Positions 1 through 64,000 of a stretch of 64,000 bases of DNA are shown piece by piece. A program made the translations under genes and the position numbers. The DNA comes from Arcobacter sp. FWKO B (GTDB lineage Bacteria > Campylobacterota > Campylobacteria > Campylobacterales > Arcobacteraceae): the NCBI RefSeq assembly GCF_014844135.1, contig NZ_CP041403.1:1116001-1180000 (forward strand), read 5' to 3'. A model generated the notes under the pieces. It was not told where the DNA came from and did not search any database. It worked only from the letters and a program-made list of their open reading frames with translations. Each line of letters opens with the position of its first letter. Within the stretch, counting starts at the first letter, position 1.

Positions 1-1305
1 CCTATTTACAACGCTTTAATACTTGGAATAAAAAATCTTGAGATAATACAGCTACTTGTTGAAAAGGGAGCTAGACTAAATCAAAAAGATAAAGATGATA
101 GAACTTTACTTGATGAGATACTTTATATCTTATCCCTTACACAAGACCTTTTTGCAAAAGTTGATGGTAAATACAAACTTGTAAGAAAAGACAGAGGCTA
201 TTTAGCTCTTACTTCAGCTTTGATTGAAATGGGACTTGCAGTTGATAGGACTGATAAAGATGGAAAAACTGTACTTTTCAAAGAGGTTATGCGACACAAT
301 TATGAAACATTGGAATTTTTAATAAATGCAGGTGTAGATATAAATGCTACAGATAAGAATAAAAAAACTGTTCTTTTTTATGCTGTATTTGAAGGTAACA
401 AGAATGTAGATATGATAGACTTTTTAATAAAAAGTGGTGCTGATATTAATAAACAAGATGATGAAGAAAATACAATAATAGATGATTTAGTTGAGATGAT
501 CCTTATTCAAAGAGAAGATAAAAAACCAACTAATAGACTATTTTTAAAAGTTGATTCAGAAGCAGATTATATATCTGTTTTAAAAAGATTACTTTTATTA
601 AATCCAAAGATAAACAAACCAAAAAGAAATGGGCAAACAGCACTTTTCAAAGCAATTTTATTTAATGATTTAGAACTAATAGAAGTTTTACTAAATAATG
701 GTGCTGATGCTAATTTAAAAGACAATGAAGGGAATACCCCCTTATCATTGCTTGTTGATAATGGTTTAAAAATCAAAAAACTATCTAGCAAAGAGTTTTT
801 TATCAAAAAATTAATCTTTTTGCTAAAATATAGACTTGATATAAATGCTAAAGATAGAGAAGGAAGAACAGTTCTTCATAAGGCTGTAATGGCTGATGAT
901 CTTGAAGTGGTAGACAAACTACTCCAGAAAAAACCAAATATGAATATCAAAGACAAACAAGGAAGAACAGCACTTCATCATACCCAATGGAAGGGTAACT
1001 ATAAAATAGCCCATTTACTTATTCGTGCAGGTGCTGGATTAAATGAAGTTGATGCTGCGGGGTATACTGTTTTAAACTATGCAACGATACTAGGTCATAT
1101 AAAACTTATGATGATTTTAATCAAATCAGGTTGCTTGATGTATAACAAACACAAAAAAAGTGTAACAGTTACAAAATTCTTCTTGGCTAAAGAAGACCAA
1201 TTGGACAAAATATTAAGTGAGCCAGTAACTGACCAAAGAATGAAAGCAGCTTTGGCTCAAGCTGTATCAATATTAAAAAAAGAAATTCATGAAGTAGAGA
1301 TGTAA
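1..1305 (+). CDS. Ankyrin-repeat protein, 5' end outside window
   Basis: The reading frame is open from base 1, so the gene begins upstream; the ATG at 220 is internal because repeat-like sequence (LLVEKGARLNQKDKD) precedes it. At least eight ankyrin-type repeats are visible, with recurring segments such as LLNNGADANLKDNEG and LIRAGAGLNEVDAAGYT, each a helix pair followed by the D/N-x-x-G-x-T-x-L turn. No catalytic domain or signal peptide is seen in the visible part. Ankyrin repeats mediate protein-protein contacts, so a scaffold or inhibitor role is likely but the partner is unknown. The stop codon lies one base before the glmU start, suggesting co-transcription with the envelope and cofactor genes that follow. 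Confidence 0.85.
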   Translation, partial: PIYNALILGIKNLEIIQLLVEKGARLNQKDKDDRTLLDEILYILSLTQDLFAKVDGKYKLVRKDRGYLALTSALIEMGLAVDRTDKDGKTVLFKEVMRHNYETLEFLINAGVDINATDKNKKTVLFYAVFEGNKNVDMIDFLIKSGADINKQDDEENTIIDDLVEMILIQREDKKPTNRLFLKVDSEADYISVLKRLLLLNPKINKPKRNGQTALFKAILFNDLELIEVLLNNGADANLKDNEGNTPLSLLVDNGLKIKKLSSKEFFIKKLIFLLKYRLDINAKDREGRTVLHKAVMADDLEVVDKLLQKKPNMNIKDKQGRTALHHTQWKGNYKIAHLLIRAGAGLNEVDAAGYTVLNYATILGHIKLMMILIKSGCLMYNKHKKSVTVTKFFLAKEDQLDKILSEPVTDQRMKAALAQAVSILKKEIHEVEM

Positions 1306-1306
1306 A

Positions 1307-2614
1307 ATGCAAAATTTATCAATTATTATACTTGCTGCTGGTGCAGGAACTAGGATGAAATCAAGCTTACCGAAAGTGCTACATAAAATATCTGGCAAAG
1401 AGATGTTGTACTACAGTATCAAAGAATCACAAAAACTTAGCGATGATATTCATGTGGTTTTATATAATCAAGCTGATTTAGTCCAAAAAAGTATGGAAAA
1501 ATATTTTGATAATATCAATTTCCATATACAAGACTTTACAAATCTCCCAGGAACTGGTGGAGCAGTAATGGGAATAACTCCAAAACACGATAAGGTTTTG
1601 GTACTTAATGGTGATATGCCTTTGATTGAAGCAAATGAATTAGAAAAACTATGTATCTCTTCAAAAGATACTCCTATAGTTATGACTGTATTAGGCCTTG
1701 GAAATGCAAACGGCTATGGAAGGGTTATTATAGAAAATGGCAATGTAAAAAAGATTGTGGAACAAAAAGATTGCAATGAAGTTGAACTCAAAGTAAACAC
1801 TGCAAATGCTGGTATTTATTGTTTTGATAAAGATTTTCTATTATCCCATCTTCCAAAACTCTCAAACAATAATGCCCAAAAAGAGTATTATATAACAGAC
1901 CTTGTGGAAATGGCTATAAATCAGGGTTTAAGCGTAGTACCTGTTACCGTAAATGAAGAGAACTTCAAAGGGGTAAATTCAAAATATGATTTATCTGGGG
2001 CTGAAGTAATACATCAAAATAGAATCAAAAAGACATTTATGGATAAAGGTATTTTGATGAGATTACCTGATACTATATATATTGAAGAGGGTGTGGTAAT
2101 AGAGGGTGAGTCTGTTATAGAAAACGGAGTTTCTCTTATTGGAAATACTCAAATCATATCATCCCATATCAAAACAAACTCCGTAGTAGAAAACTCAGTG
2201 ATTAAGGATAGCGATATAGGACCAATGGCAAGAATAAGACCTGATAGTGTAATACAAAGCTCACATATAGGTAACTTTGTAGAGGTTAAAAAATCAAAAC
2301 TTTTTGAAGTAAAAGCTGGACATCTAAGCTATCTAGGTGATAGCCAGATTGATAGTGGTACAAATGTGGGAGCTGGAACAATTACCTGCAATTATGATGG
2401 TGTAAAAAAATACCAAACAATAATAGGTAAAAATGTTTTTATTGGAAGTGATACACAGCTAGTGGCTCCTTTGGAAATACCTGACAATGTAATGATAGCA
2501 GCTGGATCAACCATAACTAAAAATCCAACAAGTGGGGATTTGGTATTAAGTAGAACTCCACAAAAATCTATTGCTGGGTTTTTTCATAAATTTTTTGGAA
2601 AAAAAGGAAACTAA
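1307..2614 (+). CDS. glmU: Bifunctional GlmU: GlcNAc-1-P uridyltransferase / GlcN-1-P acetyltransferase
   Basis: GlmU acetylates glucosamine-1-phosphate and then couples GlcNAc-1-P to UTP, giving UDP-GlcNAc for peptidoglycan and lipid A in the cytoplasm. The N-terminal nucleotidyltransferase signature LAAGAGTRMKSSLPKVL is at residues 9-25, with the catalytic Lys of the PKVL segment, and NGDMPL lies near residue 100. From about residue 240 the chain becomes hexapeptide repeats of a left-handed beta-helix, with the acetyltransferase motifs RPDS, AGHLSYLGD and NVGAGTITCNYDG. At 435 residues it is slightly shorter than the E. coli enzyme (456), losing mainly C-terminal tail. The ATG follows the ankyrin stop by one base and the coaBC start abuts the stop, so it is mid-operon. 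Its product is the substrate for GnnA/GnnB and LpxA encoded about 30 kb away. Confidence 0.96.
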   Translation: MQNLSIIILAAGAGTRMKSSLPKVLHKISGKEMLYYSIKESQKLSDDIHVVLYNQADLVQKSMEKYFDNINFHIQDFTNLPGTGGAVMGITPKHDKVLVLNGDMPLIEANELEKLCISSKDTPIVMTVLGLGNANGYGRVIIENGNVKKIVEQKDCNEVELKVNTANAGIYCFDKDFLLSHLPKLSNNNAQKEYYITDLVEMAINQGLSVVPVTVNEENFKGVNSKYDLSGAEVIHQNRIKKTFMDKGILMRLPDTIYIEEGVVIEGESVIENGVSLIGNTQIISSHIKTNSVVENSVIKDSDIGPMARIRPDSVIQSSHIGNFVEVKKSKLFEVKAGHLSYLGDSQIDSGTNVGAGTITCNYDGVKKYQTIIGKNVFIGSDTQLVAPLEIPDNVMIAAGSTITKNPTSGDLVLSRTPQKSIAGFFHKFFGKKGN

Positions 2615-3886
2615 ATGGCTCAGTCTCTTCTTCAAAACAAAAATATCCTTATTGGAGTAACTGCAAGTATTGCAATATATAAAACTTGTGAACTCATAAG
2701 GCTTTTTGTAAAAGCAGGGGCAAATGTGCGAGTAGTTATAAGTGAAGATGCTAAGAAATTTATAGCACCACTTACATTTGAAGCTCTTACAAATCAAAAA
2801 GTACTTGATATTACAAGCGAAGATTGGAGTAGCGATTATAATCATATAGCAATAGGTAAATGGGCTGATTTATTTATTATTGCACCTGCAACTGCAAATA
2901 CTATAAATAAGCTAAGTAATGGCATAGCTGATAATTTGATTACACAAATAGCACTTGCTTATCCTAGAATAAAACTTATAGCTCCTAGTGCAAATACAAA
3001 TATGATTAACAATCCTATAACTCAAGCTAGTCTTAAAATGCTTAAACTTTGTAATTATGAAGTAATAAAAACTGAGATAAAAGAACTAGCATGTAAAGAT
3101 GTTGGTGATGGGGCAATGGCAGAGCCAAAGAATATATTTGATATAGCAGTATCCAAGATACTAGAAGATGAATATTGGAAAAATAGAAAAGTAGTAGTAA
3201 GCTGTGGAGGAACGATAGAAAAAATTGATGATATAAGGTATATATCAAATTTTTCTAGTGGCAAAATGGGCGTTGCCATAGCAACTTCTCTTTATTATAA
3301 AGGGGCAGATGTTTGCTTGATAAAAACATTGGGTGTAAATGAGATAATACCAAATGGGATACACACAATAACAGTACAAAGTACAAATGAAATGTATGAA
3401 TATATAAAAGAATCTATTAGCGTAGCAAAAAAGGGCGTTTTAACAAAAAGCACTATTATGGACAACTCAAAACAAGAACTTATCCAAAAAAAACCATATT
3501 TTTTTAGTGTGGCAGCTGTTAGTGATTTTGTTCCTTCTTATCCTCAACACGGTAAAATTAAAAAAGATGATATTGGTGAAAATTGGAATTTAAACTTAAG
3601 TAAAAACATAGATATTTTATCAAGTATTGATAAAGATGGCATTTATACTATCGGTTTCAAAGCAGAAATGGATATAACAAACGCTAAAAACAATGCTCAA
3701 AATATGCTAAAAAATAAAAATCTTGATGGAGTTTGTTTAAATATTCTACAAGGTACCAAAAGCTTTGGAACTAAATCAAATACTATAGAACTTATATTAA
3801 AAAATAGCGAATTTTTCTTCGATGGAGATAAACTTGATATATCATTTGAGATAATAGAGACTTTAGCAAAAGAATTCCATGACTAA
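2615..3886 (+). CDS. coaBC: CoaBC: phosphopantothenoylcysteine synthetase / decarboxylase
   Basis: This bifunctional coenzyme A enzyme joins 4'-phosphopantothenate to cysteine (CoaB, C-terminal) and decarboxylates the product to 4'-phosphopantetheine (CoaC, N-terminal, FMN-dependent). The N-terminal flavoprotein starts ILIGVTASIAIYKTCEL; the catalytic His is in YNHIAIG near residue 75, a PSANTNM segment occupies the PAMNxxM substrate loop position, and the active-site Cys is in LACKDVGDGAMAEP near residue 160. The CoaB half begins around residue 190 with SCGGTIEKIDDIRYISNFSSGKMG, which is typical of the family. The 423-residue length is normal. The gene abuts glmU and overlaps uppS by 8 bp, so translation is probably coupled. 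Confidence 0.94.
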   Translation: MAQSLLQNKNILIGVTASIAIYKTCELIRLFVKAGANVRVVISEDAKKFIAPLTFEALTNQKVLDITSEDWSSDYNHIAIGKWADLFIIAPATANTINKLSNGIADNLITQIALAYPRIKLIAPSANTNMINNPITQASLKMLKLCNYEVIKTEIKELACKDVGDGAMAEPKNIFDIAVSKILEDEYWKNRKVVVSCGGTIEKIDDIRYISNFSSGKMGVAIATSLYYKGADVCLIKTLGVNEIIPNGIHTITVQSTNEMYEYIKESISVAKKGVLTKSTIMDNSKQELIQKKPYFFSVAAVSDFVPSYPQHGKIKKDDIGENWNLNLSKNIDILSSIDKDGIYTIGFKAEMDITNAKNNAQNMLKNKNLDGVCLNILQGTKSFGTKSNTIELILKNSEFFFDGDKLDISFEIIETLAKEFHD

Positions 3887-4589
3887 TCTTCAATCACTAT
3901 CAACTACCAACCATCAGCTACCAACTCATATTGCTATCATAATGGATGGAAATGGAAGATGGGCAAAAGAAAGAAATTTAAATAGAACAGCTGGGCATGA
4001 AGAAGGGGCAAAAACTGTTAGAAAAATCACAACACATTGTGCAAAGCTTGGTATAGAGTATCTTACTCTTTATGCTTTTAGTACAGAAAACTGGAATAGA
4101 CCAAAACTTGAAGTTGAGTTTTTAATGAGACTCCTTGAAAAATATCTTAAAAATGAGTTAAATACTTATTTAGACAACAATATAAGATTCAAAGCAATTG
4201 GAAACTTGACAAAGTTTAGCAAAAGTCTTCAGAGCATTATAAAAGATGTAGAAAATCAAACATCAAAAAATACTGGACTAACTCAAACGCTAGCACTTAA
4301 CTATGGCTCTAAAGATGAGATAATAAGAGCTGTAAATAAAGCATTATCTGAAGGCATAGATATAAATGAAACTTCAATAAATAAATACCTTGATACTGCA
4401 TATGCTCCAAATGTTGATTTGGTTATTCGTACAAGTGGAGAAATAAGGATTTCAAATTTCTTGCTATGGCAAAGTGCTTATGCTGAGTATTTCTTTACAA
4501 AAACATTATGGCCAGATTTTAATGAATATGAACTTGATGATATTTTAAGTGATTTTTCTAGAAGGGAGAGAAGATTTGGTGGAGTTTAG
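3879..4589 (+). CDS. uppS: Undecaprenyl diphosphate synthase
   Basis: UppS is the cis-prenyltransferase that extends farnesyl diphosphate with isopentenyl units to C55, the lipid carrier for peptidoglycan and O-antigen. The hallmark IAIIMDGNGRWA near residue 20 carries the catalytic Asp, TLYAFSTENW is conserved, and LVIRTSGEIRISNFLLWQ with AYAEYFF and LWPDF forms the C-terminal substrate-binding signature. Length (236) is normal. The ATG overlaps the end of coaBC by 8 bp. The first ~16 residues (MTNLQSLSTTNHQLPT) are encoded by a block of degenerate 7-bp repeats and look like sequence added ahead of the conserved core rather than a functional element. Confidence 0.95.
   Translation: MTNLQSLSTTNHQLPTHIAIIMDGNGRWAKERNLNRTAGHEEGAKTVRKITTHCAKLGIEYLTLYAFSTENWNRPKLEVEFLMRLLEKYLKNELNTYLDNNIRFKAIGNLTKFSKSLQSIIKDVENQTSKNTGLTQTLALNYGSKDEIIRAVNKALSEGIDINETSINKYLDTAYAPNVDLVIRTSGEIRISNFLLWQSAYAEYFFTKTLWPDFNEYELDDILSDFSRRERRFGGV
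3892..3926 (+). repeat. Degenerate 7-bp repeat block inside the 5' end of uppS
   Basis: Five consecutive heptamers, AATCACT, ATCAACT, ACCAACC, ATCAGCT and ACCAACT, share a consensus close to A[TC]CAACT. The block lies at the coaBC/uppS junction and is translated as the non-conserved N-terminus of UppS. Similar period-7 blocks with different unit sequences occur at four other gene junctions in the window. Confidence 0.6.
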
Positions 4590-5328
4590 TATAGTTGTAC
4601 TAGGTGCAATATTTGGTTCATTTTTAAATGTTCTAATATACAGACTTCCAAGGAACAACTCTATTATTTACCCAAATTCAACTTGCCCTAAATGTAATAC
4701 ACCTATTAAATGGTACAATAATATTCCAATATTTTCATATGTTTTTCTTCAAGGCAAGTGTGCAACTTGTAAGGAAAGAATCCCATTAAGATATATTATT
4801 GTTGAAGTATTTACCCCTATATTGACACTCTTGTGCTATTTAAAATTTGGACTAAATATAGATTTTTTAATTGGATGCTTATTGATGTATAATCTAATTG
4901 TCCTCAGTTTTATTGACTTTGAATATAAAGCTGTTCCTGATTATTTACTATTAGCTATTCTTCTAATTTCACCATTTTTGACATCAGATATAATTGAGTT
5001 TATAAAAAATGCTTTTATATTTGCTGGTGGATTTGTAATATTAAATTTTTTTGTTACATTTTATATCCAAAATATAAAATCCTACTTACTCAAAGATGAC
5101 TCACTAAAAAACCAAATCGCTCTTGGTGAAGGTGATATTCCTGTTATTGCTATAATAGGTGGTTTACTAGGGATAAAATTAGGATTATTAGCAATATTTG
5201 TAAGTGCTGTAATTGCACTAATTCACTCTATATATAATCACTATAAAAAAGAGCCTCAAACAGCATTTATCCCTTACTTAAGTTTGGGATTTATTATAAT
5301 TTATATGTCAGAATCTATTTTAAATTAG
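4576..5328 (+). CDS. Prepilin peptidase / N-methyltransferase (type IV leader peptidase)
   Basis: This is an integral membrane aspartic protease that cleaves the leader of type IV pilins or type II secretion pseudopilins. It shows GAIFGSFLNVLIYRLP at the N-terminus, the two CxxC pairs of the methylase domain (CPKC and CATC about 25 residues apart), the first catalytic Asp in SFIDFEYKAVPDYLL and the second in GEGDIPVIA, and several hydrophobic helices. Length (250) is normal. The start is chosen as TTG at 4576 because GGAG at 4565-4568 gives a 7-nt spacer; GTG at 4579 or GTG at 4549 are alternatives. It overlaps uppS by 14 bp. A pseudopilin substrate is encoded at 51052-51456; no pilus assembly ATPase is in the window. 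Confidence 0.9.
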   Translation: MVEFSIVVLGAIFGSFLNVLIYRLPRNNSIIYPNSTCPKCNTPIKWYNNIPIFSYVFLQGKCATCKERIPLRYIIVEVFTPILTLLCYLKFGLNIDFLIGCLLMYNLIVLSFIDFEYKAVPDYLLLAILLISPFLTSDIIEFIKNAFIFAGGFVILNFFVTFYIQNIKSYLLKDDSLKNQIALGEGDIPVIAIIGGLLGIKLGLLAIFVSAVIALIHSIYNHYKKEPQTAFIPYLSLGFIIIYMSESILN

Positions 5329-5336
5329 GTATTTTT

Positions 5337-6356
5337 ATGAAAAAACTAAACAATTATTTATACTTTCAACTTTCATCTTTATTTTTCTCAATATTTTTGG
5401 TATTGTTTGCAATAACATCTATTATATATCTTGTTAGAATTGCAACATTAACATCTATTATTGAAGTAAATTTTATTGAGTTATTTACTTTATATGCTTA
5501 TTCATTACCACATATATTGTTTTATACTCTTCCTATTGCTTTTTTTGTATCAACAGCAATAACACTAAGTAGATTATCCAGTGAATATGAAACTATAGTA
5601 ATTACAAGCTTTGGATTAAGTCCATTTAAAATTATCAAGTTACTTTTGCCATATACTATACTTGTATCGTTTACACTTCTTATTATTTCATTGGGGCTTA
5701 TTCCAAAAACAAAAGATTTAAATAGAATTTTTGTTGAAAATAAGAAAAATGAGGCAAAATTAAATATCAAAGCATCTGAAAATGGACAAAAATTTGGAGA
5801 TTGGCTTGTGTATATTAAAGATGAAAAGAATGATATTTTCTATGATGTAACTCTATTTAAAAAAGATGGCTCATCTAAGCAATTTATCACTTCCAATAGT
5901 GCAAAAACTCTTAACGACTCTTTAGAACTTGCTTTTGAGTTAAGTGATGGGAAGGCTTTTATTATAAAAGAAGATATCAATCAAATTAATTTTCAAACAC
6001 TCACTATCTTTAACTCTCAAGAATCAAGAGTATTTGATGATATATTTACAAATCCAATAGAGTATTGGAAAGATCTAAATGTAAATCCAAAGAAATCAAG
6101 AGATTTTGCAATGTTTATTTTAATATCACTTTTTCCTATACTATCTTTGATTCTTTCTGTTTATATTGGTTATTACAACCCTAGATATGAGAAAAACAAT
6201 GCTACATCACTTACTGTTATTTTCATCACTACTTATATAATAGCTATTATTTTACTTAATAAAAGTATACCTCTATTATCTATAGTTATAGTGCCACTGA
6301 TATGGCTTGTTACTAGTTATTTACTATTTAGAAAAAGTATTTTAAGTAGGTATTGA
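5337..6356 (+). CDS. LptF/LptG-family permease of LPS export
   Basis: The protein belongs to the YjgP/YjgQ family, inner-membrane partners of the LptB ATPase that extract LPS for transport to the outer membrane. Three hydrophobic helices lie in the first ~120 residues (FFSIFLVLFAITSIIYLV; HILFYTLPIAFFVSTAI; LVSFTLLIISLGLIP). A soluble, beta-rich periplasmic segment of about 140 residues follows, then three more helices and the family-typical arginine-rich end (LFRKSILSRY). Length (339) fits. Sequence alone does not separate LptF from LptG. It follows the prepilin peptidase by 8 bp and overlaps the truA start codon. Lipid A biosynthesis genes are elsewhere in the window. Confidence 0.85.
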   Translation: MKKLNNYLYFQLSSLFFSIFLVLFAITSIIYLVRIATLTSIIEVNFIELFTLYAYSLPHILFYTLPIAFFVSTAITLSRLSSEYETIVITSFGLSPFKIIKLLLPYTILVSFTLLIISLGLIPKTKDLNRIFVENKKNEAKLNIKASENGQKFGDWLVYIKDEKNDIFYDVTLFKKDGSSKQFITSNSAKTLNDSLELAFELSDGKAFIIKEDINQINFQTLTIFNSQESRVFDDIFTNPIEYWKDLNVNPKKSRDFAMFILISLFPILSLILSVYIGYYNPRYEKNNATSLTVIFITTYIIAIILLNKSIPLLSIVIVPLIWLVTSYLLFRKSILSRY

Positions 6357-7081
6357 TGAATTTAAAAGTTGTCATATCCTACAATGGAGAAAAGTTTTAT
6401 GGCTCACAACTTCAGCCAAATCAAATTACCATTGCTAGTTGCTTATATGATATTCTTAGTAGTATAAATATATCTACAACAATTCACTTTAGCGGAAGAA
6501 CAGATAAAGGTGTCCATGCATCTTATCAAGTTATTAGCTTTGAAATTAGTGATCTTTGGTCTAATAGACTTTCACATTTACAAAATATCTTTAATAAATA
6601 TCTACCTTCAGGGATAAAAGTTTTATCTATCAAAAAAGTTGGTGCAGACTTTCATGCAAGATATAGTGCCAAAAAGAGGGCTTATAGATATTTAATAACT
6701 ACTAAACCAACAACACCATTTAATAATGACTTTATTACATATGTACCAACTATTAATGAGTCTGTTATATCAAAGGCAATTAAAGAATTTATAGGAACTT
6801 ATGATTTTGATTTCTTTTGTAAGTCAAATCCTCAAATTAAAACAACTACTAGAACTATATATAATGTACTGTTTTATAAATATAAAGGTATTTATGTTCT
6901 CAAATTCGAAGCAAATGGCTTTTTAAGATCTCAAATTAGGATAATGGTTGGATTTTTATTAGCTATTTCTGATGGAAAAGTTACTATTGATGACCTGAAA
7001 AATCAGTTGCAAAAAAAAAGGCTGGTTTATAATAAACCAGCCCCTTGCAATGGATTGTATTTAACAAAAGTTAAATATTAA
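6356..7081 (+). CDS. truA: tRNA pseudouridine synthase A
   Basis: TruA converts uridines 38-40 of the tRNA anticodon arm to pseudouridine. The catalytic Asp is in [11 protein letters not shown] near residue 50; [14 protein letters not shown] and the C-terminal [15 protein letters not shown] motif are characteristic. The ATG at 6356 overlaps the preceding TGA (TGATG) and has AAGTAGG just upstream; a TTG one codon earlier is less likely. Length 241 is normal. The last ~24 codons are unusual: on the opposite strand they contain the intrinsic terminator of the converging nuo operon (7011-7042), so residues [10 protein letters not shown] are constrained by that hairpin. The stop overlaps the nuoN stop by 4 bp. 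Confidence 0.95.
7011..7042 (-). terminator. Intrinsic terminator of the nuo operon, embedded in truA
   Basis: On the minus strand a near-perfect 11-bp inverted repeat (GGCTGGTTTAT / ATAAACCAGCC, arms 7032-7042 and 7020-7030) is followed directly by nine T residues (plus-strand A run 7011-7019). It starts 36 nt after the nuoN stop. On the plus strand no T run follows, so it should terminate only nuo transcription. It lies wholly within the truA coding sequence. Confidence 0.85.
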
Positions 7082-8562
7082 AATCCACTTGATTGTACAT
7101 AATAAGAGATTATCTCTAATAATGGATTTATAAAGAATATTGCCATTAATGTAACTAAAGCTGAAACTCCAATTACAGTTTTTAATGTATTATTTGCATT
7201 ACCTAGAAATTCTACTTTTTCATCAGCAATAGGTTCTTTTAAGAACATATAAACTATCAATTTCAAGTAATAATAAGCTGCTATTGCACTATTTGCTGCC
7301 ATTATCAATGCAAGTATAATATAATCAGCATTTACTGCAGAACCTATTAAGTACATTTTTCCCCAAAATAGTGAAAATGGTGGAATTCCTGCAAGACTTA
7401 ACATAAACAATCCCATTATTGACGCTGTCATAGGAGATTTCTTTACTAGTCCAGAGAATTTTGCAAATGGATGATCCGTTGCATACCCTTCAAGTCTTTT
7501 TTGTCTATGTACCCAAAGCATTGCAAATGCCCCAAGATTTGTAAATAAGAACAATGCCCAATATAAGAACAACCCTTGAGTTGCTTGTGTTGTACCAAGT
7601 AAAATAGCTGCCATAACAAATCCAGCATGTGAAATTGAACTATAAGCCAACATTCTTTTAATATCTTCTTGAACAAGTGCAATCATATTAGGCAATGTCA
7701 TCGTAATTACAACAATTCCATATAATATAACTTCAACCCAAAAAATATTTGCACTAACAAATATCTCAAAAAATCTTAATGCTACTACAAACGCTGCAAT
7801 TTTTGGAACAATTGACATATATCCAGCCATTGCTGAACTTGAACCTTCATAAACATCTGGTGCCCAAATATGAAACGGTACCAAAGAGAGCTTAAATCCA
7901 AGAGCTACTAGCATAAATACTACACCAAGTAAAACAGCTGGAAATGGTTCGAAATTGTTTTGAACTAATACTGCACTTATTTGTGATAATTCCATACTTC
8001 CTGTTATTGCATAAAATATCATTACACCAAATGCAAAACATGCAGCTGCAAAAGCACCCATTGTAAAATATTTAACTGCTGCTTCAAGAGATTTCTCACG
8101 GTTATGCATCGCAATCATTGTATAAAGTGCCATTGAAGCAGTTTCAAGTCCAACAAATATTAAGATTAAATTATCACTACTCACCATAAACTGAAAGCCA
8201 GCTACCATAAATAAAAATAAAGCAAAATATTCTGGATATCTATACTCATGAAATCTTTGTTGAGAAAGAGCCAAAAGTATAAATAGTGCTGAAGCAATTA
8301 TTATAATAATTTGTGACAAAATTGATATTCCATCAACTAGCATTAAGTCAAAGAATCCTCTTGTTGCACCACTATATCCTAAAACTGCACCTAAATCTAC
8401 TATTAAAAATAGTACAGTTAACATTACATAAAATGATTTATGTAGATTTTTGTTAATTAAGTCTATACATAATATTACTAAAGCACCAAATACCGCGATA
8501 AGCATAGGTGCTAAAGAAGCAAGATTTAAACTTACAAGATCTACTGAGATTGGCTCAATCAT
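7078..8562 (-). CDS. nuoN: Complex I membrane subunit NuoN
   Basis: NuoN is one of the three antiporter-like proton-pumping subunits in the membrane arm of NADH:quinone oxidoreductase. The 494-residue chain is almost entirely hydrophobic with about 14 helices. Family features include [12 protein letters not shown], with the conserved helix-5 Glu, the motif [17 protein letters not shown] and [16 protein letters not shown] with conserved Lys and His. It is the last gene of the operon; its start overlaps the nuoM stop by one base (TAATG). The gene converges with truA, overlapping it by 4 bp, and transcription is expected to stop at the hairpin at 7011-7042. Confidence 0.96.
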
Positions 8563-10088
8563 TATTCTGCCTCCCCAATTGAATTTACTTCAGCAATTTT
8601 TTCTTTTGCATTTGGTGTTATTGATTTAACATACATAGTTTGCACTAGTTGTTTTACAGAGTTATCAACTGGCTCTAGAATTGGTTTTGGATATACCCCA
8701 AAATAAATAACCAATGCTACAAGTGGAGCAAGTGCAGCCATCTCACGACCTTTGATATCTACTAATGTTTTATTTTTTTCATTTGTAAGTGGTCCAAAAA
8801 ATACTTTTTTATAAAGTACCAACATATATACAGCACCAAGAATAATTGTAAGTCCAGCTAAAAGTGTAATAACTGGTGATACTTTAAAGAAACCTAGTAA
8901 ACTTAAAAACTCACCAACAAAACCTATAGTAAGTGGTAATCCCACACTTGCCATTAACATAATTCCAAATACTAATGCGAATTTTGGCATTACTGCAGCA
9001 ATTCCACCATATTCATTAATCATTTTTGTATGTCTTCTATCATACAATACCCCAACAAGCATAAATAGTGCACCTGAAACTATACCATGACTTATCATTA
9101 GGAAAATTGAACCTGAAATACCCTCAACATTTAATGCAAATGTACCAAGTATAATCACACCCATGTGTGAAACTGAACTATATGCAATAACTTGTTTCAT
9201 ATCTTCTTGAGCATATGCAACCATAGCCGTATAGATAATAGCAATAAGAGCAAGTACAGCCATAGGTATCATCATTGCAACACTCGCATCTGGAAATAAT
9301 GGTAAAGAAAATCTTATAAATCCATAAGTCCCCATTTTAAGTAGTACTGCTGCAAGTATAACAGAACCTATTGTTGGTGCTTGTCCGTGAGCATATGGTA
9401 ACCATGTATGAAATGGAACCATTGGAACTTTGATTGCAAAACCAGCAAAGAAAGCAATAAATAGCCACATTTGCATATTGTATGGAAGTAAAAGCATATT
9501 CCAATCATGTAATGAAAAGCTCCAAGTACCTGTAGTTGCATAATATACATATCCAAGATATAACATACCTACAAGCATTACCAAGCTTCCTAAGAATGTA
9601 TATAAAAAGAATTTAATAGAAGCATAAATTCTTAAAGCTCCACCCCATGCACCAACTATATATAACATAGGTACAAGTGAAAGTTCCCAAAATAAATAGA
9701 ATATTATTGCATCTAAAGAAACAAATACCCCTACCATAGTCATCTCTAAGAATAATACAGTAATTAGCATATTCTTAAGATCTCTTGTTTCTGTTAGACC
9801 AATTACAGCAATCATTGTCATAAATGTAGTCATAATTACTAAAAACAGTGATATACCATCAATTCCTAAATTATAGCTAATTCCATACTCAGCAATAATA
9901 GGAATGAATTCCATAAATTGCATTCCACCATTACTACTATCAAATGAGTACCACAATATACAGCTTAGTAGAAATTCTATTGCTGTTACTGTTATTGCAT
10001 ACATTCTTATAGAGTCTTTATTTACAATAAAGCCCATCATAGCAGCAACTGCTGGAAAAAATATTAATATCGATAAAATGTATTCCAT
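8562..10088 (-). CDS. nuoM: Complex I membrane subunit NuoM
   Basis: NuoM is the second antiporter-like proton-pumping subunit. The 508-residue protein has about 14 hydrophobic helices and shows [18 protein letters not shown] (conserved helix-5 Glu), [20 protein letters not shown] and [17 protein letters not shown], the canonical NuoM signatures. ATG at 10088 is preferred over the TTG one codon upstream because AAGGGG sits 6 nt ahead of it. A ~35-residue hydrophilic tail follows the last helix. It lies 10 bp after nuoL and overlaps nuoN by one base. Confidence 0.96.
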
Positions 10089-10098
10089 CAATTACCCC

Positions 10099-12027
10099 TT
10101 ATTTATATGATACCAATAGTATCGATAAAATGATTAATACAAGTAATCCAGCAGCCATCCATCTAAGTGCTGTTGAAAGATTTCTTGTTTGTATCACTCT
10201 TCCCTCGCTACCAGTGTTGTATATTGACTTACCAATTGCATCTACTATTGTATCAACTATTTTTAAATCTATCTCTTTCCAGCTAAATCTTGACATAGCT
10301 AGGTATGGCTTCAACACAACTTTTTCAAAAAAATGTGGCATATAATACTGATTTGCTAATAGCTTATAACAAAATCTGTCTTTCATTTTATCACCAAAAT
10401 ATGACTCATCTTTTCTATACTTAAGTACTGCAAAAGCAATACCAGTTACAACTATACCTGTTGTAACTGCAATTAAAGTCCAAAATGTTCCAGAATCAAC
10501 ATGGATATCAAGTGGTGGAAGGATTGCCGTTACCATACTCTCAAATCCTGATTGTGTCCATCCAGCAACAACTGAAAGAATAGCAAGTGGAGCCATAGCT
10601 GCAATTACAAACCCATAAGTTTCATGTGGATGATATCCATATTCATGGTATTTTTCTTTACCAAAGAATACATACATAATTAATCTAAAGCTATAAAATG
10701 CAGTTAAACCAGCTGTAATCCATAAAACTGTCCAAATAATATATGAATGTGTACCAAATGCAACTTCAAGTATTAAATCTTTTGAGAAAAATCCAGCAAA
10801 TGGGAATATACCAGCTAATGCTACTGAAGCTATTATCATAATAGTTCCAGTTTTTGGCATATGCTTAAATAAACCACCCATTTTTTTGATATTTATCTCA
10901 TCATTCATAGCATGCATTACATTTCCTGCACCCAAGAATAAAACAGATTTGAAGAATGCATGAGTTGCAAGGTGGAATAATGCTACCCAATAAGCTCCAA
11001 GTCCAGCAGCAACAAACATATATCCTAATTGTGATAATGTTGAAAATGCTATGATTTTTTTCATATTTGTTGCAACTAATGCTTGTGACGCTGCAAATAA
11101 TGCAACAAAAGCACCAAGACCAGCTATAAACATACCAACTTCTGGAACTGTAAGGAAAATATCATTAGCTCTAATTACTAAGTATACACCAGCTGTTACC
11201 ATTGTTGCTGCATGAATTAGTGCAGATACTGGTGTTGGACCTTCCATCGCATTAGCAAGCCATTGATTAAATGGAAACTGTGCAGATTTACCCATAGCAC
11301 CTATAAATAAAAATGCCGCAATTGCAACAACAGTTGCATTACTCAATGTTCCAATATTTGCAAATACTTCATCATATTGTAAGCTACCAAGATTCCAATA
11401 TATTAAGAATATACCAATTAACATACCAAGGTCAGCTACTCTATTTGTTATAAACGCCTCATTAGCTGCAAATGCAGGAGAAATTGACGAATGTGGAGAC
11501 AATGTTGAAAATGGTGAATTATACATATCTTTAACAAGAGGTTTATCTTCTTTATGATACCAAAATCCTATCAATAACCATGAACATAAACCAACACCTT
11601 CCCATCCTATAAATAAACCAGCAAAGTTATCACTCATTACTAGTATCATCATAGAAAATACGAACGCTGATAAATATGAGAAGAATCTATTAAATCCTTT
11701 ATCATGATCCATATAACCTATTGAGTGAATGTGTACCATAGTTGATACAACTGTTACAACAACCATCATAACTGCACTTACTTGATCTACGACAAAACCA
11801 AATGGTATATCTATTTGTCCAACCACTATCCAATCAAGCATTCTTACATGAACAACATTACCTGTCATTACCCATGATAGTAGTATCAACGATGATATCA
11901 TTGATAGTCCAAGCATAGCTGATGTAAATATTCCTGTTATCAACTTTTTAGGACTATTTGCAAATAATGCAGCAAATAGTGAACCTACTAGTGGAGCAAA
12001 TAGAGCTATATATAAAAGTTTTTCCAT
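10099..12027 (-). CDS. nuoL: Complex I membrane subunit NuoL
   Basis: NuoL is the distal proton-pumping subunit, with the long lateral helix near its C-terminus. Conserved segments include FIGWEGVGLCSWLLIGFWY, GKSAQFPFNQWLANAMEGPTPVSALIHAATMVTAG and KKIIAFSTLSQLGYMF. Length (642) is normal. Between the helix-5 segment and the conserved FITNRVADLG there is an insertion of about 20 residues rich in Ser and Pro (NSPFSTLSPHSSISP) that canonical NuoL lacks; it should lie in a loop. The gene follows nuoK by 3 bp. Confidence 0.96.
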   Translation of the reverse strand: MEKLLYIALFAPLVGSLFAALFANSPKKLITGIFTSAMLGLSMISSLILLSWVMTGNVVHVRMLDWIVVGQIDIPFGFVVDQVSAVMMVVVTVVSTMVHIHSIGYMDHDKGFNRFFSYLSAFVFSMMILVMSDNFAGLFIGWEGVGLCSWLLIGFWYHKEDKPLVKDMYNSPFSTLSPHSSISPAFAANEAFITNRVADLGMLIGIFLIYWNLGSLQYDEVFANIGTLSNATVVAIAAFLFIGAMGKSAQFPFNQWLANAMEGPTPVSALIHAATMVTAGVYLVIRANDIFLTVPEVGMFIAGLGAFVALFAASQALVATNMKKIIAFSTLSQLGYMFVAAGLGAYWVALFHLATHAFFKSVLFLGAGNVMHAMNDEINIKKMGGLFKHMPKTGTIMIIASVALAGIFPFAGFFSKDLILEVAFGTHSYIIWTVLWITAGLTAFYSFRLIMYVFFGKEKYHEYGYHPHETYGFVIAAMAPLAILSVVAGWTQSGFESMVTAILPPLDIHVDSGTFWTLIAVTTGIVVTGIAFAVLKYRKDESYFGDKMKDRFCYKLLANQYYMPHFFEKVVLKPYLAMSRFSWKEIDLKIVDTIVDAIGKSIYNTGSEGRVIQTRNLSTALRWMAAGLLVLIILSILLVSYK

Positions 12028-12030
12028 AAA

Positions 12031-12330
12031 TTAGCCCCCCATACTTTGTAAATTATCTAAGCTTAGAGAATTTTTTCTCTTATATGCTAAAATCAATAGC
12101 CCCAGTCCTATTGCAACTTCACTTGCAGCTACAGCTATAATAAAGAATGCAAACATCTGTCCACTTAAATCACCATGAAATTTTGATACTGCTGCAAGAC
12201 CTACATTTACAGCATTAAGCATTATCTCTGATGCAAAGAATAACATCAAAAGATTTTTTCTTCTAATTACCCCAATTAGTCCAATACAAAAAAGGATTGT
12301 ACTAAGTATTAAATAATCATTTAACATCAT
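12031..12330 (-). CDS. nuoK: Complex I membrane subunit NuoK
   Basis: NuoK is a small three-helix membrane subunit (99 residues, the usual length) linking the quinone chamber to the antiporter subunits. It carries the two membrane-embedded glutamates important for proton transfer, in LMLFFASEIMLNAVN and AVAASEVAIGLGL. The start ATG overlaps the nuoJ stop (ATGA) with AAAGGA 6 nt upstream; a second ATG directly follows. Three base pairs separate it from nuoL. Confidence 0.96.
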   Translation of the reverse strand: MMLNDYLILSTILFCIGLIGVIRRKNLLMLFFASEIMLNAVNVGLAAVSKFHGDLSGQMFAFFIIAVAASEVAIGLGLLILAYKRKNSLSLDNLQSMGG

Positions 12331-12905
12331 TTTTTATCCTTTGTCATCTCTGAATTAGAGCTTAACTTATCAATTTCTTCCTCACTTAACTGTGTAATTG
12401 AAACATCCATTTTCTTACCAGCAAGTATAATACCACCTATCATTGCAACCAGTAGCATAACTGCTGCTAGCTCAAATGGTACTAAATATTTTGTAAATAA
12501 TACTAAACCAACATCTTTTACATTATTACCATATTCTGGTGACATTGGATGTTCTGCTATAATATTTCCGCTGATTATTGGAGCTGTAAAAATTACTACA
12601 ACCAAAAGTGCTATACCGCCACTTAATAAGAACACTAATTTTGGATGCTTTATATCCTCTTTTACATCTGCTATAGTATCAAAAAACATCATACCAAAAG
12701 CATAAAGTGCCATAACTGCACCAGTATATACAACAATTTGAACAACACCTAAAAACTCTGCATCTAGCATAAAATAAAATGCTGATATAAAAATCATACC
12801 AGCTGCTAATGAGCTTAATGCATAAAGTGCATTATTTGTTAGCACTGTTGTAGCAAACATTGCAATTGTTAAAAAAGCAAATAGATAAAATGCTATTACT
12901 TCCAT
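12327..12905 (-). CDS. nuoJ: Complex I membrane subunit NuoJ
   Basis: NuoJ is a five-helix membrane subunit at the joint between the peripheral and membrane arms. The 192-residue chain has the typical helix-3 segment VVQIVVYTGAVMALYAFGMMF and a charged C-terminal tail. Two ATG codons are adjacent (12908, 12905); the second is chosen because AAGGAG is 5 nt from it and only 2 nt from the first. The stop overlaps the nuoK start. Confidence 0.94.
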   Translation of the reverse strand: MEVIAFYLFAFLTIAMFATTVLTNNALYALSSLAAGMIFISAFYFMLDAEFLGVVQIVVYTGAVMALYAFGMMFFDTIADVKEDIKHPKLVFLLSGGIALLVVVIFTAPIISGNIIAEHPMSPEYGNNVKDVGLVLFTKYLVPFELAAVMLLVAMIGGIILAGKKMDVSITQLSEEEIDKLSSNSEMTKDKK

Positions 12906-12914
12906 CATTTCTCC

Positions 12915-13550
12915 TTAGTATGCCAAAGGTGTTTTTTGGATTTTTGCATCTGCATCATCTGATGGTGCTCCAAAACCTGTGTATTCTTTTTGATCTTTTA
13001 AGAAATCAAGTGGTGTTAAAAGATCATCTTTTAATACAAAGTGTGCTCTTTGCTCACTTGCATTTTCATATCTTCCACCGTGAACAATTGCAAGTTCTGG
13101 ACAAACTTCAGCACAATATCCACAAAATATACATCTACCTAAGTTAATTGTATATTCACTTACTTCTTTTCTTGAGTTTTCATCAATTTTAGTATCCATT
13201 CTAATACATTTTGCTATACAAATTTTTTCACATAGTCCACAACCAATACATCTGTTATTTCCACTTTCTAAAAGTGCAAGTAATTTATGTACAGCTCTGT
13301 ATCTTGGGCTTATTGGAAGTTTTTCAACTGGATATCTTATTGTATGCATCTCATTTCTAAATAATGCATCTATCATATTTTTAAATGTAATTTTCAAACC
13401 ACCAAAAAGCTCAGTTTTTAGTGTTCTGCTCATTACTTGAGTAAACTCTTTCCATCTACTATCAGGATATTTACCATCGTGAACTGTCATATATCCATCA
13501 GATTCTATAACAGTTTGCGTTGTCTCTTTTTCTTCTATATGTGCACCCAT
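12915..13550 (-). CDS. nuoI: Complex I iron-sulfur subunit NuoI
   Basis: NuoI binds clusters N6a and N6b and passes electrons from NuoG to NuoB. Two ferredoxin-type motifs are intact: CIGCGLCEKIC followed by CI, and CIFCGYCAEVCPELAI, about 40 residues apart. The 211-residue length includes N-terminal (~45 residues, acidic) and C-terminal extensions beyond the core. AGGAG lies 5 nt before the ATG. It sits between nuoH and nuoJ in the standard order. Confidence 0.96.
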   Translation of the reverse strand: MGAHIEEKETTQTVIESDGYMTVHDGKYPDSRWKEFTQVMSRTLKTELFGGLKITFKNMIDALFRNEMHTIRYPVEKLPISPRYRAVHKLLALLESGNNRCIGCGLCEKICIAKCIRMDTKIDENSRKEVSEYTINLGRCIFCGYCAEVCPELAIVHGGRYENASEQRAHFVLKDDLLTPLDFLKDQKEYTGFGAPSDDADAKIQKTPLAY

Positions 13551-13558
13551 AATAGCTC

Positions 13559-14551
13559 CTATAACATTATCACTAGACCAGTAACTATTATATTAATTAC
13601 TGCTATTGGCATTAACACTTTCCAACACAACCACATCAATTGATCTGGTCTGATATGTGGCCAAGAAGCCCTTGTCCACAAGAAGAAAAATATTAAAAGC
13701 ATTACTTTAAGTATTATTGCAATACCACCAGGGATAAACCATAAATCATTAAAACCACCCATAAATACTAGTGCAGCTAAAAATGAAATCGTAAAAAGGT
13801 TCGCATACTCACCGATAAAAAACATACCCCATCTCATACCTGAATATTCAGTTGCATATCCTGCAATAACCTCAGCTTCATGCTCTAATAAGTCAAATGG
13901 TGTTCTATTTGTTTCAGCAAAACCTGCTATTAAAAACAGTATAAATGCTACTGGCTGAGTCCATAATAACCAATCAGTCACACATCCATTTTGATAATTA
14001 TTTATATCAATTAATGATAAACTCCCCACTAACATAAGTGGTGCAAGTATTGAAAGACCTGTTACTATCTCATAACTCAAAAGCTGGATAGCTGTTCTTG
14101 CACCTCCAAGTAATGCCCATTTATTACCACTTGCCATACCTGCTAACAATGGACCATAAAGCCCCGTAGCCATTACACCAAGTACAAATAATAAACCAAC
14201 ATTAACATCACTTATAATTGGTGTTACTGTATGGTTACCTATTGTAAACTCTGGTAAGAATGGAATTGCACTCATTGCAATAAATGCTGTAGCTGCTGTA
14301 ATTACTGGAGCTATCATAAATATTGGTTTATTTGCATTTTGTGGAACAAAATCCTCTTTAGTGAATAACTTCACACCATCAGCTAAAATTTGCAGTAGTC
14401 CAACTGGTCCAACATGTACTGGACCTAATCTTCTTTGCATAAATGCTAGAACTTTTCTCTCTATATAAGTTGTAAATCCAGCAAGTGCAGAAAAGACAAG
14501 TAAAACTACTAAAATCTTAATTATTGTTTCTAAGAAATATATCGGATCCAT
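13559..14551 (-). CDS. nuoH: Complex I membrane subunit NuoH
   Basis: NuoH is the most conserved membrane subunit and forms part of the quinone chamber. The 330-residue chain has about eight helices and shows YIERKVLAFMQRRLGP, GLLQILADGVKLFTKED, ALLGGARTAIQLLSYEI and FAETNRTPFDLLEHEAEVIAGYATEYSGMRWGMF, all diagnostic. AGAGGTG precedes the ATG with a 4-nt gap. It is flanked by nuoG2 and nuoI in the usual order. Confidence 0.97.
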   Translation of the reverse strand: MDPIYFLETIIKILVVLLVFSALAGFTTYIERKVLAFMQRRLGPVHVGPVGLLQILADGVKLFTKEDFVPQNANKPIFMIAPVITAATAFIAMSAIPFLPEFTIGNHTVTPIISDVNVGLLFVLGVMATGLYGPLLAGMASGNKWALLGGARTAIQLLSYEIVTGLSILAPLMLVGSLSLIDINNYQNGCVTDWLLWTQPVAFILFLIAGFAETNRTPFDLLEHEAEVIAGYATEYSGMRWGMFFIGEYANLFTISFLAALVFMGGFNDLWFIPGGIAIILKVMLLIFFFLWTRASWPHIRPDQLMWLCWKVLMPIAVINIIVTGLVIML

Positions 14552-14560
14552 CTTACACCT

Positions 14561-17011
14561 CTACTTTTTAATAACTGCTGTAGTATATCTATACTCACCA
14601 AACAGCTTACAAGTTTGTTTATTTTTATCAAATGTTGGGATATAACATATATCTCCACTAAGCTGTCCATCTATTACCACTTCAAGCTCAATACTATTTC
14701 CATTTGACTCTACTTTTACTATATTGCCATCTTCTAAGCTAAGTGACTCAGCCTTTGATTTGCTCATATAACAACCCATTTTATCTTTTATTTGTTTTGA
14801 CACCGAAGTAAATTCATTAAACTGATTTATAGGATTTGCTTTATAAATCACATCTCCATCAAGTTCAGTTTGTTCTTTTATGAAATCAACCTTGTCATTA
14901 TAGCTTATATCGCTGATATCTAACAAATATCCCCTATTTTCTTTGAAATCATTTGAAAAATAGTTACTTAAAGAGTCAAATTCAATATTTTTATACCCTT
15001 TAGCTTTAGGTAATTGTGTAGTATAATCAATACTATATTCACTCATCAAGCCTAATGCATTTGCAATATCATTTAAAGTATAGCCACTATAAGGTAATGC
15101 AGCATTTGTTGGTACTACCCTTTTATCAATGTTTGTAAAAGTCCCTTCTTGTTGTAATAATGGAGGCATATCAAGATCCCCATCACCCAAGGCACTTAGT
15201 GTAAAGTCTCCAGATTTATTGTAACCAATTACATAACTTCCACATTCAGAGTCTAACTCACAAATTTGAGAAACACCCAAAGTATTTGTTTGAGTTGGTA
15301 TAATCACTACTTTAAAATCTGTACATCTTTGAATCAATCCAACTAATTTTGCTAAATTCTCACTTCTTGGATGGTGAATTAAATCTTCCCCAATTATAAG
15401 ACTGAAGCAATCTTTTTTATCTAACATTGCATTTATTGTCTCAAGTAACGCTTCATCAGCACCTATTAAATCAAGAAGTTTAGAGTATTGGTATTCTGTA
15501 ACTGTTTCTACTTTTTTAGGAACAATTTTTTCTACCTCTTTTTTCTCACCTGTTTCTTCATCTTCAACAATCTCTTTGATTGTTTCTTTAATAGTTTCGA
15601 CAGTTTTTTTACTTCTTATCTCTTTTTGAGAATTTATATAGCTTGATACATCTTCTGGTAACTCCTTACCAAACAAATCAAGAATAAAATACAATATAGC
15701 TTCTTCACTTAGAGGTTTATTTTTAATTACCTCTATTGTTTTGCCTTTTTTACCAAAGTTCTCAACTGTGATATCTTCCATAGGATGGAAATATAATCCA
15801 GCACCTTTATTCATACTTATTGAGTTGTTAAATGCATATCTAACACTTGGTGCATCTGATTTAAAAAAACTTCCTACACTTATTACAAAGTTACTTTCAT
15901 GTATATCTTTTAAGCTTCCATTATATAGTGTAGTTCCACTTGTAGTAGAAAATGATTTTATAAAATTTTGATATTTTTTTGCGTCATTGTTGATTAATCT
16001 ATACCCGAACTTTTCTCTTAGTTTTTGTAAGATTAGAGCTTCTTCATTTGTAATGAATGAACTAAACTTAATTGTATCAGCCTTTTTAAATGCTTCTACA
16101 GCTTGAGTAAATTTATCATTATCTTTTGAAGTTTCTAAAGCATACTCAAAACCAAATCTTGCAGCTCCACTTAGACTTACATAATGTGAATCATTTGTTA
16201 CACGGTAGATTTTTTGTGATTTGTTATTTACTATACTGTCATGTTTTGTTTCATAATACATCAAGCTACAATCACTACTATGTGGGTTTGAAGCAGGAAT
16301 TCTTGTAAGTTCCCAAGCGTTTGATTTGTATTGAAAATCACTACTAACGAGTGCCCCAACAGGACAAACTGAGATACACTCTCCACAATCAATACATTTA
16401 TCTTCTTCAAAGCCAATAAGAGATTTGTTTAGTTTGTTCCACATAGCATATGCATCTTTTGGCATACTCTCTTTGTATGATTTGTCTAAATCTTCCCCAC
16501 CTCTTTTTACAGTTCCAAGAGCGTTTGAACCAATCATATCTTTACATACAGTTACACACTTCTCACACACTATACAAAGACCTGGGTCATATTTCATAAC
16601 ACCCCAGTTTTGTGCAGGTCTACTTGTATCTTTGATGGCATAGTTTTGTTTATCTACACCCATATATAAAGTATAGTTTTGAAGTTCACACTCTCCACTT
16701 TGATCACATACACCACATTGTAAAGGGTGGTTTACATCATATACTTCCATGATAGCACGGCGTTCTTGCTCTATGTTATCAGTTGTAGTTGCTATGTTCA
16801 TCCCATCTTTTACTTTAGCATTACAAGAATAAACTTGCTTACCATCAGCCTCAACTAAACAAAGTCTACATGCAAGAGTTGGTGAACATCTTGTTAAGTA
16901 GCAAATTGCTGGTATAAATATACCATTTGCTCTTGCTACATTTAAGATAAACTCACCTTCGTTTGCTTTTACCTCTTTGCCATCTATTGTTAATGTTATT
17001 AAGTTACTCAT
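14561..17011 (-). CDS. nuoG: NuoG paralog 2 (complex I Fe-S subunit lacking the N7 cysteines)
   Basis: This is the second of two consecutive NuoG proteins. The [2Fe-2S] ligands are present (ICYL, ACRLC, YSC), as are HPLQCGVCDQSGEC for N5 and the ferredoxin pair CIVCEKCVTVC / CIDCGECISVCPVG. The following N7 site is degenerate: where paralog 1 has CAHCSSTC and LCGAGRFG, this protein has NPHSSDC and LSGAARFG, leaving one Cys of four. A ~35-residue insertion separates the two ferredoxin motifs, and a highly charged segment (about residues 465-505, rich in K, E, T, V) interrupts the molybdopterin-enzyme-like C-terminal domain. The start overlaps the nuoG1 stop (ATGA). Both paralogs may sit in one enzyme in series, or define alternative forms; the sequence does not decide. 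Confidence 0.9.
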   Translation of the reverse strand: MSNLITLTIDGKEVKANEGEFILNVARANGIFIPAICYLTRCSPTLACRLCLVEADGKQVYSCNAKVKDGMNIATTTDNIEQERRAIMEVYDVNHPLQCGVCDQSGECELQNYTLYMGVDKQNYAIKDTSRPAQNWGVMKYDPGLCIVCEKCVTVCKDMIGSNALGTVKRGGEDLDKSYKESMPKDAYAMWNKLNKSLIGFEEDKCIDCGECISVCPVGALVSSDFQYKSNAWELTRIPASNPHSSDCSLMYYETKHDSIVNNKSQKIYRVTNDSHYVSLSGAARFGFEYALETSKDNDKFTQAVEAFKKADTIKFSSFITNEEALILQKLREKFGYRLINNDAKKYQNFIKSFSTTSGTTLYNGSLKDIHESNFVISVGSFFKSDAPSVRYAFNNSISMNKGAGLYFHPMEDITVENFGKKGKTIEVIKNKPLSEEAILYFILDLFGKELPEDVSSYINSQKEIRSKKTVETIKETIKEIVEDEETGEKKEVEKIVPKKVETVTEYQYSKLLDLIGADEALLETINAMLDKKDCFSLIIGEDLIHHPRSENLAKLVGLIQRCTDFKVVIIPTQTNTLGVSQICELDSECGSYVIGYNKSGDFTLSALGDGDLDMPPLLQQEGTFTNIDKRVVPTNAALPYSGYTLNDIANALGLMSEYSIDYTTQLPKAKGYKNIEFDSLSNYFSNDFKENRGYLLDISDISYNDKVDFIKEQTELDGDVIYKANPINQFNEFTSVSKQIKDKMGCYMSKSKAESLSLEDGNIVKVESNGNSIELEVVIDGQLSGDICYIPTFDKNKQTCKLFGEYRYTTAVIKK

Positions 17012-19281
17012 TGTACATCAACCTTTTGTATTTTTACTTTTTTGTACCGATAACCTTTGAATACATCTAAGTCTTTGCTTAGATCATACACAGGTAATAG
17101 TGCAATAGTTCCTTTTAATCCACTATCGACTCTAAATATTTTTCTTATTGTACTATTATTAATATTAATAATAATTTCATCACCACTTGAAATCTTTGCA
17201 GATTTTGCAAAAGACTCACTTCCTTTTAAAAAGTGTTCTTGATCACAAAGTGTTGTAATTGCTGTAGCTTCATTAAATTGTTGCAAAGGATTGCAACTAT
17301 AAACCACACTTCCATCATAACTTTGTATATCTGCAATTTCATCAAATTTAAACTCACTTACAACATCTACAATATCCAATTCATAGCCTCTGTGTTCTAC
17401 TCCATTGTTATCATAAAAATCTTCAAGTAAATCAAATTTAATAGCTTTAAACCCTTTTGATATTGGTAATTTGTCTGTATATTCTACAGTAAGCTTGACA
17501 CTTTCATTATTTATTCCATTAGCAATATCATTTAAACAAAAGCCATTGAATTTTATAGCTACATTTGTTGGTACCACTTTTTTATTAATATTAGTAAATG
17601 TACCCTCTTGCTGATTTAATGCAGGAATATTCATATCTCCCTTGCCATCACTACTAATAACAAAATCTCCATAAGAGTTGTATCCAACTACAAACTCTCC
17701 TTTATTGTCTATATCAAGATCACAAATCAAGCTAACACCTAATGTATTTGTTTTTGAAGGTGCAACTACTACTTTAAAGTTTGTATATTTTTCAAACAAC
17801 CCAACTAGTTTTGCGATATTTGCTACACTTTCATGTGCAAATAAATCCTCTCCCACTACAATAACAGGTGATTTTTTTCTATTTAGTCTACACGCAATAT
17901 CAGCTATCTCTTCTTCGCCTACATTAGTTTCAGCACTAATGTATCCTATATCTAAATCCTCTAAATATTCTGATATCTCTGAAGGTTTATTTTTAACAAA
18001 TGTATTTGCTAAAAGTGCCATAACACCCTCTTCTGAACCTGCTTCATACTTAATATACTTTGTATATATTGACTTTAAAGACTCATCTGCAATTGGATGC
18101 ATATATATTATTTCAGCTTTACTTGTTTTATTTGCTTGATTAATAGCAAATTTAATCATAGGGTTGTCATTATTAACTTTAGAGCCTATAACTATTACAA
18201 AGTCAGAATTTTTTATATCACTTAATGTTCCATTATATAATGATTTGCCAGTAACTGATGAGTAGTTTTTCATAAAGTTACTAAAATGTCTTGCATCTTC
18301 ATTATAAAGCTTTATCCCCAGTTTATGTTTTAGATTTTGAAGAATAAATGCTTCTTCATTCGTAATGTAAGAATCAAATCTTATTGCATCACATTTTTTA
18401 ATTGCCTTTATAACTTTTTCTAAATCTTCTTTTGAAGAACTATTTTTGTTTTCAAAATCAAATCCAAACCTACCAGCACCACATAATGATGAAAATTCAA
18501 AATCATTTTTTACTCTTACAATCTTTTGCTCACCAATTTGAAGAGTTCCATTATGTTTTACTTCATAAGTTAAGCTACATGTACTACTACAATGGGCACA
18601 ACTTGCTGGTACTTTTTTAACTTCCCATGCATTTGATGTGTATTTATATCCATTTGACACAAGTGCACCAACTGGACAAACTGATATACACTCTCCACAT
18701 TGTTGACATTTAGAAAACTTTATATCAATTTCAGACTTATATCCACCTGGTTTTACATAAAGTGCATTTGAACCAACTACCTCATTACAAACTCTTACAC
18801 ATCTTTCACACAGTATACATAAATATGGATCATACCCTAGTATACCCCATTTTTTTGCTCTTCTTTTTTGTTCAATTGCACTGAATTGTTGTGATGATAC
18901 ACTAAACTCTAAAGTTTTATTTTGTAAATCACATTCACCACTTTTATCACATACTCCACACTGTAATGGATGGTTTACATCATATAGCTTCATGATATTT
19001 TGGCGATGTCTAAATAATTCAGATGAATTTGTAGTAATATTAGCACCATTTACTGCTTTTTCTTGACAACTTAAAACAAATCCATCATTTCCCTCAACTT
19101 CAACAACGCACATCCTACAGCTAGATATTGGAGCTACTTTTGACAAATAACACATTGTAGGTATATAAATACCATTTTTTCTCGCTATTTGTAATATAGT
19201 TTCTCCATATACGCCGTTACAACTCTTTCCATCTATTGTGATGGTTAGCTCTTTTCCAAATTGTACTACTCTTTCACTCAT
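17008..19281 (-). CDS. nuoG: NuoG paralog 1 (complex I Fe-S subunit with full cluster set)
   Basis: NuoG carries the Fe-S chain between the electron input module and NuoI. The [2Fe-2S] ligands (MCYL, SCRMC, LSC), HPLQCGVCDKSGEC for N5, CILCERCVRVC and CQQCGECISVCPVG, and the four N7 cysteines (CAHCSSTC plus LCGAGRFG) are all present. The remaining ~480 residues form a molybdopterin-oxidoreductase-like domain without obvious cofactor motifs, as usual in NuoG. The start is placed at 19281, overlapping the upstream stop by 4 bp; an ATG 36 bp further upstream would extend it into the preceding gene with no conserved sequence. It shares strong, co-linear similarity with the next gene, so the pair arose by tandem duplication. 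Confidence 0.92.
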   Translation of the reverse strand: MSERVVQFGKELTITIDGKSCNGVYGETILQIARKNGIYIPTMCYLSKVAPISSCRMCVVEVEGNDGFVLSCQEKAVNGANITTNSSELFRHRQNIMKLYDVNHPLQCGVCDKSGECDLQNKTLEFSVSSQQFSAIEQKRRAKKWGILGYDPYLCILCERCVRVCNEVVGSNALYVKPGGYKSEIDIKFSKCQQCGECISVCPVGALVSNGYKYTSNAWEVKKVPASCAHCSSTCSLTYEVKHNGTLQIGEQKIVRVKNDFEFSSLCGAGRFGFDFENKNSSSKEDLEKVIKAIKKCDAIRFDSYITNEEAFILQNLKHKLGIKLYNEDARHFSNFMKNYSSVTGKSLYNGTLSDIKNSDFVIVIGSKVNNDNPMIKFAINQANKTSKAEIIYMHPIADESLKSIYTKYIKYEAGSEEGVMALLANTFVKNKPSEISEYLEDLDIGYISAETNVGEEEIADIACRLNRKKSPVIVVGEDLFAHESVANIAKLVGLFEKYTNFKVVVAPSKTNTLGVSLICDLDIDNKGEFVVGYNSYGDFVISSDGKGDMNIPALNQQEGTFTNINKKVVPTNVAIKFNGFCLNDIANGINNESVKLTVEYTDKLPISKGFKAIKFDLLEDFYDNNGVEHRGYELDIVDVVSEFKFDEIADIQSYDGSVVYSCNPLQQFNEATAITTLCDQEHFLKGSESFAKSAKISSGDEIIININNSTIRKIFRVDSGLKGTIALLPVYDLSKDLDVFKGYRYKKVKIQKVDVQ

Positions 19282-21284
19282 ACTGCCACCATCCCGATGT
19301 AATAACATCTCATACATCTTTGTGCTTCTGCTTTTGCCTCTTCTGATGTAAATCCTAGATTAACCTCAAGGTTATTATATTTTCTTTCCTCAACGCCTAG
19401 TTTTTCACTCTCTGCTCTTGGAAGACCTTTCATCCAACCTTTTATTTTCTCTTTTTTGTTATATGCACCTAGTTTTCTTGTATGATCTTCCATAATCTCT
19501 GCATCTGTTAGAGTTACTTTTCCATCATATATATACCTACTTATTACACTCGCAGCTCTTTTTGCTTGTCCAACAGCATTTACTATAGTCATAGGACCAT
19601 ACTCACAATCTCCTGCTGCAAAAAGCCCTGGGCGACTTGTCATATAGTCTTTCCCATTCGTAAGTAGCGTATTCCAAGATGTAAGTTTTAGTTCCCACTC
19701 TTGTGGAAGAAGTTGTAAGTCTGCACTTTGTGAAACTGCTGGAACAACAAAATCACACTCAAGCTCAAACTCTCCACCTTCAATTTTTTCTAATACTGGT
19801 CTTCCACCGTTTGGATCAGGTTTTAACTCATATCTATCAACTATTAATTTTTTGATATTTTCCCCATCATCTATAATAGTATTAATTGCTGAGTGAAATA
19901 TAAACTCAACCCCTTCTTCTACAGCTTCTGTGTATTCCTCAAATGTTGTATTATTGATAATAGTTTTTTCATCTCTTCTATAAAGCATTACTACTTTTTT
20001 TGCATTTGCTCTAATTGAACATCTAACAACATCCATAGAAGTAAATCCACCACCAACACATACAACAGTTTTACCTGTTAAGTCAGTTGGAATTCCAATT
20101 TTATACTTTTCCCATAGGTTAATTTGGTCAAGCATATCAATAGCTCCCCAATATCCACCCATCTTTTTATTTTCATTGTCACACCCAATTCTTTTAGAAA
20201 GTCTTGTTCCAAAAGCAAGTAGTGTAGCATCATACTCTGCATCAATCTCTTTTAATCTATCTGCATTTACTCTATGGTTTCTTATAATATCAACCGTTGG
20301 AAGAGATTCAACAAGTTCTATATCTTTATTGTATTTCTCTATTGGCATACGATACTGAGGCACACCAACAGCCACCTCACCACCTAGAACAGGTAACTCT
20401 TCAAAGATATCAACTTTTATACCTTCAAGCCCTAGATAATATGCAGCTGTAAGCCCTGCTGGTCCTGCACCTATAATAGCTACTTTTTTACCATCATCTT
20501 TTGGTTTTTTTGGTTTAACTGGATGAAACCACTCTAACTCATGGTCTGTTTCGTAGTCAGCACCAATTCTTTTTAGTTCCATAATTGCTACTGGTTCATC
20601 AAGATTCCCTCTACGACATGCTTTTTCACAAGGATGTGGACAAACCCTACCACATGTATGTGCTAATGGCATCGTTTTTCTTGTACTACTTAAAGCATTA
20701 TCATATAATCCATCCCTTACACCCTCTATATAAGCTGGTATATCAACATGAGCTGGACACATATCCATACACGGGGCTGTTATATTTGCAATATATTTAT
20801 CATTATCACCATCATACCATGGCGATTTTTGTTTTTTATTAATACACTCTAAAAACTCTTTTTCAAAGTAATTCAACATCCCTAAAAGTGGCGTAGGTAC
20901 AGTTTTACCTATTTCACACTTACTTGTTTGTTGCATTGTAGAAGAGATCTCTTTTAGATGAGCAATATCTGATAAACTTCCTTCACCTCTGCCAATTTTA
21001 TCAAACAAATCATATAATATTCTTCCACCCCATCGCCCTGGTGCACATCTTCCACATGCTTCAGAATATTCTTGATATTGCTTTGCATAATTGATTGCAA
21101 GCTTTACTACATCAACACCTTGGTCAAATATAGCAAAACCATCCCAACCTACATATGCTTTGGTCTTAGTTGTATCATCATAGGCAAATGGAAATTTAAA
21201 AGATGTTGTAGCTAGCTCATCACCGCTTTTGCCACGGTTATCTATAACCTCACCTTGCCAGTATGAAAAATATATATTACTCAT
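19278..21284 (-). CDS. NuoF-position flavoprotein: NuoF C-terminal-like domain fused to GltD-like FAD/NAD(P) oxidoreductase
   Basis: In the nuoF position, but this is not a canonical NuoF: no N-terminal FMN/NADH Rossmann fold is present. Residues ~75-155 resemble only the C-terminal N3-cluster domain of NuoF, with ACGRCAPGR then SKCEIGKTV; the usual CxxCxxC is CGRCAPG, so the third ligand is Gly. Residues ~170-250 match the N-terminal Fe-S domain of glutamate synthase small subunit (CMDMCPAHVDIP, CGRVCPHPCEKACRRG). The rest is a two-dinucleotide-fold oxidoreductase with GAGPAGLTAAYYLG (FAD), a second GGGFTSMDVVR (NAD(P)H) and the family-typical GLFAAGDCEYGP. It probably delivers electrons to NuoG from a pyridine nucleotide or a low-potential protein. 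The overall architecture is known from Campylobacterota nuo loci; the donor is not evident here. Confidence 0.85.
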   Translation of the reverse strand: MSNIYFSYWQGEVIDNRGKSGDELATTSFKFPFAYDDTTKTKAYVGWDGFAIFDQGVDVVKLAINYAKQYQEYSEACGRCAPGRWGGRILYDLFDKIGRGEGSLSDIAHLKEISSTMQQTSKCEIGKTVPTPLLGMLNYFEKEFLECINKKQKSPWYDGDNDKYIANITAPCMDMCPAHVDIPAYIEGVRDGLYDNALSSTRKTMPLAHTCGRVCPHPCEKACRRGNLDEPVAIMELKRIGADYETDHELEWFHPVKPKKPKDDGKKVAIIGAGPAGLTAAYYLGLEGIKVDIFEELPVLGGEVAVGVPQYRMPIEKYNKDIELVESLPTVDIIRNHRVNADRLKEIDAEYDATLLAFGTRLSKRIGCDNENKKMGGYWGAIDMLDQINLWEKYKIGIPTDLTGKTVVCVGGGFTSMDVVRCSIRANAKKVVMLYRRDEKTIINNTTFEEYTEAVEEGVEFIFHSAINTIIDDGENIKKLIVDRYELKPDPNGGRPVLEKIEGGEFELECDFVVPAVSQSADLQLLPQEWELKLTSWNTLLTNGKDYMTSRPGLFAAGDCEYGPMTIVNAVGQAKRAASVISRYIYDGKVTLTDAEIMEDHTRKLGAYNKKEKIKGWMKGLPRAESEKLGVEERKYNNLEVNLGFTSEEAKAEAQRCMRCYYIGMVAV

Positions 21285-21287
21285 ATT

Positions 21288-21560
21288 TTACTCTTCAACA
21301 CTTGCTTCTTGAACTGTTTCTACTACCGCAGGTGCTTCTTTTTTTATAACAACTGTCCAATCTACTTCATTAAATTTTAAAGAGTTCATTAAAGTGTAGT
21401 TATTTTCTTTTACCATATCAGCAACTTTTTGAATTGGAGAAAAATCACCTATTTCAAATAAAAATATTGCATTCTCACCTTCATCTATATCGTTTTTAAT
21501 AAGATCAAACATTCTATTATAGAAGTTGTCTTTTAACGGTCTTAAATCATATCTTTTCAT
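21288..21560 (-). CDS. HP1264-type small protein in the NuoE position
   Basis: This 90-residue acidic protein begins MKRYDLRPLKDNFYNRMFDL and contains FLFEIGDFSPIQKVADMV and LMNSLKFNEVDWTVVIKK. From memory this matches Helicobacter pylori HP1264, a complex I-associated protein reported to bind FMN with a new fold; that recollection was not checked. It has no cysteines, so it cannot carry the [2Fe-2S] cluster of true NuoE. A short Glu/Val/Ala-rich tail follows residue 75. AGGAG lies 5 nt ahead of the ATG. Position between nuoD and the GltD-like gene suggests it belongs to the electron input module. Confidence 0.82.
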   Translation of the reverse strand: MKRYDLRPLKDNFYNRMFDLIKNDIDEGENAIFLFEIGDFSPIQKVADMVKENNYTLMNSLKFNEVDWTVVIKKEAPAVVETVQEASVEE

Positions 21561-21568
21561 TTCAACTC

Positions 21569-22795
21569 CTATCTATCTATTTCACCAAAAACGATATTTA
21601 AACTTCCTATAATTGTAACAACATCGGCTAATTGATGTTTAGGAAGTAAGTCTTGTAAAATACCTGTATGCCAAAAACTTGGTGCTCTAAGCTTTATTCT
21701 GTATGGATATGGACTTCCATCACTACAAATATAATATCCAAGTTCACCCTTTGGAGACTCTGTTGCCACATATACTTCACCTACTGGTGGTCTCATACCT
21801 TGAGTTACTAGAACAAAATGTTGCATTAAAGAGTAATTTTGTGTCATTAGTTGCTCTTTTGGTGCAGAGATATATTGTGGTGCATGTGCCATAAGTTGTG
21901 AGTTAGTATCTTTATACATATCAATAAGTTGTCTTAGTATTTTAGCTGATTGTCTCATCTCTTCCATATAGCATAAATATCTTCCATAACTATCACATGC
22001 ATATGATACTGGTACATCAAATTCAAGCTCTGGATATAATCCATAAGGCATCTCTTTTCTTAAATCCCATTTAATACCACTACCTCTTAGAGTAATTCCA
22101 GAACATCCCCAGCTTTTTGCCATTTCAGGAGATATGATACCTACATTTTCAAGTCTCATTTTCCAGATTCTATTTTCTGTTAAAAGCCCTTCATACATTG
22201 ATACTTGTTCTACAACTAAGTCTATGTATTTTGCTAAATCTTCAATCCAACCTTTTGGAAGGTCAAGTGGAACACCACCAATTCTAACAGCAGAGTGTGT
22301 AAGTCTTGCTCCACAGTAATCTTCCATTAAGTCCATAGCAAATTCTCTTTCTCTAAATGCATAAAGAAAAACAGACATTGCACCAACATCTAGTGCATGA
22401 GTTGCTAACCAAAATAGATGTGAAATTATTCTATTAAGCTCTACAAGCATCGTTCTTATAACTTCAGCTCTTCTAGGTACTTCTATACCTAAAAGTTGCT
22501 CAACTGCTAAAGCAAATCCATAGTTATTTGAAGTAGCTGCTATATAATCCATTCTATCCGTTGTAGGCAAGAATTCATTATAAATCATATTTTCAGCCAT
22601 TTTTTCCATACCACGGTGCAAGTATCCAATATCTGGAACAGCTTTTACTACCTCTTCACCTTGAAGCTCTAAGATCAGTCTTAATTGTCCATGAGCTGAA
22701 GGGTGCTGTGGACCAAAGTTTACGATCATTGTATTGTCATCTCTTTCAAAAGAGATATTTTCAAAAAATGGTCTTAGTTTATTTACATGTTGCAT
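21569..22795 (-). CDS. nuoD: Complex I subunit NuoD
   Basis: NuoD is the 49-kDa-type subunit that lines the quinone-binding site together with NuoB. Diagnostic segments are [14 protein letters not shown], with the quinone-contacting His, [25 protein letters not shown] and [25 protein letters not shown] near the C-terminus, ending in NIVFGEIDR. NuoC and NuoD are separate genes, unlike the fused E. coli form. AAGGAT lies 6 nt ahead of the ATG. Length (408) is normal. Confidence 0.97.
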
Positions 22796-22805
22796 CTAGT
22801 GATCC

Positions 22806-23627
22806 TTACTTTCTTTTCTCAAGCACTTTGCTTTCATTCTCATCAAACTTAGTAACAAGTCTTGCACCAAACAATCTTACACCACCTTCTTCTTGGTATG
22901 CAAGTGGAGTATGTTCTGGTTCACCACTACTTATATCAGTACCAAATGGAACTTCATGACCAAGTCTAGCAAATCTTGTAGTATCATATCTATCTACTGC
23001 TGCTGCATCTCTTATTTCAGGTCCTATAATATCTCTTGCTTCTTTACCAAAAATTTTATCTACTTCATACCATTGTGCTGCTTCATCACCAATTAGTGGA
23101 TAACTTTTTCTTAATGGATAATCATTCCAATCATCTGGCATCAAAATTCTTTTTGGATATGGATGATTATTTAGTTTGATACCAAACATATCAAACATCT
23201 CTCTTTCACTCCAATCTGCAGATCTAAAAATAGATTCAACTGATTCTACAGCTTCACCTTCTTTTATAAAAAATTTTATTCTCATTCTTTTATGCTTAGA
23301 AGTTGATAGCATTTCATAAAACACTTCAAATCCACCACAACTTGCAAGATAGTCTAATGCACTAAGTTCCATCAAAAAGTCATACTCAAGAACCTCTTTA
23401 GCAAACTTGATTACTTGCTTATTATCTTTTGCATTTATATAAACTACTAGATGCCCTTTTTGTATATAAGCCTCTTTTACTTCAAAACTTGCTTTTAACT
23501 TATCTATATCTGCACTAAATGTTTCATCACTTGATACATCGTCTTTTGGGATTTGAGGTGATACAAAAAATCTGTCATTGTAATATGATTTTTTTTGTGC
23601 ATCATTTTTTGGTGAATATTCTCTCAT
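22806..23627 (-). CDS. nuoC: Complex I subunit NuoC
   Basis: NuoC is the 30-kDa-type structural subunit of the peripheral arm. The signature [32 protein letters not shown] and YPLRKSYPL is intact around residues 150-185. The protein has 273 residues, longer than a minimal NuoC: about 45 extra residues precede the core and a ~80-residue tail follows it, which the family in this phylum often has. The start directly follows the nuoB stop. Confidence 0.95.
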
Positions 23628-24137
23628 TTATACCAACCTTTTTGGCTTTTGTGATTTAAAAATCGAGCCTCGTCTAATCTTTTTTTGTAACAACATTACA
23701 GCATATTGCAGTGTCTCTGGTCTTGGTGCACATCCTGGAAGATAAATATCAACTGGAATTACTCTATCAGCACCTTGAACAGTAGCATAAGTATTAAACA
23801 TACCACCAGTATTTGCACAACTACCCATACTTATAACCCATTTAGGTTCAGGCATTTGATCATACAATCTTTTCAAAAACTCCGCATGTTTTTTTGTAAG
23901 TGTTCCAGCAATTACTAAAACATCAGCTTGTCTTGGAGATGCTCTAAAAATAGTACCAAATCTATCGAAGTCATATCTACTAGCACCACTTGCCATCATT
24001 TCAATAGCACAACATGCTAATCCATAAGTAAGAGGCCATAGAGAGTTACTTCTACCAAAATTTACTATTTTATCAACAGTTGTAAGAGCTATTGGTGCTC
24101 CACCATCTTGTAAATAATTTACTTTATGCTGTGCCAT
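23628..24137 (-). CDS. nuoB: Complex I iron-sulfur subunit NuoB
   Basis: NuoB binds the terminal cluster N2 that reduces quinone. The adjacent cysteines in [10 protein letters not shown], the third ligand in [12 protein letters not shown] and the fourth in LPGCAPRPE are all present, along with the R-x-D segment [10 protein letters not shown]. The ATG at 24137 is chosen because AAGGAG lies 6 nt upstream and the conserved chain starts at MAQHKVNYL; an upstream in-frame start at 24158 would add seven residues. It overlaps the nuoA end by 19 bp. Confidence 0.96.
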
Positions 24138-24508
24138 TCTAGTGCTCCTTTTCTCCACTCATATACAAATCCAATTGTTAGCAACAAGAGAAAGAAAATC
24201 ATCGCAACAAAACCAAACCATCCAAGAACTTGGAAGTTAACTGCCCATGGAAACATAAAAATAATCTCCACATCAAACAAAATAAACAATAACGCCAACA
24301 TATAAAATTGTGTTGAAATTTTGTTTGGTTGCTTCGTAACCTCTGGTCCACACTCATATATTGTACATTTTAACTTCTCGTGACTTAAGCTAGATAGCTT
24401 TCTACTTACAAATCTAGCAAGCATTGTTGTAGCAGTAAAAGCTACAAATGTGAGCAAGAACATCACAAATGCCCCAAAATATGGGTGTGCAAAATCCATG
24501 TGACTCAT
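24119..24508 (-). CDS. nuoA: Complex I membrane subunit NuoA
   Basis: NuoA is a three-helix membrane subunit near the quinone chamber and the first gene of the operon. The 129-residue chain shows [11 protein letters not shown] in the first loop, with the conserved Cys used as a conformational marker, and [15 protein letters not shown] in helix 2, then a third helix and a short tail. AAAGGGG precedes the ATG by 6 nt. The upstream 275 bp carry no gene and should hold the operon promoter. Confidence 0.95.
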
Positions 24509-24574
24509 CTAATCCCCTTTAAGATTTTTTGTTTTTATCAAAAATTTAGTTTTGAGTTGACAAAACTTTGCTAA

Positions 24575-24580
24575 ATCATA
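24575..24580 (-). promoter_or_regulatory. Candidate -10 element of the nuo operon promoter
   Basis: Within the 275-bp gap upstream of nuoA, the minus strand carries TGTTATGATTT, a TATGAT-like -10 hexamer about 70 nt ahead of the nuoA ATG, preceded by a T-rich stretch as is usual for sigma-70 promoters in this phylum. No clear -35 element or operator is visible. The rest of the gap (24509-24783) shows only AT-rich sequence and the hairpin at 24751-24772. Confidence 0.3.
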
Positions 24581-24750
24581 ACAAAAATTAATTAAAGTAA
24601 AACTTAGACGATATTTGAAATATGTCCACAAAATGGAGTTGATACGAAATGAAACAATAAAAGTCTGTGGTAGCAACTTTTTAACACATCAAATAATATA
24701 TTGTTAATAAGTCTTTAGTTTTTGAGTTTAGTTTTGTTACAGTAATTAAT

Positions 24751-24772
24751 AAAAAAGGGATTAACCTTTTTT
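24751..24772 (-). terminator. Hairpin after the AAA ATPase gene
   Basis: An 8-bp inverted repeat (AAAAAAGG / CCTTTTTT) with a 6-nt loop lies 12 nt past the stop of the minus-strand AAA ATPase gene. Its second arm ends in a T run, so it probably terminates that transcript before the nuo promoter. The stem is mostly A-T, so strength is uncertain. Confidence 0.6.
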
Positions 24773-24783
24773 ATTTTTGATAA

Positions 24784-26523
24784 TTAAGATAAAAATCCTA
24801 CAGATTTTTCACTATCAAATGTCCCTTTTTGCTCTTTTTTTATCTCTTCAATAACCAATTCATTTGAAAAAACTGGATTATCAATTGGAGCAATTTTATA
24901 TGCAGCATTTTTAATAATTATCTCAATTTGCCCACCAGTAAGAGGGTATTTAGCAAGTGCATTTATATCAAAATCTTTACTAAAAGGGAGGTTTTTTGAT
25001 AATAACATATTCCAAAGTTTTATTCTCTCTGCTTCACTAGGCTTTAAAAATTCTATTTTATAGTTAAATCTTCTACTAAATGCTTTATCTATTGATTCAA
25101 GAAGATTTGTAGTTGCTATCAATATGCCATCAAATCTCTCTATTTGTTCTAAAAATATATTTTGCATTTGATTATGCATTTTTTCACTTCCACTTTTTGC
25201 ATCTTCTGTTCTAGTACTTAAAAATTGATCAGCCTCATTTAGTAAAAGTATAGGTTCTGTTTTTGAATTTTGTGCAATATTTTTATATGTATCAAAAATA
25301 TTTCTTACATTTTTCTCACTTTCCCCAACATACATAGATAAAATTTTACTACAATCAAAACTTAAAACCTTTTTCTTCAAAGATTTTGCAAGGGCTAGCG
25401 ATGTAAGTGTTTTTCCAGTTCCAGCTGCTCCATAAAAAATGATTTTTGCATCAATCCCTTTTTTCTTATCCTTAATACCCCACTCAATAAGTCTGTTTGT
25501 AACATTTTTATCAACTTGTTTAAGTAAACTTTCTAAGACTTCTTTTGTTTTTGGATTTAATATTACCTCATCAAGCCCTTTTTTAGGCTCAATCAATTCA
25601 AATATATTTTGTTCTTTTATAAGAGTGTCTATTTTTACTTTTTGGCTTCTTGTTTTTTTCTTATTTGGATGCGAAATTTTATATAATATCTCATCAGGAA
25701 TGTAAAAATTTCTATTGATCCCACCAAAAGGGGTAAGCATCTCATCATAATCTACAAGAGAATTTGATATAAGCTTTCCACTCTCTTCTAGTAGTGAACG
25801 ATGTTTTATTTTTTCATAATCATCTGCACTTACCAAATCTATTAGTGAATTCATATCCCTAATAGACTCATCATTTCCCGCATATTCTTCTTTTAAAAGT
25901 GCTAAAAATATCATCTGCTCTTTTTCATCAAGATGGTACTCTTTGAAAAACTCTTCAAGCATAATAGAGCTATTTGTAACCTTTACCCTCTCTTTTATTC
26001 TATTTTCCAATAAAGCAAGTTTAGATTTTAATCTATTAATATTTGGGGAACTCTCACCAAAATTATGCTTTACTATATTTAATTTTTGTGCTAAATCTAT
26101 TTTAAAAAACTGATCTTGTAAATATTCAAGATGGTCACTATATGGGCTTACTTCAGGTAGAACAAACTCTAAACTCCCATCTTCAAGTAACTTTAGTAAT
26201 GCAGCAGAAAGAGATACTGAACTATTTAATAATTCTAATTTTGTAAGTTCACTTATTTTAATATGGTTAAAGTTACTTTGTACCATCCACCCTAGTTCAA
26301 GGAGATTTTTTATTAAGTATATTTTTTCAAGATGTTCAAATCTTTTTATATCAAAAAACTCACCTAATACATCAACAACTAAAATATTGTCAATACCTTG
26401 AATATATTGTTTTAACATATATTGTAATATTTTAGCTTCATCAAGTGAACACTTTAACTGCGAAAAAACATCTAAACTCTCTAAATTATCACTTTTTAAA
26501 AATTTTATAACTTCTGTCATCAT
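24784..26523 (-). CDS. AAA+ ATPase, function unknown
   Basis: A 579-residue protein with a ~300-residue helical, acidic N-terminal region and a C-terminal AAA module. The Walker A is [17 protein letters not shown], the Walker B region is [12 protein letters not shown] (Asn replaces the usual Asp before Glu), sensor 1 is [20 protein letters not shown] and the arginine-finger region follows. A lid domain with [14 protein letters not shown] completes it. The layout resembles FtsH/Spastin-like AAA proteins without a protease. The start is ATG 26523, overlapping the nfo stop (ATGATGA); ATG 26520 is equally good by spacing from AGAGGT. Substrate and role cannot be inferred; co-expression with endonuclease IV is likely from the overlap. 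Confidence 0.8.
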
Positions 26524-27365
26524 TTTACCTCTAAAGAATATAATAATTCTATCTCTTCTTTCCAAATATCTGGGTCAATCGTTTCTAAAACCAAAGGGAT
26601 ATCATCCATTCTTGGATCATTCATCAAAAGTCTAAATGCTTCAATCCCAATTTGACCTTTTCCTATACTATCATGTCTATCTACTTTACTTCCAAGGGCT
26701 GGTTTAGCATCATTTATATGCATCCCCATAAGGTACTTAAATCCTACTATAGTATCAAACTCTTTCCATGTTTGCTCATAAGCTTCTTTAGTTCTTATAT
26801 CATATCCAGCACTAAACATATGACATGTATCTATACAAACACCAATTCTACTTTTATCTTCAACTTTTTCTATTAAATATGCTAGATGTTCAAATTTATA
26901 ACCTAAATTACTCCCCTGTCCAGCTGTATTTTCAATTACTGCTTTTACATTTTTTGTACAAGCAAGTGCTTTATTTATAGATTCAGCTATCAAATCTAAA
27001 CATTTTTCTTCACTTATTTTTCTAAGATGACTTCCTGGGTGAAAATTTAATCTATCAAGTCCTAATATATCACATCTTTGTATTTCATCAATAAAAGCAT
27101 TTAATGATTTTTCTCTTGATTCCTCATCAGGACTTCCCAAATTTATCAAATAACTATCATGTGGTAATATATGCTTTGGTAATACTTTTGATTTCTCAAG
27201 ATTTAGAAACCATAAATCAATAGTTTTCGTATCAAGTGGCTTTGCCACCCATTGTTTTTGATTTTTTGTAAAAAGTGCAAATGCCTTTGCCCCTATTTTC
27301 ATTGCATTTAAAGGGGCATTAAATACCCCTCCACTACTACTTACATGAGCTCCAATATATTTCAT
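26520..27365 (-). CDS. nfo: Endonuclease IV
   Basis: Nfo is a Zn-dependent AP endonuclease that cleaves 5' to abasic sites in base excision repair. The chain starts [11 protein letters not shown] with the first metal His and shows [40 protein letters not shown] and [27 protein letters not shown], together supplying the three-metal ligand set in a TIM barrel. Length 281 is normal. It is followed, with a 4-bp overlap, by the AAA ATPase and preceded within 5 bp by a lipoprotein gene. Confidence 0.96.
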
Positions 27366-27369
27366 ATTA

Positions 27370-27795
27370 TTAGTCCTTATTTATTCTTATTAGTATATTA
27401 TTGATTCTATCTCTATAATACAAATTACCATTTTTGGTATATTCATACTCAATTCCACCCATATTTTCCAAATCATCAAAATGTAATATATTATTAAAAA
27501 AAGTGTTTGGGTAAGAAGGATGAATATATTTTCTTACAAATTCATCTGAACTTATACATTCAAATGTACTACTACATACTCTATTTTCATAAATTCTCAA
27601 ATCTAAGAGTGCTTTACCAAAACTATATATCTCTAAACCTGTGCTATTTGGATAGTATTTTATAAATCCCAAGTCACTATATTTCATATTTGGTGTAATA
27701 ATACTCACCATTACACTTTGAGTTTTAGTGGGTTGCTTAATAGCACACCCACTAAAAAACATTATAAAAATAGCTACTACTAAAAGATATCTCAT
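27370..27795 (-). CDS. Lipoprotein of unknown function
   Basis: A 141-residue protein with a lipoprotein signal: [16 protein letters not shown], hydrophobic core then the FSGC lipobox with Cys17. The residue after Cys is Ala, compatible with outer-membrane sorting. Mature part contains mixed beta-like segments and ends in [15 protein letters not shown] recognise no family. It lies 4 bp after the ATP-sulfurylase-like gene and 4 bp before nfo, in a four-gene minus-strand run of unrelated functions. Confidence 0.75.
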
Positions 27796-27799
27796 TAAT

Positions 27800-28978
27800 T
27801 TAATTAAGTGATGTTGTTTGATGTAGTTTCATCAAACTCACATAGAAATTTGTCTCTTCAAAGTCATCTATCAAGCCACTTGATGGGGAGAGATTTTGAT
27901 GTATTCTTTTTAGTTTTTCTGTTCTATTAGGAAATAGTGAACTCAATATTATAGATGAAATTTCTTTTCTCATAAATATCGCTGGTGGCAACATACCAAG
28001 CTCAAAAATTTCCAAAATTGATGGTGAGTGATATTTTATATGGTGATGGCTACCATGAGGACAAGAGCTTGTACTTACGAGTGTTTTACACTGATCGCAA
28101 TAAACAAACTCACTCATTACCTCTATATCTATATCAACTCCATTTAATGTATCTATTATAGATGACAATCCATCTCTATCATAAAATGCACCAAGTCCTG
28201 CATGGTTTTGTCCTATTATTATTCTGTCTGCACCATAGTTTTTTGCTACTATTGCATTTAATAACATCTCATTAAAACCACCAAAAATATAAGTATTTTC
28301 TAAAGGTATTAATAGTACCCTACTCTTTGGTAAATAATGCTCTATAAAATACTCAAGAGTTTTATATCTAGTTTCAAATGAAATAAAATCATCAGTATAA
28401 GGTTTTAAAATAAAAAGTATCATCAAATCACATTTTACAAGCCCTGAACGGATTATTCTTTCATGTACCCTGTGAAAAGGCTTACCTGATAACATCATAC
28501 AAGATACTTTTTTAGCACCTGTTTTTTCAATAGCTTGATCTATTTGAGATTTGTGTTCTTTTATATCTTTAAACTTAAGATTAAAATCTCCACATATTGC
28601 ATAGCTCCCCAACCTTTTGTATGTATCTTTTACCCCTACATGCTCAGGATTGTTTGTACCATATATGTTTTTGATTCTTTGGTCTTTACATATTTTAAAA
28701 ACCTCATTTACCACAATATCACCTATAACTTCGCCATCACATACGAACTTTATAGTTTCACCTTTTTTTGCACCTTTTAAAATCTCTTCATTTCTTTTTC
28801 CACTTGGTGCTAATACAAAAGAAAATGGAAAACTCTTCCCTTTGTATACTTTTGTCTGGTCAACTTCTCTTGCAGTTTTTTCATCCATTAATGAAACAAC
28901 AGGTGCAAACAACCCCTCTTTTAACATAGCTAATGTAGCAACAGCTTCTTTGTCTATATAGAGATATTTTTCTTTCAT
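27800..28978 (-). CDS. ATP-sulfurylase-like protein with degenerate active site
   Basis: The 392-residue chain follows the bacterial/archaeal sulfate adenylyltransferase fold from end to end: an N-terminal PUA-like region (LKEGLFAPVVSLMD), then the nucleotidyltransferase domain with KPFHRVHERI, IIGQNHAGLGAFYD, a zinc-site-like CDQCKTLVSTSSCPHG and a tail segment LGMLPPAIFMRKEI. Yet the key residues differ. The QxRNPxHxxH motif is LSGKPFHRVH (Arg and Asn lost), GRDHAG is GQNHAG, and the SGTKVR loop is replaced. Sulfate activation is therefore doubtful; another nucleotidyl or phosphate chemistry, or a binding role, is possible. No APS reductase or other sulfur gene is nearby. AGAGGT lies 6 nt ahead of the ATG. 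Confidence 0.72.
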   Translation of the reverse strand: MKEKYLYIDKEAVATLAMLKEGLFAPVVSLMDEKTAREVDQTKVYKGKSFPFSFVLAPSGKRNEEILKGAKKGETIKFVCDGEVIGDIVVNEVFKICKDQRIKNIYGTNNPEHVGVKDTYKRLGSYAICGDFNLKFKDIKEHKSQIDQAIEKTGAKKVSCMMLSGKPFHRVHERIIRSGLVKCDLMILFILKPYTDDFISFETRYKTLEYFIEHYLPKSRVLLIPLENTYIFGGFNEMLLNAIVAKNYGADRIIIGQNHAGLGAFYDRDGLSSIIDTLNGVDIDIEVMSEFVYCDQCKTLVSTSSCPHGSHHHIKYHSPSILEIFELGMLPPAIFMRKEISSIILSSLFPNRTEKLKRIHQNLSPSSGLIDDFEETNFYVSLMKLHQTTSLN

Positions 28979-29100
28979 TATAAAACCTCTTTTGTGTTAT
29001 ACAATTTTTACTATCATATCAAAAATAAACTAAAAAATAAGATATATCTCAAAGTTTTATAGTTTGTAATAATTTAATTTACTATTAACTCAACCTTAGA

Positions 29101-29106
29101 TAAAAT
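29101..29106 (+). promoter_or_regulatory. Candidate -10 element upstream of queH
   Basis: TAAAAT preceded by TTAGA lies 34 nt before the queH ATG, in an AT-rich 156-bp divergent gap, with a plausible start site about 7 nt downstream and AGAAGG as ribosome binding site at 29125-29130. No clear -35 box is visible. Confidence 0.4.
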
Positions 29107-29134
29107 CTAACTACAATTAAGTTAAGAAGGTTAT

Positions 29135-30229
29135 ATGAGTAAAATAGTAGTTCAAATTTGTTGTAGCGTAGATAGCCACTATTTTTTGGAATGTTTAAGA
29201 AAAGATTACCCAGATAGTGAAGTAATAGGCTTTTTTTACAATCCAAATATCCACCCTTACAGTGAATATTTATTAAGATACAAAGATGTTGAATTTAGCT
29301 GTAATAAACTTAACATAAAACTTATTGACGGTATATATGATATCAACAAATGGTATGAAATAACCAAAGGGTATGAAAATGAGCCAGAAAAAGGGGATCG
29401 TTGTACCATATGCTTTGATGATAGACTTTATATAACAGCTTCAAAAGCTAAAGAGCTTGGTGCTGATAAATTTACTACTTCACTTCTTATGAGTCCACTT
29501 AAATCTCAAGAAAAACTTAGAATTTTAGGTAATAAATTAGCTATTGATAATAACTTAGAATTTATATTTAAAGACTATAGAAGTGGCAGTGGAGGGATAA
29601 ACCAATCAAGTACAGTTAAATCTAACAGACTTTATAGACAAAACTACTGTGGATGTATGTATGCACTAAATGCTCAAAGATTAGTACAAAATAGATTGAG
29701 TGATGAATTAATGAGCCCAATTTCAAAACAAATTTTGCCCAATTCAATAGAATATAGGCTAGAAATTTTCCAAAAAAGAGATGAGTTGTATTTGCAACAA
29801 AAAGAGTTTTTTATCACAAAAGTAGAGTTTTTAAACTATAGAATCTTAACTGGTATTACTTTAACAAATAAAAAAGTTTTACCATCATACTTTCTTGCAT
29901 TTTCATATCTAAAAACAAAAAATGTAAAAGGTAAAATTGAGTTTATCAAAGATGGTATTGGTTACCTAAACAAAAATGGAGTCATTTTAGTAACCACCGA
30001 TAAGTTTAACTCCTTAGCTAAAACCACTTATACAAGTACAAAAGAGTTAATGTTTAATGCCCCTTCATTTATCAAAGAAATGGAATTAAGATATATCATT
30101 ACAAATGAACAAAATAGCACTTCGCCTATTATTATAATAGATGAAATATATTTAGAGCAAGATATAGAAATCTCATTAGAATCTATATATTACAACGACA
30201 CAAAGGATAAAATTGAAATTATTAGTTAG
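29135..30229 (+). CDS. queH: Epoxyqueuosine reductase QueH with C-terminal extension
   Basis: QueH (formerly DUF208) reduces epoxyqueuosine to queuosine in tRNA, replacing the unrelated QueG. Conserved features are the N-terminal adjacent cysteines in VQICCSVD, FFYNPNIHPYSEYLLR, DRCTICFDDRL and RQNYCGCMYA near residue 170. The Cys pair is followed by SVD rather than the common APC. The QueH core ends near residue 185; a further ~175 residues form a beta-rich extension I do not recognise. The gene has its own upstream promoter-like sequence and overlaps lpxB by 17 bp, placing tRNA modification ahead of the lipid A block. Confidence 0.86.
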   Translation: MSKIVVQICCSVDSHYFLECLRKDYPDSEVIGFFYNPNIHPYSEYLLRYKDVEFSCNKLNIKLIDGIYDINKWYEITKGYENEPEKGDRCTICFDDRLYITASKAKELGADKFTTSLLMSPLKSQEKLRILGNKLAIDNNLEFIFKDYRSGSGGINQSSTVKSNRLYRQNYCGCMYALNAQRLVQNRLSDELMSPISKQILPNSIEYRLEIFQKRDELYLQQKEFFITKVEFLNYRILTGITLTNKKVLPSYFLAFSYLKTKNVKGKIEFIKDGIGYLNKNGVILVTTDKFNSLAKTTYTSTKELMFNAPSFIKEMELRYIITNEQNSTSPIIIIDEIYLEQDIEISLESIYYNDTKDKIEIIS

Positions 30230-31262
30230 TGCAATTGAGCCATCAGCAAATATCCATTTAAAAGAACTAAAAAAGCATTTAAGTTCAGATGTTGAGTTTA
30301 TCGGACTTTTTGACAAATCACTAGGCAACCCTCTAGAAGACTTGTCAACTATGGCTGTTATGGGTTTTGTAGATGCCATAAAAAAAATCAAATACTTTTT
30401 AAATCTAAAAAAACAAATGGTAACTCTAGCAAAAGATGCGGACAAAGTACTTTTGATGGATTCATCAGGATTTAATTTACCTTTAGCAAAAGAGCTAAAA
30501 AAAACCTATCCAAATCTTGAAATTATTTACTATATACTACCACAAGCTTGGGCATGGAGAAAAAGTAGAATAAAAGTGATTGAACAAGTGTGTGATAAAC
30601 TTTATTCAATACTCCCCTTTGAACAAAACTTTTATACAAAAAAAGAAAAAATCAAATATGTAGGACACCCCCTACTAGATGAAATAAATGAGTTTAAAAC
30701 CGATACAAATACAAAAAATAGCATTGTTTATATGCCTGGGAGCAGAAGAAGTGAGATAAAAAGGCTTATGCCTATTTTTAGACAAGTATCTCAAAATATA
30801 GGCAATAATAAAAAACATATTTTGGTAATTCCTAAAAACTTTTCGGCACAAAATCTAAAAGATATTTATGGTGATATTTCAGGGTTTGAGGTCTCATACA
30901 ATGCACATAAAGAGTTATATAATTGTGAGTTTGCATTTATTTGCAGTGGTACTGCGACTCTTGAAGCTGCATTAATAGGTACTCCATTTACTCTTGCATA
31001 TATTGCTAAAAAAGTGGACTTTTTTATAGGTAAATATGTTATAAAAATAGATAAAATTGGTTTAGCAAATATATTCTTTGATAAGATGGATCATTCTGTT
31101 TTACATAATGAACTCTTACAAGAAAATGTCACTGTGGAAAACTTAATTTTTGAATATACACACAAAGATTCACAAAAGTTTTTGAACAAATCATTTCAAC
31201 TAAGAAATTACTTAGCACATGGTAGTAGCAAAGTAGTAGCAAATCTAATAGAAAATAAATAA
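30213..31262 (+). CDS. lpxB: Lipid A disaccharide synthase
   Basis: LpxB (GT19 family) joins UDP-diacyl-glucosamine and lipid X to form the lipid A disaccharide at the inner membrane. Signatures are SAIEPSANIHLKEL at the N-terminus, YYILPQAWAWRKSRI, YVGHPLLDEI, YMPGSRRSEIKRLMPIF and CSGTATLEAALIGTPFTLAY. At 349 residues it is a little shorter than the E. coli enzyme. The start is TTG at 30213, with AAGGA 5 nt upstream and an overlap with queH. If GlcN3N is the lipid A sugar here, as the downstream gnnAB suggests, LpxB must accept the amide-linked substrate. Confidence 0.95.
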   Translation: MKLLVSAIEPSANIHLKELKKHLSSDVEFIGLFDKSLGNPLEDLSTMAVMGFVDAIKKIKYFLNLKKQMVTLAKDADKVLLMDSSGFNLPLAKELKKTYPNLEIIYYILPQAWAWRKSRIKVIEQVCDKLYSILPFEQNFYTKKEKIKYVGHPLLDEINEFKTDTNTKNSIVYMPGSRRSEIKRLMPIFRQVSQNIGNNKKHILVIPKNFSAQNLKDIYGDISGFEVSYNAHKELYNCEFAFICSGTATLEAALIGTPFTLAYIAKKVDFFIGKYVIKIDKIGLANIFFDKMDHSVLHNELLQENVTVENLIFEYTHKDSQKFLNKSFQLRNYLAHGSSKVVANLIENK

Positions 31263-31307
31263 ATATTGTGATAACATACCAAAAAATACTTCAAAAAAAG
31301 AGAATTT

Positions 31308-32099
31308 ATGAGTCAAATTGACGAAACAGCAAAAATAGCAAAAGGGGCTATTATTGGAAAAAATGTTACTATAGGTGCATTTTGTGTTATTGGGGAAAAT
31401 GTTGTTATAGGTGATAGTACAATTATTGAACCTCATTGTGTTATAAGTGGAAAAACAACTATAGGCAAAAATAACCATATTTTTTCACACTCTGCACTTG
31501 GCTCACAACCACAATCTTTAGGATATAAAGGGGAAGTTGTAGAGCTTATTATTGGTGATGGCAATATAATCAGAGAGCATACTCTTTTTAATACTGGCAC
31601 AGTTAGTGGTGGTGGAAAAACTGTAATTGGCAATAATAACTTTTTTATGGGATATACGCATGTAGCACACGATTGTATTATAGGAAACAATTGTATTTTT
31701 GCAAATGGTGTCACTTTTGCAGGGCATGTAACTTGTGATGATTTTGCTTTTATTGGTGGGCTTACTCCTATACATCAATTTTGTTCTATTGGTACAGGGG
31801 TAATGATAGGTGGAGGAAGTGTAATAACACAAGATATCCCTCCATACACCCTTGCTGAAGGTAATCGTGCAAAAGTAAAAGGGCTTAATCTTGTGGGACT
31901 TAGACGAAGGATTAAAAATACTCAAGACATAGATGAATTAAAAAGAGTATATAAAATTTTATTTAGAAGCAATGAGCCAATAAAAGAGAGTGCACAAAAG
32001 CTTCTTGAAACAAATTCTAACCAATATGTGCAAATTTTGTGCAATTTTATATTACAAACAAAAAGAGGGATACCTTATGGAAGAACTAAACAAGAATAG
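31308..32099 (+). CDS. lpxA: UDP-sugar acyltransferase LpxA, copy 1
   Basis: LpxA transfers an R-3-hydroxyacyl chain from acyl-carrier protein to position 3 of UDP-GlcNAc or its 3-amino analogue, the first step of lipid A synthesis. The 263-residue chain is a left-handed beta-helix of hexapeptide repeats (IIGKNVTIGAFCVIG...) with a helical C-terminal domain. The catalytic His is in [12 protein letters not shown] and HQFC and AEGNRA are conserved. Compared with copy 2 at 34632, it reads FNTGTVSGGG instead of [10 protein letters not shown] and VTFAGHV instead of ATLAGHV. It precedes gnnB/gnnA and may be the version specific for one of the two sugar nucleotides. A short A/T-rich gap of 45 bp separates it from lpxB. 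Confidence 0.92.
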   Translation: MSQIDETAKIAKGAIIGKNVTIGAFCVIGENVVIGDSTIIEPHCVISGKTTIGKNNHIFSHSALGSQPQSLGYKGEVVELIIGDGNIIREHTLFNTGTVSGGGKTVIGNNNFFMGYTHVAHDCIIGNNCIFANGVTFAGHVTCDDFAFIGGLTPIHQFCSIGTGVMIGGGSVITQDIPPYTLAEGNRAKVKGLNLVGLRRRIKNTQDIDELKRVYKILFRSNEPIKESAQKLLETNSNQYVQILCNFILQTKRGIPYGRTKQE

Positions 32100-32178
32100 T
32101 CTATTCAACGAAAATAAAAGTTTCTTATGATAAAATCTTGTTTAAATCTTACCATCTCCCAAAAAGGTACAAACTATA

Positions 32179-33282
32179 ATGAAAATTAATTTTATTGATT
32201 TACAGTCTCAATATAAAAAATACGAATCTGAAATAAACAAAGAAGTACTTGAGGTAATGTCAAGTGCACAGTTTATTGGTGGGTCAAAGTTAAATACACT
32301 AGAACAATCTTTAGCAACTTATTGTGGGGTAAATCACGCTATTGGATGTAGTAGTGGTACAGATGCTTTACTATTAGCACTTATGGCACTTGATATAAAA
32401 GAAGGTGATGAGATTATCACAACTCCTTTTACTTTTATTGCAACAGCTGAAGTTATTGCACTTTTAAAAGCAACACCTGTTTTTGTTGATATTGATGAAG
32501 ATACATACAATATTGATCCATCAAAGATAGAAGAAAAGATAACACCAAAAACAAAGGCTATTATTCCAGTATCACTTTATGGCCAAGTTGCTGATATGGA
32601 TGAAATTAATCAAATTGCACAAAAACATAATCTTATAGTTATTGAAGATGCTTGCCAAAGTTTTGGAGCTACATACAAAGGAAAAAAATCTTGTAATGTT
32701 AGTTATATTGGATGTACAAGCTTTTTCCCATCTAAGCCTCTTGGTTGCTATGGAGATGGCGGAGCAATATTTGTTAATGATGATGAAATGGCTCAAAAAA
32801 TTAGAATTATCCTAAATCATGGACAAGATAGAAGATACAACCATAAATATGTAGGGATAAATGGAAGACTTGATGCTATACAAGCAGCTGTATTAAATGT
32901 AAAATTAGCACATTTTGATGAAGAAGTATCGAAAAGAGAAGAGATTGGACAAAAATATATTGATGGTCTAAAAGATGTAAAAGGGATTAAAACACCATTT
33001 ATTAAAAGTGATAGAAACTCTGTTTTTGCACAATTCACACTTGTGTGTGAAGATAGACAGATGATAGAAGAAAAACTTAATAATGCTGGTATTCCTACAG
33101 CTATACACTATCCAAAACCACTCCATTTGCAGGAGGTTTTTGAATATCTTGGGTATAAAGAGGGGGACTTCCCTATAAGTGAAAAAATCTCTCAAAAAGT
33201 GATTTCAATCCCTATGAGTCCTTTTTTAACTAATGAAGAACAGCAATATATAATAAATACTTTAAAGAGAGACAATGATTAA
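32179..33282 (+). CDS. gnnB: PLP-dependent sugar aminotransferase, probable GnnB
   Basis: A DegT/DnrJ/EryC1-type aminotransferase of 367 residues. CSSGTDALLLALMAL, PFTFIATAEVI, VIEDACQSFGATYKGK, the PLP-lysine segment TSFFPSKPLGCYGDGGAI and the C-terminal GIPTAIHYPKPLH are all present. GnnB aminates the 3-keto sugar made by GnnA to give UDP-2-acetamido-3-amino-2,3-dideoxyglucose. This assignment rests on context: it overlaps gnnA by 8 bp and both lie between two lpxA genes. WbpE-type enzymes of O-antigen synthesis are the closest alternative. Confidence 0.85.
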   Translation: MKINFIDLQSQYKKYESEINKEVLEVMSSAQFIGGSKLNTLEQSLATYCGVNHAIGCSSGTDALLLALMALDIKEGDEIITTPFTFIATAEVIALLKATPVFVDIDEDTYNIDPSKIEEKITPKTKAIIPVSLYGQVADMDEINQIAQKHNLIVIEDACQSFGATYKGKKSCNVSYIGCTSFFPSKPLGCYGDGGAIFVNDDEMAQKIRIILNHGQDRRYNHKYVGINGRLDAIQAAVLNVKLAHFDEEVSKREEIGQKYIDGLKDVKGIKTPFIKSDRNSVFAQFTLVCEDRQMIEEKLNNAGIPTAIHYPKPLHLQEVFEYLGYKEGDFPISEKISQKVISIPMSPFLTNEEQQYIINTLKRDND

Positions 33283-34177
33283 AATAGCAATAATTGGCTT
33301 AGGGGCTATGGGAAAAAATCACTACAGAGTACTTAGTGAAAATTCCAAAGTAAAGATTGTTGCACTTTGTGATGTGGCAAAAAATGGTGAATTTAGTGAA
33401 CCTTTTTACTCAAGTGTAGAGGAAATGATCAAAAATGTAGAACTTGATGCTGCTATTGTGGCTGTACCAACTTTTTTACATAAAGAAGTAGCCTTAAAAC
33501 TTATAGAAAATAAAATAAATCTTTTAATCGAAAAACCTGTAGCTTCTAATGTAAATGATGCTTACGAAATACTAGAAGCTTCAAAAAAAGCTGATGTAAA
33601 ATGTGTTATTGGTCATGTGGAGAGATTTAATCCTGTTGTTGCTACACTAAAAGAAGAACTTAAAGATAAAGAAATTTATAGTGTTGCTATCACTAGAGTA
33701 GGACCTTTTCCTCCTAGAATAGCTGATGTTGGAGTTTTAACCGACTTGTCAGTTCATGATATTGACTTAATCAGATTTATTACAAATAGAGATATTATAA
33801 AACAATCGGTTTTTAAATCAAAGAAAATTCACAATCATCATGAAGATAATGCTGTACTATCTTTTGAACTTGAAGATAAGATCATAGCAAATATCACAAC
33901 AAATTGGCTAACACCATTCAAAAAAAGAAAAATTGAAGTAGCATGCAAAGAGGCTTATTATGAAGCTGATTTAATAACACAAGATTTAGTAGAGTATTCA
34001 CATTATCATACAAATAACTCATATGTTGTGAGAAATTGTTTTGTAAAAAAAGACGAACCACTAAAAAAAGAACATGATGCTTTTATCAAATATTTAAAGA
34101 GTAATAAAAATCATCATTTAAGTACTATTGAAGATAGTATTATTACATTAAAAATTGCAAATCAAGAGGAGAGATAA
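33275..34177 (+). CDS. gnnA: NAD-dependent sugar dehydrogenase, probable GnnA
   Basis: A Gfo/Idh/MocA-family oxidoreductase (300 residues). The N-terminal Rossmann motif is [15 protein letters not shown]; the catalytic-lysine segment is [10 protein letters not shown] (EKP) and GHVERFNP and [11 protein letters not shown] form the substrate pocket. GnnA oxidises the 3-OH of UDP-GlcNAc, and GnnB then transaminates it. Translation is coupled to gnnB by an 8-bp overlap, and fabZ follows 4 bp after the stop. Its function is inferred from this pairing and the neighbouring lpxA genes. Confidence 0.85.
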
Positions 34178-34181
34178 AATT

Positions 34182-34625
34182 ATGATTGATATTATAGAAA
34201 TTCAAGAAATCTTACCACATAGATATCCATTCTTATTAGTAGATAGAATAACACAAATTAATGAAGGTGAGTCTATTATAGGGTATAAAAATATTTCAAT
34301 AAGTGAACCAGCTTTTATGGGGCATTTCCCAGGTCATCCTATATATCCAGGGGTACTTATTCTTGAGGGTATGGCACAAGCAGGTGGAATACTTGCACTA
34401 AAAAGCAATGGACTTACAAAAGAAGAGTTAAAAAATAAAGTTATCTACTTTATGAGTATAGACAAAGCTAAATTTAGAGTTCCAGTAAAGCCTGGTGATA
34501 AATTAGAGTATAGAATTAAGATTATCAAACTAAGAGGAACTCTAATAGTTCTTCAAGGTGAAGCATATGTAGATGATAAACTTGTTGCAGAAGCTGAGCT
34601 CAAGGCTATGATAGTTGATAAGTAG
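34182..34625 (+). CDS. fabZ: 3-hydroxyacyl-ACP dehydratase FabZ
   Basis: FabZ removes water from 3-hydroxyacyl-ACP in type II fatty acid synthesis and competes with LpxA for this substrate. The 147-residue hotdog protein shows [38 protein letters not shown], with the catalytic His and Glu, and [17 protein letters not shown] 34182 is chosen because GAGGAGA lies 9 nt ahead and conserved sequence starts right after; an upstream in-frame start at 34155 would add nine residues into gnnA. Its position beside lpxA copy 2, as in many bacteria, links the balance between phospholipid and lipid A. Confidence 0.95.
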
Positions 34626-34631
34626 GACAAA

Positions 34632-35426
34632 ATGACACAAATACACAAAACTGCCATAGTTGAAGATGGTGCTATTATTGGTAATGATGTAACAATAGGT
34701 GCTTATACTTATATTGGCAAAGATGTAAAAATTGGAGATGGGACTACAATAGGTTCGCATACTTTAATAGAGGGCAAAACTACTATAGGAAATAACAACC
34801 AAATATTTTCTCATGCTACACTTGGCTCTATTCCACAAGATTTAAAATTTGGTGGGGAAGAGGTTGAGTTAATTATTGGAGATAACAATAAAATTAGAGA
34901 ATATACTCTTTTTAATCCAGGTACAGCTGGTGGTGGAGGCAAGACTGTCATTGGTAGTAATAACCTATTTATGGGTTATGTTCATGTTGCCCATGACTGT
35001 ATAATAGGTAATCACTGTATTTTTGCTAATGTGGCTACTTTAGCTGGTCATGTTGAGTGTGATGATTATGTGGTTATTGGTGGACTTACACCTGTACATC
35101 AATTTTGTAAAATAGGTACATCTGTAATGGTTGGTGGAGGAAGTGTCGTAACTCAAGATATACCACCTTTTTGTCTTGCAGAAGGTAACCGTGCCGTACT
35201 TAGAGGTTTAAATCTTACAGGACTTAGAAGAAGATTTGAAGAGAGAACTTTGATTGATGAAATAAAAAAAGCATACAAAATTCTTTTTCATTCTGGTGCT
35301 CCATTAGCACAAAGTGCAAATGATTTATTAATAAACACAGAAAATGAGTATGTTAAACAAATGGCAAACTTTGTATTAAATACAAAAAGAGGTATCCCAT
35401 TTGAAAGAAAAAAGGAAGAAAATTGA
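34632..35426 (+). CDS. lpxA: UDP-sugar acyltransferase LpxA, copy 2
   Basis: The second LpxA (264 residues) has the same architecture: hexapeptide beta-helix, the catalytic His in [43 protein letters not shown] and AEGNRA, then a helical C-terminal domain. It is clearly homologous along its length to copy 1 (31308) but differs at many positions. Next to fabZ and ending inside the clpX start, it occupies the usual lpxA location. Its [17 protein letters not shown] stretch differs from copy 1, consistent with different substrate choice. Which copy prefers UDP-GlcNAc or the 3-amino sugar cannot be read from the sequence. Confidence 0.93.
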
Positions 35427-36649
35427 GTAAAAAAATAGTTTGTGACTTTTGTGGGTCAGTAGATAGTGAACATAATCCTATAGTATCAGGGGATCATGCA
35501 AATATTTGTAAAGCTTGTATATTAGCTGCACATGAGATAATAAGTTCAGATGAAAATAAATTTGTACAAGAAGAGGCAAACCATGCCCCAAGTAAAGAAG
35601 TAGAAATACCTTCACCACAAAAATTAAAAGATATACTTGATCAATATGTAGTTGGACAACACAGAGCAAAAAAAGTGATATCTGTTGCTGTTTACAATCA
35701 CTATAAAAGAATATTCAAACAATCTCTTGTAAATACAAATGATGATACAGAAATTAGTAAATCAAATATTTTACTAATAGGTCCAACAGGTAGTGGAAAA
35801 ACTCTCTTAGCTCAGACTATAGCAAGATATCTTGATGTACCACTAGCTATTGCTGATGCTACAAGTTTGACAGAAGCTGGATATGTGGGTGATGATGTAG
35901 AAAATGTTATTACAAGATTACTTCAAGCAGCAAATGGGGATGTAAAAAGAGCAGAGCAAGGTATTATTTTCATCGATGAAATAGATAAAATTGCTAGAAT
36001 GAGTGAAAACAGAAGTATCACTAGGGATGTAAGTGGTGAAGGTGTACAACAAGCTATGCTTAAGATAATAGAAGGAAGTGTAGTTAATGTTCCTCCAAAA
36101 GGGGGAAGAAAACACCCTGGTCAAGATGCTATACAAGTAGATACTACAAATATTTTGTTTATTTGTGGTGGTGCATTTGATGGACTTGAAGACATTATCA
36201 AAAAAAGACAAAGTGGTAATGTACTTGGATTTAACCAAACAAAAAAAACCAAAGCCGATATCGAAAATATAGTAAATAATGTTGAAGCAGATGATTTGGT
36301 AAAATATGGATTAATACCAGAATTACTTGGAAGACTTCATATGATAACTACTTTGAATGAGATTACAAAAGAGGATATGGTTCATATTTTAACAGAACCA
36401 AAAAATTCACTTACAAAGCAATATATCAAGCTTTTTAAACTAGACAATGTTGATCTGGAATTTGAACCTGAAGCACTTGAACTTATTGCACAAAAAGCAA
36501 TTGAGAGAAAAACAGGTGCTAGAGGATTAAGATCTATTTTGGAAGATATCATGCTTGATATTATGTTTAATTTACCAAACTTAAATAATAAAAAGGTTAT
36601 TATTACAAAAGATGTTGTAAATAAAACAAAAGAGCCATTGGTTGCTTAA
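35423..36649 (+). CDS. clpX: ClpX, ATPase subunit of the Clp protease
   Basis: ClpX unfolds tagged substrates for the ClpP peptidase. The N-terminal zinc-binding domain (CDFCGS ... NICKACI) is intact; the AAA+ domain has Walker [17 protein letters not shown], pore loop [13 protein letters not shown], Walker [13 protein letters not shown], the RKHPGQD loop and the conserved [10 protein letters not shown] near the end. IGF-type ClpP-docking loop is not obvious, but a QSGNVLGFN segment occupies the region. TTG start overlaps the lpxA stop as TTGA. Length (408) is normal. Confidence 0.96.
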
Positions 36650-36675
36650 ATTTCTACAAAAATAAAGGATTGAAT

Positions 36676-37707
36676 ATGTTTTTTGATAAATTAATAGGAT
36701 TTTTCTCAAATGATATGGCTATGGACTTAGGGACTGCAAATACCTTAGTTTCAGTTAGGGGAAAAGGGATTATTATAAATGAGCCATCTGTTGTTGCTGT
36801 ACAAAATGATAAGTTTGGAAGAGATAGAATATTAGCTGTTGGGATTGAAGCAAAACAAATGATTGGCAAAACTCCACTTAATATTCAAGCTGTTCGTCCT
36901 ATGAAAGATGGAGTAATTGCTGATTTTGAGATGACTGAAAGAATGATTAGATACTTTATTGAAAAAGCACATAAAAGAAAATCTTTCCTAAGACCAAGGA
37001 TAATAATAGCTATACCACATGGTATAACTCAAGTAGAAAAAAAAGCTGTAAGAGAATCAGCTCTAAGTGCTGGGGCAAGAGAAGTATTCCTAGTAGAAGA
37101 ACCAATGGCAGCAGCAATTGGAGCAGGTATTCCTGTAAGTGAGCCAGATGGACATATTGTTGTTGATATAGGTGGAGGAACAACTGAAATTGGTGTAACT
37201 TCACTTGGTGGATTGGTACTATGTAAATCAATAAAAGTTGCTGGTGATAAGTTTGATAGATCTATTATGGAATATGTAAGACAAAACTACAATTTATATA
37301 TTGGTGAACGCACTGCAGAAACTATTAAAATTGAAATAGGTACAGCTATAAAACTTGATACAGAACTTAAAATCAAAGTAAAAGGTAGAGATAATTCTGG
37401 TCTACTTTCTACTATAGAACTTGGAAGTGAAGGGGTAAGAGCAGCACTTAGAGAACCCCTAAAAGAAGTGGCTACTGCTGTAAGGAATGTACTAGAGGAA
37501 ATGCCACCTGATCTTGCAAGTGATATTGTAGATAATGGTATCGTTTTAGCTGGTGGTGGAGCACTTATTAGAGGTATTGATATATATTTAGCTGACCTTG
37601 TAAAACTACCTGTTAGAGTAGCTGAAGATCCTTTACTTGCTGTTGCACATGGTACAAGTAAAGTTTTAGATCAAGAAGATTTATTACAACTAATTTCTAA
37701 TGAATAA
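36676..37707 (+). CDS. mreB: Rod-shape determining protein MreB
   Basis: MreB is the actin-like protein that directs cell-wall elongation. MAMDLGTANTLVSVRGKGI (phosphate 1), VEEPMAAAIGAGIPV, VDIGGGTTEIGV (phosphate 2) and VLAGGGALIRGID (adenosine) form the nucleotide pocket. ATG 36676 is chosen over the TTG at 36670 because AAGGA precedes it by 6 nt. The protein has 343 residues. The N-terminal MFFDKLIGFFS is an amphipathic membrane-binding helix. It overlaps mreC by 8 bp. Confidence 0.96.
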   Translation: MFFDKLIGFFSNDMAMDLGTANTLVSVRGKGIIINEPSVVAVQNDKFGRDRILAVGIEAKQMIGKTPLNIQAVRPMKDGVIADFEMTERMIRYFIEKAHKRKSFLRPRIIIAIPHGITQVEKKAVRESALSAGAREVFLVEEPMAAAIGAGIPVSEPDGHIVVDIGGGTTEIGVTSLGGLVLCKSIKVAGDKFDRSIMEYVRQNYNLYIGERTAETIKIEIGTAIKLDTELKIKVKGRDNSGLLSTIELGSEGVRAALREPLKEVATAVRNVLEEMPPDLASDIVDNGIVLAGGGALIRGIDIYLADLVKLPVRVAEDPLLAVAHGTSKVLDQEDLLQLISNE

Positions 37708-38473
37708 AAATTTCTTTATTGCTTTATTTGTAATAATTTCATTATTATATGTTTTTAATATTAACTCTTATGTATTGGATAAAGTCACCAACATAAGTAA
37801 TAATATTAAAAGCAAATATATTGATACTATTGTAAATAGTAGTAATTTTATCTCTAAATATTTTAATCAAGCGACTATTATAAATGAACTTTTAGAAGAA
37901 AATAAAGAGTTAAAGCAATATAAAATTTTATACGAGACAACGGTAACTGAGCTTGAAAATATATCTCATCTATTTAACTGGTCAATAGTAAATGAACCTA
38001 GTTTAAAACTAACAAAAGTAATATCTTACAAACAACCCACTGACTTCACTCAAGTTTGGATTGATTATAACCTACAAGATGAAAATAAAATAGTAGGACT
38101 TATACTTGATCAATATGCAGCTGGAATTGCATTAAAGTCTGATAACAAGACTTTAGCACTACTTAATGGAAATGAAAAAGCGAACTATGGTGTACTTATA
38201 GGTGATGAAAAAGCTACAGGAATTACCCACGAAATAAATAAAGATGGTAATATTTTAATAAAATACATACCTCTTTGGCAAAATTTTAAAGTTGGTGATA
38301 TTGTAACAACAAGTGGTATGGATGGGATTTTTCTTGAGGGTTTACTAGTTGGAGAAATAGTATCAATTACAGAGGGAATAAATACTTATGAAGCATATAT
38401 GAAACCTTATGCAAGTCCAACTAAAGAGCGTTTTTTATATGTTTGCGATATAGTTAAAAGTACGAGTGAATAG
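37700..38473 (+). CDS. mreC: Rod-shape determining protein MreC
   Basis: MreC is a membrane-anchored periplasmic elongasome protein. The 257-residue chain has an N-terminal transmembrane helix (FFIALFVIISLLYVF), a coiled-coil stretch with ELLEENKELKQYKIL and then the two beta-barrels, with YIPLWQNFKVGDIVTTSGMDGIFLEGLLVGEI, the MreC signature. Overlap with mreB by 8 bp supports coupled translation. No mreD or penicillin-binding protein follows; the next gene is a response regulator after an 87-bp gap. Confidence 0.92.
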   Translation: MNKNFFIALFVIISLLYVFNINSYVLDKVTNISNNIKSKYIDTIVNSSNFISKYFNQATIINELLEENKELKQYKILYETTVTELENISHLFNWSIVNEPSLKLTKVISYKQPTDFTQVWIDYNLQDENKIVGLILDQYAAGIALKSDNKTLALLNGNEKANYGVLIGDEKATGITHEINKDGNILIKYIPLWQNFKVGDIVTTSGMDGIFLEGLLVGEIVSITEGINTYEAYMKPYASPTKERFLYVCDIVKSTSE

Positions 38474-38474
38474 A

Positions 38475-38499
38475 CTTAATAATAAAAGCTTTTATTAAG
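38475..38499 (+). terminator. AT-rich palindrome after mreC
   Basis: A 16-bp perfect palindrome (AATAAAAGCTTTTATT, 38481-38496) flanked by CTTA/TAAG lies directly after the mreC stop. There is no loop and no T run, so it may be a weak terminator or a protein-binding site ahead of the next gene. Confidence 0.3.
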
Positions 38500-38560
38500 A
38501 AAACTTAGTTTAAGGATATTTAAGTTACAATTTTTTACTTCAAGACTTAAAGAGTTCAAA

Positions 38561-39271
38561 ATGGTTAATAAAGCACAAAACATACTTAATTTATTGGTAA
38601 TTGATAGTGATAGCAACACAATCTCAAGTTTAAATGATATATTTACATCTGATACAGAGATAACATCATTTAAGAACTATGAGACTGCACTAAAAAAAAT
38701 AGATTTAAAAAAACATTTTGATATAATCATTGCAAATACTATTGATTCATCAAATTCATGGATTAATTTTCTAAAACTAGTAAGAGCTTATGCGAATAAA
38801 GACTCTGTTGTTATAATAATTGGTAGTGGTGATATTAAAGACTTACTCTATGCAACAGAAATAGAAGCAGAAAAATATTTTACTAAACCAATAGATAGCG
38901 AAAAACTTATTGAATATATTCAAAAAGTCAAAGATAGAGTTACTTCTACATATGAGTATTGTGACACTATACTTCTTCAAGATGACTGGGTATACTCATT
39001 TAGCCAAAAAAGTTGTATAAAAGATGATTTAAATATAAAGCTAACAAAAAATGAAGCAGCCTTTTTAGAAGCATTAATCCATAATAACAATAAAGTTGTA
39101 ACTTATGAGGAATTAAAAGTTTATATTTATAAAACAAGAAATTTACGAAGCGATAAAATTCATGCTATAAGAACTTTGGCAAGAAACTTAAGAGCTAAAA
39201 CCAACTCAAAAAATATGATTTCAACCCTAAATAGAATCGGTTATAAACTAAAAATAAAAGATAAAGTTTAA
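38561..39271 (+). CDS. OmpR-like response regulator lacking the phosphoacceptor Asp
   Basis: A 236-residue protein with a receiver domain (about residues 8-120) and a winged-helix DNA-binding domain (about 150-232; LTKNEAAFLEALI, LRSDKIHAIRTLARNLRAK, ISTLNRIGYKL). The acidic pocket IDSD and the lysine in YFTKPID are kept, but the beta-3 position that normally holds Asp is Asn (FDIIIANTID), and the switch Thr is in VVIIIGSGD, not conserved. Phosphorylation-independent regulation is therefore likely, as known for HP1043-type regulators of this phylum, though this protein is not obviously the same family. No histidine kinase lies nearby. It converges with the receiver-GGDEF-EAL gene, overlapping it by 4 bp. 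Confidence 0.85.
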   Translation: MVNKAQNILNLLVIDSDSNTISSLNDIFTSDTEITSFKNYETALKKIDLKKHFDIIIANTIDSSNSWINFLKLVRAYANKDSVVIIIGSGDIKDLLYATEIEAEKYFTKPIDSEKLIEYIQKVKDRVTSTYEYCDTILLQDDWVYSFSQKSCIKDDLNIKLTKNEAAFLEALIHNNNKVVTYEELKVYIYKTRNLRSDKIHAIRTLARNLRAKTNSKNMISTLNRIGYKLKIKDKV

Positions 39272-40908
39272 ACTATCAAATCTTTATTAACTTGTTCAAA
39301 ACTCATAGGCTCTCCTAGATAGTAGCCTTGAGATGAATCAACTCCTAGCTCAAGAACTTTATTATAAATATTTTCATCACTAACAAATTCTGCAACAGTA
39401 TTAAAACCTAACTTCTTAGAAAATGACACTATTGTTTGTACAATTACTTGAAGATTTGAATTTGCATCAATACTTCTTATCAAACTTCCATCTATTTTAA
39501 CAAAGTCTATATCTATCTCTAAAAGAATATTAAAATTTGAGTATCCTGCTCCAAAATCATCTATCCCTACTCTACAGCCATATTGTTTAACTTTTAGTAT
39601 AAACTCTTTTACTAAACTAAAATCAGAAATTTTTTCTGATTCTAATATCTCAAAACTAAGTTTGTCTACATAAGTTTTGTTTTCTTCTAGAACTTTTTGG
39701 ACAAATTCAACACTTTCACTTGAAGCCATATCATCAAAAGAGATATTTATACTTACCTTTATCCCTTTGTCCTTAATTGCATTTATTGCTTCAACAAGCA
39801 TTATTTTTATAACTTCTGGATAGAGTTTTGCTTTTTTTGCGATATGCAAAAACTTAAATGGAGCAACTGCACTTCCATCATCATCAATATATCTTATTAG
39901 GGCTTCATATTTTAAAATATTTTTTGTTTTTGTATCAACTATTGGCTGAAAATATGCTTTAAATCTATTTTGTGCAAGACCTATTTTTATCTTTTTTAAC
40001 CATTTTATATTTTCTTCAAAGTTTTGTTTTATTTTTAAAGAATCATTATAAATCATAATAGATTTTAAAGTTTCTCTAGCATAATAAAGCACCCTTTGTG
40101 CATGTTTATATGCATCACCTTTATCACTTTTTGCTATACCTATTGTCATACTCAAATCTATGCTATTATCATCAATAATAAAATCATTTTCAGCAATATT
40201 TGAAATAAAATCCTTACATATTTGAGAAAAAATTTCAGTATCTAAATCGTAATCTTTTGATATCACTACAAATTTATCAGCTTCAACCCTATAAACTTTA
40301 TACTCATTATCATTAAAGTGTTGTTTTAATTTATGAGAAAACTCAACAAGAATCTTATCACCAATTTCTTCTCCAAATAAGTCATTAAGAGTAGAGAATT
40401 TATCTATATTAACAAGTGCGAGTAAATCTTGCGGAGTTGCTTCCAAATCTTTTTTGAGCTTATTTCTATTTGGTAGTTTTGTTAGATCATCTTTATATAA
40501 ATCTTGTAATTCATGATAGAGCAAAGATTTACTCATCATTAAAATAAGTTTGTTCATATCTATAGGTTTTAATACATACTTATCAATACCTAAATCTATA
40601 GCTTCTAGTAAATATTCAGTATTTGAAAAAGCAGTTGCCACAATAATAGGGATGTTTTGATTTATCTCTTTTATTTGTCTTGACATCTCTAAACCATTCA
40701 TATTTGGCATATTAATATCTGTGATAACAAGATCTATCTCATCTTGATATTGTTTAAATAACTCTAAGCCTTCTTTCCCATCTTTAGCAACGAACTGTTT
40801 TTTTGTAAAATTACTTAAACTTTTTGATACTATATCCCTCAATAGCTGTTCGTCTTCAACATACAATATGACAATATTTTTAAGTGTTTGAACAATGCTT
40901 TTATCCAA
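39268..40908 (-). CDS. Receiver - degenerate GGDEF - EAL protein
   Basis: The 546-residue protein is a predicted c-di-GMP phosphodiesterase under phosphorelay control. The receiver (residues ~10-125) has YVEDE, the phosphoacceptor Asp in LVITDINMPNMNG and Lys in YVLKPID. The GGDEF domain (~140-285) retains LTKLPNRN but the signature is YRVEADKF, so cyclase activity is unlikely. The EAL domain (~305-545) keeps KYEALIR, SINISF, FEILESE, IDDFGAGYSN, VKIDGSLI and the SSQGYYLGEP end, so it should hydrolyse c-di-GMP. The start is TTG. It is divergent from the asparaginase-like gene and overlaps the preceding regulator's stop. Confidence 0.9.
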   Translation of the reverse strand: MDKSIVQTLKNIVILYVEDEQLLRDIVSKSLSNFTKKQFVAKDGKEGLELFKQYQDEIDLVITDINMPNMNGLEMSRQIKEINQNIPIIVATAFSNTEYLLEAIDLGIDKYVLKPIDMNKLILMMSKSLLYHELQDLYKDDLTKLPNRNKLKKDLEATPQDLLALVNIDKFSTLNDLFGEEIGDKILVEFSHKLKQHFNDNEYKVYRVEADKFVVISKDYDLDTEIFSQICKDFISNIAENDFIIDDNSIDLSMTIGIAKSDKGDAYKHAQRVLYYARETLKSIMIYNDSLKIKQNFEENIKWLKKIKIGLAQNRFKAYFQPIVDTKTKNILKYEALIRYIDDDGSAVAPFKFLHIAKKAKLYPEVIKIMLVEAINAIKDKGIKVSINISFDDMASSESVEFVQKVLEENKTYVDKLSFEILESEKISDFSLVKEFILKVKQYGCRVGIDDFGAGYSNFNILLEIDIDFVKIDGSLIRSIDANSNLQVIVQTIVSFSKKLGFNTVAEFVSDENIYNKVLELGVDSSQGYYLGEPMSFEQVNKDLIV

Positions 40909-40977
40909 TAAAAAACCTTATTTTAATGATATTTTTACTATTATATCATAGTTTAAGTTAAATAGGATTAAGTATTT

Positions 40978-41490
40978 ATGGATAATATTTTAATAATAAA
41001 TTGTGGCGGCACATTTAGCAAGAGTTATGAGCCATTAACTGGTAATTTAATTATAAAAAATAATAACAAGAATATTAGGAAAACTCTAAAAAAGTTTTTT
41101 ATAGGAAACAAAAAACTCTATAAAATTAAAGGGCTTATTTATAAAGATAGCCTTGATATGGATGATAAAGATAGAGAAGAATTAAAAGAGTTTATATTAT
41201 CGCAAAAAGAAGAAAAGATTTTAGTAATTCATGGAACAGATACTATAGATAAAACTGCTTTGTACCTCCAAAAAAGTATTATCAAAGCAAATAAACTGGT
41301 TGTATTGCTTGGCTCAATGGAACCACTTAGTATTAGCCCTGCTGAAGCATGTATAAATATTGGGTGTGCATATGGGTATGCTCTTGCTTCCAGTGAGATT
41401 GGAGTATATATATCAATGAATGGTATTGTTCAAAAACCAGAGAATATTAAAAAAAATAGAGAATTAGGATATTTTCAATGGCAGAAATAA
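40978..41490 (+). CDS. Half-length asparaginase-like protein
   Basis: A 170-residue protein matching only the N-terminal domain of type I/II L-asparaginases. The first catalytic Thr is in INCGGTFSKSYE and the second catalytic Thr-Asp in VIHGTDTIDKTA; VVLLGSMEP stands where the family has GAMRP. The SADGP-like segment is SISPAEA and the C-terminal domain with its catalytic Lys region is absent. Hydrolysis of asparagine is therefore doubtful. AGGAT precedes the ATG by about 7 nt. It overlaps ccoI by 13 bp, so it heads a four-gene operon with cytochrome oxidase assembly genes. Confidence 0.72.
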   Translation: MDNILIINCGGTFSKSYEPLTGNLIIKNNNKNIRKTLKKFFIGNKKLYKIKGLIYKDSLDMDDKDREELKEFILSQKEEKILVIHGTDTIDKTALYLQKSIIKANKLVVLLGSMEPLSISPAEACINIGCAYGYALASSEIGVYISMNGIVQKPENIKKNRELGYFQWQK

Positions 41491-43910
41491 ACTGTTCCCA
41501 TTGTCATCTAAAATTTGAAAAAGAGCAAATGATACCTGAGAGTATTGACGACAAAGAATTATATTTTTGCTGTAATGGCTGTCAGGGAGTCTATCATCTT
41601 TTACACAACGAAGGGCTAGATAGTTTTTATACAAAACTTGGAAAAAATACTATAAATCCACCTAAGCACTTAGATGAAAATGTCCAAAAATTTGATCTTG
41701 ACTCTTTTCAAAAAAGGTTTATAAAAAAAACTCTCCAAGGTTTTTCTCAAATAGATTTGATAATAGAAGGGATTCATTGTGCTGCATGCGTATGGCTTAA
41801 TGAAAAAATACTTTATTCAACAGATGGAATTATAGAAGCAAATATAAACTTTACAAACTACAAAGCTAGAATAGTATGGGATGACTCAAAGATAAAACTT
41901 TCTGATATTATATTAAAAATTAGAAGTATTGGCTATGATGCATACCCTTATGATTCTAATATCGCTGATGAAAAAGCTACAAAAGCTAAAAGAGACTATT
42001 TTATGCGGATGATTGTAGCAGTATTTGGTTCTATGAATATCATGATGCTTGGTGTTGCAAAATATAGTGGTTTTTTTACAGGAATGGATGATGATGTAAA
42101 GGCTATGGTACACTTTGGAGAATTTATACTTACTACACCTGTATTATTTTATAGTGGTTGGGTATTTTTCCGTGGTGGTTACTATGGATTAAAAAATAAA
42201 ATCATAAATATGGATTTTTTAGTTGCAAGTGGTGCTACTTTAACATATATTTATTCTATGTACATACTATTTGGTGGTAAAGGTGAAAGCTACTTTGATT
42301 CTGTAACAATGATAATAACATTTGTATTAGTTGGCAAATATCTTGAAGTAATAGGTAAAAAAAGTGCAGTAGATACTATAGACAAGATAAGAAGCTCTCT
42401 ACCTCTTGATGCAACCATTATAAAAGATGGTACAAAGCAATCGATAAGCGTTGATGAGATAAAAATAGGTGATATTCTTGAATTAAAAACTGGTGAAATT
42501 GCACCTGTTGATGGAACAATTATAAGTGGTAATGCTGCATTTGATGAATCATCAATTACTGGTGAATCATTGCCTATTGCAAAAACTATTGGAGATACTA
42601 TCTTAAGTGGAACAATTAATACAAATTCACTTATAAGATACCAAGCTTCTAAAGACTTTTCACACTCAACTATAAGCTCAATAGTGACTCTAATAGAAGA
42701 TTCACTCACATCAAAATCGGAAATTGAAAAAAAAGCAAATGAAATATCAAAATCTTTTTCAGCTACTATTTTATCTATTGCATTTTTAACATTCTTAGGT
42801 TGGTATTTTTTAGCACCTGAACTTTTTTATGCAGTAGATGCAAATAGATTTGAAAAAGCATTTATTGTGATGATTTCTGTTATAGTTATAGCTTGTCCAT
42901 GTGCATTATCACTAGCTACGCCTATTGCTTCTTTGGTTGGAATAAGTGAACTTGCCAAAAATGGACTTATTTTTAAAGAAGGAAGATTTTTAGAAACAAT
43001 GGCAAAAGCCAATGTATTAGTCGTAGATAAAACTGGGACAATTACAGAAGGTAAACTAACTGTAACCAATTTCCACAAGCATAAAGAATTTGACATTAAT
43101 TTGCTTTATTCACTAGTATCCTCATCAAATCACCTGATTAGCAAAGCTATAAAATCATATCTTGAAAATCATACTGAGTCTTTAAAGTTTATTGATTTAG
43201 AAGAATTTAGAACTTATGATGCAAAAGGGATTAGTGCAACTTATAACAATATATCTCTATTGGGTGGTAATAGTAGTTTATTAAATGACTATAATATTCA
43301 ACATCTTAATAATAGTAATAGTTCAATATTTTATTTTGCTATTGACAACCAATTAGTAGCCACTTTTGATTTGGAAGATATTATAAAAAAAGATGCAAAA
43401 GAAGTAATTTCTAAACTTAAAGAATTTGGACTTGATATTGTTATGCTTACAGGGGATAACAATAATGTAGCTTCTAAAATATCTTCTTTAGTTGGTATTG
43501 ACAAAGCATATGCAAATCTTAGCCCTATAGATAAGGCAACCTATATTGATGATCTCAAAAAAAGTGGCAAAATTGTTGTAATGGCTGGAGATGGAGTAAA
43601 TGATGCTTTAGCATTATCAAAAAGTGATATCGCCATTTCTATGGGTAATGGTGCTGATATTACAATAGCAACAAGCGATGTTATAATACTGGACAACTCA
43701 CTACAAGGACTTCTAAAAAGTTTTGAGATATCTAATAAAACATATAAACTTATTAAACAAAATCTTGGTATTTCTTTGATTTATAATGCTGTTACTATCC
43801 CAATTGCCATGGCAGGATATGTAATACCTTTAGTTGCTGCCTTATCAATGAGTCTTAGTTCATTACTTGTTGTTGGTAACTCACTACGGATAAAAAATGG
43901 TAAAAAATAG
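41478..43910 (+). CDS. ccoI: CcoI-type copper-translocating P-type ATPase
   Basis: CcoI (FixI) exports copper across the inner membrane for assembly of cbb3-type cytochrome oxidase. The N-terminal domain has CSHCHLKF and FCCNGCQGVYHLL (metal/zinc-binding), followed by a heavy-metal-associated domain with GIHCAACVWLNE. The transporter part has the CPC motif in VIACPCALSLATP, the phosphorylation Asp in VVDKTGTITEGKL, TGES, MLTGDNNN and AGDGVNDALALS, with about eight helices. Length 810 is normal. Assignment as CcoI rather than CopA is supported by the ccoS gene two positions downstream and by the CxxC-rich N-terminus. Confidence 0.93.
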   Translation: MAEINCSHCHLKFEKEQMIPESIDDKELYFCCNGCQGVYHLLHNEGLDSFYTKLGKNTINPPKHLDENVQKFDLDSFQKRFIKKTLQGFSQIDLIIEGIHCAACVWLNEKILYSTDGIIEANINFTNYKARIVWDDSKIKLSDIILKIRSIGYDAYPYDSNIADEKATKAKRDYFMRMIVAVFGSMNIMMLGVAKYSGFFTGMDDDVKAMVHFGEFILTTPVLFYSGWVFFRGGYYGLKNKIINMDFLVASGATLTYIYSMYILFGGKGESYFDSVTMIITFVLVGKYLEVIGKKSAVDTIDKIRSSLPLDATIIKDGTKQSISVDEIKIGDILELKTGEIAPVDGTIISGNAAFDESSITGESLPIAKTIGDTILSGTINTNSLIRYQASKDFSHSTISSIVTLIEDSLTSKSEIEKKANEISKSFSATILSIAFLTFLGWYFLAPELFYAVDANRFEKAFIVMISVIVIACPCALSLATPIASLVGISELAKNGLIFKEGRFLETMAKANVLVVDKTGTITEGKLTVTNFHKHKEFDINLLYSLVSSSNHLISKAIKSYLENHTESLKFIDLEEFRTYDAKGISATYNNISLLGGNSSLLNDYNIQHLNNSNSSIFYFAIDNQLVATFDLEDIIKKDAKEVISKLKEFGLDIVMLTGDNNNVASKISSLVGIDKAYANLSPIDKATYIDDLKKSGKIVVMAGDGVNDALALSKSDIAISMGNGADITIATSDVIILDNSLQGLLKSFEISNKTYKLIKQNLGISLIYNAVTIPIAMAGYVIPLVAALSMSLSSLLVVGNSLRIKNGKK

Positions 43911-44346
43911 CGATACATTAGTATCAGATTTGCTAGAAATTCCTACTTTAAAAGAAGCTAAAGAGAGATTTCCTGTACATGATTTCTTACAAAAAGTACT
44001 TACAAAACAGATTTTTGATATGGTACTTTTTGCAAAATATAATAATAGAACATTAACCATAGGGGTACATCACCCAACAGCACAATTTGAAATAAACTCC
44101 TTTAAACCAATACTGATTAAATATGCAAAAGGGCAAAAATACTTTGAAGATATTGCTGATGTTAGAATTTTTAGATATGAAAAGTTAAAACCACAGCCAT
44201 TAAGCCTAAAAGAGATATCTCCAAAGATAGAATTTTATGTAGAAAAATCTTATGGTATATTTGAAAACAATCTTAAAGATAAAGAACTTTTTGATAAAAT
44301 AGAATCTATTAGAAATACTATAAAAAAAGGAAATACATGGAAATAA
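43897..44346 (+). CDS. DUF721/DciA-like protein
   Basis: A 149-residue basic protein overlapping the ccoI end by 14 bp and ccoS by 10 bp. The central part (VLFAKYNNRTLTIGVHHPTAQFEINSFKPILIKYAK) has the KH-like pattern of DUF721, the family of the replicative helicase-loading protein DciA, but the match is by pattern only. No transmembrane segment or cysteine is present. Placement inside the ccoI-ccoS unit may be incidental. Alternative: a lineage-specific protein related to oxidase assembly. Confidence 0.55.
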   Translation: MVKNSDTLVSDLLEIPTLKEAKERFPVHDFLQKVLTKQIFDMVLFAKYNNRTLTIGVHHPTAQFEINSFKPILIKYAKGQKYFEDIADVRIFRYEKLKPQPLSLKEISPKIEFYVEKSYGIFENNLKDKELFDKIESIRNTIKKGNTWK

Positions 44347-44582
44347 GTGGTACACTCTTTATGATGCTAATTGTTTCTCTTATCGTAAGCTTTGCAGTTT
44401 TGGCAGTTTTTTTATGGGGTGCAAAAGATGGACAGTTTGATGATAGCAATAGGATGATGGATGGATTATTATTTGATAGTGAAGATGACTTAAATGATGC
44501 ATATACAAAAGAACAAAAAAAGAAAAATGCATTAAAAGATCATAATGAAAAAACAATTAATTCTGAAAAAATAGAACTATAG
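44337..44582 (+). CDS. ccoS: CcoS, cbb3-type cytochrome oxidase assembly protein
   Basis: CcoS is a small inner-membrane protein needed to mature cbb3 oxidase, mainly in copper/heme insertion. The 81-residue chain has one transmembrane helix (LMMLIVSLIVSFAVLAVFLWGA) followed immediately by the family motif KDGQFDDSNRMMDGLLFD and a charged tail. AAAGGA lies 5 nt before the ATG. A small hairpin (TATAGC/GCTATA, 44578-44594) overlaps the stop and may act as terminator. Confidence 0.9.
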   Translation: MEISGTLFMMLIVSLIVSFAVLAVFLWGAKDGQFDDSNRMMDGLLFDSEDDLNDAYTKEQKKKNALKDHNEKTINSEKIEL

Positions 44583-44594
44583 CCAACAGCTATA
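44578..44594 (+). terminator. Weak hairpin at the ccoS stop
   Basis: TATAGC and GCTATA, 6 bp each, with a CAACA loop, overlap the ccoS stop codon and are followed by ATTCTATC. The weak T content makes termination uncertain, but it is the only candidate before the converging lipoprotein gene. Confidence 0.35.
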
Positions 44595-44619
44595 ATTCTA
44601 TCTAGATATAAAATATGGA

Positions 44620-45168
44620 TTACTGTATCAAATCTTTGAAGTCCTTATGATTTATAACTTCACTTACAAGTTGTTTAATAGTTGGGCTAAATGAAGTAGC
44701 CATATTATTACATGCTGTGATAGCTATAAAAGCTGAAGGATATTCCCTTCTCGTATCTACAGTTAATGTCTTTCCATTACTTGATTTAATACTTACTGAT
44801 ACCTCCCAATATGCGTCACCTAGCATACTACTGCCATATATTCTTTCAACATTACCACTAATTACAAGGTTTGATGCTTTATCATATAAATTAGCCATTT
44901 TTAACTCTGAAGTAAAAGCTTCTTAAATATATTTCTCAAACGACTCACCTTTTGGTGTTGTAATAGTCTCTGCTAATCTACACATAATCGTTTTTTCACC
45001 TGGATTAGAAGCACTAAACTCACCAACATTGATTTTAACACCCTCATAAGTTCTTAATTCTGATACATTATCAGCAGATACACTATACTCTGATGTCTTT
45101 ATACCACAACCTGTAAACAAAAATACAGAAGCAATAAATCCTAAACTTACCAAAACCTTATTCTTCAT
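44620..45168 (-). pseudogene. Lipoprotein gene interrupted by one in-frame TAA
   Basis: The first segment (45168-44923) encodes an 81-residue lipoprotein start (LGFIASVFLFTGC lipobox) ending FEKYI at a TAA. Reading on in the same frame gives EAFTSELKMANLYDKASN and continues open to 44620 (DLIQ end). Joined, the ~182-residue chain looks like one continuous protein: MCRLAETITTPKGESFEKYI before the stop and YWEVSVSIKSSNGKTLTV, ITACNNMAT and a C-terminal VINHKDFKDLI after it. This pattern resembles a common family of small bacterial lipoproteins. The ATG at 44898 within the second part has no clear ribosome binding site. A nonsense mutation or sequencing error explains it best; stop read-through is possible. 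Confidence 0.75.
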
Positions 45169-45199
45169 TTTTTCTCCTAACTAAAATAATGTAAAATTA

Positions 45200-45250
45200 T
45201 TACCAATTAATTATTAAAATGTGATTAATTATTTAATGATTGATTGGTAA
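45200..45250 (+). other. 19-bp inverted repeat with 13-nt loop
   Basis: Arms 45200-45218 and 45232-45250 pair over 19 positions; the only two differences are U-G wobbles in plus-strand RNA but C-A mismatches in minus-strand RNA. It lies 32 bp upstream of the interrupted lipoprotein gene and 112 bp past the tRNA-Val 3' end. It could be a terminator, an operator or part of a small RNA. The rest of the 45169-45361 gap shows no gene. Confidence 0.55.
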
Positions 45251-45361
45251 GTTAATAAATTATCCTAAAAATAAGATAAAATCATAATGTTGATGATTGA
45301 GTTTCTAAAAATGTGGGATATATGAGATAGAAAATAAAGTTGTCAGTTTAAATATCAAAAA

Positions 45362-45437
45362 TGGTGGCCACAACAGGACTTGAACCTGTGACCCCTACCA
45401 TGTCAAGGTAGTGCTCTACCAACTGAGCTATGCGACC
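45362..45437 (-). tRNA. tRNA-Val (anticodon GAC)
   Basis: On the minus strand a 76-nt cloverleaf begins GGTCGCATAGCTCAG and ends TGTGGCCACCA, with the CCA encoded. The acceptor stem (GGTCGCA/TGTGGCC) pairs over 7 bp with two wobbles, the D arm is GCTC/GAGC, the anticodon loop TTGACAT gives GAC (Val), and the T arm is ACAGG-TTCAAGT-CCTGT. It stands alone between the fumarate-reductase-like genes and the lipoprotein gene. A TAAAAT on the same strand (45472-45477) could be its -10 element. Confidence 0.97.
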
Positions 45438-45528
45438 AATGTATACTTAAAAAAGAAATTCAGGGAAGAATTTTACCTATTTTAGCTTTAATATATGATT
45501 AATTTTTCTAAACACTTACTTTTCGTTG

Positions 45529-46257
45529 TTAGAAATTTGGATTAAAGCCAAAACCATTCTGATTTCCTGTAAAATCAAGCCCACCACTAAAACTCATACT
45601 GGCAAAATTTGGATCCATATATCCATATGTTGCACTTATATTTCTAAGTAACTGTATATCATTTTTAGGATCTAAATGTTCAGGACACACAAGTGTGCAA
45701 TTTCCACATAATGTACAGTCCCATACACCATTTTCTTGTACTAAATCAATATGAGCTTTTTGATTTGCTTCTTTTTTATCATTTGTATATCTAAGTACAC
45801 GACTTAGGATATAAGGACCTGCAAAATCTTTATTTACACTAAAAACTGGACATGAGCTATAACAACTCTGGCACAATATACAATTACTTTGTATATCAAT
45901 CTTTTTTACATCTATATTACTTGTTTGATTATTTGAATTTTCTATTATTGTAGTTTTGAATTTTTTAATATTTTCTTCAATTGTATCTTTTGATACAACT
46001 AAGTCTTTTATTATTACTAAATTCTTTAATGGTTTTAAAACATCGCCATCATTTAAAAAAGTTTTACAACTTAATACCTCTTTATCGCCAACAATACATG
46101 CACAACTTCCACACACTCCACTTCGACAACCTTGATTGAAACTAAGAGTTCTATCTAGATTTATTTTTATATATCTAAGCCCTTCAAGAACGGTATACTT
46201 ACCATCAGGTATTTCAAAAACTTGTTCTTTGTTATCTCTTATAATAGTTAGTTTCAT
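45529..46257 (-). CDS. FrdB/SdhB-like iron-sulfur subunit
   Basis: A 242-residue electron-transfer subunit. The [2Fe-2S] ligands are in CRSGVCGSC and VLSC; the first ferredoxin motif is CILCQSCYSSCP; the second is CTLCGNCTLVCPEHLDP. In classical FrdB/SdhB the second Cys of this last motif is replaced (for example by Val in E. coli FrdB), giving a [3Fe-4S] cluster; here all four are present, which should give [4Fe-4S]. The ~30-residue tail is rich in Gly, Phe and Asn. It overlaps the flavoprotein gene by 4 bp, but no membrane anchor subunit follows, only tRNA-Val. The name is left open because succinate or fumarate specificity is uncertain. Confidence 0.85.
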   Translation of the reverse strand: MKLTIIRDNKEQVFEIPDGKYTVLEGLRYIKINLDRTLSFNQGCRSGVCGSCACIVGDKEVLSCKTFLNDGDVLKPLKNLVIIKDLVVSKDTIEENIKKFKTTIIENSNNQTSNIDVKKIDIQSNCILCQSCYSSCPVFSVNKDFAGPYILSRVLRYTNDKKEANQKAHIDLVQENGVWDCTLCGNCTLVCPEHLDPKNDIQLLRNISATYGYMDPNFASMSFSGGLDFTGNQNGFGFNPNF

Positions 46258-47858
46258 TTCAAATCCTCAAAGTCTACAGCTAAAATCCCATCAATCTTAT
46301 ATGCAACAGAAATTTTCTCAAAAGATGGATTGATTTGAGGATAGTCTATTCTAAAGTGGCTACCCCTACTCTCACATCTACTAATAGCACTTACTGCTAT
46401 AATCTCACTAATTTCCAACATATTCCCAAATTCAATAAAATCAACTAAATTTGTATTATAAGTTGTGCTTTTATCACTTATCCCCATAAAGTTGAATTCT
46501 TTTTGCCATTGTCTAATCTGTGATAAAACTGCCTTCATATTCAAATCTGTCCTGAATAATCCTATATTCTTATAAAATATTTTTCCCATAAAAGATCTTT
46601 TCTCATAAAAATCGATCTGGTTACTAAAATTAAATACCCCATTTATAAAAGCAGAATCATTTTGATATTGTTTTGAATTTTCTTTAATGTAAGCATTATT
46701 TTTGCATGCGTTTATTGCACTTTCAAATCCAGCTACTCTACCAAATACAACTGCTTCTAATAAAGAGTTTCCTCCAAGGCGATTTGCACCATGGATTTGC
46801 GTATCTGCACACTCTCCACAAGCAAACAAATTATTAATATTTGTTTGTGTATTTTCATTTACTTTTATACCACCCATACTATAATGTGCTGCAGGATTTA
46901 TAGGAACAAGTTCTTTTGTAATATCTAAGTTTGCAAAATTTCTTGCGATTGCCACTTCTTGTGGTAAAAGTTCATTTATTTTTGAACTCCCAAGATGTCT
47001 TAAGTCAATATATACATCCCCATCTTTTAACTTCTCAAATACTGCTCTAGCTACGACATCTCTTTTTTCTAGTTCATCAACAAATCTTTTTTCTTTAGCA
47101 TCTAACAAGTAGCCACCTTCAGCTCTAGCACTTTCACTTATTAAAATATTTTTTTCTTTTAGTGCAGTTGGATGAAATTGAACAAATTCCATATTTGACA
47201 ATTTGCACCCTGCTCTATAAGCAGCAGCTATTCCATCACCACTTACAGCATACGAATTTGTTGTAAAACCTTCATATATTGCACTATATCCACCCGTTGC
47301 TAGAATAGTACTTTTTGAATATATCTCTTTTACTAATGTTGTTTTAATATCTAATACAGTTGCACCATAACATATATCATCTTCTACAATTAGATTTAAA
47401 AGTAAACCATCGCTTAAAAACTCGACACCTATATTTAATGCTTTATCATAAAGTGTTTGTACAATTTTAAGTCCAGTATAATCACTTGCATAACATGCTC
47501 TTTTATGGCTACTTCCACCTAATCTTCTTTGACTAAAAGTTGTATCATCATTTTTGCTAAATACTACCCCTATGTCGTTAAGCCATTCTAGAGATTTTTT
47601 TGAATTCTCACACAACTTTGTAATATGTTTAATTGAACCAAGTCCACAACTTGATTTTAGAGTATCTTCAATGTGAGCTTGTATTGAGTCATCATTTGAT
47701 ATTGCAAAGTTAATCCCACCTTGTGCTTGAGCACTACCACAAGCTGTTGGTACATTTTTTGTTACTACTAAAACATTTGCACCATTTGATTTTACTTCAA
47801 TAGCAGCACTCAAACCTGCAACACCACTTCCAATAATTAATACATCATATTTCTTCAA
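46254..47858 (-). CDS. FrdA/NadB-like flavoprotein subunit
   Basis: A 534-residue FAD flavoprotein of the succinate dehydrogenase/fumarate reductase/L-aspartate oxidase superfamily. GSGVAGLSAAIE binds FAD; QFHPTAL, SARAEGGYLL, KRDVVARAVF, AAHYSMGGI and HGANRLGGNSLLEAVVFG are the active-site segments. The His that covalently holds FAD in FrdA/SdhA (SHTVAAxGG) is absent: the sequence reads ACGSAQAQGG, as in NadB and soluble reductases. The paired FrdB-like gene argues against a simple NadB. A soluble fumarate reductase-type enzyme is the best guess. The start is TTG with GGAG 7 nt upstream. Confidence 0.82.
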   Translation of the reverse strand: MKKYDVLIIGSGVAGLSAAIEVKSNGANVLVVTKNVPTACGSAQAQGGINFAISNDDSIQAHIEDTLKSSCGLGSIKHITKLCENSKKSLEWLNDIGVVFSKNDDTTFSQRRLGGSSHKRACYASDYTGLKIVQTLYDKALNIGVEFLSDGLLLNLIVEDDICYGATVLDIKTTLVKEIYSKSTILATGGYSAIYEGFTTNSYAVSGDGIAAAYRAGCKLSNMEFVQFHPTALKEKNILISESARAEGGYLLDAKEKRFVDELEKRDVVARAVFEKLKDGDVYIDLRHLGSSKINELLPQEVAIARNFANLDITKELVPINPAAHYSMGGIKVNENTQTNINNLFACGECADTQIHGANRLGGNSLLEAVVFGRVAGFESAINACKNNAYIKENSKQYQNDSAFINGVFNFSNQIDFYEKRSFMGKIFYKNIGLFRTDLNMKAVLSQIRQWQKEFNFMGISDKSTTYNTNLVDFIEFGNMLEISEIIAVSAISRCESRGSHFRIDYPQINPSFEKISVAYKIDGILAVDFEDLK

Positions 47859-47861
47859 TGC

Positions 47862-48380
47862 TCACTCCCAAAAATCTTTAAGAGGTTGTTCTGTAGTTTT
47901 ACTATTATGAACTTCTTCTATTTCTTCATCATCTATACCATCGTCATAATCTTCAATATCCTCATCATCAAACTCATCTAAGCTTTTTAATTCTTTTTCT
48001 TCTATCTCATCAAAATCCATACTATCAAGAGCTTGTAATGTTTTTAGAAGTTCAGTTTCTTCATCTTCTACTATTATTGTTTTTTCTTTTACTTCACTCA
48101 AAGCAACTTTTACAATCTGTTCTTTTCGTTTTGGAGTTATTTGATTATTAATAACTTTTTCTTCATTGTTATTACACTTTGAATCTTTTAATATTTGATA
48201 CTCTTTCATTATCTCTTCATACTTATCAAAATCAAGCATTATAAAAGAAGGTTTGCCATCTCTTAAAATTATTGCTTTACTAATTTCATTTGAATTTACT
48301 TTATCAAATATCATTTTACTTTTTCTAATTAAATCTGTAGATGAAAACATCTCTTTTGATGAATATAGTAAATAATCCAT
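47862..48380 (-). CDS. Phd/YefM-like domain protein with acidic tail
   Basis: A 172-residue protein. Residues ~10-65 (SSTDLIRKSKMIFDKVN, AIILRDGKPSFIMLDFDKYEEIMKEYQIL) follow the Phd/YefM antitoxin pattern of a short N-terminal DNA-binding/dimerisation fold with a conserved RDGKP turn. The remainder is strongly acidic (DEEIEEVH-like runs of D and E) and looks disordered. A toxin gene is not adjacent: upstream is a hydroxyacid dehydrogenase, downstream the FrdA-like gene 3 bp away. AAAGGA precedes the ATG. It may regulate the flavoprotein operon; that is inference from position. Confidence 0.55.
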   Translation of the reverse strand: MDYLLYSSKEMFSSTDLIRKSKMIFDKVNSNEISKAIILRDGKPSFIMLDFDKYEEIMKEYQILKDSKCNNNEEKVINNQITPKRKEQIVKVALSEVKEKTIIVEDEETELLKTLQALDSMDFDEIEEKELKSLDEFDDEDIEDYDDGIDDEEIEEVHNSKTTEQPLKDFWE

Positions 48381-48430
48381 TTATATCCTTTAATTCTAAA
48401 TACAAAATATTACATTAACTACAATATGTA

Positions 48431-49357
48431 TTATAACACATATTCTTTAATATTCTTAAATATTCCTTCCACCAGTCTTTGACGAGCTTCTATACTCGCC
48501 CATCCAATATGTGGAGTTACTACAATTTGTTCTTTATTTTGTATATTAAGTAGTGGATGATTTCTGAGCATTGGCTCTTTTTCTAAAACATCTATCCCAA
48601 AATAAACATCTTTTGTATCTATTATCTTTGCCATATCATTTTCATTTATTATACCACCACGCCCTAGATTAAGAACTATTGCACCATTTTTAAGCAACTC
48701 TAAATTTGTATAGTTTAACATATTCTTTGTTGTATTATTAAGTGGTGCATGAATAGAGATAATATCAGATGTTTTCAATAGTTCTTCTAGTGTTAACATA
48801 TTATAGTTTGTATTATAATTTGTACCTGAGGTTGAATAATAGTTTACTTCACAATCAAAAGCCTTGGCAATAGAAGCTACCTTTTTTCCTATTTCACCTA
48901 AGCCAATAATTCCCCACTTTTTGTTTTCTAATTCATAAAATGGTACATCTAAATTTGCAAATATTTCACTCTCACACCACTTACCACTTTTTGTATAATT
49001 TGAATAATAATCTATTTTTTGTACAAAGTGTAGTGCTAATGCAAATGTTAATTGAACTACACTTGCAGTTGAATAACCTTTCACATTCTTAACTGTTATC
49101 CCTTTTTGTGAAGCATATTCTAGATCAATATTATTCATACCTGTAGCAGCAACGCATATAAGTTTTAGATTTGTTGCATCAATAACTGCCTTGTCTATTA
49201 CTACTTTATTTGTAATTACAATGTCTGCATTTTTTAGTCTGTCAATTGTTTGTTCATATTTTGTTTTGCCATATGTTACAACCTCTCCAAACTCCTCAAA
49301 TCTACGGATGTCTATATCGCAACCTAATGTATCAAAATCAATAAATACAACCTTCAT
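48431..49357 (-). CDS. D-2-hydroxyacid dehydrogenase (HprA-like)
   Basis: A 308-residue NAD-dependent reductase of 2-ketoacids such as hydroxypyruvate or glyoxylate. The Rossmann motif is GIIGLGEIGKKVA near residue 145; the catalytic Arg is in LNLGRGGIIN, Glu in VLEKEP and His in VTPHIGWAS. ATG 49357 is chosen with TTGGAG 6 nt upstream; an in-frame TTG 12 bp earlier is less likely. Substrate cannot be told from sequence. It stands 44 bp after ycaO and about 50 bp before the Phd-like gene. Confidence 0.88.
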   Translation of the reverse strand: MKVVFIDFDTLGCDIDIRRFEEFGEVVTYGKTKYEQTIDRLKNADIVITNKVVIDKAVIDATNLKLICVAATGMNNIDLEYASQKGITVKNVKGYSTASVVQLTFALALHFVQKIDYYSNYTKSGKWCESEIFANLDVPFYELENKKWGIIGLGEIGKKVASIAKAFDCEVNYYSTSGTNYNTNYNMLTLEELLKTSDIISIHAPLNNTTKNMLNYTNLELLKNGAIVLNLGRGGIINENDMAKIIDTKDVYFGIDVLEKEPMLRNHPLLNIQNKEQIVVTPHIGWASIEARQRLVEGIFKNIKEYVL

Positions 49358-49400
49358 TACATACTCCAATTTGTTTTATTGTATGTATTATAACATTTTT

Positions 49401-51017
49401 TTAATCAAGTTCCTTTTTTTTAGAGAGTTTATCATACATATTTAATATATTTTGATACTTTTCATCAAAAGTTAGATCTATAAAATATTCTTTATTCTCT
49501 AATATATTTTTAGCTTTTATTACTTTGTCTTTTGAAAAAATATTATATAGCCCTTCTTTATAGTCTTCAAATTTCTTATTTCTTATCTTTAATCTTAATA
49601 GTTCCGTAATTACATTTGCAAAAGGATTAGTGCTATATTCAAGTAACCTTAGGGCTTCTTCGTACTCTTTATTTAATAAATACAATTGTGCTTTAAATTC
49701 ACCTATAGTGAAATCATTTTTAAATATTACTCCTAAGTATTTTCCCATATCTATATTTTCTTCTAAGTTTTCTATAGATACTATTACATCATCTAAGTCA
49801 TAATTATCAAATTTCAATACCATTTCTCTTATAAATTTTGCACTATTTTTGTTATTGTATATCAAATCTTCAAATGGGTAAATTTCACTAAAATCTGGAA
49901 CAATAATTTGACAAGAATAAAATCCCATATAACTATATTCTCTTAAATAAATATCTTTACCTAGTTTTTGTAAGATTGTTGATAAATATTTTACTTCATC
50001 TTCTGAACTATTGCCATTGTAGCTCCATGAAGTGTAATTAAAATCTTTAGTTTTTTTCAAAAAATCAAAGCTCATTTTACCATTTGAATCAATAAAGTGA
50101 GATTCTAGATTGGAATCACTCCCCACATAGTCCATATCAAATGTTGGAGTTTCAAACTCTTTTAAAGCATCTAAGTCTCGACCTTGCATAAGTTCTGTCA
50201 AGGTTCTTTCCATAGCTACTTCTAAAATGGGATGTGCCCCAAAAGATACAAATAATGTTGAATTATTTGGATTTATTAATGATATTGCAACTACTGGAAA
50301 TTTTCCCTCAAAAGATGCATCTAAAACTTCTATAATATATCCCAAGTTCTTAAGTTTATTTATATCACTATAAACCCTATCAAATTTTTTTAAAGTAATA
50401 TCATCATATTTTGGCAAAGAATACCCATTTTTTATAATTTGTATTTTTACATGTCTTTCAATGATCTCACTAAGAGCTTGCGAAATTGCTTCTTGTTGTA
50501 TATTTCCTGTTGATAGTCCATTACTCACATATAAATTATGTAGTAAATTTACAGGGAAATTGACTATTTTATTGTTAAATAGATTTTTAAATGGTAATGC
50601 TACTATTTTATCCTCATAGTCACTACAAAAATCAACTAAATCTTCACCACTAAGGGCATCATTTGCGTTGTATATTTTTAATAATTCTTCATTTAAGTAC
50701 TCATCTTCAAAATCTAATACAACCTCATCTTTATAATAACTTCTATTTGGTAGGTAAAACTCCATAAAAAAATTGTTGGTTTGTAGCCTTTCTATATACT
50801 CACCAAGTCCACTTGCTTTACATGCTAGTGAATTAATCCCCTTACCATTAGAGTATATATGTGATGGAGCCTCTTTTGAGGCAAGATTTATTGAATAACA
50901 GTTATTTAAGGGGTGTTTTTCTTCTGAATATTCAACTTCAAAACCTAAATCCGATAATATACCTTCCATTTTTGATATTGATTCTTCAAGTGTTGCATTT
51001 TTTGATAATAGTTGCAT
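49401..51017 (-). CDS. ycaO: YcaO-domain protein
   Basis: YcaO-family ATP-dependent cyclodehydratase/phosphotransferase, of the E. coli type linked to beta-methylthiolation of ribosomal protein S12 by RimO. The 538-residue chain has SLACKASGLGEYIERLQTN, SNGLSTGNIQQEAISQALSEIIERHVK and ERTLTELMQGRDLDAL, which supply the ATP/metal ligands (paired Glu residues). A ~100-residue helical C-terminal region follows the catalytic domain, as in E. coli YcaO. ATG 51017 is preferred with AAGGA 6 nt upstream; an earlier start would add nine residues. No rimO or peptide precursor gene is in the window, so no RiPP cluster is suggested. Confidence 0.88.
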   Translation of the reverse strand: MQLLSKNATLEESISKMEGILSDLGFEVEYSEEKHPLNNCYSINLASKEAPSHIYSNGKGINSLACKASGLGEYIERLQTNNFFMEFYLPNRSYYKDEVVLDFEDEYLNEELLKIYNANDALSGEDLVDFCSDYEDKIVALPFKNLFNNKIVNFPVNLLHNLYVSNGLSTGNIQQEAISQALSEIIERHVKIQIIKNGYSLPKYDDITLKKFDRVYSDINKLKNLGYIIEVLDASFEGKFPVVAISLINPNNSTLFVSFGAHPILEVAMERTLTELMQGRDLDALKEFETPTFDMDYVGSDSNLESHFIDSNGKMSFDFLKKTKDFNYTSWSYNGNSSEDEVKYLSTILQKLGKDIYLREYSYMGFYSCQIIVPDFSEIYPFEDLIYNNKNSAKFIREMVLKFDNYDLDDVIVSIENLEENIDMGKYLGVIFKNDFTIGEFKAQLYLLNKEYEEALRLLEYSTNPFANVITELLRLKIRNKKFEDYKEGLYNIFSKDKVIKAKNILENKEYFIDLTFDEKYQNILNMYDKLSKKKELD

Positions 51018-51051
51018 AAATTTCCTTTTTAGTAAATGCAACAATCAAAAA

Positions 51052-51456
51052 CTAATTCAAATTAAAGTCTTCTGACCTTACACCACTATTATATAGTTTT
51101 TTACAATTATTTGATGTTGTTTCATTTATTCTTATTTTTAATATAGTTTTCAAATCATAATTAGTTATCTCTAACTCTAAGCATACTTTTTCATTATCTT
51201 CAAAGGATACTTTTTTATCTTCTATTTTCCATACTGATGGATTTAGACTGATTATATCACTTATTTTATCTATTTTCTGATTTATGATAAAATAGCTTTG
51301 TATATTGCTTTTTAAGGATGCAATATCCTGTCTTATTACATTTACCTTTGCATCAGTCCCTAGTAAACCAAGTTTTGGTAGAGCAACGGCTGAAATTATA
51401 CCTATAATTACTATTACAAATATAATTTCTAATATTGTAAAAGCATTAAGTTTCAT
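51052..51456 (-). CDS. Type IV pilin-like / pseudopilin protein
   Basis: A 134-residue protein with a short basic leader and class III signal: MKLNA then FTILEIIFVIVIIGIISAVALPKLG. The mature N-terminus starts with Phe and has Glu at position 5, as required. Ala instead of the usual Gly precedes the cleavage point. The hydrophobic helix is followed by a globular beta region with two Cys (VCLELEI, NNCKKL) near the end, as in minor pilins. The prepilin peptidase at 4576-5328 could process it. It lies 34 bp upstream of ycaO. Confidence 0.85.
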   Translation of the reverse strand: MKLNAFTILEIIFVIVIIGIISAVALPKLGLLGTDAKVNVIRQDIASLKSNIQSYFIINQKIDKISDIISLNPSVWKIEDKKVSFEDNEKVCLELEITNYDLKTILKIRINETTSNNCKKLYNSGVRSEDFNLN

Positions 51457-51522
51457 ATTAGACCCTTTTTGATAATATTAGCTATTATAATATTATCAAT
51501 ATTGGACTTAATAAAGAATTAA

Positions 51523-52938
51523 CTACTTAGCTGAAAAAATCCCTTCTGCCCACTGAGTAATAGTCCCTCGCAAAACTTTTTTAAGTTTTATAGCAAAAAT
51601 ATTCACAAGTTCTTGTTTTTTCTTAGTTGATTTCAATAAAGTTGTTAATGCATTAGTGTATTTATTTACATACATATTATCTATTTGCATATTACTACCT
51701 AATACAACCACTTTACAACTATTATCAACACGAGATAGTACCATTTGCATAGTTTTATTTGACATATTTTGGGCTTCATCAACTATTATGAATGCATTAC
51801 TTAATGTTCTACCTCTCATCTCGCCAACCCACATAGTTTCAATACCATATGCTTTAATCATTAAATCAACCCTAGTTGTAATCTCACTCTCTTCAAGTTC
51901 CTCATAAAAAGGTTTTGCACTTTTTTTCTTTTTGTGTTCACTTCTTACTATATAATTTAGGCTATCCATTAAAGGATGATTATATATCCTAAATTTCTCT
52001 TCAAGTCCTGGCAAATAACCTACATCCTCTCCTTTATCAAGAGACTCTATAGAGTTTCTTATATAAATGATTTTTTGAAATTCTTTTTTCTTCACCATCT
52101 TTAATGCAGTACTAAGCGCAAGTAAAGTTTTACCACTACCTGCAAGTGCTTCAACTATCAAAACATTATAATAGTGACTCACTAGTGCTTGAGAAAAAAA
52201 CAACTGCTCTTTATTAAGTGGAACAATAACTTGATCTCTAAGTTCATCTTCATCTAATACTATGATCTTTTCATTTGAAATTGTTGCTAATACCATCTGA
52301 TCAGAATATTTGATTTTAAAACAATAGCAAAAATTATAAGGTTTGTATTCCTCATCAAAATCATAAATACTTGAATTGTTCAAAAACTCTAGTTTTTCAA
52401 AATCTATTTCAATATTTTTAATAAATTCAAGTTCAAATTCACTAGTATCATTCCCTAAAAGTGATATAGCCTCTATATCAAGTGAAATTGCTCTAATTCT
52501 TGCCATAACATCTAGACTTAAAAATACAACATCTTTTGGATAATATTGCTTTGAAAACTCACTAAGCTCTAGAATCTTTCTATCATTATAAATATTTGGG
52601 GCAACATTTTTTGCATCACAGCTATAATGCTCTTTTGAAATAATATCTATAATAGCTTCTTGAGAGATATCTTTAATATAGACCCTTACAATTTTTACTT
52701 CATTAATGATCTTAGTTGATAAAATATCACACCCTTCAAGTAATCTCGCAAATTCTCTTGCTTGAAAATTTATCTCTTCAAAGCCACTTTTTTTACTATC
52801 TATTTCATCAAGTACTGTTTCAGGGAGTATTATAAGATTAGATTTATTTTGGGAAATTTTTAATATATTTTTTGCATCACTTAGTATAATATTTGTATCT
52901 AATACAAAATATTTCTCAAATGTATCTATATTTTTCAA
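51523..52938 (-). CDS. phoH: PhoH-family protein with N-terminal PIN domain
   Basis: A 471-residue PIN-PhoH protein (also called PhoH2/YlaK type), a probable RNA helicase-ribonuclease. The PIN domain begins FVLDTNIILSDAKN with the first catalytic Asp, and VLDEIDSKK supplies further acidic residues. The ATPase has Walker [37 protein letters not shown] and Walker B AFIIVDEAQNMS. The start is TTG, overlapping the hemJ stop as TTGA. The architecture is common in Campylobacterota. Confidence 0.9.
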   Translation of the reverse strand: MKNIDTFEKYFVLDTNIILSDAKNILKISQNKSNLIILPETVLDEIDSKKSGFEEINFQAREFARLLEGCDILSTKIINEVKIVRVYIKDISQEAIIDIISKEHYSCDAKNVAPNIYNDRKILELSEFSKQYYPKDVVFLSLDVMARIRAISLDIEAISLLGNDTSEFELEFIKNIEIDFEKLEFLNNSSIYDFDEEYKPYNFCYCFKIKYSDQMVLATISNEKIIVLDEDELRDQVIVPLNKEQLFFSQALVSHYYNVLIVEALAGSGKTLLALSTALKMVKKKEFQKIIYIRNSIESLDKGEDVGYLPGLEEKFRIYNHPLMDSLNYIVRSEHKKKKSAKPFYEELEESEITTRVDLMIKAYGIETMWVGEMRGRTLSNAFIIVDEAQNMSNKTMQMVLSRVDNSCKVVVLGSNMQIDNMYVNKYTNALTTLLKSTKKKQELVNIFAIKLKKVLRGTITQWAEGIFSAK

Positions 52939-53369
52939 AATGGTTTCACCACAACAAATACTACAATTAGTATTGCTAATATTGTTGGAACTTCATTATA
53001 TGCTCTAAAAAACTTCCCACTTTTTTCGCAAATATCAAGTTCTAATTGCTTTCTAAAATAGTTCAGGCTATATGAATAGGCGATCAATAGTATAACCATT
53101 GTTATCTTGGCATGCATCCATCCTCCACTGCTAAGTATTGATGGGTTTAATAATAACATCCCTATACCACTTATTACCGTTGCCCACATAGCAGGTATAC
53201 CTATATATTTATAAAGTTTGTATTCTTGAATTTTCACAACCTCTACAAACTCTTTTTTTTCTTTATGCTCTGTATGATAAACAAAAAGCCTAGGTAGATA
53301 AAAAAGCATAGCCATCCATGATATAAATGATATAACATGAAATGCTAATATCCAAGTGTAATACTCCAT
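52935..53369 (-). CDS. hemJ: HemJ-type protoporphyrinogen IX oxidase
   Basis: HemJ converts protoporphyrinogen IX to protoporphyrin IX in bacteria lacking HemG/HemY. The 144-residue membrane protein has four hydrophobic helices and the family motifs ILAFHVISFISWMAMLFYLPRLFVYH, with the conserved His, and GGWMHAKITMVILLIAYSY. AAAAAGGGG precedes the ATG by 6 nt. The promoter would lie in the repeat-bearing gap 53370-53474. Supplies heme for the cbb3 oxidase whose assembly genes are at 41-44.6 kb. Confidence 0.92.
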   Translation of the reverse strand: MEYYTWILAFHVISFISWMAMLFYLPRLFVYHTEHKEKKEFVEVVKIQEYKLYKYIGIPAMWATVISGIGMLLLNPSILSSGGWMHAKITMVILLIAYSYSLNYFRKQLELDICEKSGKFFRAYNEVPTILAILIVVFVVVKPF

Positions 53370-53383
53370 AAAAATCCCCTTTT

Positions 53384-53418
53384 TAATTAATAGATAATAA
53401 CTAATATCTAATAACTAT
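53384..53418 (+). repeat. 7-bp repeat block, left half of a composite element
   Basis: Five heptamers in register: TAATTAA, TAGATAA, TAACTAA, TATCTAA, TAACTAT (consensus TAnCTAA). An inverted copy of the same unit follows at 53465-53492, with two short hairpins between them. It lies just upstream of hemJ. Confidence 0.65.
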
Positions 53419-53421
53419 TGA

Positions 53422-53458
53422 GTGACTTCGTCACATAAAATATATCGCTTTAGCGATA
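53422..53458 (+). repeat. Two adjacent hairpins between inverted heptamer blocks
   Basis: GTGAC-TTC-GTCAC (53422-53434) and TATCGCT-TT-AGCGATA (53443-53458) are perfect inverted repeats of 5 and 7 bp. Their GC content is higher than that of the flanking DNA. They separate the two heptamer blocks symmetrically; this arrangement resembles a REP-like or mobile palindromic element. Confidence 0.6.
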
Positions 53459-53464
53459 CCTAAA

Positions 53465-53492
53465 TTATTAATTATTAGTTATTAACTATTAG
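53465..53492 (+). repeat. 7-bp repeat block, right half of composite element (inverted)
   Basis: Four heptamers TTATTAA, TTATTAG, TTATTAA, CTATTAG are the reverse complement of the CTAATAA-type unit at 53384-53418. The block overlaps the 3' end of rarA and supplies its last codons and stop. Confidence 0.65.
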
Positions 53493-54665
53493 TTTTATTT
53501 TTTCGTTCCACTCTCTAAGTGTTTTTTCAAAACCTATATCTTTTGATTCGTATAATTTCAAATCTTTAGACAAGTACTTTTGATCCACCCATCCCCCAAA
53601 ATCATGAGGATAAAGATACCCTATATTGTCTTGCTTTATATGCAAAGGTATATCTTGGATTTGACCATTTTGTATTATATCAAGAGTTTGATTAATTGCT
53701 TTATATGAACTATTTGATTTTGGACAAGATGCAAGATAAACTACACATTGAGCTAATATAATCCTTGATTCAGGATAGCCTATCTCTTTGACTCCAAGAA
53801 GTGTACTAGTTGCTAGATTAAGAGCATTTGGATTTGCATTGCCAATATCTTCACTAGCAAATATTACAAGTCGTCTAGCTATAAATGACGCTTCTTCTCC
53901 TCCAGCTATTAAAAGTCCTAGATAATAAAGAGAAGCATCTATATCACTTCCACGCATTGATTTTATTAATGCACTAGTTATATCATAATGACTATCTTTT
54001 GAACTACTTCCAAATCCTTGTGGCACATTCCTTAGCTCTTTTAAATCTTCTAGTTTTATTTCACCTCTTGCACTAAAGGCAAAATCAATAAGATTTAAAA
54101 TTGTTCTTCCATCTCCATTTGCTATGCGTATAACAAACTCTTTAGATTCTTCATCTATCGTAGTGTTAAGAGCGTTGATCGCTCTTTGTAGCAAGGTGTT
54201 TGATTCTTCATAATTTAATTCTTTAAACTCAAATAAAAATGACCTAGATCTAAATGCATTTGTTAGTGTATAAAAAGGATTTTCTGTACTAGCCCCTATT
54301 AAAATAAAATCATAATTCTCCATAAAAGGAAGAAGGACTTCTTGTTGATTTTTACTAAGTCTATGTATCTCATCAATAAAAATTAAAGGCTTTTCAAAGC
54401 TATTTTTATACCTTTTTACTATATCTCTAAACTCATCAATTTTGATAGTAGTTGCATTTAGATAATAATAAGGCATTTGTGAGTTTTTAGCAATAATCTT
54501 TGCTAGTGTAGTTTTTCCACTTCCTGGCTTACCAAAAAAGATCAGGTGAGGAATCTCTTTTTTGGTAATTAGTTTATACAATACACTTGTTTTGTATAGT
54601 AGATGAGTTTGACCTATAAACTCATCTAGATTAGTTGGCTTCAGTAAGGTTGCTAGTCTTTGCAT
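53475..54665 (-). CDS. rarA: RarA/MgsA replication-associated AAA ATPase
   Basis: RarA acts at stalled replication forks and is related to the clamp loader. The 396-residue chain has FIGQTHLL near the N-terminus, Walker A FFGKPGSGKTTLAKIIA, Walker B LIFIDEIHRLSKNQQ, GASTENPFYTLTNAFRSR (sensor 1 and Arg finger) and the C-terminal ASLYYLGLLIAGGEEASFIARRLVIFASEDIGNANP signature. The final codons fall in a heptamer repeat, so the C-terminus (KLIVNN) may have been altered by it. The start overlaps the previous gene by 35 bp. Confidence 0.93.
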   Translation of the reverse strand: MQRLATLLKPTNLDEFIGQTHLLYKTSVLYKLITKKEIPHLIFFGKPGSGKTTLAKIIAKNSQMPYYYLNATTIKIDEFRDIVKRYKNSFEKPLIFIDEIHRLSKNQQEVLLPFMENYDFILIGASTENPFYTLTNAFRSRSFLFEFKELNYEESNTLLQRAINALNTTIDEESKEFVIRIANGDGRTILNLIDFAFSARGEIKLEDLKELRNVPQGFGSSSKDSHYDITSALIKSMRGSDIDASLYYLGLLIAGGEEASFIARRLVIFASEDIGNANPNALNLATSTLLGVKEIGYPESRIILAQCVVYLASCPKSNSSYKAINQTLDIIQNGQIQDIPLHIKQDNIGYLYPHDFGGWVDQKYLSKDLKLYESKDIGFEKTLREWNEKIKLIVNN

Positions 54666-55551
54666 TGTCTTTTAAAAATGTTCTTAAACTTTTGTATTCA
54701 TCTTTTGTTAAATATCTTGTTTTTCCTGTTGGAAGATTATTTAAAGAAATTCCTCCAAACTCTACTCTTTTTAAGTCTTTTACTTCGCTATCAAAGTATC
54801 CAAAGAATCTTCTTAACTCTCTATTTTTACCTTCACTAATTACAACTTTTATTTTAGAGTAACTCTTATCATTTTTTTGTATTTGGTATGCATTAAATGG
54901 TGCAAATGTCATAGATTTTATTTCACTATGTTTATGTGCACCTTTACTTGCATCTTCAATTGTTATCCCCTCTTCCATTGCTTTTATCATAGAGGAAGTA
55001 ATATATCCACTAATCTTAAGCCTATAAATTCTTTCTAGGTTTGAATGCATCAATGCGTTTACGACATCAACATTATCACTTAATAGTAAAACACCTTCAC
55101 TTGCATAATCAAGTCTACCTATCGGTAAAAAGTGTTTAAATTTAGCCCCTAGAGAGTCATATATTGTTTTTCTTCCTTGAGGATCACTTTTTGTTACAAG
55201 TTCACCTTTTGGTTTATTGTACACTATAACAGTGTACATTTTATTTTCTTCAAATTTTATTCTTTTGCCATTTACTTCAACTTTATCTTCATTAGTAACT
55301 TTTTGACTTAAATCTGTAACTACTTTTCCATTTATTGAAACTTTACCTTCTGAGATAAGTGTATCAGCTTCTCTTCTTGAGTATTTTGAATTATGGGATA
55401 TAAATTTATTTAATCTAGTTTCTTCAGAGTCTTTTTGTTGTTCATCATAACTCTTTTTTTGAGGAGCTTTTTTTATAGGTTTTTTTTCAATAGCCTTATA
55501 TTTTTGCTGGTTTTTCTCAAACTCTGCTTTTCTTTCTTTATAATTCTTCAA
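54631..55551 (-). CDS. rluB: RsuA/RluB-family pseudouridine synthase
   Basis: A 306-residue rRNA pseudouridine synthase, probably for 23S rRNA. A lysine-rich N-terminus of about 45 residues precedes the S4 RNA-binding domain (TRLNKFISHNSKYSRREADTLISEGKVSINGK). The catalytic Asp is in LPIGRLDYASEGVLLLSDN near residue 150, and the NRELRRFFGYFD motif follows. The start is TTG with AAAGG upstream. RluB, RluE, RluF and RsuA are similar in sequence; the symbol reflects the length and S4 domain and is provisional. Confidence 0.85.
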   Translation of the reverse strand: MKNYKERKAEFEKNQQKYKAIEKKPIKKAPQKKSYDEQQKDSEETRLNKFISHNSKYSRREADTLISEGKVSINGKVVTDLSQKVTNEDKVEVNGKRIKFEENKMYTVIVYNKPKGELVTKSDPQGRKTIYDSLGAKFKHFLPIGRLDYASEGVLLLSDNVDVVNALMHSNLERIYRLKISGYITSSMIKAMEEGITIEDASKGAHKHSEIKSMTFAPFNAYQIQKNDKSYSKIKVVISEGKNRELRRFFGYFDSEVKDLKRVEFGGISLNNLPTGKTRYLTKDEYKSLRTFLKDNAKTSNLTEAN

Positions 55552-55598
55552 TTTCTACCTTTCTTAATTGAGGTATCATATATATTTTACCTTTTGGC

Positions 55599-56567
55599 TT
55601 ACTTACTACTACTTATTCCTGCTTCTATTAAGTCATGTATATGTAGTACACCTTCTAAAGTATTGTTTTCATCCACAACTACAAGTAGCTGGATTTTATA
55701 CTCTTCTATAATTTCAAGTGCATCACTTGCCAATATATTCTTGTCTTTGATTACCTTAGGATTTTTTGTTGCTATAGAGATTATACTATGGGTTAAATCA
55801 AAGTCTTCTCTCATCAATGCCCTTCTTAAATCCCCGTCACTAACTACTCCATAAAGCTTACCATCTTCAGCAATTATAACATTACCTATCCTGCCTTCAC
55901 TTATTTTAATTATAGCATCTTTTATGGATGTTTCACGTGAAACAATTGGTAAGTTTTGCTTTCTTAAAAGATTTTCTACTTTTATAAATAGCCTTTTACC
56001 TAAACTTCCTCCAGGGTGAAATGATGCAAAATCCTCTTTTTTGAAATCTCTTTTTTTCATAAGAGAAACGGCTATTGCATCACCCAAAGCCATTGTAAGT
56101 GTTGTTGAAGATGTAGGTGCAGCATTGAGAGGACAAGCCTCTTTACTCACCTTAATAGATAAAAAAACATCACTATATTTAGCTAATGTTGAATTTTTAT
56201 CTCTTGCCATTGAAATAAGTGGTATATCAAATCTTTTTAGATGTGGTAATATACTAATAAGTTCTTCACTCTCTCCGCTATAACTAATAGCTAGAACAGA
56301 ATCCCCTTTACTTATCATTCCAAGGTCACCATGCATAGCTTCAGTAGGATGAATAAAAAAAGAACTAGTCCCTGTACTAGCAAGTGTTGCTGCAATCTTG
56401 GCACCAACAAGCCCAGATTTACCAACACCAGTGATAATAAGCTTCCCTTTTGTATTGTAAATCAGCTCAATTGCCCTATCAAACTCTTCACCAATACATT
56501 TTGAAGCTTCAACCAACTGCTGTGCCTCTAACTCAAGAACTTCTCTTGCAATATCAGAATACTTCAT
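55599..56567 (-). CDS. kdsD: D-arabinose-5-phosphate isomerase
   Basis: KdsD interconverts ribulose-5-phosphate and arabinose-5-phosphate, the first step to Kdo for LPS. The 322-residue chain has an SIS domain (GKLIITGVGKSGLVGAKIAATLASTGTSSFFIHPTEAMHGDLGM) and two CBS domains (about residues 205-320). The catalytic His candidates are in FIHPTEAMHGDLG and ASFHPGGSLG. The CBS linker region carries a perfect parS site (55929-55944) translated as VSRETS. The parS-bearing codons are not conserved in the family as far as I know. Confidence 0.92.
   Translation of the reverse strand: MKYSDIAREVLELEAQQLVEASKCIGEEFDRAIELIYNTKGKLIITGVGKSGLVGAKIAATLASTGTSSFFIHPTEAMHGDLGMISKGDSVLAISYSGESEELISILPHLKRFDIPLISMARDKNSTLAKYSDVFLSIKVSKEACPLNAAPTSSTTLTMALGDAIAVSLMKKRDFKKEDFASFHPGGSLGKRLFIKVENLLRKQNLPIVSRETSIKDAIIKISEGRIGNVIIAEDGKLYGVVSDGDLRRALMREDFDLTHSIISIATKNPKVIKDKNILASDALEIIEEYKIQLLVVVDENNTLEGVLHIHDLIEAGISSSK
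55929..55944. other. parS: parS site 1 (ParB-binding centromere site)
   Basis: TGTTTCACGTGAAACA is a perfect 16-bp palindrome identical to the widely conserved chromosomal parS consensus bound by ParB (Spo0J). It lies inside kdsD. Such sites usually cluster near the replication origin. Confidence 0.9.
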
Positions 56568-56580
56568 TATTTACCCTTTC

Positions 56581-56608
56581 CTCTCTACCATCTACTATCT
56601 GCCACCTA
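56581..56608 (+). repeat. 7-bp repeat block between rnj and kdsD
   Basis: Four heptamers CTCTCTA, CCATCTA, CTATCTG, CCACCTA (consensus C[CT]ATCTA) fill most of the 43-bp gap. This belongs to the period-7 family found at five junctions. Confidence 0.6.
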
Positions 56609-56610
56609 AA

Positions 56611-58518
56611 TTATTGTACAAAAAGCGTAGGTACAATCATCGGATATTTTTTGAATTTTCTTATACAATGTTTTCTAACTACTTTTCTAATCTCATCTTC
56701 TAGTACTCTATTATTTTGTAATATTCCTGGTTTAACATTTGTAAGGAATGTTACTAGAAGCTCCTCTATTTCATCAGAAAATCTTCTATCATCTTTATCT
56801 GATACCAATCCAAAAGACATAACTCTTGGTTTATCAACAATTTTTCTATCATTAGCATTAATTTGTGCCACTATCATAATAACACCCTCATTTGCCATAG
56901 TTTGCCTATCGATTACGATATCGTCAGATATTTTATGATTTAGTTGATTATCAACATATACTTTACCAGTTTTTACTGATCTAACTTTTTTGATATATTT
57001 TGGTGTAATTTCTACTTGTTCACCATCACTTAATACATATACATTTCTTTCTAATACTCCACAGTCAATACCTGTTTGTTTATGTTTTAAAACATGATTA
57101 TATTCACCATGAACTGGCATAAAGAATTTTGGTTTTACAAGTCTTAACATAAGTTTTTGTTCTTCTTGAGCAGCGTGCCCACTAACATGTATTTCACTAA
57201 AATCTTGATATGCTACAGCAGCACCTGCTTTTAAAAGATGGTTGATAATCTCACTTACACTTCCTTCATTTCCTGGAATTGCTTTTGCGGAAAGGATTAC
57301 TTGATCACCCTCTTTGATTTTGATGTGTCTATGCTCATGTATTGCCATTCTATATAGGGCACTCATAGACTCTCCTTGGCTCCCTGTTGTTACTATAAGA
57401 AGCTCTTTATCCTCATATTTATTAATTTCATGTGCATCAACAAATTTATCTTTAGGAAACTTTATATACCCTAAGCTCATACACAGCTCAAGATTTTTCT
57501 CCATTGATCTACCAATAACACAAATCTTTCTATCATATTTTAAACCGTGTTCAATTGCTTGTGCAACCCTATGGATATTTGAGCTAAATGTAGACATTAT
57601 AACTCTTCCCTTTGCCTTTGCAAAGATATTATCAAAAGTTGGACCTACAGTTTTTTCACTTTTTGTAAAACCTTGTGAATGTGAATTTGTTGAGTCACTT
57701 AAAAGTAATAAAACACCCTCTTCTCCATAGTGAGCAAGTCTGTGTAAATCTGTAGGATAACCATCAATTGGGGTATGATCTATCTTAAAATCTCCAGAAT
57801 GGATAATTGTACCAGCTTCTGTTTTTATTGCAAGAGCTGAAGAGTCTATTATAGAGTGTGTTATGTGCATCCACTCAACCTCAAAATCACCTATTTTAAC
57901 TGGTACTCTTTTTGTTACAGCACGGAAAAAACTTCTATGGTGTCTCATTTTGTGTTCATCAAATTTAGAACCAATCATTTCAAGTGGAAGTGGAGTTCCA
58001 TATACAGGAAATTGCATCTCTTTAAATAAATATGGCATTGCACCTATATGATCTTCATGACCATGAGTTAATACTATCCCTGCAATTTTATTTTTGATTT
58101 CTCTTAAATAAGAGAAATCTGGTATTAAGATATCAACACCATGCATATTGTCATCTGGGAAACTCATACCTACATCTACAATAATTGCTGACTTTTCAGT
58201 CTCAATTATCATCATATTTCCGCCTATTTCACCAAGTCCACCAAGTGGAGTAATTCTAACTTTTGCATTTGTAGAGAGATTAAGTTTATAGTGTGGATTT
58301 AATCTATTTTTGTGAGATCTCTCATTTGATTCAAAAGATTTTTTCATATCATTTTGCCATACCCCATCTTCTGGAGTCATATTTGCTTTATCTTTATTGA
58401 ACTGAGATTTATTTTTCTTAAAATTTGGATTCTTAAATCTTTTTGGTTTTTGTTCTACATCACCATTTGGAGCAGTTTCTTCTTGTTTTGTTTGTTCAAC
58501 TTCTTTTATTTCTTCCAT
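56611..58518 (-). CDS. rnj: Ribonuclease J
   Basis: RNase J is a 5'-exo/endoribonuclease replacing RNase E functions. The 635-residue chain has a ~85-residue Lys/Asn/Gln-rich N-terminal extension, typical of Campylobacterota RNase J. The metallo-beta-lactamase motif HGHEDHIGAMPYL, the segment THSIIDSSALAI, HSGDFKIDHTPIDG, and the beta-CASP region with LVTTGSQGE and FMPVHGEY follow. The start overlaps the ksgA end by 23 bp. A partner helicase is not in the window. Confidence 0.95.
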   Translation of the reverse strand: MEEIKEVEQTKQEETAPNGDVEQKPKRFKNPNFKKNKSQFNKDKANMTPEDGVWQNDMKKSFESNERSHKNRLNPHYKLNLSTNAKVRITPLGGLGEIGGNMMIIETEKSAIIVDVGMSFPDDNMHGVDILIPDFSYLREIKNKIAGIVLTHGHEDHIGAMPYLFKEMQFPVYGTPLPLEMIGSKFDEHKMRHHRSFFRAVTKRVPVKIGDFEVEWMHITHSIIDSSALAIKTEAGTIIHSGDFKIDHTPIDGYPTDLHRLAHYGEEGVLLLLSDSTNSHSQGFTKSEKTVGPTFDNIFAKAKGRVIMSTFSSNIHRVAQAIEHGLKYDRKICVIGRSMEKNLELCMSLGYIKFPKDKFVDAHEINKYEDKELLIVTTGSQGESMSALYRMAIHEHRHIKIKEGDQVILSAKAIPGNEGSVSEIINHLLKAGAAVAYQDFSEIHVSGHAAQEEQKLMLRLVKPKFFMPVHGEYNHVLKHKQTGIDCGVLERNVYVLSDGEQVEITPKYIKKVRSVKTGKVYVDNQLNHKISDDIVIDRQTMANEGVIMIVAQINANDRKIVDKPRVMSFGLVSDKDDRRFSDEIEELLVTFLTNVKPGILQNNRVLEDEIRKVVRKHCIRKFKKYPMIVPTLFVQ

Positions 58519-59305
58519 CTATTATCACCTTATTATATATTTGGCGATACAAAGAGGGTGAAAGTTCATGTGGTCTTATATCATTTTTTATATCAAGAAC
58601 TTGATATACAGTTTGTATTTCTTCTTTAGACAACAATGCCGATAAGTTTTTTGAAAGCTTCTTTCTTGGGGCACTAAATGCCACTTTTAAAAACTTTTTA
58701 TACTCATTATCTAAAGATATATCAAGATTTTTCTTGATATAAATAACTGATGAATCAACTTTTGGTGCAGGTTCAAAAGAACTTGGAGGAACAACTACTA
58801 CAGTCTTAGAGTATGATGATATAGTCTTTGTAAGCACGCTTAATGCACAAAAATCACTATCCCCTACTTCAGCAATAAATTTATCTCCAACTTCTTTTTG
58901 CACCATAACAATAATATTTTCGCAATTGATATCATCAAATGCTTTTAGTATTATATTTGTTGCGATATAATATGGTAAATTTGCTATTAAGTCATATTTA
59001 CCTTGACCATAAAGAGTAATATTTTTCTCCCAAAACTCCAAAACATCTGTGTGGATAAGTTTGAATTTTTGTGAAGAAATCTCTTTAGAAAACTTCTCTT
59101 GCAATATACCTAATAAGTCAGCATCAACTTCATAGGCAATCACCCCTTTGTACTTGACTAATTCACTAGTCAAATCACCTAAGCCAGGCCCAATCTCAAT
59201 AACAATATTGTCATTTTTGGGCATCGCTTCGATGATCTTATTTAATACAGTTTTATCTTTTAAAAAGTTTTGTCCAAACTTCTTTTTTGCTATTACTTTT
59301 TCCAT
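58496..59305 (-). CDS. rsmA: 16S rRNA dimethyladenosine transferase KsgA (RsmA)
   Basis: KsgA dimethylates two adjacent adenosines near the 3' end of 16S rRNA and checks 30S assembly. The SAM-binding motif is VIEIGPGLGDLTSELV; the catalytic NLPYY motif is in DLIANLPYYIATNIILKAF, and VPPSSFEPAPKVDSSVI is the family signature. Length 269 is normal. It is the first gene of the long minus-strand run 59305 to 44620 and is divergent from hisF across 131 bp. Confidence 0.95.
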   Translation of the reverse strand: MEKVIAKKKFGQNFLKDKTVLNKIIEAMPKNDNIVIEIGPGLGDLTSELVKYKGVIAYEVDADLLGILQEKFSKEISSQKFKLIHTDVLEFWEKNITLYGQGKYDLIANLPYYIATNIILKAFDDINCENIIVMVQKEVGDKFIAEVGDSDFCALSVLTKTISSYSKTVVVVPPSSFEPAPKVDSSVIYIKKNLDISLDNEYKKFLKVAFSAPRKKLSKNLSALLSKEEIQTVYQVLDIKNDIRPHELSPSLYRQIYNKVIIDGRNKRS

Positions 59306-59391
59306 TGTGATGAGGATTATAGCTGTTTTTAACTTAGTTTTAGATAAAATTTTTAGATAGTATATTTGGTAGAAGATAAGTTTTTATCTTA

Positions 59392-59419
59392 ACTAATAAC
59401 CAATGTACCAATTACTAAT
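59392..59419 (+). repeat. 7-bp repeat block upstream of hisF
   Basis: Four heptamers ACTAATA, ACCAATG, TACCAAT, TACTAAT occupy the divergent ksgA-hisF gap. It ends 17 nt before the hisF ATG; the hisF ribosome binding site AAAAGG lies right after it. Confidence 0.6.
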
Positions 59420-59436
59420 TTAGCAAAAGGTTTTTT

Positions 59437-60198
59437 ATGTCATATTTTGCAAAAAGAATTATACCTTGTCTTGATGTTAAAGATGGAAGAGTTGTAAAAG
59501 GTGTAAACTTTGTTGGACTTATAGATGCAGGTAATCCTGTAGAAGTAGCAAAAAGATACAATGAAGAAGGGGCTGATGAAATCACTTTTTTAGATATCAC
59601 CGCTAGCCATGAAAATAGAGATACTATTGTAGATGTTGTTAAAGAAGTCGCAAAGGAAGTATTTATTCCACTAACTGTTGGTGGCGGAATAAGAACACTA
59701 GAAGATATATACAAACTTTTAAATGTAGGATGTGATAAGATAAGTATCAATTCTTCAGCTATCAAAAACCCTGATTTTATAAATGAAGGTGCAAAAAGAT
59801 TTGGAAGTCAATGTATAGTAGTAGCAATAGATGTAAAAAAAGTTGCTCCAAATAAATACAATGTTTTTATCAATGGCGGAAGAACCGATACTGGGCTTGA
59901 TGCCTTATCTTGGGCAAAAGAAGCTTATGATAGAGGTGCTGGTGAAATACTGCTTACTTCTATGGATGCTGATGGTACAAAAGCTGGTTTTGAGTTAAAT
60001 ATTACAAGTCAAATATCAAAACTTGTTGATATACCTGTTATTGCAAGTGGTGGAGCTGGTACGATGGAGCATATAAAAGATGCATTTTTATGTGGTGCTG
60101 AAGCAGCCTTGGCAGCTTCTATTTTTCACTTTAAAGAGATAGATATTATGGAGCTAAAAAGATATTTGGCTCTTAATAATATTCCAGTAAGGCTATAA
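59437..60198 (+). CDS. hisF: Imidazole glycerol phosphate synthase cyclase subunit HisF
   Basis: HisF uses ammonia from HisH to make imidazole glycerol phosphate and AICAR in histidine synthesis. The TIM barrel starts [24 protein letters not shown] with the catalytic Asp and shows [41 protein letters not shown] (second catalytic Asp) and [10 protein letters not shown]. Length 253 is normal. hisH is not adjacent: the next gene begins directly after the stop. Confidence 0.97.
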
Positions 60199-60750
60199 AT
60201 GATAATAAGTGCAGGAAGACAAGAAACATTTCCATTTGCAACTGCTATTGGTGTAGGACTAATTGAAAGTGCTATAAATCTTACAAGAATCGCCCTTTTT
60301 GATAAACCAGATTTTTTGGTTTTTGTTGGAAGTGCTGGAAGTTATGGAAACTACAAAATATTTGATATAGTTGAGTCTGTAACAGCGTCTAATATAGAAC
60401 TAAGCCTTTGGCAAAATTTTTCATATACTCCTCTTGATAATGTTCTAAAAGTTGATAATATAAAAACAAATTCAAATGTAATAGTTAATTCATCAAACTA
60501 TATATCTACTAATATAGAGCTTTGCAAAAACTTTATCAAAAATGGTATTGATATCGAGAATATGGAGTTTTATTCTGTATTACAAGTTGCTAAAGAATTT
60601 GATATTCCTTGTATTGGTATCTTTATTGTGACAAACTATTGTGACCCATCGGCACATCAAGATTTCATAGCAAATCATAGCCAAGCGATGGATAAACTTG
60701 TAGGATACTTAGAAGGAAAAAAACTAATTGTTCCACGTGAAACAATGTAA
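60199..60750 (+). CDS. Purine nucleoside phosphorylase/nucleosidase-like protein
   Basis: A 183-residue member of the nucleoside phosphorylase/nucleosidase (PNP_UDP) superfamily. VFVGSAGSYG and IENMEFYSVLQVAKEFDIPCIGIFIVTNYCDPSA correspond to the phosphate/ribose and base-binding segments, with the ENME motif and the Asp in NYCDPS typical of nucleosidases. It is ~50 residues shorter than MTAN/DeoD, missing the N-terminal GIIGAMxxE region, so the nucleoside substrate is uncertain. Its ATG follows hisF directly. The last codons (VPRET) form a parS site (60729-60744). Confidence 0.72.
   Translation: MIISAGRQETFPFATAIGVGLIESAINLTRIALFDKPDFLVFVGSAGSYGNYKIFDIVESVTASNIELSLWQNFSYTPLDNVLKVDNIKTNSNVIVNSSNYISTNIELCKNFIKNGIDIENMEFYSVLQVAKEFDIPCIGIFIVTNYCDPSAHQDFIANHSQAMDKLVGYLEGKKLIVPRETM
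60729..60744. other. parS: parS site 2 (ParB-binding site)
   Basis: TGTTCCACGTGAAACA matches the parS consensus TGTTnCACGTGAAACA, with one change from perfect palindromy. It lies in the 3' end of the nucleosidase-like gene, 4,800 bp from parS site 1. Confidence 0.85.
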
Positions 60751-60785
60751 ATTTTGAATGTTCAATTTTTGATTTTGAATTGTAG
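60751..60785 (+). repeat. 7-bp repeat block upstream of rlmN
   Basis: Five heptamers ATTTTGA, ATGTTCA, ATTTTTG, ATTTTGA, ATTGTAG directly follow the nucleosidase-like stop. The adjacent AAGTG...CACTT (60787-60809) can form a small stem, recalling the GTGAC hairpin next to the block at 53 kb. Confidence 0.55.
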
Positions 60786-60826
60786 CAAGTGGATTTTACT
60801 CAGTCACTTCTTAAAAAAGGAAATAA

Positions 60827-61894
60827 ATGCAAGAAGGTTTAAAAACTTTATATGATTATACTCTTGATGAATTAAAGCAAATCATATCACCATCTTTTAG
60901 AGCAAAACAAATATATAATTGGATATACAAAAAGTATGCACAAGATTTTGAACAGATGTCAAACCTACCAAAAGATATGATTAAATCTTTAAAAGAAAGC
61001 TATACTTTGGATTTAGCAAATATTAAGGCATCTGAAACAAGTGTAGATGGAAGTATCAAATACCTTTTTGAATTTGCAGATGGCCATAGTGTAGAGTCTG
61101 TGTTTCTTTTGATGAAAGATAAACAATACGATGAAGATGGTAATATAATAAAAGGTGAGAAATATACTTTTTGTATCTCCACACAAGTGGGCTGTAAAGT
61201 TGGGTGTAGTTTTTGTTTGACTGCAAAGGGTGGATTTGTAAGAAACCTTAGTGCAGCTGAAATAGTATATCAAGTCTTGATGCTCAAAAAACTAAACAAT
61301 ATAGAAGAAAATAAAGCGGTAAATATAGTCTATATGGGTATGGGTGAGCCACTTGATAACTTTGACAATCTTATCAAAGCTATCAAGATAATATCAGAAC
61401 TTGATGGACTTGCTATTAGCACAAAAAGACAAACTATATCCACAAGTGGGATAAGCTCAAAAATAGAAAAGTTAGGAAAAGAAGACTTAGGTGTACAGCT
61501 TGCTATTTCACTTCACGCTGTAGATGATGAACTAAGAACTGAACTTATCCCTATGAACAAAGCTTACAATATCAAATCAATAATTGATGCGGTCAAAAAC
61601 TTCCCCGTTGATACTAGAAAAAAAGTGATGTTTGAGTATCTTGTTATAAAAGATAAAAATGATGATTTGGCAAGTGCTAAGAAATTAGTAAAACTATTAA
61701 GTGGTATAAAGGCAAAGGTAAATCTTATTTACTTTAATCCATATCCTAATTCTCCATATCAAAGACCCTCTAAGGATAATATGGTAAAATTTCAAGAATA
61801 CCTGATTTCTAAAGGGCTTTTATGCACTATTAGAGAGTCAAAAGGGCTAGATATCTCAGCTGCTTGTGGGCAATTGAAAGAAAAAGGGGAATAG
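60827..61894 (+). CDS. rlmN: 23S rRNA/tRNA adenine C2-methyltransferase RlmN
   Basis: RlmN is a radical SAM enzyme methylating A2503 of 23S rRNA and A37 of some tRNAs. It has the N-terminal [14 protein letters not shown] region, the cluster motif [15 protein letters not shown] near residue 125, the GEPLDN motif in [10 protein letters not shown] and the C-terminal substrate Cys near the end in [13 protein letters not shown]-type segment [10 protein letters not shown] is present. Length 355 is normal. AAAAAAGGA lies 6 nt ahead of the ATG. Confidence 0.96.
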
Positions 61895-61895
61895 T

Positions 61896-62009
61896 ATGGA
61901 TTTTGTTGATATATTTTTAGTAGTTTTTTTAGTTGGGGTTGTAGTAGTTTCTGCATGGGGATTTTACATACACAATAAAGTTGATGATAAAGAAGATGAT
62001 AATAAATAG
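61896..62009 (+). CDS. 37-residue single-pass membrane protein
   Basis: An ORF of 37 codons starts two bases after the rlmN stop with AAAGGGGA 6 nt upstream. The product has one hydrophobic helix (IFLVVFLVGVVVVSAWGFYI) and a charged tail HNKVDDKEDDNK. It lies 21 bp before gltX, whose own ribosome binding site begins shortly after its stop. The strong Shine-Dalgarno sequence, operonic placement and clear membrane segment argue that it is expressed. Family and function unknown; such proteins are easily missed in annotation. Confidence 0.6.
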   Translation: MDFVDIFLVVFLVGVVVVSAWGFYIHNKVDDKEDDNK

Positions 62010-62030
62010 ATAATTTTAGGAGAATATTTA

Positions 62031-63422
62031 ATGGCAATAACTCGATTTGCACCAAGTCCAACTGGATATCTTCATATAGGGGGTCTAAGAACTGCACTAT
62101 ATAACTATCTTTGGGCTAGAAAAACTGGCGGAGAATTTAAGCTTAGAATAGAAGATACAGATATGGCAAGAAACTCTGAAGATGCACTAAAAGCAATACT
62201 TCAAGCATTTGAATGGGTTGGACTTGACTATGATGGTGAGGTAGAATACCAATCAAAAAGAATGGATATCTACAAAGGCTATATTCAAAAGCTTCTTGAT
62301 GAGGATAAAGCATATTATTGCTATATGAGCAAAGAAGAGCTTGATGCATTAAGGGAGTCACAAACTGCTGCAGGACTTACTCCTAGATATGATGGAAGAT
62401 ATAGAGATTTCAAAGGAACACCACCTAGTGATATATCACCTGTTATAAGAATAAAAGCACCTCAAGAGGGAGAGATTTGTTTTATAGATGGTGTTAAGTC
62501 TGATATGGTATTTAGCTGTGACCAGGTAGATGATTTTATAATTGCAAGAAGTGATGGAACTCCTATATATAACTTTGTTGTAGTAATAGATGATCATTTA
62601 ATGGGGATTACAGAAGTACTAAGAGGTGATGACCACCTGACAAATACAGCAAAACAAATAGTTATCTATGAAGCACTAGGATTTAATGTACCAAAGTTTT
62701 ACCATATCCCTATGATAAACAACCCAGAAGGTAAGAAACTATCAAAAAGAGATGGTGCTACAGATGTAATGGAGTATAAAAACTTAGGATATCTACCTGA
62801 AGCACTTTTGAACTTCCTTGTAAGACTTGGATGGAGTCATGGGGATCAAGAGATATTTAGTATGGAAGAGATGCTAACACTTTTTGATCCAAACAATATA
62901 AACAAATCTTCATCTTGCTACAACGCAGAAAAACTTCTATGGCTAAATGCCCACTATATCAAAAACAAACCAAATCAAGAACTAGCAGAAATTTTAAAGT
63001 TTTATGATTGTGAAATACATGGTCATGATAAAGTAGAGATGATACTTGATTTATGTAAAGAAAGAGCTGGGACTATGCTAGAACTCAAAAACTCTATCGA
63101 GCTTATCATAAATACTCCATCAAGCTATGATGAAACAGGTGTAAATAAATTTATCAATGAAGATATAGTAAAAATACTAGAAATTTATGCAAAAATGATT
63201 ATGGATTATGAGGGTGAGTTACATCTTGCATGTGATTATGAAACCATTACAAAGCCGTTTATTGCTCAATACGCTCTTAAAATGCCTCAACTGTTCCAAC
63301 CTATAAGACTAGCTCTCACTGGAAGCACACAAGCCCCTTCTGTGTATGATATTATGGCAATACTTGGTAAAAACGAAGTATTAAAAAGAATCTATACAGC
63401 TATAGAGAAGAAATTTAGCTAA
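62031..63422 (+). CDS. gltX: Glutamyl-tRNA synthetase
   Basis: GltX charges tRNA-Glu. The class I signatures are the HIGH motif in FAPSPTGYLHIGGLRTALYN and the KMSKS-type KKLSKRDGAT; VVIDDHLMGITEVLRGDDHLTNT is also conserved. Length 463 is normal for the bacterial enzyme, and this phylum often has two GltX copies, one charging tRNA-Gln or its precursor; no second copy is visible here. TAGGAG lies 8 nt ahead of the ATG. Confidence 0.96.
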   Translation: MAITRFAPSPTGYLHIGGLRTALYNYLWARKTGGEFKLRIEDTDMARNSEDALKAILQAFEWVGLDYDGEVEYQSKRMDIYKGYIQKLLDEDKAYYCYMSKEELDALRESQTAAGLTPRYDGRYRDFKGTPPSDISPVIRIKAPQEGEICFIDGVKSDMVFSCDQVDDFIIARSDGTPIYNFVVVIDDHLMGITEVLRGDDHLTNTAKQIVIYEALGFNVPKFYHIPMINNPEGKKLSKRDGATDVMEYKNLGYLPEALLNFLVRLGWSHGDQEIFSMEEMLTLFDPNNINKSSSCYNAEKLLWLNAHYIKNKPNQELAEILKFYDCEIHGHDKVEMILDLCKERAGTMLELKNSIELIINTPSSYDETGVNKFINEDIVKILEIYAKMIMDYEGELHLACDYETITKPFIAQYALKMPQLFQPIRLALTGSTQAPSVYDIMAILGKNEVLKRIYTAIEKKFS

Positions 63423-63432
63423 ATCACTTTAT

Positions 63433-64000
63433 ATGTGGCATATAGTAATAAAGTTCTTCTTATATAGTAGCTTGGTATTTATCCTTACTGGATGTTCTAT
63501 GAAAATACCAAGCTTAGATAATAATGGAAACTTTTCCAATCAAAATGAAGCTAAGATTGTAAATACAATTAATTCACATATAAACAAAAACATGGGCAAA
63601 GACTGCTCTGATTTTGTATCCATAGTAAATCAAGAACTTAACAATATCTATTTCGATGAAAAAGAGCTAGATTTCTCTAAAGGAATAGGTAAATCCCAAG
63701 CCATTTACAACCTATACGAAAAACAAGGCAAAATATCAACAAAAGAGTTACCAAATATCGGTGATTTGATATTTTTCAAAGATACAGTAAAATCAACTAA
63801 AACAACCTCCAAAATAACCCACATAGGAATAGTACAAAATATCAGTAACGATAATACAATCACATTCATACACAACCTAAACGGCAAAGTGACAATAGGC
63901 TATGTAAATATGAAAAATATGGATATCCACAATATAGATGGCAAAACAGTAAATAGTTTTATTGTCAGATGCCCTACAAAAAACAACCCAAATTACAAAT
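63433..64000 (+). CDS. NlpC/P60-like lipoprotein, 3' end outside window
   Basis: The frame opens at ATG 63433, 10 bp after gltX, and stays open to the window end (~189 codons visible). The N-terminus FFLYSSLVFILTGCSMK is a lipoprotein signal with the LTGC lipobox. KDCSDFVSIVNQ has the Cys of the NlpC/P60 DCSGFV motif with Gly replaced by Asp; PNIGDLIFF and ITHIGIV supply the GDLxxF and His-bearing motifs. This suggests a cell-wall Cys-His peptidase or amidase in the periplasm. The chain continues past the conserved core. Confidence is moderate because the third catalytic residue is not identified. Confidence 0.7.
   Translation, partial: MWHIVIKFFLYSSLVFILTGCSMKIPSLDNNGNFSNQNEAKIVNTINSHINKNMGKDCSDFVSIVNQELNNIYFDEKELDFSKGIGKSQAIYNLYEKQGKISTKELPNIGDLIFFKDTVKSTKTTSKITHIGIVQNISNDNTITFIHNLNGKVTIGYVNMKNMDIHNIDGKTVNSFIVRCPTKNNPNYK

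What the first reader, a model, noticed from the sequence alone, without database searches (positions are those of the whole stretch)
53384..53492. Composite palindromic element: heptamer block, two hairpins, inverted heptamer block
Five TAACTAA-type heptamers, then GTGAC-TTC-GTCAC, then TATCGCT-TT-AGCGATA, then four heptamers in inverted orientation. The whole ~109 bp sits between rarA and hemJ and supplies the rarA stop codon. This symmetric layout is unlike a simple terminator and could be a small non-autonomous mobile or structured RNA element.
Basis: seen in the sequence. Interest (0 to 1): 0.55.

Follow-up and report, generated by a model that had tools for sequence, protein, structure and literature searches.

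The report
Mobile element with stop-codon repeat arms
The symmetric 110-base patch between two genes is one of several copies of a small DNA element that has spread between genes in one bacterial genus; its ends are repeats that read as "stop" in every frame, which may let it land beside genes without harming them.

Summary
In detail: window 53385-53494 is (7-mer)n arm, hairpin GTGAC-TTC-GTCAC, hairpin TATCGC..GCGATA, inverted (7-mer)n arm. It is not unique. The same genome holds 8 full copies plus degraded ones, and 2 of 3 congeners carry the family. None of 56 other genomes in the family and order do. The spacer between rarA and hemJ is short and array-free in 26 of 28 relatives that keep this gene order, and other copies face empty sites in sister species, so this is an inserted element. 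Full copies have fixed ends (about four 7-mers plus a tag) and always one A-type and one B-type hairpin. The hairpins covary between copies, but the arms do not co-adapt. I read it as a MITE/REPIN-like non-autonomous mobile element; no transposase is tied to it and its movement was not seen. The arms stop all three frames for ribosomes entering from either side (41 of 42 ends) and 10 of 21 copies supply a neighbouring frame's stop codon. Unexpectedly, in G001 four of the six sites without the element hold a different inverted 7- or 8-mer array. The heptamer arms and this swapping are the unusual parts.

The parts
53385..53494 (-). whole element (A-first orientation reads on the - strand, the direction of rarA and hemJ)
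   Evidence: full-length match to model R1 built from 20 copies, 111 bits (this copy is one of the 20)
53459..53494 (-). arm next to hairpin A: about four 7-mers (AACTAA TAGTTAA TAACTAA TAATTAA) plus tag TAATTTAGG; carries the rarA stop codon
53475..53477 (-). stop codon of rarA, inside the arm; the last codons (LIVNN) are element sequence
   Evidence: relatives align only to about residue 391 of 396
53443..53458 (-). hairpin A, TATCGC-TAAA-GCGATA
53435..53442 (-). AT-rich spacer, variable in length between copies
53422..53434 (-). hairpin B, GTGAC-GAA-GTCAC; strongest covariation
53385..53421 (-). arm next to hairpin B: inverted 7-mers plus tag, abutting the hemJ Shine-Dalgarno side
53376..53379 (-). 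GGGG, likely hemJ ribosome-binding site, just outside the element
   Evidence: sequence
52935..53369 (-). hemJ, downstream gene
53475..54665 (-). rarA, upstream gene, ends in the element

Best explanation
The 109 bp is one full copy of a genus-restricted family of about 110-bp non-coding insertion elements that work like a MITE or REPIN. Shown: dispersed copies, empty sites in relatives, fixed inverted ends, a two-hairpin core whose stems covary, and arms that close all three reading frames from both sides. Inferred: the core hairpins are recognised as folded single strands by an enzyme acting in trans, which copies the element to a new site, often next to a T-run between a stop codon and the next ribosome-binding site. 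Also inferred: the 7-mer arms are kept because a unit length not divisible by three, with a stop in each unit, ends any frame that runs into the element, so a landing at a gene's 3' end costs only a few extra residues. The mobilising enzyme is unknown.
For: Copies: 8 full in the genome at 90 bits or more, also in G001 and G002, 0 in G003 and 56 further genomes (BLAST). Empty sites: 869499 empty in G001, G002 and G003; 879443 empty in G001; 1753242 empty in G002; rarA-hemJ spacer array-free in 26 of 28 relatives with that gene order. Shared old copies: 350739 and 741359 in G001. Fixed ends and one A plus one B hairpin in 21 parsed copies. Hairpin covariation 0.246 against 0.132 sd 0.019 in shuffles (0 of 500), slid controls at most 0.083. 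Inward stops in all three frames at 41 of 42 ends; 10 of 21 copies contain the stop of an entering frame of 80 codons or more.
Against: No target-site duplication could be read (congener flanks about 70-93% alike). No transposase is tied to the family: the only Y1 gene of the genome is flanked by another repeat, and G002 has the element but no Y1 hit (G002 is about 86% complete). No movement was observed within a species. At four of the six G001 sites lacking the element a different array sits there, so those sites are not simply empty. The arms-as-stops idea rests on position and sequence alone, and AT-rich arms would hold many stops anyway.
Confidence: 0.72

Rival explanations
1. It is a structured RNA element of the rarA-hemJ operon (attenuator, mRNA stabiliser or translation control of hemJ), selected in place.
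For: Strong fold; one terminator-like hit on the transcribed strand at hairpin A; 14 of 21 copies have a ribosome-binding-type start 7-20 nt beyond one end.
Against: Neighbour genes differ from copy to copy; orthologous spacers lack it; the core is inverted between G001 and G002 at one shared site; arms do not co-adapt; non-Watson-Crick cells fall both ways, so no strand preference; no Rfam family.
Confidence: 0.15
2. It is a REPIN moved by a RAYT (Y1 tyrosine transposase) of the same genome.
For: Two inverted small palindromes with compensatory changes, intergenic, as in REPINs (PMC3116915, passages); a Y1 gene exists in the genome and in G001.
Against: GTAG tag at 1 of 42 hairpin ends only (read by eye); the resident Y1 gene is flanked by a different GGAAC palindrome family; no Y1 hit in G002, which has the element.
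Confidence: 0.2
3. No mobility: the arrays grow in place by 7-nt slippage and are mirrored by hairpin-templated copying.
For: Period 7 dominates in these genomes with many unit sequences; different inverted arrays occupy the same site in sister species.
Against: The same two-hairpin core recurs at 8 places, which slippage cannot make; arm length is nearly fixed; arms within a copy are not more alike than arms of different copies, 0.684 against 0.724.
Confidence: 0.08

Closest known systems
REPINs / BIMEs (inverted REP doublets)
   Same: two small palindromes in inverted orientation with a spacer, compensatory changes, intergenic, multi-copy
   Different: no GTAG or CGTC tag, 7-mer arms outside the hairpins, low copy number, no linked RAYT
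Bacterial MITEs (for example BrickBuilt of Porphyromonas gingivalis, which contains a minisatellite, PMC4596501)
   Same: small, non-coding, intergenic, inverted ends, multi-copy, limited host range
   Different: here the inverted ends themselves are tandem 7-mers and the core is two covarying hairpins; no target duplication or parent transposase shown
Heptamer tandem arrays (TAACTGA arrays of Beggiatoaceae, PMC4679880; heptanucleotide repeats of Mrazek et al. 2007 as described there)
   Same: 7-nt unit of nearly the same sequence, between genes, often just before a start codon, stops in all three frames noted there too
   Different: there direct arrays almost without inversion (1 inverted case of 170 sets) and no hairpin core; here paired inverted arms with a core, in a different phylum

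Membership tests
MITE | terminal inverted repeats | tested here: met
   arms of 36-37 nt in inverted orientation in 21 copies, imperfect and low in complexity
MITE | dispersed multi-copy with occupied and empty sites | tested here: met
MITE | no coding capacity | tested here: met
   no ORF of 60 aa or more inside; stops in all frames
MITE | target-site duplication | tested here: inconclusive
   flanks too diverged between species
MITE | autonomous parent with the same ends | tested here: inconclusive
   only Y1_Tnp was searched; other transposase families not tested
REPIN / RAYT system | two inverted palindromes with spacer | tested here: met
REPIN / RAYT system | GTAG (or CGTC) tag next to the palindrome | tested here: not met
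   GTAG at 1 of 42 ends, read by eye; tags are mostly NTGG, TAGG, TATG, TTGA
REPIN / RAYT system | RAYT gene flanked by copies of the repeat | tested here: not met
   Y1 gene in L057 flanked by GGAAC palindromes, no element within 1.4 kb either side
TAACTGA / STRR-type heptamer arrays | tandem 7-mers between genes | tested here: met
TAACTGA / STRR-type heptamer arrays | array alone, direct orientation | tested here: not met
   paired inverted arms around a two-hairpin core
Known RNA families (Rfam 15) | match at the family threshold | tested here: not met
   only a sub-threshold mir-999 hit, outside the element

The most novel reading that the evidence does not exclude
Inverted 7- and 8-mer arrays are one class of element defined by layout rather than sequence: unit length not divisible by three, a stop codon in each unit facing inward, two inverted arms, and a preferred site between a stop codon and the next ribosome-binding site. 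Arrays with different units, with or without a hairpin core, replace one another at the same site in sister species, so a site is kept while its sequence is swapped.
Probability: 0.3. Interest if true: 0.8.

Novelty: new variant of a known kind. Interest (0 to 1): 0.5.

Why it matters
If the stop-armed reading holds, it offers a simple reason why heptamers are the commonest longer tandem unit in many bacterial genomes: seven is not a multiple of three, so a few units stop every frame, and an element so armed can land at a gene end almost free of cost. The site-by-site array replacement between sister species is not explained by plain transposition or plain slippage and gives a clean, countable system to find out which process makes these arrays.

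Tried and rejected
Rejected: the long arm-arm stem as the selected structure. Arms of one copy match each other no better than arms of different copies (0.684 own, 0.724 cross, 20 of 21 copies parsed), and pair covariation is below the shuffles (0.120 against 0.151). Rejected: known RNA family. Rejected as sole account: intrinsic terminator; only this copy was scanned, with one hit, and the other copies' spacers lack a clear T-run by eye. Looked for and not found: element arms bracketing a gene as an autonomous parent (the two half copies at 491945 and 496397 have the same orientation, so they do not bracket anything). The Y1 gene as partner: not supported.

Dropped rows: L078 (assembly gap in its arm) was left out of alignment A1, so A1 and model R1 hold 20 of 21 full copies; a92 failed string matching, so that arm test has 20 of 21. 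A-type hairpin counts use 16 of 21 copies; five copies have a variant A hairpin with a mismatched stem. Further full-looking copies seen in G002 after the set was closed (L297, L307) are not in the counts of 21. Array swapping: for G001 I compared all 8 own full copies (2 shared, 2 empty, 4 with another array); G002 and G003 could be compared at fewer sites. One further site without a full copy, 364030, also shows different arrays. The seven other-unit array pairs were picked by eye; the 116413 pair found later is not among them, and one of the seven (L333) fits poorly (its left arm stops one frame only). Inward stops 62, outward 18, shuffles 36.3 sd 3.9, but tandem repetition widens the true spread. 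A rough chance estimate that 4 of 6 sites would hold another array, from 14 arrays in 240 kb of G001 and my assumption of about one spacer per kb, is a few in ten thousand. Papers: no description of such a composite element appeared in the search listings; most subscription papers are not held, so absence from print is not shown.

Full report
What is there. Read on the minus strand, the direction of rarA and hemJ, it is: an arm of about four 7-mers, a tag, hairpin A (TATCGC-TAAA-GCGATA), an AT-rich spacer, hairpin B (GTGAC-GAA-GTCAC), a tag, and an inverted arm. The nearest named relatives are metagenome assemblies filed as Arcobacter, Epsilonproteobacteria UBA6211 and Aliarcobacter (L209-L211, 77-90% identical HemJ), so the host belongs in or near Arcobacteraceae; the genome itself is unnamed.

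It is a family. BLAST with this copy found further copies across the genome. A covariance model of 20 copies (alignment A1, model R1) found 8 full copies in the host, four weaker or partial places, and copies in congeners G001 and G002. It found none in congener G003 or in 56 more genomes of the family and order, that is 3 of 60 genomes in all (the tool warns that weak matches can be lost). Printed copies show the same plan each time: one A-type and one B-type hairpin, tags of the kind NTGG, TAGG or TTGA, and in most full copies four 7-mers per arm. Degraded copies have lost a hairpin or arm units (for example C1:1380031 against its G001 counterpart, and G002:C25 against G001:C113, by eye).

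It was inserted. Of 80 loci kept from 209 relatives of HemJ, 28 have rarA directly upstream. In 26 of these the spacer is 8-101 bp, counted from the end of the rarA alignment, and array-free. Two A-rich spacers score moderately for period 7, and the two loci with arrays are the congeners. The copy at 869499 is empty in all three congeners and 879443 is empty in G001; 1753242 is empty in G002. Copies at 350739 and 741359 are shared with G001 in the same orientation, so the family is older than the split. At one site shared by G001 and G002 (L114, L129) the core is inverted between the species.

What is selected. In alignment A1 the hairpin pairs covary (score 0.246, shuffles 0.132 sd 0.019, 0 of 500; slid controls at most 0.083). 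In hairpin B, pair 3 is T-A in 11 and G-C in 10 copies, and pair 4 is G-C in 13 and A-T in 8 (21 of 21). The shuffle control does not correct for kinship. Non-Watson-Crick cells are of both kinds (T.G and A.C), which gives no sign of one strand. The arms do not co-adapt, so the impressive fold of the whole strand (z -6.3) follows from both arms being made of one 7-mer, not from selected pairing.

Where it sits and what the arms do. In 14 of 21 copies a start codon with a G-rich ribosome-binding-type stretch lies 7-20 nt beyond one end, in 10 of these at 14-16 nt. In 10 of 21 copies an open frame of at least 80 codons coming from outside ends inside the element (one of these stops straddles the edge; frames other than rarA were not confirmed as genes). 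At 41 of 42 ends all three frames stop within 36 nt. The rarA C-terminus LIVNN is element sequence. At 869499 the stop and last codons differ from all three empty relatives (by eye). The six bases outside the ends are T-rich, 63 of 120 letters and 71 of 126 against 35% in the window.

The unexpected part. The host sample (window plus 400 kb) holds 9 strict period-7 arrays and none of period 5 or 8-11 (one of 6, five of 12); G001 and G002 samples agree apart from one 8-mer array and a few longer units. Units differ widely between arrays. Of the 8 full host copies, all were compared with G001: 2 shared, 2 empty, 4 occupied by an inverted array of another unit. These four are the window site (GGTAAAA and CTACNNA), 869066 (8-mers GTACTAAG, also in G002), 1753242 (GTGAGTA) and 116413 (GTAATTG and 8-mers). 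At the window site G002 keeps TAACTAA-type arms without the core, and shares with the host the unusual unit order TAATTAA-(T/C)AGATAA (by eye). If this copy predates their split, G001 has swapped its array. At 364030 host, G001 and G002 carry three different arrangements and the host has a GGAAC palindrome pair between its arms. In seven such pairs picked by eye, stops face inward 62 times and outward 18 times, against 36.3 sd 3.9 in shuffles, and 11 of 14 arms close all three frames inward.

How it most likely works. Shown: insertion history, fixed ends, covarying hairpins, frame-closing arms. Inferred: recognition of the hairpins by an enzyme in trans and copying to new spacers; arms kept because they stop entering ribosomes in any frame. 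The likely partner is unknown. The single Y1 gene of the host is flanked by another palindrome family, G001's Y1 gene begins quite differently (by eye), and G002 has none found.

Known things near it. REPINs share the inverted doublet with compensatory changes (PMC3116915, passages read), and TnpAREP substrates may be as small as 10 nt interrupted by 4 (PMC8266576, passages); the GTAG tag and linked gene are missing here. GTAG- and CGTC-tagged REPs are surveyed in PMC3733652 (abstract and outline). MITEs share ends, size and placement (PMC10969869, passages; BrickBuilt, PMC4596501, abstract and outline). TAACTGA arrays share the unit type, the place before start codons and the three-frame stops (PMC4679880, abstract, introduction and passages); there only one inverted case in 170 sets is tabulated. 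That paper also reports, citing Mrazek et al. 2007, that heptanucleotide repeats are the commonest class in most genomes. I file the element as MITE-like and REPIN-like in how it works, not as a proven member of either.

Noticed in passing
L057:1300-1420, 540-670, 2040-2130, 3100-3185 (G000:C1 near 1660700): The only Y1 transposase gene of the genome is flanked by another palindromic pair family, GGAACGCCAGTC..GACTGG .. CCCAGTC..GACTGGGGTTCC, which looks like its own REPIN set and recurs elsewhere in the genome.
   Followed up: partly
L174:19618-19666: A CTATCAA 7-mer array lies in frame inside what looks like aroE, read in the orientation without stops, so arrays can also arise in coding sequence.
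   Followed up: no
L173:3958-4066 (G000:C1:363958-364066): A GGAAC palindrome pair sits between two inverted TCTAAAA-type arms in the host; G002 has arms without it, G001 a TAACTAA half array, G003 nothing.
   Followed up: partly
L132:2380-2560 and L123:1900-2100: At one site host and G001 keep outer 7-mer arrays (GTAGATG type left, TTAGTTA type right) but have different hairpin cores inside.
   Followed up: partly
L196:12685-12732: An 8-mer array (CTCAGTCA)n in G001; 8 is the only unit length from 5 to 11 other than 7 and one 6-mer found at the strict threshold.
   Followed up: no
L173:18385-18425 and L333, L336, L339, L345: A 7-mer array within a likely nucleotide-sugar gene; the same place varies widely, with arrays or palindromes, among paralogues in G001.
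   Followed up: no
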